A stretch of DNA of 17,585 bases from an uncultured Lactobacillus sp. (GTDB lineage Bacteria > Bacillota > Bacilli > Lactobacillales > Lactobacillaceae), in the NCBI GenBank assembly GCA_945281075.1, contig CALYQE010000030.1, forward strand, positions 1 through 17,585. Reading direction: 5' to 3'. Both the position numbers and the translations under genes were made by a program. Shown in pieces: positions 1 to 17,585 of the stretch. The notes beneath the pieces are model-generated. The model ran no database searches, was not told the DNA's origin, and was given only the letters and a program-made list of their open reading frames with translations. Every line of letters starts with the position of its first letter. The first letter of the stretch is position 1.

Positions 1-217
1 TTTGTCATTCACGTCAGCTTACTGTCTGCATATTTGGTGGACGAAATTAAAACAAATAATTTAACTAGATAAACAATTTTGATTAGATAAGAAGTGTTTA
101 AATTCCAAAATTAAGTTCCTAAATACTATTATTTGTCATACATTTAACAAATTCCTATCTTTTGTATTTGATAGAAATTCAATGGAAGTTAAAAGATTCT
201 TGTCTGAACTATGATAT

Positions 218-248
218 AAACCTCGAAGTTAGAACGACTTCGAGGTTT
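218..248 (+). promoter_or_regulatory. Hairpin upstream of the transposase remnant
   Basis: A perfect 12-base stem (218-229 with 237-248) encloses a 7-base loop and ends 5 bases before the OrfA ATG at 254. It is followed by only one further T, so it is a weak terminator at best. Hairpins just upstream of transposase genes often limit expression driven from outside promoters; that role is inferred here. Confidence 0.45.
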
Positions 249-253
249 TCATT

Positions 254-1009
254 ATGACTAAATTTTCTAAGCAAGATAAAATTGCAATACTTAATCTTTG
301 GCGCAATTATAGCATTGGGTATTAAGTCAACAATATGGATATTGGCGTATAACATTGAAACTTAGACCTCGCGGTTTATTATTCGATCAAAAAAGTGCGG
401 TGCTTGATGAGCCAGCTGAAACTGTTTAACTTAGTCAGTACTTGTATAGAAGCTATACTAACACCTAGGTCACAATTAAGCCCTACTTGATCAAATGTAA
501 CTTTAGCGCGGTTTACCCTGAATAAAGGTGGTATTCAGACGTGACTAAATTTAAACTCAAAGGTCATAATAAGACACATCAGTAACCCATTAATACTGGC
601 CGAACGCAAGAGGTAATTGCCCACTTCACTTTCAGCAGTTCTAATCTTAAATAGACTATGGACACGCTAAAACAAACCTGGCACCAGTATCCAGTTCTAA
701 ATGGTCTAATTTATTCATAAAGATTAAGGCTGGCAGTATCAGCTACCTCAATTCTAAGCTTGGATAAAAATCATGGAATCGCTCAAAGCCATGTCACGTA
801 AAAGTAATTACTTAGATAACGGACGAATTAAAGGCTTCTTTGGCGTACTCAAGCGGGAAATGGTCTATGGCTTTGAAATCCAATTTAAGAATCTAAACGA
901 ACTGAAAAAAGCAATCAACAAACATATCAGTAATTATAACAAGCTAAGAAGCAGCGCAAAACTTAAAGGACTAATCCCGATTGAATATCGGAAAATTAGT
1001 TCTCAGTAG
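254..1009 (+). pseudogene. IS3-family transposase remnant (OrfA/OrfB)
   Basis: The reading starts at ATG 254 with MTKFSKQDKIAILNLWRNYS, an OrfA N-terminus, and stops at 323-325. From 331 the frame gives QYGYWRITLKLRPRGL, matching the YGYRRI...L..RG region near the start of OrfB, so OrfA's second half and the junction are gone. Integrase-core traces follow with several stops, including the GWQYQ stretch that follows the second catalytic Asp. The last open part (773-1009) reads MSRKSNYLDNGRIKGFFGVL. In the usual pattern DNxxIExFFG the Glu is the third DDE residue; here it is Lys (AAA for an ancestral GAA). A short open frame at 773-1009 could be mistaken for a gene, but it is only the OrfB C-terminus. 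Confidence 0.85.
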
Positions 1010-1097
1010 AAATTTATTAAACTATCTTAATTTTGGGGTTTAACATCAATCTTTAGTTGAGAGTCCTTTTATTGGCTTACTTATTTATTTTTATAAT

Positions 1098-1994
1098 TTA
1101 AAAGAATTCTCGACGATAATACGCATATGATTTGTGAATTACTTTTAATAATTTTTCTAAATCAATATTATATTTTAAAGTATCCAAATATCCTATTCCG
1201 AATGTAGTAGATACATCTGTGTTCAAGGGAATATACTGCAAACTCTTATCTGTTTTATCAAGTCCATATTCAGGTAAAATTCCAAATTTATTCTCTGATT
1301 TAATAAATAAGGTCATTATCATCATATCATCAGCATATTCAATATTTTTGCTGCCAATTTCATCAATAATCTTATCATGTAAATGTTGTTCAGTCGGGAG
1401 GTAATGACGAATATTTCCTAAGATTAAATCCTTATTTCTTAAGTCTTTTATTTCAATTTTGTTATAATCTTTGAAAATACTATTTGGATTAGTAACTAAA
1501 TAATATTTGCTCTTCAGAAGCGGATAAAATTCTATATGTTTATTTTCTTTAAAGCAATCTCTTTCTCCAAAAACTAAGCTTGAATTACCATGAATCAACC
1601 CATTTAAAGTATCATCAAGAAAAACTTCCTTAACATTAATTTCCCAGTTAGGATAGCATTTAATAATATTTTTTATTAAAATTGGCATAAAAATTTTGTC
1701 GGCATAAGTATTCAAATAGCCTATAGTAAATCCCTTGGTTTTCTTTTTTAAATTAAAAATAGCTAAATCAATTGAATGTACAACATTTTTAGCAATCCCG
1801 AAAAAATATCTTCCCTCTGGAGTAAGTCTTACACTTCTGGTTGTTCTTTGAAATAAACGACATTCTAAATAATTTTCTAATTCCCTTATTCTTTTTGACA
1901 CTGTAGATTGAGACATATTCAGCTTGTTTGCTGAAACAGTAAAACTACAAGTATTGGCTACTGTTAAAAATATTCTAAGTTGTTCTATGTCCAT
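1098..1994 (-). CDS. LysR-family transcriptional regulator
   Basis: A LysR-type regulator of about 298 residues, normal for the family. Residues 1-60 form the winged HTH (MDIEQLRIFLTVANTCSFT..., then SQSTVSKRIRELE and LFQRTTRSVRLTPEG). The rest is the periplasmic-binding-like effector domain. Two ATGs lie in tandem. AAAGGA sits 4 bases before the first (1995-1997) but 7 before the second (1992-1994), so I prefer the second, which also gives the usual MDxxQLxxF opening. The gene faces the MFS/flavoprotein operon across a 104-base gap containing two palindromes, the classic layout for an LTTR that controls the divergent operon in response to its substrate. The effector cannot be read from sequence. 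Confidence 0.9.
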   Translation of the reverse strand: MDIEQLRIFLTVANTCSFTVSANKLNMSQSTVSKRIRELENYLECRLFQRTTRSVRLTPEGRYFFGIAKNVVHSIDLAIFNLKKKTKGFTIGYLNTYADKIFMPILIKNIIKCYPNWEINVKEVFLDDTLNGLIHGNSSLVFGERDCFKENKHIEFYPLLKSKYYLVTNPNSIFKDYNKIEIKDLRNKDLILGNIRHYLPTEQHLHDKIIDEIGSKNIEYADDMMIMTLFIKSENKFGILPEYGLDKTDKSLQYIPLNTDVSTTFGIGYLDTLKYNIDLEKLLKVIHKSYAYYRREFF

Positions 1995-2018
1995 CATTTA
2001 TTCCTTTTCATGATAAGT

Positions 2019-2028
2019 TATTCGAATA
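2019..2028. promoter_or_regulatory. 10-base palindrome near the LysR start
   Basis: TATTCGAATA is a perfect palindrome 24 bases upstream of the lysR start in the divergent intergenic region. It could be an autoregulatory half of the LysR binding region, but it is short and could be chance. Confidence 0.3.
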
Positions 2029-2050
2029 CCTGTATAGAAAGGGTTTACTT

Positions 2051-2071
2051 ACATGATACATTAAATCATGT
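2051..2071. promoter_or_regulatory. Candidate LysR operator in the divergent region
   Basis: ACATGAT and ATCATGT form a perfect 7-base inverted repeat with a 7-base spacer, flanked by CTT and G-AAG that nearly extend it. It lies 28 bases before the transporter ATG and ahead of its AGGAGG site (2085-2090). LysR proteins bind interrupted dyads of this size between divergent genes. No convincing -35/-10 pair could be assigned, which fits an activator-dependent promoter but does not prove one. Confidence 0.45.
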
Positions 2072-2098
2072 GAAGTTTCTAATTAGGAGGAAAGATAA

Positions 2099-3343
2099 AT
2101 GAGTAAAAAACAAAGGATATATCCTTGGTTAGTTGCTGTTGCAATGGGTATTACTATGGCAGCAGTTGTAGATACATATTCTGGAGTAATTGGCGTATTT
2201 TTAACACCGATTGCAAAATCTATGAATGTAAAACTATCGGTAGTTTCCATTTTTTATACTGTGTTAGTAGTAGTAATGGCAGTTGTAATTCCATTTGTTG
2301 GCAAAATTATTCAAAAAATAAATTTAAGTTTGGAACTTTCAATAACTGTTATAGTGACATCATTAAGCGCAGTAATTATTGCAAATTCTAAGAGTTTATT
2401 TTTATTCTTTGTCATGGCAGCAGTTCTTGGAATTTGTATGGCGTTTGGTGGTTTAGTTGTTCAAGGAATAGTAATAAATAATTGGTTTGAAAAAAGCCGA
2501 AACTTTGCTTTTAGTTTGAGTTCTGTTATTGAAGCTATTTACATTTCTGTTATGACACCAATCACTTCTGTTTTGATTCAAAAATTTGGTTGGAAAAATT
2601 CATTTTTAATTTTAGCCCTATTAACTTTAATACTAGGAATTCCATCTGCTTTAATAGTAAAACTAAAACCAGATAAATTAGGTTTATTACCATATGGTGC
2701 AAAATCTAAAGAGAAAATTACTAAAGAAAGAAATGAAAAAATTGGTAAATCAAACAACTCAAAAGTATCCACTAAAAGTGTTGTCTTATCAGGAGCATTT
2801 TTAATAACTATTTTATTCACAATATTAGTTCAATTTTCTGGCAATATTACGCAGCTGTTTCCTACATATGGTATAGTGACGGGAATTGGCGCCACAAATG
2901 GCGCTTTAATGGCTTCTATAGTTTCTTTTGTAGGGATAATTGTCATACCATTGATTGGTTGGTCCTGTGATAAGTTTGGTCCAAATCACGCTCTTCCTTT
3001 TTGGTTAATAATTGGAATTTTATCTTATATAATTCTCTCTTTTGCAAATCAATTAAAATCAGTTCCATTATCTTTAATTGGTGCTGCACTTGTTTGTTCA
3101 GCGTATGGCTTATTTGGTTCAGGACAAGAGATATTCGCTAAATATATGTTTGAAGAAAAATTTGATCAAGGGTTTTCCCTTGTTACGTCAATTTCATATT
3201 TTGCAGGTGCTTTTATTATGCCAATTTTGAGTAAAATATATGAAATTTTTGGAACTTTTCTAGCAGTATTTGCTTTTTGCGCTTTAGCAGCAGTAATTAT
3301 GATTGTTTTAATTTTTGTTGGAAAAAAGTATAGAATGAGATAA
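2099..3343 (+). CDS. MFS transporter, oxalate/formate-antiporter-like
   Basis: A 414-residue membrane carrier with about 12 hydrophobic helices, split by a charged central loop at residues 188-226. The family is suggested by NNWFEKSRNFAFSLS (127-141), at the place of the WF-x-K-R-G-x-A motif of oxalate/formate (OFA) and monocarboxylate carriers, and by PDKLGLLPYG (191-200) at the end of helix 6, common in that group. AGGAGG lies 8 bases before the ATG. The stop is 14 bases from the flavoprotein ATG, so the two are one operon opposite the LysR gene. The likely role is import of a carboxylate-type substrate for the next enzyme, or substrate/product exchange. The substrate is not known, and the gene is strikingly AT-rich. 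Confidence 0.88.
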   Translation: MSKKQRIYPWLVAVAMGITMAAVVDTYSGVIGVFLTPIAKSMNVKLSVVSIFYTVLVVVMAVVIPFVGKIIQKINLSLELSITVIVTSLSAVIIANSKSLFLFFVMAAVLGICMAFGGLVVQGIVINNWFEKSRNFAFSLSSVIEAIYISVMTPITSVLIQKFGWKNSFLILALLTLILGIPSALIVKLKPDKLGLLPYGAKSKEKITKERNEKIGKSNNSKVSTKSVVLSGAFLITILFTILVQFSGNITQLFPTYGIVTGIGATNGALMASIVSFVGIIVIPLIGWSCDKFGPNHALPFWLIIGILSYIILSFANQLKSVPLSLIGAALVCSAYGLFGSGQEIFAKYMFEEKFDQGFSLVTSISYFAGAFIMPILSKIYEIFGTFLAVFAFCALAAVIMIVLIFVGKKYRMR

Positions 3344-3357
3344 TTTGAGGAAGAAAT

Positions 3358-4824
3358 ATGAATAATGAATACGATGTTGTAATAGTTGGTGCAGGATTGG
3401 CTGGTTTTTCGGCAGCTGTTGAAGCTGCTGATTCAGGATTAAAAACTCTAGTGTTAGAAAAAGGTAAAACAACTGGTGGATCGGGAAATTATGTCGAAGG
3501 AGTTTTCGCAGCTGATTCTTCCTTGCAAAAAAAACAGAATATAAGTATTGATAAAAATAAAGTTTTGAAAGAAGAAATGAACTACTCCCATTATCAAGCT
3601 AATCACGATATGTGGAAAAAGTACATAAAAGAGTCCGCTGAAAATATATCTTGGCTTCAAAAACACGGGGTAAAGTTTAGTGAAGTGGCCAGTTTAGGTA
3701 CAGGACTGGATACCTGGCATTTATTTGAAGGCCTTGGATACAATGCAATTCATATGGGACTTGAACCATACATTAAAGTTAAAGGTATAGAAATAAAGAC
3801 GCAAGTAAAAGCTGAAAGTGTATATAAAATTTCTAATCAAGATTTTGAAATTAAAGTGGTTAATTCAAAAGATAATTCTACGGAAAAGGTTTTGACTAGA
3901 AATTTGATTTTAGCAACTGGTGGATATCTTAATAATGAAAAATTACTTAAGGAGACAACTTTTACTGAAAAAAATAAGATATTACCAATGAACTCAGGTA
4001 AAAGTACAGGAGATGGATTAAAAATTGCATGGTCATTAGGCGCACAAAAGTATTTTACTGGAATGAAAATGAGATTTGGAGCTCAGTTAAAAGATGAAAA
4101 TATTCCCCCATACAAACTATGGGAATCAAATTTAGGTGGTTTAGTAGTATCCGCACAGCCTTGCCTTTGGGTAAACGAGCAAGGAGACCGATTTATTGAT
4201 GAAAATCATGCGGTTGATGATTGGTCATGTCAAGGTAACGCAATCAATCGCCAAGACAAAGTATTTGTTATTTTAGATCAAAAACTAATTGATTATTTAA
4301 CTGATACTTCAATAATCAAGGACATGCATCCTTTTTATAAAGCCACCACAATTCCTAACCTAAGAAAAGAAATCGATGATTACGTAAATAATAAAAATGA
4401 ATTTATTAACGTAGCAAATTCGATTAAAGATCTACAAAATATTATCAATACTCCACATCTTATTAAAACAGTAAATCGTTATAACCAGCTAGTAAAGCAA
4501 AAGAAAGATTTCGATTTTGGCAAACCAAAGAAATACATGATTTCAATTGATAGTGGCCCTTTTTATGCTATTGAAGTTGGATGTGGTGCATATACAACTG
4601 GAGATGGCTTAAAGGTTAATATCGATAATCAAGTATTAGATCAAGAAGGAAAAAAAATTAAGGGTCTTTATGCAATCGGCAGTGATGGATCTGGAATAAT
4701 GTATGGTGATACTTACGCTGTAGAGGTTCCAGGTAGTCATGCTGGGTACTGTGTTTTTTCTGGAAGAAATGCGATAATTTCAATTAAAAAAAGTTTAATT
4801 AAAATAGTAACAAATGAAAACTGA
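3358..4824 (+). CDS. FAD-dependent fumarate reductase/flavocytochrome c family enzyme
   Basis: A 488-residue soluble flavoprotein of the FAD_binding_2 family, without signal peptide or membrane helix. The dinucleotide-binding motif is GAGLAG (11-16), with the FAD-ribose acid in VLEKG (32-36) and GGSGN after it. ILATGGY (184-190), NEQGDRFIDE (273-282), a GCGAYTTGDGLKVN stretch and a C-terminal GLYAIGSDGSG are conserved landmarks of fumarate/urocanate reductases and ketosteroid dehydrogenases. It has no FMN_bind or NADH-flavin reductase domain, so its electrons must come from a separate partner or from substrate oxidation. GAGG lies about 7 bases before the ATG. Co-transcription with the carrier suggests reduction of an imported alpha,beta-unsaturated acid; dehydrogenation is the alternative. 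The substrate is unassigned. Confidence 0.85.
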   Translation: MNNEYDVVIVGAGLAGFSAAVEAADSGLKTLVLEKGKTTGGSGNYVEGVFAADSSLQKKQNISIDKNKVLKEEMNYSHYQANHDMWKKYIKESAENISWLQKHGVKFSEVASLGTGLDTWHLFEGLGYNAIHMGLEPYIKVKGIEIKTQVKAESVYKISNQDFEIKVVNSKDNSTEKVLTRNLILATGGYLNNEKLLKETTFTEKNKILPMNSGKSTGDGLKIAWSLGAQKYFTGMKMRFGAQLKDENIPPYKLWESNLGGLVVSAQPCLWVNEQGDRFIDENHAVDDWSCQGNAINRQDKVFVILDQKLIDYLTDTSIIKDMHPFYKATTIPNLRKEIDDYVNNKNEFINVANSIKDLQNIINTPHLIKTVNRYNQLVKQKKDFDFGKPKKYMISIDSGPFYAIEVGCGAYTTGDGLKVNIDNQVLDQEGKKIKGLYAIGSDGSGIMYGDTYAVEVPGSHAGYCVFSGRNAIISIKKSLIKIVTNEN

Positions 4825-5441
4825 GTGGTAAAAAAAGATAAAGCATTTATACTAATTCTCAAATAAAAGATGTGTAATAAATTTGTGTCGATTTTTAAAT
4901 CATATATTAATTGATATCAATTTTCTCTTCAATTTTTAATTGTTATAGTATCTTGAAAACTTTCGGATTGCTATTTCTAATTCAATTAGATTGTCAAAGC
5001 CTTGTTTAAAGTACATAGAAATTAATTGCATCAATTTTTCTAAGGAAATTTTCCATAACTATTAACTTAGGAATTTTGTATAAGTTTAACACGGACTATT
5101 TGGTTATATGATTTATATGCTAGTCTTAGAATTTTATGGAATGCTGTACTAACAGCCGTGATTTGTAAAAATTAGCCCCATATTAAAGGCCACTCTTGAG
5201 GAGTAGTGTAGTGCCTGATGCCGTTCTCTTATTTACCTGTATTTTTAAAAACATTTGAATATAATGTATAGATTTAAAATATTCTTACCATAAATAAAGA
5301 TTTCTGAAAGCAAAAAGATCAATAATATTATTTTGACCACTCAATTCTATGGCCTTAAATATTAGTTTTGCCAAAGACCAAAGTTTTCATTCCTGTTTAA
5401 TTTATATAAAGAGTTTTGAAAGAATACTATCATAGGATACA
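4825..5441. other. Intergenic stretch, no intact gene
   Basis: AT-rich sequence after the flavoprotein operon. Apart from the transposase-like scrap at 4936-5031 I find no credible coding frame, no RNA gene and no clear terminator for the plus-strand operon. The density of short stops on both strands suggests old, eroded mobile DNA. Confidence 0.6.
4936..5031 (-). pseudogene. Probable C-terminal scrap of an IS3-type transposase
   Basis: Read on the minus strand from 5031 to 4936, 31 residues stay open, including MYFKQGFDNLIELEIAIRKF followed by SRYYNN and a stop. This resembles the C-terminal OrfB pattern of IS3 elements (E-M-x-Y/F...F.....EL..AI..YI.YYNN.R). Translating past the stop gives KLKRKL, where K-x-K-L-x-G would be expected. 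Sequence further upstream is out of frame. The match is short, so the family is tentative, and no element ends were found. Confidence 0.35.
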
Positions 5442-5473
5442 AAAAACGTTGAACTTGTAGGTTCAACGTTTTT
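5442..5473 (-). terminator. Rho-independent terminator (bidirectional) after phnD
   Basis: A perfect 13-base stem (5442-5454 with 5461-5473) and 6-base loop. Read on the minus strand the stem ends in a run of T, 82 bases beyond the phnD stop. The plus-strand reading also ends in five T, so it can stop transcription from both sides. Confidence 0.85.
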
Positions 5474-5555
5474 CTATTATAAAAGGGGCAATCTTAGTTA
5501 CTCTTTTTATGTAGGATTTTAATATAATTATATTCGAGTATTAGCTTTTTTAAAG

Positions 5556-6485
5556 TTATTTTTCAACCGCTTCAGCAATTTTTTGGTATTTGCGTACAAT
5601 ATTATAATCACTGTCTTTAGCGCGAATGTATCCCTCTTGATCATAAACGCTTTCAATTACTTTTTTACCTTCTTTTGATTTGCCGATTGCAATGAATGCT
5701 TTAGCCAATTTTTCACGGAACGCTTTTGACATAGACGGCACAACAGAAATAGTGTCGTTAGGTACTGGGCGCGTAAAGTAGATTGGCACAACCTGAGATT
5801 TGATTTTGGGATTATCTTTTAAAACATTATTCCGGGCATCTTCAAAGACAAAGGCCGCATCAGTATCTTTATTTAAAACGTTGAGAACCCCTTGATCATG
5901 ACCTGTCACAGTTACCAACTTGCAGCTTTGCGGAACATTGAGTCCCTTTTTCTTTAATTCAGCAATCGGGAAAATATAACCAGTAGTTGATGTTGGTCCT
6001 TGTATGGAAATTGATTTACCCTTGAGGTCTTTCCAACTTTTAATTGGTGACCCCTTTCTTACTAAAATTTCTGAGCGAAGGGTATGAACTAACTTTTTAG
6101 TCCAAGTGCCATTTGGCGCATTTAAGCCATAACGTTCAGACTGCAAAAGAACATCTGCAGCATTTTGTTTGTGGGCCTGCACATAAGCATCGGCTGGCAG
6201 AAAACCAACATCGACTTTCTTAGACTTCATAGCTTCAATTACCGCATTATTGTCGGTCGAAACCGAAACATGAACCGGAATGCCCAGACGCTTTGACAGC
6301 ATCTTTTCAATCGGTTTAGCACGACCTTCCATTTTGTCTGCCGCTACACTCGGCACAAACTGGACGTTCAAAGACTTGGGCGTGCCGCTGTCACTTTGTT
6401 TCCTATTAGAATTTGAACATCCCGCAAGAAGTACTGTACTGACAACAGCAGTGATACCCAAAAGAAACTTATTAAAATTCTTCAT
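5556..6485 (-). CDS. phnD: Phosphonate/phosphite-type ABC substrate-binding lipoprotein
   Basis: A 309-residue type 2 periplasmic-binding-fold protein of the PhnD/PtxB family. It starts with a lipoprotein signal (MKNFNKFLLG, a hydrophobic stretch, then LLAGC with Cys23 as lipid-anchored residue), so it sits on the outer face of the membrane. Family landmarks include SLNVQFVPS near the mature start, VDVGFLPADAYVQAHK, RSEILVRKGSPIKSWKDLKGK and STTGYIFPIAELKKKG. It would capture phosphonate, phosphite or a related oxyanion for an ABC importer. GGAGG (6497-6501) is 11 bases before the ATG, rather long. No ATPase (phnC) or permease (phnE) is on either side, so it is an orphan here. Its G+C (25-26 per 60 at 6121-6240) is well above the AT-rich modules to its left. 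Confidence 0.85.
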   Translation of the reverse strand: MKNFNKFLLGITAVVSTVLLAGCSNSNRKQSDSGTPKSLNVQFVPSVAADKMEGRAKPIEKMLSKRLGIPVHVSVSTDNNAVIEAMKSKKVDVGFLPADAYVQAHKQNAADVLLQSERYGLNAPNGTWTKKLVHTLRSEILVRKGSPIKSWKDLKGKSISIQGPTSTTGYIFPIAELKKKGLNVPQSCKLVTVTGHDQGVLNVLNKDTDAAFVFEDARNNVLKDNPKIKSQVVPIYFTRPVPNDTISVVPSMSKAFREKLAKAFIAIGKSKEGKKVIESVYDQEGYIRAKDSDYNIVRKYQKIAEAVEK

Positions 6486-6924
6486 TATAATGATTACCTC
6501 CAGCCACCAGGGCGAAAAACTAGTAATTAAAAAAACTTAATAATTAAACGCAAAAGCGAAAACTGTTAAGTTGATGATTTATTTTTTAATTAAAAGTAGA
6601 GTTAACTTTCTGATGTTATAACAAGAACAAATCGGGGCTATTAAACTCGCATTAGATTTATTTGCAATATTTTTCATACCAAGTTCTCTTTTTACCTTCA
6701 TCTACTACTTTCATCTAAGAGAATAATAACAAAAAAGCACCTACTATTAAAGCTTTATATTAATTTGTTCTTTACATTTGTACTACTTGTTGACAAAAAA
6801 GGATTGCAATTTTTAAACGATAGCATTCCACTTTTGGTAATTTATTTGGTTAGTTTCATAACTTCTTATTTTGCAAACGAAAATTCAGAGCAAATTAACA
6901 AGTTTTTTACCAATTTGGTAATTT
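6486..6924. other. Intergenic stretch between phnD and the dead IIA gene
   Basis: This holds the phnD leader and probably its promoter, though no confident -35/-10 pair stands out. A 15-base palindrome with a single central base lies at 6907-6921, just after the ancestral IIA stop; it is too tight to fold as a terminator. The only longer open frame, on the plus strand from 6765, is low-complexity and runs antisense into the IIA remnant; I do not consider it a gene. Confidence 0.5.
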
Positions 6925-7398
6925 CTATTTCCCCAATTTCTGCGCTATGAACGACATTTTTTTAGTGATTTTCAAAATATGCATATCTTTGTTAAAATTA
7001 GTAAAAATTACAATTACTGTGTCATCTTTACCAGTTTTTATTACATCCTCTTGATTCATCGTTTCAGCGGCTTCTCTAGCAACAATTTTCTATTCCTTTT
7101 TTAGTCTAATGCTGAAAGGTTTTCCAGCAAGTTCTACCGTATCAATGCCTAAATGAAGCAAAACTTCGATCCCTTCCTCAGTTTTCAGGCCTACCGCATG
7201 TTTAGTCGAAAAAACAGAGGTTATTAAGCCGCTCACCTGATCATAGATGTAATCAGATGATGGTTTGACAGCAAAGCCATCTCCTAGCATTTTTTGCGAA
7301 AACATATCGTCATTAGTGTCGGTTATTTGAATTACCTGGCCATCAACAGGTGAAACAAATTCAACACATTTTGTTTTTTTCTTAAACAAATTAAACAC
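6925..7398 (-). pseudogene. PTS glucose-type IIA protein, truncated by a stop codon
   Basis: A GTG start at 7398 (GGAAG 8 bases upstream) opens a PTS EIIA type-1 domain: SPVDGQV, LGDGFAVKP, STKHAVG with His67, and the phosphorylation site EVLLHLGIDTVEL with His82. A TAG at 7090-7092 ends it after 102 residues, right after FSIRLKKE, where the family has a conserved G-D. Beyond the TAG the same frame stays open for 54 codons to a TAG at 6925-6927 and encodes the missing end (VAREAAETMNQEDVIKTGKD, then VIVIFTN). Together they give about 157 residues, a normal IIA length. The TAG therefore removes the last third of the domain. The gene lies 15 bases after the glucosidase and was once its operon partner. 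Confidence 0.75.
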
Positions 7399-7413
7399 TA
7401 TTATCTTCCAATC

Positions 7414-8888
<1,475 letters not shown>

Positions 8889-8926
8889 TTAAAATCAGCT
8901 TGTATATTTTAGCAAGGCTTCCTTGA

Positions 8927-9532
8927 TCCGTTTCAATATCTCATTATTTAGGCGAAGGTTACGAAATAGTTCTGCACAGTTTGGAAAATTACGATAAATC
9001 CATTATTGCTATCTGCAATGGTAACTTAAGAGCCCGAACAATTAGTGATCCGATTACGGAGTTAGCGCTCCACATACTCGAAAAAATTGAAGCGGGTAAA
9101 TTACCGGACAATTATATGACTTACTTTAACCGTAATTCTAAGGGTGAACCCATTAAGGGCATGACAGTAGCAATTAGCGGGAATAAAGACCGCATTATTG
9201 GCTTATTATGCATAAATTTTTATCTTAACACTCCCTTTACACGCATTATGGGAAGCTTCATTCCACAGCATAATTCTCTTCAACATACACAGGTAATTGA
9301 AAACTTTGACAATTCTACTGAAGAAGTGATTGCTGCTGCTGTAAACCGCGCACGAGCATCGGTAAATGTCGATACAACAATCAAAACTAAGAATAAAAAT
9401 AAAGAAATTATACTTAGACTTAAAAAGGAAGGAATATTTGGAATAAAAAAGGCTATTCCTGCGGTTTACAATCAGTTGAATATATCAAAAAACACGATTT
9501 ATCTTCATTTACGCAATTCAGAAAATAAATAA
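8927..9532 (+). pseudogene. YheO/DauR-type PAS-HTH regulator, 5' end lost
   Basis: The open frame gives a YheO-like PAS domain (GEGYEIVLHSLENYDKSIIA, then CNGNLRARTISDPITELALH and IIGLLCINFYLN) and the DauR-type C-terminal HTH (LKKEGIFGIKKAIPAVYNQL followed by NISKNTIYLHLR). Homology begins upstream of the only usable start, TTG 8981, which has no ribosome binding site and would cut the PAS domain in two. In frame, coding character runs back to a TGA at 8924-8926 with no ATG. The N-terminus is therefore missing or broken. A TTG-initiated 183-residue protein is the less likely alternative. It is divergent from the dead glucosidase and was probably its regulator. Confidence 0.65.
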
Positions 9533-9813
9533 ATTAAAAGCCTTTTAAGTAGTTAAGTTGGTTTAAAGCTTTAACTAAAATAATTCTATATAACTTTATT
9601 TACGATGATATAGAAGCTTAACAGTCAAATTTCTGGAAAATAAAAAATCACGCTATTCAAAGTCAATAAGTGTGATTAAACCCAATATTATTTTTACTAA
9701 AAAGAAAGCATCTTTTTTTAAAGTATAGAATACTGTAATAAAATCAGCGTTAAATTGTCATTTAAGGAAACCATATATTGTATTCTAATAACCTGCTTGG
9801 CTCCTTTACATAA
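9533..9813. other. Intergenic stretch before the second IS remnant
   Basis: AT-rich sequence with no coding frame I can support. Two weak hairpins occur, around 9649-9680 (bulged, without a T run) and 9699-9719 (short A/T stem); neither is a convincing terminator. Confidence 0.4.
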
Positions 9814-10250
9814 TGACGTACTTTATAATAGTTAGACATTAATCTAAGTATTAGAAGCCTTTTCTATGATTAAATATTCAATTGCTTTGGAAACTGAAAT
9901 TGCTTGTAAATATCTAGCAGGCCAAAACATTTGATGGGCTTAAGCAGAGAATATGGCATTAATTAGGCCAAGCTAATGCAAATGAAGATTAAACGAAGCA
10001 TACCCCTTAAGGACAACCGCAACAATAATTCTCCGAAAAAATAATTTTCAGACTATTGACTCAAGAAAAATTTAACTAACTTAAAATCAGTACACTAGCA
10101 GAAATGCAAGCAGTACTGCACAAATACGTTTAATGGTTCAACCACCTCCGAAAATCAAACAAATCAAAATACACGACTCCGATCAAATATCGGAATCGTG
10201 TATTGAGCCTTGCATGATGATAAATTGATTAACTTTTTAATTGCACTTCA
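9814..10250 (+). mobile_element. Heavily deleted IS3-family element
   Basis: Terminal repeats of 25 bases at 9814-9838 and 10226-10250 match at 16 of 25 positions, begin with TGA and share AGTTA...CA inside, as in IS3-family ends. An OrfA start at 9866 reads MIKYSIALETEIACKYLAGQ, stops, and continues one frame over as LMGLSREYGIN, the OrfA SLSREYGI motif. Near the other end, 10098-10217 reads as an OrfB C-terminus: KYV*WFNHLRK and then TTPIKYRNRVLSLA with its own stop. At 437 bases it keeps roughly a third of a full element. No target-site duplication is visible. Confidence 0.65.
10168..10204. repeat. Long hairpin inside the second IS remnant
   Basis: Two 16-base arms (10168-10183 and 10189-10204) pair with a single mismatch around a 5-base loop. 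It lies within the last codons of the decayed OrfB. No T run follows on either strand, so it is not a standard terminator. Confidence 0.6.
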
Positions 10251-10563
10251 CTAGAAAAATAGCTTAAACTATTCTTTAAAAATCAAGTTTGGCTCCCGCT
10301 TACTCAAATATTATTGGAGTATTCAACAGCTAATGCCATAATCTTAATTTATTACCATGTCTTAAAGATTATAATTAATAAAGAATATGCTCTTTTTTGG
10401 TATCAATCAAAATAAGATCTAATTTCTTTTAGCGACTTTTTCTTGAACTAAATCACCAACTAATGCTTTATTTTTCAAATGTTGAAACGTTATATCTTTA
10501 CTTCTGTTTATCAAAAAGAAGTAAATTTAATAACTCAAAATATAAGTGATTTTTACAGCCACT
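10251..10563. other. Intergenic stretch downstream of the esterase
   Basis: No intact gene. On the minus strand a 35-codon frame (10526-10419) ends in NKALVGDLVQEKVAKRN. It has protein-like composition but no start or ribosome binding site and no family I recognise; it may be a scrap of a lost gene. A perfect 9-base stem (10497-10505 with 10517-10525, loop 11) lies about 40 bases past the esterase stop, but no T run follows, so it is at best a weak terminator. Confidence 0.4.
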
Positions 10564-12078
10564 TTATAAGATAAACTTAAAGGGTGAAACAGGAAAACCT
10601 ATTTCATTATAGAGGCCAATATTCTTTGTATAATTTTCAAAGGCATAAGATATTTGCTCAGGTTTTCGCTTTAACTCTATTTTTATTTTGTTTTCACTTA
10701 AGTTGTTATTCATAATCTCAAGTGTTTGCGGTTTTCCATCAATAATCAAATTGAAGAAAACCTTTTTTGTTATTTTGAGCTTTTTACACTTAAGCGCCCA
10801 TAAAGTTAGCATATTTTTATCATAATTGTATTTATATATATACGGCGTACCGGAATATGTATTACCAGACATAATCGTTCCTAGACGTTCGCCCATTATT
10901 TTTTTGTTAAGTGGATGTATATTATGTTCTTCTCCGCCATCAATAAAGGAAACTAAATCAACATTGGTCATTTTTTCAGATACTAGCTCCTGAACTTGTC
11001 TAATTATTGCACCAGAATTTTCAGGATAATCAGCATAACCTGGTAGTTGAATTATTTTAACTGGTAAGGAAGCATCTTTCAGCTTTTTTCTCCATGTTTT
11101 AATCAATAAAGGTAGTAACTTGTGGTACTGGGAAGCACGATCAACATCATTTTCCCCTTGATACCAAATCATACCATTAAAAACGCAGTTTTTAATCTGG
11201 ATCATCATTGTTTCATATAAGCCCCCTGGTCGAGTAAATAAATCTGGACGTGCTGGCGGGGGCCATGGAGTATGGCCAACAATATTCTTTGCGTCACTCA
11301 GAGAAATAGTTGAATTATTTTTTAAAAATAGTTTCAATTCTCGATTATGCTTATCTACTTTCAAATTATATTCTTTAGTTGCAAGATCAAAATCTTCCCA
11401 ACTTTTACCTCGAATTTCATTAAAATATTTAACTAAATAAAGCTGATTAAGTTCATAATCTTTTTCCAAAGTTTTTACCTTAATCCATACACTGGCCGAG
11501 GTTCCACCTTTAAAACAGTCAATAATGGCTATCGGTTCTTTTATTCCATTCTCACGCATACTTTTCATCATATAAAAACCTATGGCGGACATCATTCCAC
11601 AATTATTGGCATTAACTTGATGCCATTTTTCTGGTTGCAAATTTTTGGGTTTTAATCTATGCGTTTTAGGATCAATATAATCAACTTGTGGGACATTGTA
11701 ATAGTACAAATCTTTTAGTTCACCATCCTGCAATTTATCTTTCATTTCAGAAAAATTTAGCTCATCCCTCAAACGAAATTCGATGTTTGATTGACCACTA
11801 AGTAAATACACTCTCCCAAATTTAATATTTGTAATGGTCTGTTTTCTCTGGGCAGAAAAAGCAGTAATTGATCCTTTCGCTTTACTATTGCTTACCGCCG
11901 GCATTCGTAATCGCCAATCACCCAGTTTATTTGATTTCGTCCTATATACTTTTTTGTTAAATATGACTTGAACCTCTTCATTAGCTTTAACATGTCCACC
12001 TAATTCTAAATTTTTGTTTAGGGGCAGAATCATATTCGATTGAAAGACATCAGCTAATATATTTTGATTAAGTTTCAT
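10564..12078 (-). CDS. SASA-family carbohydrate acetylesterase (sialate O-acetylesterase-like)
   Basis: A 504-residue cytoplasmic enzyme without signal peptide. Residues 10-85 form the N-terminal beta domain common to this family (VFQSNMILP, then GHVKANEEVQVIFN). The SGNH/SASA hydrolase core follows, with nucleophile Ser97 in LLSGQSNIEF, WYQGEND at 305-311, and the catalytic His in NIHPLNK (His388). The Asp usual two residues before that His is Asn386 here, an oddity. Such enzymes remove O-acetyl groups from sialic acids or other sugars. Its SD (AAGGTG) overlaps the stop of the PTS IIC gene 8 bases upstream, so translation is probably coupled. It should act on a sugar brought in by that PTS, more likely an acetylated glycan fragment than sialic acid, since no sialic-acid genes are present. 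Confidence 0.85.
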   Translation of the reverse strand: MKLNQNILADVFQSNMILPLNKNLELGGHVKANEEVQVIFNKKVYRTKSNKLGDWRLRMPAVSNSKAKGSITAFSAQRKQTITNIKFGRVYLLSGQSNIEFRLRDELNFSEMKDKLQDGELKDLYYYNVPQVDYIDPKTHRLKPKNLQPEKWHQVNANNCGMMSAIGFYMMKSMRENGIKEPIAIIDCFKGGTSASVWIKVKTLEKDYELNQLYLVKYFNEIRGKSWEDFDLATKEYNLKVDKHNRELKLFLKNNSTISLSDAKNIVGHTPWPPPARPDLFTRPGGLYETMMIQIKNCVFNGMIWYQGENDVDRASQYHKLLPLLIKTWRKKLKDASLPVKIIQLPGYADYPENSGAIIRQVQELVSEKMTNVDLVSFIDGGEEHNIHPLNKKIMGERLGTIMSGNTYSGTPYIYKYNYDKNMLTLWALKCKKLKITKKVFFNLIIDGKPQTLEIMNNNLSENKIKIELKRKPEQISYAFENYTKNIGLYNEIGFPVSPFKFIL

Positions 12079-12086
12079 GTTTCACC

Positions 12087-13487
12087 TTAATAATCGGTTT
12101 TATTCATTTCTTTCGCTTCAATATTATCAGCATTAATTCTATTGTCCATCTTCACGAACGGTATATATATTAGAGTCGTAACTATCAAATTTATAGCTTG
12201 AACGATTACCCCACGAAAGTTACCGGTGTAAAGTAATCCCGAAAGTAAGGTTGGAACAGTCCATGGAACATTATTCACAATTGGAGTAATAAAACCGATT
12301 TTGGTAAAGAAGTATCCGATGTAAAATGCTAATGGTTGAGCTATAACAAATGGAATGAAATAAATAGGATTTAAAACTATTGGTAATCCAAAAGTTATTG
12401 GTTCTGAAATATTAAAAATTGCTGGAAATAATGCAACTTTTGAAATCTTCTTTGTAGCAACACGTTTGGAAGCAATTAGAATTGCTAAAACCGGTGATAA
12501 TGAGAATGTACCAGCAGCAATTGACGTATAGTTCATAAACAAAGTTGAAAAAATGTGATGAGCTTGACCAAGCATATTTTGCGTATCATTTATGGTCCAA
12601 GTCATTCCAAAAATAGCTCCCCAAATTGAAGTTGGATGAATACCAAACCACTGAAGAAGACTCCAAGTAAATTGTGAAACAAAAGCAAAAGCATTTGTTT
12701 TTGAAATTGCTAATGCTGGAGCCTGAAGAACGGCTAAGAACAAAGCAGGCATAGTTTTTCCTGTTAAGGAAGTACTGATTCCAGTTAAAACTATGAAAAT
12801 GCCTAACGTAATTGAACCAGGAATCAGAGATGAAAAGCTTTGCGCCACTGCAGGCGGAACAGAATCGGGCAACTGAATTGTGAAATTTTTTTGCATTAGC
12901 TTATTATAAATCCAAACAGCACACCCGCTAATTAGGATTGCTGCAAATACGCCCTGAGTACCTAGATACTGCGTGTCAATATAGTTTAAAACATTAACTG
13001 CTTTTTTCGTATCAGGAATTGAGTATTGAAAATTCCATGGAATTGATATAAAAAATGCAGCAAGACCAAACAAAACATCAGTCATGTGCTCTACTCTGTT
13101 ATTATAAAATCTTGTTGAAACTTCCCAACTGAAAATCACTGATAAAAGCAAAGCGAAAATATTTAGAGTTCCATTCGAAACTAGCCCAATTAAATTCGCT
13201 ATTGTTTGAAGCCCCAGTTCAAATCCATTTTTTTGCCAAGCACTCCAAGAGCCGGTTAGTATCCGTCCAAGTTGAAGACCTTGTTTGCCGAAGATCAGTC
13301 CATTCACCGGATCGATAAAAACATTTTGAATCATAATGCCGAACCCAGCAATCATTGTTGTAGTTGCTACAAGAACAAACGTATCGCGTAAGGTCAACAA
13401 CAACCTATTGCCAGATATTTTTCCAGCAATTCTAATAAAATTATTTTCAAATTTTTTCAGGCCCGACGGCACAGAATTCCCAATCAT
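12087..13487 (-). CDS. PTS IIC component, lactose/cellobiose family
   Basis: A 466-residue membrane permease of the sugar phosphotransferase system, without attached IIA or IIB domains. Landmarks include PDSVPPAVAQSF, the loop LLQWFGIHPTSIWG with His284 and NISEPITFGLPIVLNP with Glu362; the corresponding His and Glu bind the sugar in the ChbC structure. A longer frame runs back to 13559, but the ATG at 13485-13487 has AAAGGAG 6 bases upstream, and the extension would cross the promoter and operator sites, so the shorter start is right. No IIA or IIB gene is in the operon; the partners must be encoded elsewhere. Family substrates are beta-linked disaccharides such as cellobiose or chitobiose. 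It is controlled by the promoter, cre box and operator sites upstream. Confidence 0.92.
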   Translation of the reverse strand: MIGNSVPSGLKKFENNFIRIAGKISGNRLLLTLRDTFVLVATTTMIAGFGIMIQNVFIDPVNGLIFGKQGLQLGRILTGSWSAWQKNGFELGLQTIANLIGLVSNGTLNIFALLLSVIFSWEVSTRFYNNRVEHMTDVLFGLAAFFISIPWNFQYSIPDTKKAVNVLNYIDTQYLGTQGVFAAILISGCAVWIYNKLMQKNFTIQLPDSVPPAVAQSFSSLIPGSITLGIFIVLTGISTSLTGKTMPALFLAVLQAPALAISKTNAFAFVSQFTWSLLQWFGIHPTSIWGAIFGMTWTINDTQNMLGQAHHIFSTLFMNYTSIAAGTFSLSPVLAILIASKRVATKKISKVALFPAIFNISEPITFGLPIVLNPIYFIPFVIAQPLAFYIGYFFTKIGFITPIVNNVPWTVPTLLSGLLYTGNFRGVIVQAINLIVTTLIYIPFVKMDNRINADNIEAKEMNKTDY

Positions 13488-13517
13488 AACTTTCTCCTTT
13501 TTATAATATATCTTTAT

Positions 13518-13531
13518 TGAAAGCGCTTTAT
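13518..13531. promoter_or_regulatory. Catabolite response element (cre) for CcpA
   Basis: TGAAAGCGCTTTAT agrees with the cre form TGAAARCGYTTTCA at 12 of 14 positions and has the central CG. It lies downstream of the -10 box and upstream of the PTS ribosome binding site, so CcpA binding would block transcription when glucose is plentiful. Confidence 0.75.
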
Positions 13532-13546
13532 TTGACGTTACAAATA

Positions 13547-13560
13547 TATGATATAACATA
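13547..13560. promoter_or_regulatory. GntR operator-like site over the -10 box
   Basis: TATGATATAACATA matches 11 of 14 positions of the perfect palindrome core TTTGATATATCAAA found before gntR, and itself contains the inverted pair ATATG/CATAT. It covers the -10 box of the PTS promoter, so a bound repressor would block RNA polymerase. Confidence 0.5.
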
Positions 13561-13575
13561 TTTTGACGGAGTCAA
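13548..13575 (-). promoter_or_regulatory. Promoter of the PTS-esterase operon
   Basis: On the minus strand TTGACT (13570-13575) and TATCAT (13548-13553) are separated by 16 bases, a good sigma-A promoter. The -35 box is half of the inverted pair TTGAC/GTCAA with a 3-base spacer (13563-13575). Transcription would start near 13541. Confidence 0.65.
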
Positions 13576-13578
13576 TAG

Positions 13579-13590
13579 TTGGTATAACAA
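13579..13590. promoter_or_regulatory. Second GntR operator-like site upstream of -35
   Basis: TTGGTATAACAA matches 10 of 12 positions of the palindrome core TTGATATATCAA before gntR. It lies just upstream of the -35 box, about 31 bases centre to centre from the site over the -10 box, or close to three helical turns. Confidence 0.45.
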
Positions 13591-13602
13591 ATACTAATAT
13601 TT

Positions 13603-14319
13603 TTAGAGGATAATTGATTCTTTTATTGGAAATCTAGTAATTCGATAGTATGTTTGATTCCATTCAAAAGGACGACCATCTTCCAAATACGAAATCTGCA
13701 GGCATTTAAGTAGTGGCTCTTGGCTCACTATTTTTTCATTCAGTTTATACGCGTCTATAAGTTCGGAACTGGCATTGATTAAAGATATAGATCGCATTGC
13801 ATTTTTAGGCTGAACACCAACCTTTTCTTTTACTAGTGGATAGATCGAGGACTCTAACATTTCCATATTTAAACCTTGAATAACTTTAGCAGGGATATAT
13901 ATCTTCTGAAAAGCAACCAATTGTTTATTAATAGTTACAGCCGCACGTTTAATAGTATACACAACATCATAAGAGTCGATTTTTAGAGCCTCATAGATTT
14001 TAGATGCTACTGGTCCTACTTCGAAATCAAGCAGATGCAGTTTATATTTTTTAAGATTAACCATTTCCAAAAGCTCAGTATTCGTAGATGACTTTGTAAA
14101 TTGGTGTTCCTTTACGTAAGTCCCAGCTCCTTGTATTCGATAAATAAGACCATCATTTTCGAGTTCCTTTAATGCATTTCGCACAGTAATTCGACTAACG
14201 TTATATGATTTAGCCAAATCCAATTCTTTAGGAAGCTGATCATTGGCCTGATACTCATCAGTTTCTATCTCGTGTCTCAGTTTTTTTGCAATTAAAAGAT
14301 ATTTAGGTGTTTCTTTCAT
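13603..14319 (-). CDS. GntR-family (HutC-type) repressor
   Basis: A regulator of 238 residues. The winged HTH covers about residues 5-70 (PKYLLIAKKLRHEIE, QLPKELDLAKSYNVSRITVR, then LENDGLIYRIQGAGTYV). The rest is a UTRA ligand-binding domain, which in this subfamily binds a sugar or sugar phosphate. An upstream in-frame TTG at 14337 would add six residues, but ATG at 14317-14319 gives the usual short arm before the HTH; neither has a strong SD. The gene is followed at 115 bases by the PTS IIC gene on the same strand. Operator-like palindromes before both genes suggest that it represses itself and the PTS-esterase operon until the phosphorylated sugar appears. Confidence 0.9.
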   Translation of the reverse strand: MKETPKYLLIAKKLRHEIETDEYQANDQLPKELDLAKSYNVSRITVRNALKELENDGLIYRIQGAGTYVKEHQFTKSSTNTELLEMVNLKKYKLHLLDFEVGPVASKIYEALKIDSYDVVYTIKRAAVTINKQLVAFQKIYIPAKVIQGLNMEMLESSIYPLVKEKVGVQPKNAMRSISLINASSELIDAYKLNEKIVSQEPLLKCLQISYLEDGRPFEWNQTYYRITRFPIKESIIL

Positions 14320-14337
14320 ATTTTCATCTCGAAGCAA

Positions 14338-14357
14338 TAATTTGATATATCAAATTA
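14338..14357. promoter_or_regulatory. 20-base perfect palindrome, likely GntR operator
   Basis: TAATTTGATATATCAAATTA is perfectly self-complementary and ends 18 bases before the gntR ATG. Short A/T-rich palindromes centred on ATAT are typical for HutC-type GntR regulators. Related copies lie in the downstream PTS promoter, so autoregulation is likely. Confidence 0.65.
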
Positions 14358-14396
14358 ATTTTACCATTATTATTATTTTGTCGTATTCTCAAAATT

Positions 14397-15242
14397 TTAT
14401 CTTAGTTTAATCACGGGAATCCAAGCCTCATCGTAACGAATCTGTGTTTTTTCATTGTCTAAAACCAGCAAAAGAGCCGTAATTATATCGCCATTTAAGA
14501 GAAATTTACGTTTTTTAAGTTCCTTTCTGACAGAATTAAACCAAATTTTTCTTTCTATGTCTTGAGCATTACCTATCAAAACAGTATGAAGACAAATTGT
14601 TGAAGGTACTTCTTCAACTCTTTCACTTACTTTCAAGCCAAATTCTTTGAAATAATTCTTCGTAATAATCATGTCCATTTCAGGCTCTATGCAGGAGTTT
14701 TTCTTTAATATATCTGCTTTTTTGTAGCGCAAAGATGCGTTTGAAATAGGTAAAAGCATATTCCATTGGCAATATTCTTCAGTTTGTTTTTCATTGCTTT
14801 GGTGTGGACCGTTCATTTCACGTAGAAATAATCTTTTAAAAATTGGCGACTTAATCAATTCAAATTTTGGTTGCTTCTTTTTGGCCATTTCTAAAAGTGC
14901 CAGATTGTGATTCATGACTTCTATAACGGCTTCTAGATGCTTTCTTTTAAATTGCAAGTTTTGTAAAAGCTCCTCATATGAATTTAAGGATTTCTCTTTA
15001 TTAGAAGAATTAAGAATCTCCAAAGTTTCACTGATATCAAAACCGGCCTGTCGTAAATATCTTGCCATAAATATGCGATAGGTTTCTTTCAAGTTAAAGC
15101 GACGCTGTTTGTTTTTGCCAACCCGCTCAGGCTTTACCAACTTTTTCTTTTCATAGTATTCAATTCCTTTAATCGAAATTCCAAAAAACTTTCCCAACTC
15201 TGAAGATGTATACTCATACGGATAATTTGTCTTTTTTTTCAA
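14397..15242 (-). CDS. MerR-family regulator with C-terminal effector domain
   Basis: A 281-residue regulator. Residues 11-75 are the MerR winged HTH (YTSSELGKFFGISIKGIEYY, EKKKLVKPER, RRFNLKETYRI). Residues 84-122 look like the dimerising coiled coil. The C-terminal half (about 140-281) resembles a GyrI-like small-molecule binding domain (PEMDMIITKNYFKEFG...VPSTICLHTVLIG, DEAWIPV), without the cysteine pattern of metal sensors. The start is TTG 15242, with AAAGGGG 9 bases upstream and no nearby ATG. It lies just downstream of the flavoprotein gene on the same strand but behind a terminator, so it is probably transcribed largely on its own. The promoter of that flavoprotein gene has MerR-target geometry, making it the obvious target. 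Confidence 0.88.
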   Translation of the reverse strand: MKKKTNYPYEYTSSELGKFFGISIKGIEYYEKKKLVKPERVGKNKQRRFNLKETYRIFMARYLRQAGFDISETLEILNSSNKEKSLNSYEELLQNLQFKRKHLEAVIEVMNHNLALLEMAKKKQPKFELIKSPIFKRLFLREMNGPHQSNEKQTEEYCQWNMLLPISNASLRYKKADILKKNSCIEPEMDMIITKNYFKEFGLKVSERVEEVPSTICLHTVLIGNAQDIERKIWFNSVRKELKKRKFLLNGDIITALLLVLDNEKTQIRYDEAWIPVIKLR

Positions 15243-15294
15243 CTTTTATTACCCCTTTGATCAAGCGATTCTCTTTATATATCAATTAAAGCAG

Positions 15295-15329
15295 AAAAAA
15301 AGACCGTGGGCCTAAAAATTTCACGGTCT
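15295..15329 (-). terminator. Terminator after the flavoprotein gene
   Basis: An 8-base stem (15301-15308 with 15322-15329, AGACCGTG/CACGGTCT) with a 13-base loop is followed on the minus strand by seven T. It lies 22 bases after the flavoprotein stop and before the MerR gene. Confidence 0.85.
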
Positions 15330-15350
15330 CTATAAAACTATTTATTATTC

Positions 15351-17372
15351 TTACTTTTTTAACTTGGAGACTGCATCTTTTGCAGCTGACCGACCAAATA
15401 CACCACAAATTAGAAGAGACATGCCATCACCATAGTAATCAATCCCCATTACTTGACCATCAGCACAAGAACCGGCTGCATATAAACCAGTAACAGGCTG
15501 GTCATCTTGATTAATTACTTGAGCATGCTCATTAATTTTTGCACCCGTATAGCCGTCAGAACAAATTTGTGGCAACCGTAACACGTAATATGGTGCAGTT
15601 ATTTTGACCATATTATTAGGGTTTTTATGAAAATCTTTGTCTTCCCCCTTGTCGCATAGCATATTATACCTATCAATTGTCTTCTTAAGGTTACTTGGGT
15701 TAATTCCAACATCCTGAGCCAATTTTTCAATACTTTCTTCTTTGTAACCAAAATTTTTATTGTGAGCAGTTCTCTTGGTCAAGCCCAATTCTGTCATAAT
15801 TGGATATTTTTCTGCCGTTTTTTGCCCATAAACTGCATAACCTTCATCGTATCCGTTATACCAGCAGCGTTTGGTAAATTCAAAGGTAAAATCATCTTCT
15901 GATGCTAATCGGTTTCCACCACCATCAACCGAAAGAACATCATAATTAGGCAAAGTTGGTGATTCTGGTATAGCTTCTGGAAACTTATCACCAAATGACT
16001 TTCCATAAAAGTAATACATGAATTGCAGATAAGGAACCTCAATAATTTTTGCATTAACCTGATTGAAAAACTTAAATGCTGAACCATTTCCGTTTCCAAC
16101 TCTTACCTCAATATTGGTCATCTTCGGGTTTAATTTTTTAATCAAGCCAAGATTTGCAGTGTAAGATCCAACACATACAATCACGGCAGATGCACGTATT
16201 GTAAGCTCATCACCATTTACAGTTGTAGCTTTAACACCTTTAACCACACCATTATCAACAATTAGCTCATCAACCTTAGTACCGAGTCGTAAGTCAACTC
16301 CTTTTTTTTGGGCAGAATTTACTAAAACTGTCATCAAAGTTGTACCCATACCCTTAATAGTATGAGCCCGCTTAGTCAATCGAGGCTTTTTTGGCGAAAT
16401 GTTAACTACTTTATCCCAAGTTAATCCTTGATCTTCCAAAAACTTAATGTAACTCGCCGACTCATTTGCTAATTTACGTAAAAGTTTCGGTTCTATGTTT
16501 GGCTCATCACCATAGACTTCCATCAAATCGTCATAAAAATCGTCAGTATTATCTTTAATTCCACGACGTTTTTGTTCGTCAGTATTTGCACCCATTACGA
16601 AGCCCTGAGCACGTGAAGTTGAACTGCTATAAGTTTGTCCTGCTTCGAGCAGCATCACCTTAGCACCATCTTCAGCAGCTTCTAATGCAGCACTAAAGCC
16701 AGCTAAGCCTGCACCAATTGCGATTATATCAGTGCTCAATTCTTCGTGTTTTGGAGTTGGCTTGACAATAGGACGGTTTGCAAAAGCAGTTGGATTGCCA
16801 CCAGCCTTATCTATTGCTTTTTCTACGCCCGAAAGATAAGCATTTGAAGAGATAGTAGCACTCGTGATTGCATCAACCGAAGTTGACTGGCTTTTAATAA
16901 TTTCTTTTTTTAATATATCGAAAGCCATACCACCAATAACTGGTGTATCAGTGTATTTTGGTACACTTATATCTTTAATTTGATTGTCTTTAAAAGTGAC
17001 TTTTATTAATGCTTTTCCAGAACCTGGAAGACCTTGATTTTCAACAAAAGAAGTTACTGTAATAGAATACGTTCCATCATTCACATTTGTCTCAGTACTC
17101 TTCTTAACTCCCTTAGACTGATTTTCGATGTCCTTTAAAGCATCGTTAAAACCCTTAGATGTCCTTGAAGCACCTGAAACTGCATCAACGTGAAATTTTT
17201 TGGTTTGATTTGCTTCTTCAACCAACTTTGGTAAAGCAGTTTCACCAATTTCCTTTGTATCATTACTTGAAACAACTTCCACATTGGTAATTTTTTTATC
17301 CTCAACCTTACCTTTTACAACAATTTCGCTTTTAAAACCCTTGCCTTTACCTGTAAAAAATTTTTTTCTCAT
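15351..17372 (-). CDS. Fumarate reductase-like flavoprotein with two FMN_bind domains
   Basis: A 673-residue soluble enzyme without signal peptide or haem motifs, so cytoplasmic. Two FMN_bind domains come first (about 8-85 and 98-190), with the flavinylation motifs DAVSGAS (63-69) and DAITSAT (167-173); ApbE-type transferases attach FMN to the last Ser/Thr of such motifs. The FAD domain follows: GAGLAG (220-225), LLEAG (241-245), VIVCVGSY, GGGNRLASED (484-493), GYTGAKIN (608-614) and GLYAAGSCADG (629-639). This matches fumarate, urocanate and phenylacrylate-type reductases in which covalent FMN passes electrons to FAD and then to a C=C bond. There is no NADH-oxidising domain and no apbE in the window. 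AAGGAG is 9 bases before the ATG. The exact acceptor is unknown. Confidence 0.9.
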   Translation of the reverse strand: MRKKFFTGKGKGFKSEIVVKGKVEDKKITNVEVVSSNDTKEIGETALPKLVEEANQTKKFHVDAVSGASRTSKGFNDALKDIENQSKGVKKSTETNVNDGTYSITVTSFVENQGLPGSGKALIKVTFKDNQIKDISVPKYTDTPVIGGMAFDILKKEIIKSQSTSVDAITSATISSNAYLSGVEKAIDKAGGNPTAFANRPIVKPTPKHEELSTDIIAIGAGLAGFSAALEAAEDGAKVMLLEAGQTYSSSTSRAQGFVMGANTDEQKRRGIKDNTDDFYDDLMEVYGDEPNIEPKLLRKLANESASYIKFLEDQGLTWDKVVNISPKKPRLTKRAHTIKGMGTTLMTVLVNSAQKKGVDLRLGTKVDELIVDNGVVKGVKATTVNGDELTIRASAVIVCVGSYTANLGLIKKLNPKMTNIEVRVGNGNGSAFKFFNQVNAKIIEVPYLQFMYYFYGKSFGDKFPEAIPESPTLPNYDVLSVDGGGNRLASEDDFTFEFTKRCWYNGYDEGYAVYGQKTAEKYPIMTELGLTKRTAHNKNFGYKEESIEKLAQDVGINPSNLKKTIDRYNMLCDKGEDKDFHKNPNNMVKITAPYYVLRLPQICSDGYTGAKINEHAQVINQDDQPVTGLYAAGSCADGQVMGIDYYGDGMSLLICGVFGRSAAKDAVSKLKK

Positions 17373-17411
17373 TTTAATAATCTCCTTTTTAATAAATCGC
17401 TTACATCATTA

Positions 17412-17442
17412 ATTTTAATTGATGAAGTTACTTCATCGTCAA
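17412..17442 (-). promoter_or_regulatory. MerR-type promoter of the flavoprotein gene
   Basis: On the minus strand TTGACG (17437-17442) and TAAAAT (17412-17417) are 19 bases apart, longer than the optimal 17. The spacer region holds a perfect 17-base dyad, GATGAAGT-T-ACTTCATC (17421-17437). An overlong spacer with a dyad inside it is the hallmark of promoters activated by MerR proteins, which untwist the DNA. Confidence 0.75.
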
Positions 17443-17477
17443 GGAGAAACGTGAAAATAATCACTAATTCCCTAATC

Positions 17478-17510
17478 AAAAAGACTCCCATCATTATTGA
17501 TAGGAGTCTT
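17478..17510 (-). terminator. Terminator of the gene at the right edge
   Basis: An 8-base stem (17481-17488 with 17503-17510) continues after one mismatch with ATCA/TGAT around a 4-base loop. The minus-strand reading ends in five T. It lies about 20 bases after the stop of the partial gene and ahead of the flavoprotein promoter. Confidence 0.85.
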
Positions 17511-17530
17511 AATTAATATATAAATCAAAT

Positions 17531-17585
17531 TTATTTCATTTGTTCTTGAACTTCAGCAGCAAAGTCTTCTTGCTTCTTTTCAATA
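17531..17585 (-). CDS. 3' end of an unidentified gene (partial)
   Basis: The minus-strand frame entering at the window edge encodes IEKKQEDFAAEVQEQMK and then TAA. A proper terminator follows, so it is a real gene end. The charged, helical tail is not enough to name a family. Confidence 0.6.
   Translation of the reverse strand, partial: IEKKQEDFAAEVQEQMK

Follow-up and report, generated by a model that had tools for sequence, protein, structure and literature searches.

A candidate MerR-type operator-promoter in front of a flavin reductase gene of an uncultured Lactobacillus

BmrR-like sensors form a class of regulators known mainly for drug efflux. For the bmr promoter of B. subtilis, the sections of the BmrR structure paper that were consulted give a 19-bp spacer, an operator centred at -24 and contacts of the BmrR wing from -34 to -32, and they report spacers of 19 or 20 bp in all 28 MerR promoters surveyed (PMC7722741). 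The same 19-20 bp are given in excerpts of a review (PMC9909328) and of the paper on E. coli EcmrR, a regulator with a GyrI-like ligand domain which activates a promoter with a 19-bp spacer (PMC8113463). Flavin reductases turned on by a dedicated regulator have been described in lactobacilli, namely HcrAB with HcrR and VprA with VprR of L. plantarum, but these regulators are of the LysR type, and the word MerR is absent from the main text of the review that treats them (PMC10295242). Among the open-licence PMC papers nothing pertinent on a MerR-controlled flavin reductase in lactobacilli was found. A MerR-type switch is in itself of a known kind; a flavin reductase as its target is unusual.

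The locus described here lies in a stretch of 17,585 nucleotides, which was analysed as a whole and is called the window below. On its minus strand the sequence from 17442 to 17412 reads TTGACG-ATGAAGTAACTTCATCAAT-TAAAAT, that is, a -35 hexamer (17437..17442), 19 bp of spacer and a -10 hexamer (17412..17417) in a 6+19+6 arrangement, exactly as the first-pass annotation had it. The proposed MerR site is a perfect 8+1+8 dyad on the same strand, GATGAAGT-A-ACTTCATC (17421..17437). With the -10 hexamer numbered -12 to -7, it extends from -32 to -16 and is centred at -24, at spacer position 8.0. The first-pass annotation had placed the dyad within the spacer; the perfect 17-base dyad does exist, but it overlaps the -35 hexamer by one base, a G that ends the hexamer and opens the dyad, and it is thus not wholly inside. 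The reductase start codon follows 39 nt after the -10 hexamer, with an AAGGAG ribosome site in front of it. Both features looked for in a MerR-activated promoter, a spacer of 19 or 20 bp and a palindrome of the spacer region centred near -24, were found, and the proposed MerR-type geometry is supported by the agreement of spacer and dyad centre with the operator of BmrR.

The promoter faces a reductase gene of 673 codons (15351..17372, minus strand) whose product contains two FMN_bind stretches and an FAD_binding_2 domain. Behind it follow an intrinsic terminator (about 15295..15328, limits counted by hand) and a gene for a BmrR-like MerR-family regulator of 281 amino acids with a TTG start (14397..15242), both on the minus strand. 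At 7/7 loci compared below, a hairpin with a T run behind it stands between the two genes. PF13411, the N-terminal winged HTH, scored 34.7 bits on the regulator (cut-off 21.6) and was matched by 19/19 homologues, while no Pfam ligand domain was found in any of these 19 proteins. The predicted model of the regulator matches BmrR along its full length, including the GyrI-like ligand domain, and in the model a long dimerisation helix precedes that domain, as in the BmrR type; EcmrR was also among the fold-search matches. The model thus agrees with the earlier proposal that a MerR gene with a small-molecule-type C-terminal domain lies beyond the reductase terminator. The similarity to BmrR is one of predicted fold, with identities of 11-15% in the structural alignments, and the system differs from bmr in that a flavin reductase takes the place of the efflux pump as the target and in that the MerR gene stands behind its target. 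Inspection by eye established no promoter for the MerR gene itself. With the MerR protein as query, the GTDB contigs yielded a single weak match (31% over the HTH part) and plasmids none.

Seven loci in three genera (the window, C93, G038, G065, G335, G111 and G344) have the reductase followed by the MerR gene, and all of them carry TTGACGRTGAAnnnACTTCATCA with the -10 hexamer at 19 bp. The -35 hexamer is unchanged at 7/7 and the -10 reads TAnnnT at 7/7; the invariant letters are TTGACG.TGAA...ACTTCATCA..TA...T. The promoter reads TTGACG-ATGAACCAACTTCATCACC-TATAAT in G111; G335 has the same spacer with TATACT as its -10 hexamer, and G344 has TTGACG-GTGAACCTACTTCATCAGT-TATGAT. A pattern with TTAAAAT as the -10 misses these three loci since their -10 differs. 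The 100 nt upstream show 25-46% ungapped identity among the seven loci, with 93% in the nearest 30 nt between G038 and G065. The outer part of the dyad arms is kept at the seven loci save one position in G344, while the perfect symmetry is broken in G335, G111 and G344 (3/7), where one half deviates at two inner bases. The perfect dyad of the window is thus one version of a less regular dyad whose persisting core is GRTGAA-N5-TTCATC. The search for the same dyad before orthologues adjoining this MerR, suggested by the first-pass annotation, recovered the element at every locus and the perfect dyad at four; an orthologue next to this MerR with a 17-bp spacer and no dyad was found at 0/7. Seven is a small number of loci, and they include close kin (G038 and G065).

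One of these loci comes from the same assembly. This genome has the exact dyad twice, in the window and at C93:155-171; a third place has two mismatches and lies inside a coding frame. The C93 dyad precedes a 78% identical reductase and a 90% identical MerR in the same gene order, and the locus (L055) is colinear with the window through reductase, MerR, GntR and PTS genes, with 84.7% identity over 7 kb, after the same gene end. In the window this end (17531..17585, minus strand) probably belongs to tsf, for elongation factor Ts: its last 17 residues are identical at 16/17 positions to the end of an ORF of G065 that we take to be tsf. The tsf gene is normally single-copy; if it is indeed the preceding gene, C93 probably represents the corresponding locus from another strain or species contained in the bin, rather than a duplication. 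A terminator-like hairpin (17481..17510, minus strand) stands between the preceding gene and the promoter. Farther along the window, near a PTS IIA-like ORF (7090-7398), two short ORFs (7471-7797 and 8625-8876) resemble pieces of one broken gene, presumably a family 1 glycosidase.

Co-occurrence was followed in two samples. Among the 75 genomes of the genus sample, a full-length MerR of at least 54% identity was found in G000, G038, G065 and G008, the reductase at E <= 1e-100 in G000, G038, G065 and G054 (at most the best 15 candidates per genome being scored), and the exact dyad in G000, G038 and G065; allowing one mismatch, the dyad was present in 8/75 genomes, and all 7 one-mismatch places were within coding frames. 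Among the 397 genomes of the family sample, the reductase at E <= 1e-150 (at most the best three candidates per genome being scored) was found in G000, G111, G335 and G344, and the MerR profile matched at E <= 1e-15 in the same four, with a C-terminal fragment in G101. The reductase was present only in G335 and G111 among the 21 genomes of the genus of G335, and only in G344 among the 15 genomes of its genus. The pattern TTGACGRTGAANNNACTTCATCA occurred without mismatch at five places in 4/397 genomes, exactly those with both the reductase and a full-length MerR. Since this pattern was derived from the seven loci, the informative part is its absence from the 393 other genomes. The link between the promoter and the adjacent MerR, which had been predicted from the window, is thus supported by all seven loci where both genes were found.

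Three genomes lack one of the partners, and each of them lacks the element as well. G054 has a reductase of 47% identity and no MerR match, either in the whole genome or around the gene; the element was not found in the 500 nt upstream (best match 9 mismatches), and the promoter candidate picked there by eye is TTGCAT-17 bp-TATCAT. In G008 (L. colini) a 54% identical MerR (L060:7606-8412) adjoins a gene that we take to be transposase-like; the 16 kb that were read showed no remnant of a reductase, and the genome has no dyad even when one mismatch is allowed, so that this MerR can exist without the present target. G101 has a MerR ligand-domain fragment without HTH (L102:5341-5751) behind a different FMN/FAD reductase of 592 amino acids, and the element was not found in 11 kb (best match 5 mismatches).

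With up to two mismatches TTGACGRTGAANNNACTTCATCA was found in 42/397 genomes and a reversed control pattern in 13/397 (counted by hand from the table), all places outside the operators of the four genomes having two mismatches. The near matches exceed the control, and much of the excess is due to two recurring sequences, in 13 and 5 genomes. Fourteen near matches were inspected (L092-L101 and L103-L106): five fall within coding frames and nine (L095-L099, L103-L106) in no frame of at least 100 amino acids, and no TAnnnT hexamer was seen 19 bp on in the printed sequence of these nine. The sequence TTGACGATTAAGATACTTCTTCA, which recurs in 13/397 family genomes and lies outside frames of at least 100 amino acids in the four copies read (L103-L106), is perhaps a mobile element.

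Further sites flank the promoter. A cre-like (CcpA) element, TGTAAGCGATTTAT (17392..17405, minus strand), begins 6 nt after the -10 hexamer and has two mismatches to the consensus TGWAANCGNTNWCA given in the consulted part of PMC5986886. Such an element begins 5-6 nt after the -10 at 5/7 loci: it is free of mismatches in G344 and has two in each of the window, C93, G335 and G111. G065 and G038 offer at best three and four mismatches, respectively. In shuffled sequence, matches with at most two mismatches arose within 60 nt in 1.8-3.9% of the trials per locus (2000 trials each). Eight nt upstream of the -35 hexamer stands the palindrome GTGATTATTTTCAC (17451..17464, minus strand), which we take to be of the Crp/Fnr type. 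Three loci (the window, G038 and G065) share GTGAN6TCAC at a distance of exactly 8 nt upstream of the -35, and the other four do not have it; shuffled sequence contained it within 120 nt in 0-0.25% of the trials (2000 each). The two kinds of sites suggest that catabolite repression and a Crp/Fnr-type input may act at this promoter.

The geometry, the conservation, the co-occurrence and the predicted fold together make it very probable that this site serves as operator and promoter for a MerR-type switch on the reductase, worked by the MerR encoded downstream (14397-15242). Three other explanations have to be weighed against it. The one we hold least probable is that a chance dyad arose in an AT-rich intergenic region and that transcription starts elsewhere. 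Perfect 8+1+8 dyads are indeed cheap: the window has one, and Markov-shuffled windows have 0.845 on average (200 shuffles), so the dyad by itself proves nothing. However, a joint search for the two hexamers, allowing no more than one mismatch, a spacer of 19 or 20 bp and a dyad with 7-base arms whose centre falls at spacer position 7-9.5 gave one site in the window, compared with 0.01 in the average shuffled window, and the combination is conserved in three genera while its flanks are not.

It is also improbable that the dyad is a classical repressor operator acting by steric block, the 19-bp distance being incidental. Dyads between -35 and -10 hexamers can serve repressors, and the cre-like element near the start site suggests that other control is present; but a steric block needs no particular spacing, and the 19-bp spacer is kept at 7/7 loci although the -10 varies between TAAAAT, TATACT, TATAAT and TATGAT, and the linked regulator is a member of the MerR family. 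We hold it to be about equally improbable that another MerR of the cell runs the promoter while the adjacent one has a different target. MerR genes are common, 55/75 genus genomes having some match at E <= 0.001, and one of them, in the Lactobacillus genome G043, adjoins a promoter of identical geometry (TTGACTATAAAGTTACTTTACAGTTTAAAAT, L073:5900-5930), with the dyad centre at the same place of a 19-bp spacer. That MerR is distant (25% identity) and the arrangement differs, since it is divergent and the promoter faces a gene of 106 amino acids that is presumably SMR-like. Against such a regulator in trans, the element follows the present MerR and reductase exactly, in 4/4 genomes that have both and 0/393 that do not, and stands beside both genes at 7/7 loci.

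As far as the sequence goes, the MerR reading of the promoter is strongly supported, and from it we infer MerR binding, activation by distortion and the nature of the inducer. A BmrR-like MerR dimer with its GyrI-like ligand domain would occupy the operator dyad. Because the hexamers are 19 bp apart, the sigma-A holoenzyme would engage the two poorly, and the promoter would be nearly silent until a small molecule bound by MerR led to kinking and untwisting of the spacer and transcription of the reductase could start. The MerR protein itself, encoded behind the terminator, would probably be a low-level product of its own promoter or of read-through. The inducer might perhaps be the electrophilic substrate of the reductase.

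Concerning this substrate, an unsaturated acid had been proposed as probable. The comparison with flavocytochrome c3 fumarate reductase (Fcc3) and urocanate reductase (UrdA) does not support it, as their active-site Arg acid and carboxylate-binding His and Arg, residues whose roles are described in the available part of PMC10882135, were not found in the reductase at the aligned positions. Thr496 is aligned with the Arg acid (Arg402 in Fcc3, Arg411 in UrdA), and this column holds no Arg in 12 homologues; for the carboxylate-binding His520 and Arg560 of UrdA, the alignment sets HHTMGG of Fcc3 against SDGYTG and its NRLGG against DYYGDG, the matching of UrdA to Fcc3 numbers being our own. The YPGAG of a ketosteroid dehydrogenase (7p18) aligns with YYGDG of the reductase, both of them YxGxG motifs, and Y646, G648 and G650 are invariant among 23 reductase homologues. 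The C-terminal Tyr and Gly that correspond to Tyr487 and Gly491 of 3-ketosteroid dehydrogenase, whose role is described in the consulted part of PMC5348764, are thus present; the likeness is in these aligned residues, leaving aside Tyr119 and Tyr318, and membership in that family is not claimed. The fold searches do not discriminate between substrates. In the first FMN_bind stretch SGAS conforms to [S/T]GA[S/T], the motif of ApbE-flavinylated FMN_bind proteins according to the excerpt of PMC8238504; the second stretch has TSAT. Judged by eye, the N-terminus has no apparent signal peptide and the reductase would be cytoplasmic.

As a vinyl phenol reductase VprA (NF053717) the protein fails, with 174.2 bits against a cut-off of 600. 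Elsewhere in the window, at 1098-4824, a LysR regulator, an MFS transporter and a VprA (NF053717, 610.2 bits, cut-off 600) are likely a vinylphenol-reducing set with its own LysR. The consulted portions of a ferulate reductase paper (PMC13101492) and of the review PMC10295242 offer no link to the reductase of the window. Related flavin reductases form a large set in this genome, with 44 match segments, several of which may belong to one gene.

A wider reading of the locus is possible, and we put it forward tentatively: the two genes would form a cassette that has spread across genera of lactobacilli. Its BmrR-like sensor would govern a flavin reductase acting on an enone- or quinone-like compound, either to disarm or to respire it, with this substrate as the inducer. 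Carbon and redox signals would reach the promoter as well, through catabolite repression and a Crp/Fnr-type factor.

Lactobacilli can carry many flavin reductases without an assigned substrate. If the present reductase is tied to its own ligand sensor, a compound that opens the promoter would be a candidate for its substrate. The operator could be used as a reporter, with a natural contrast in the G054 homologue, which has neither the MerR nor the element.
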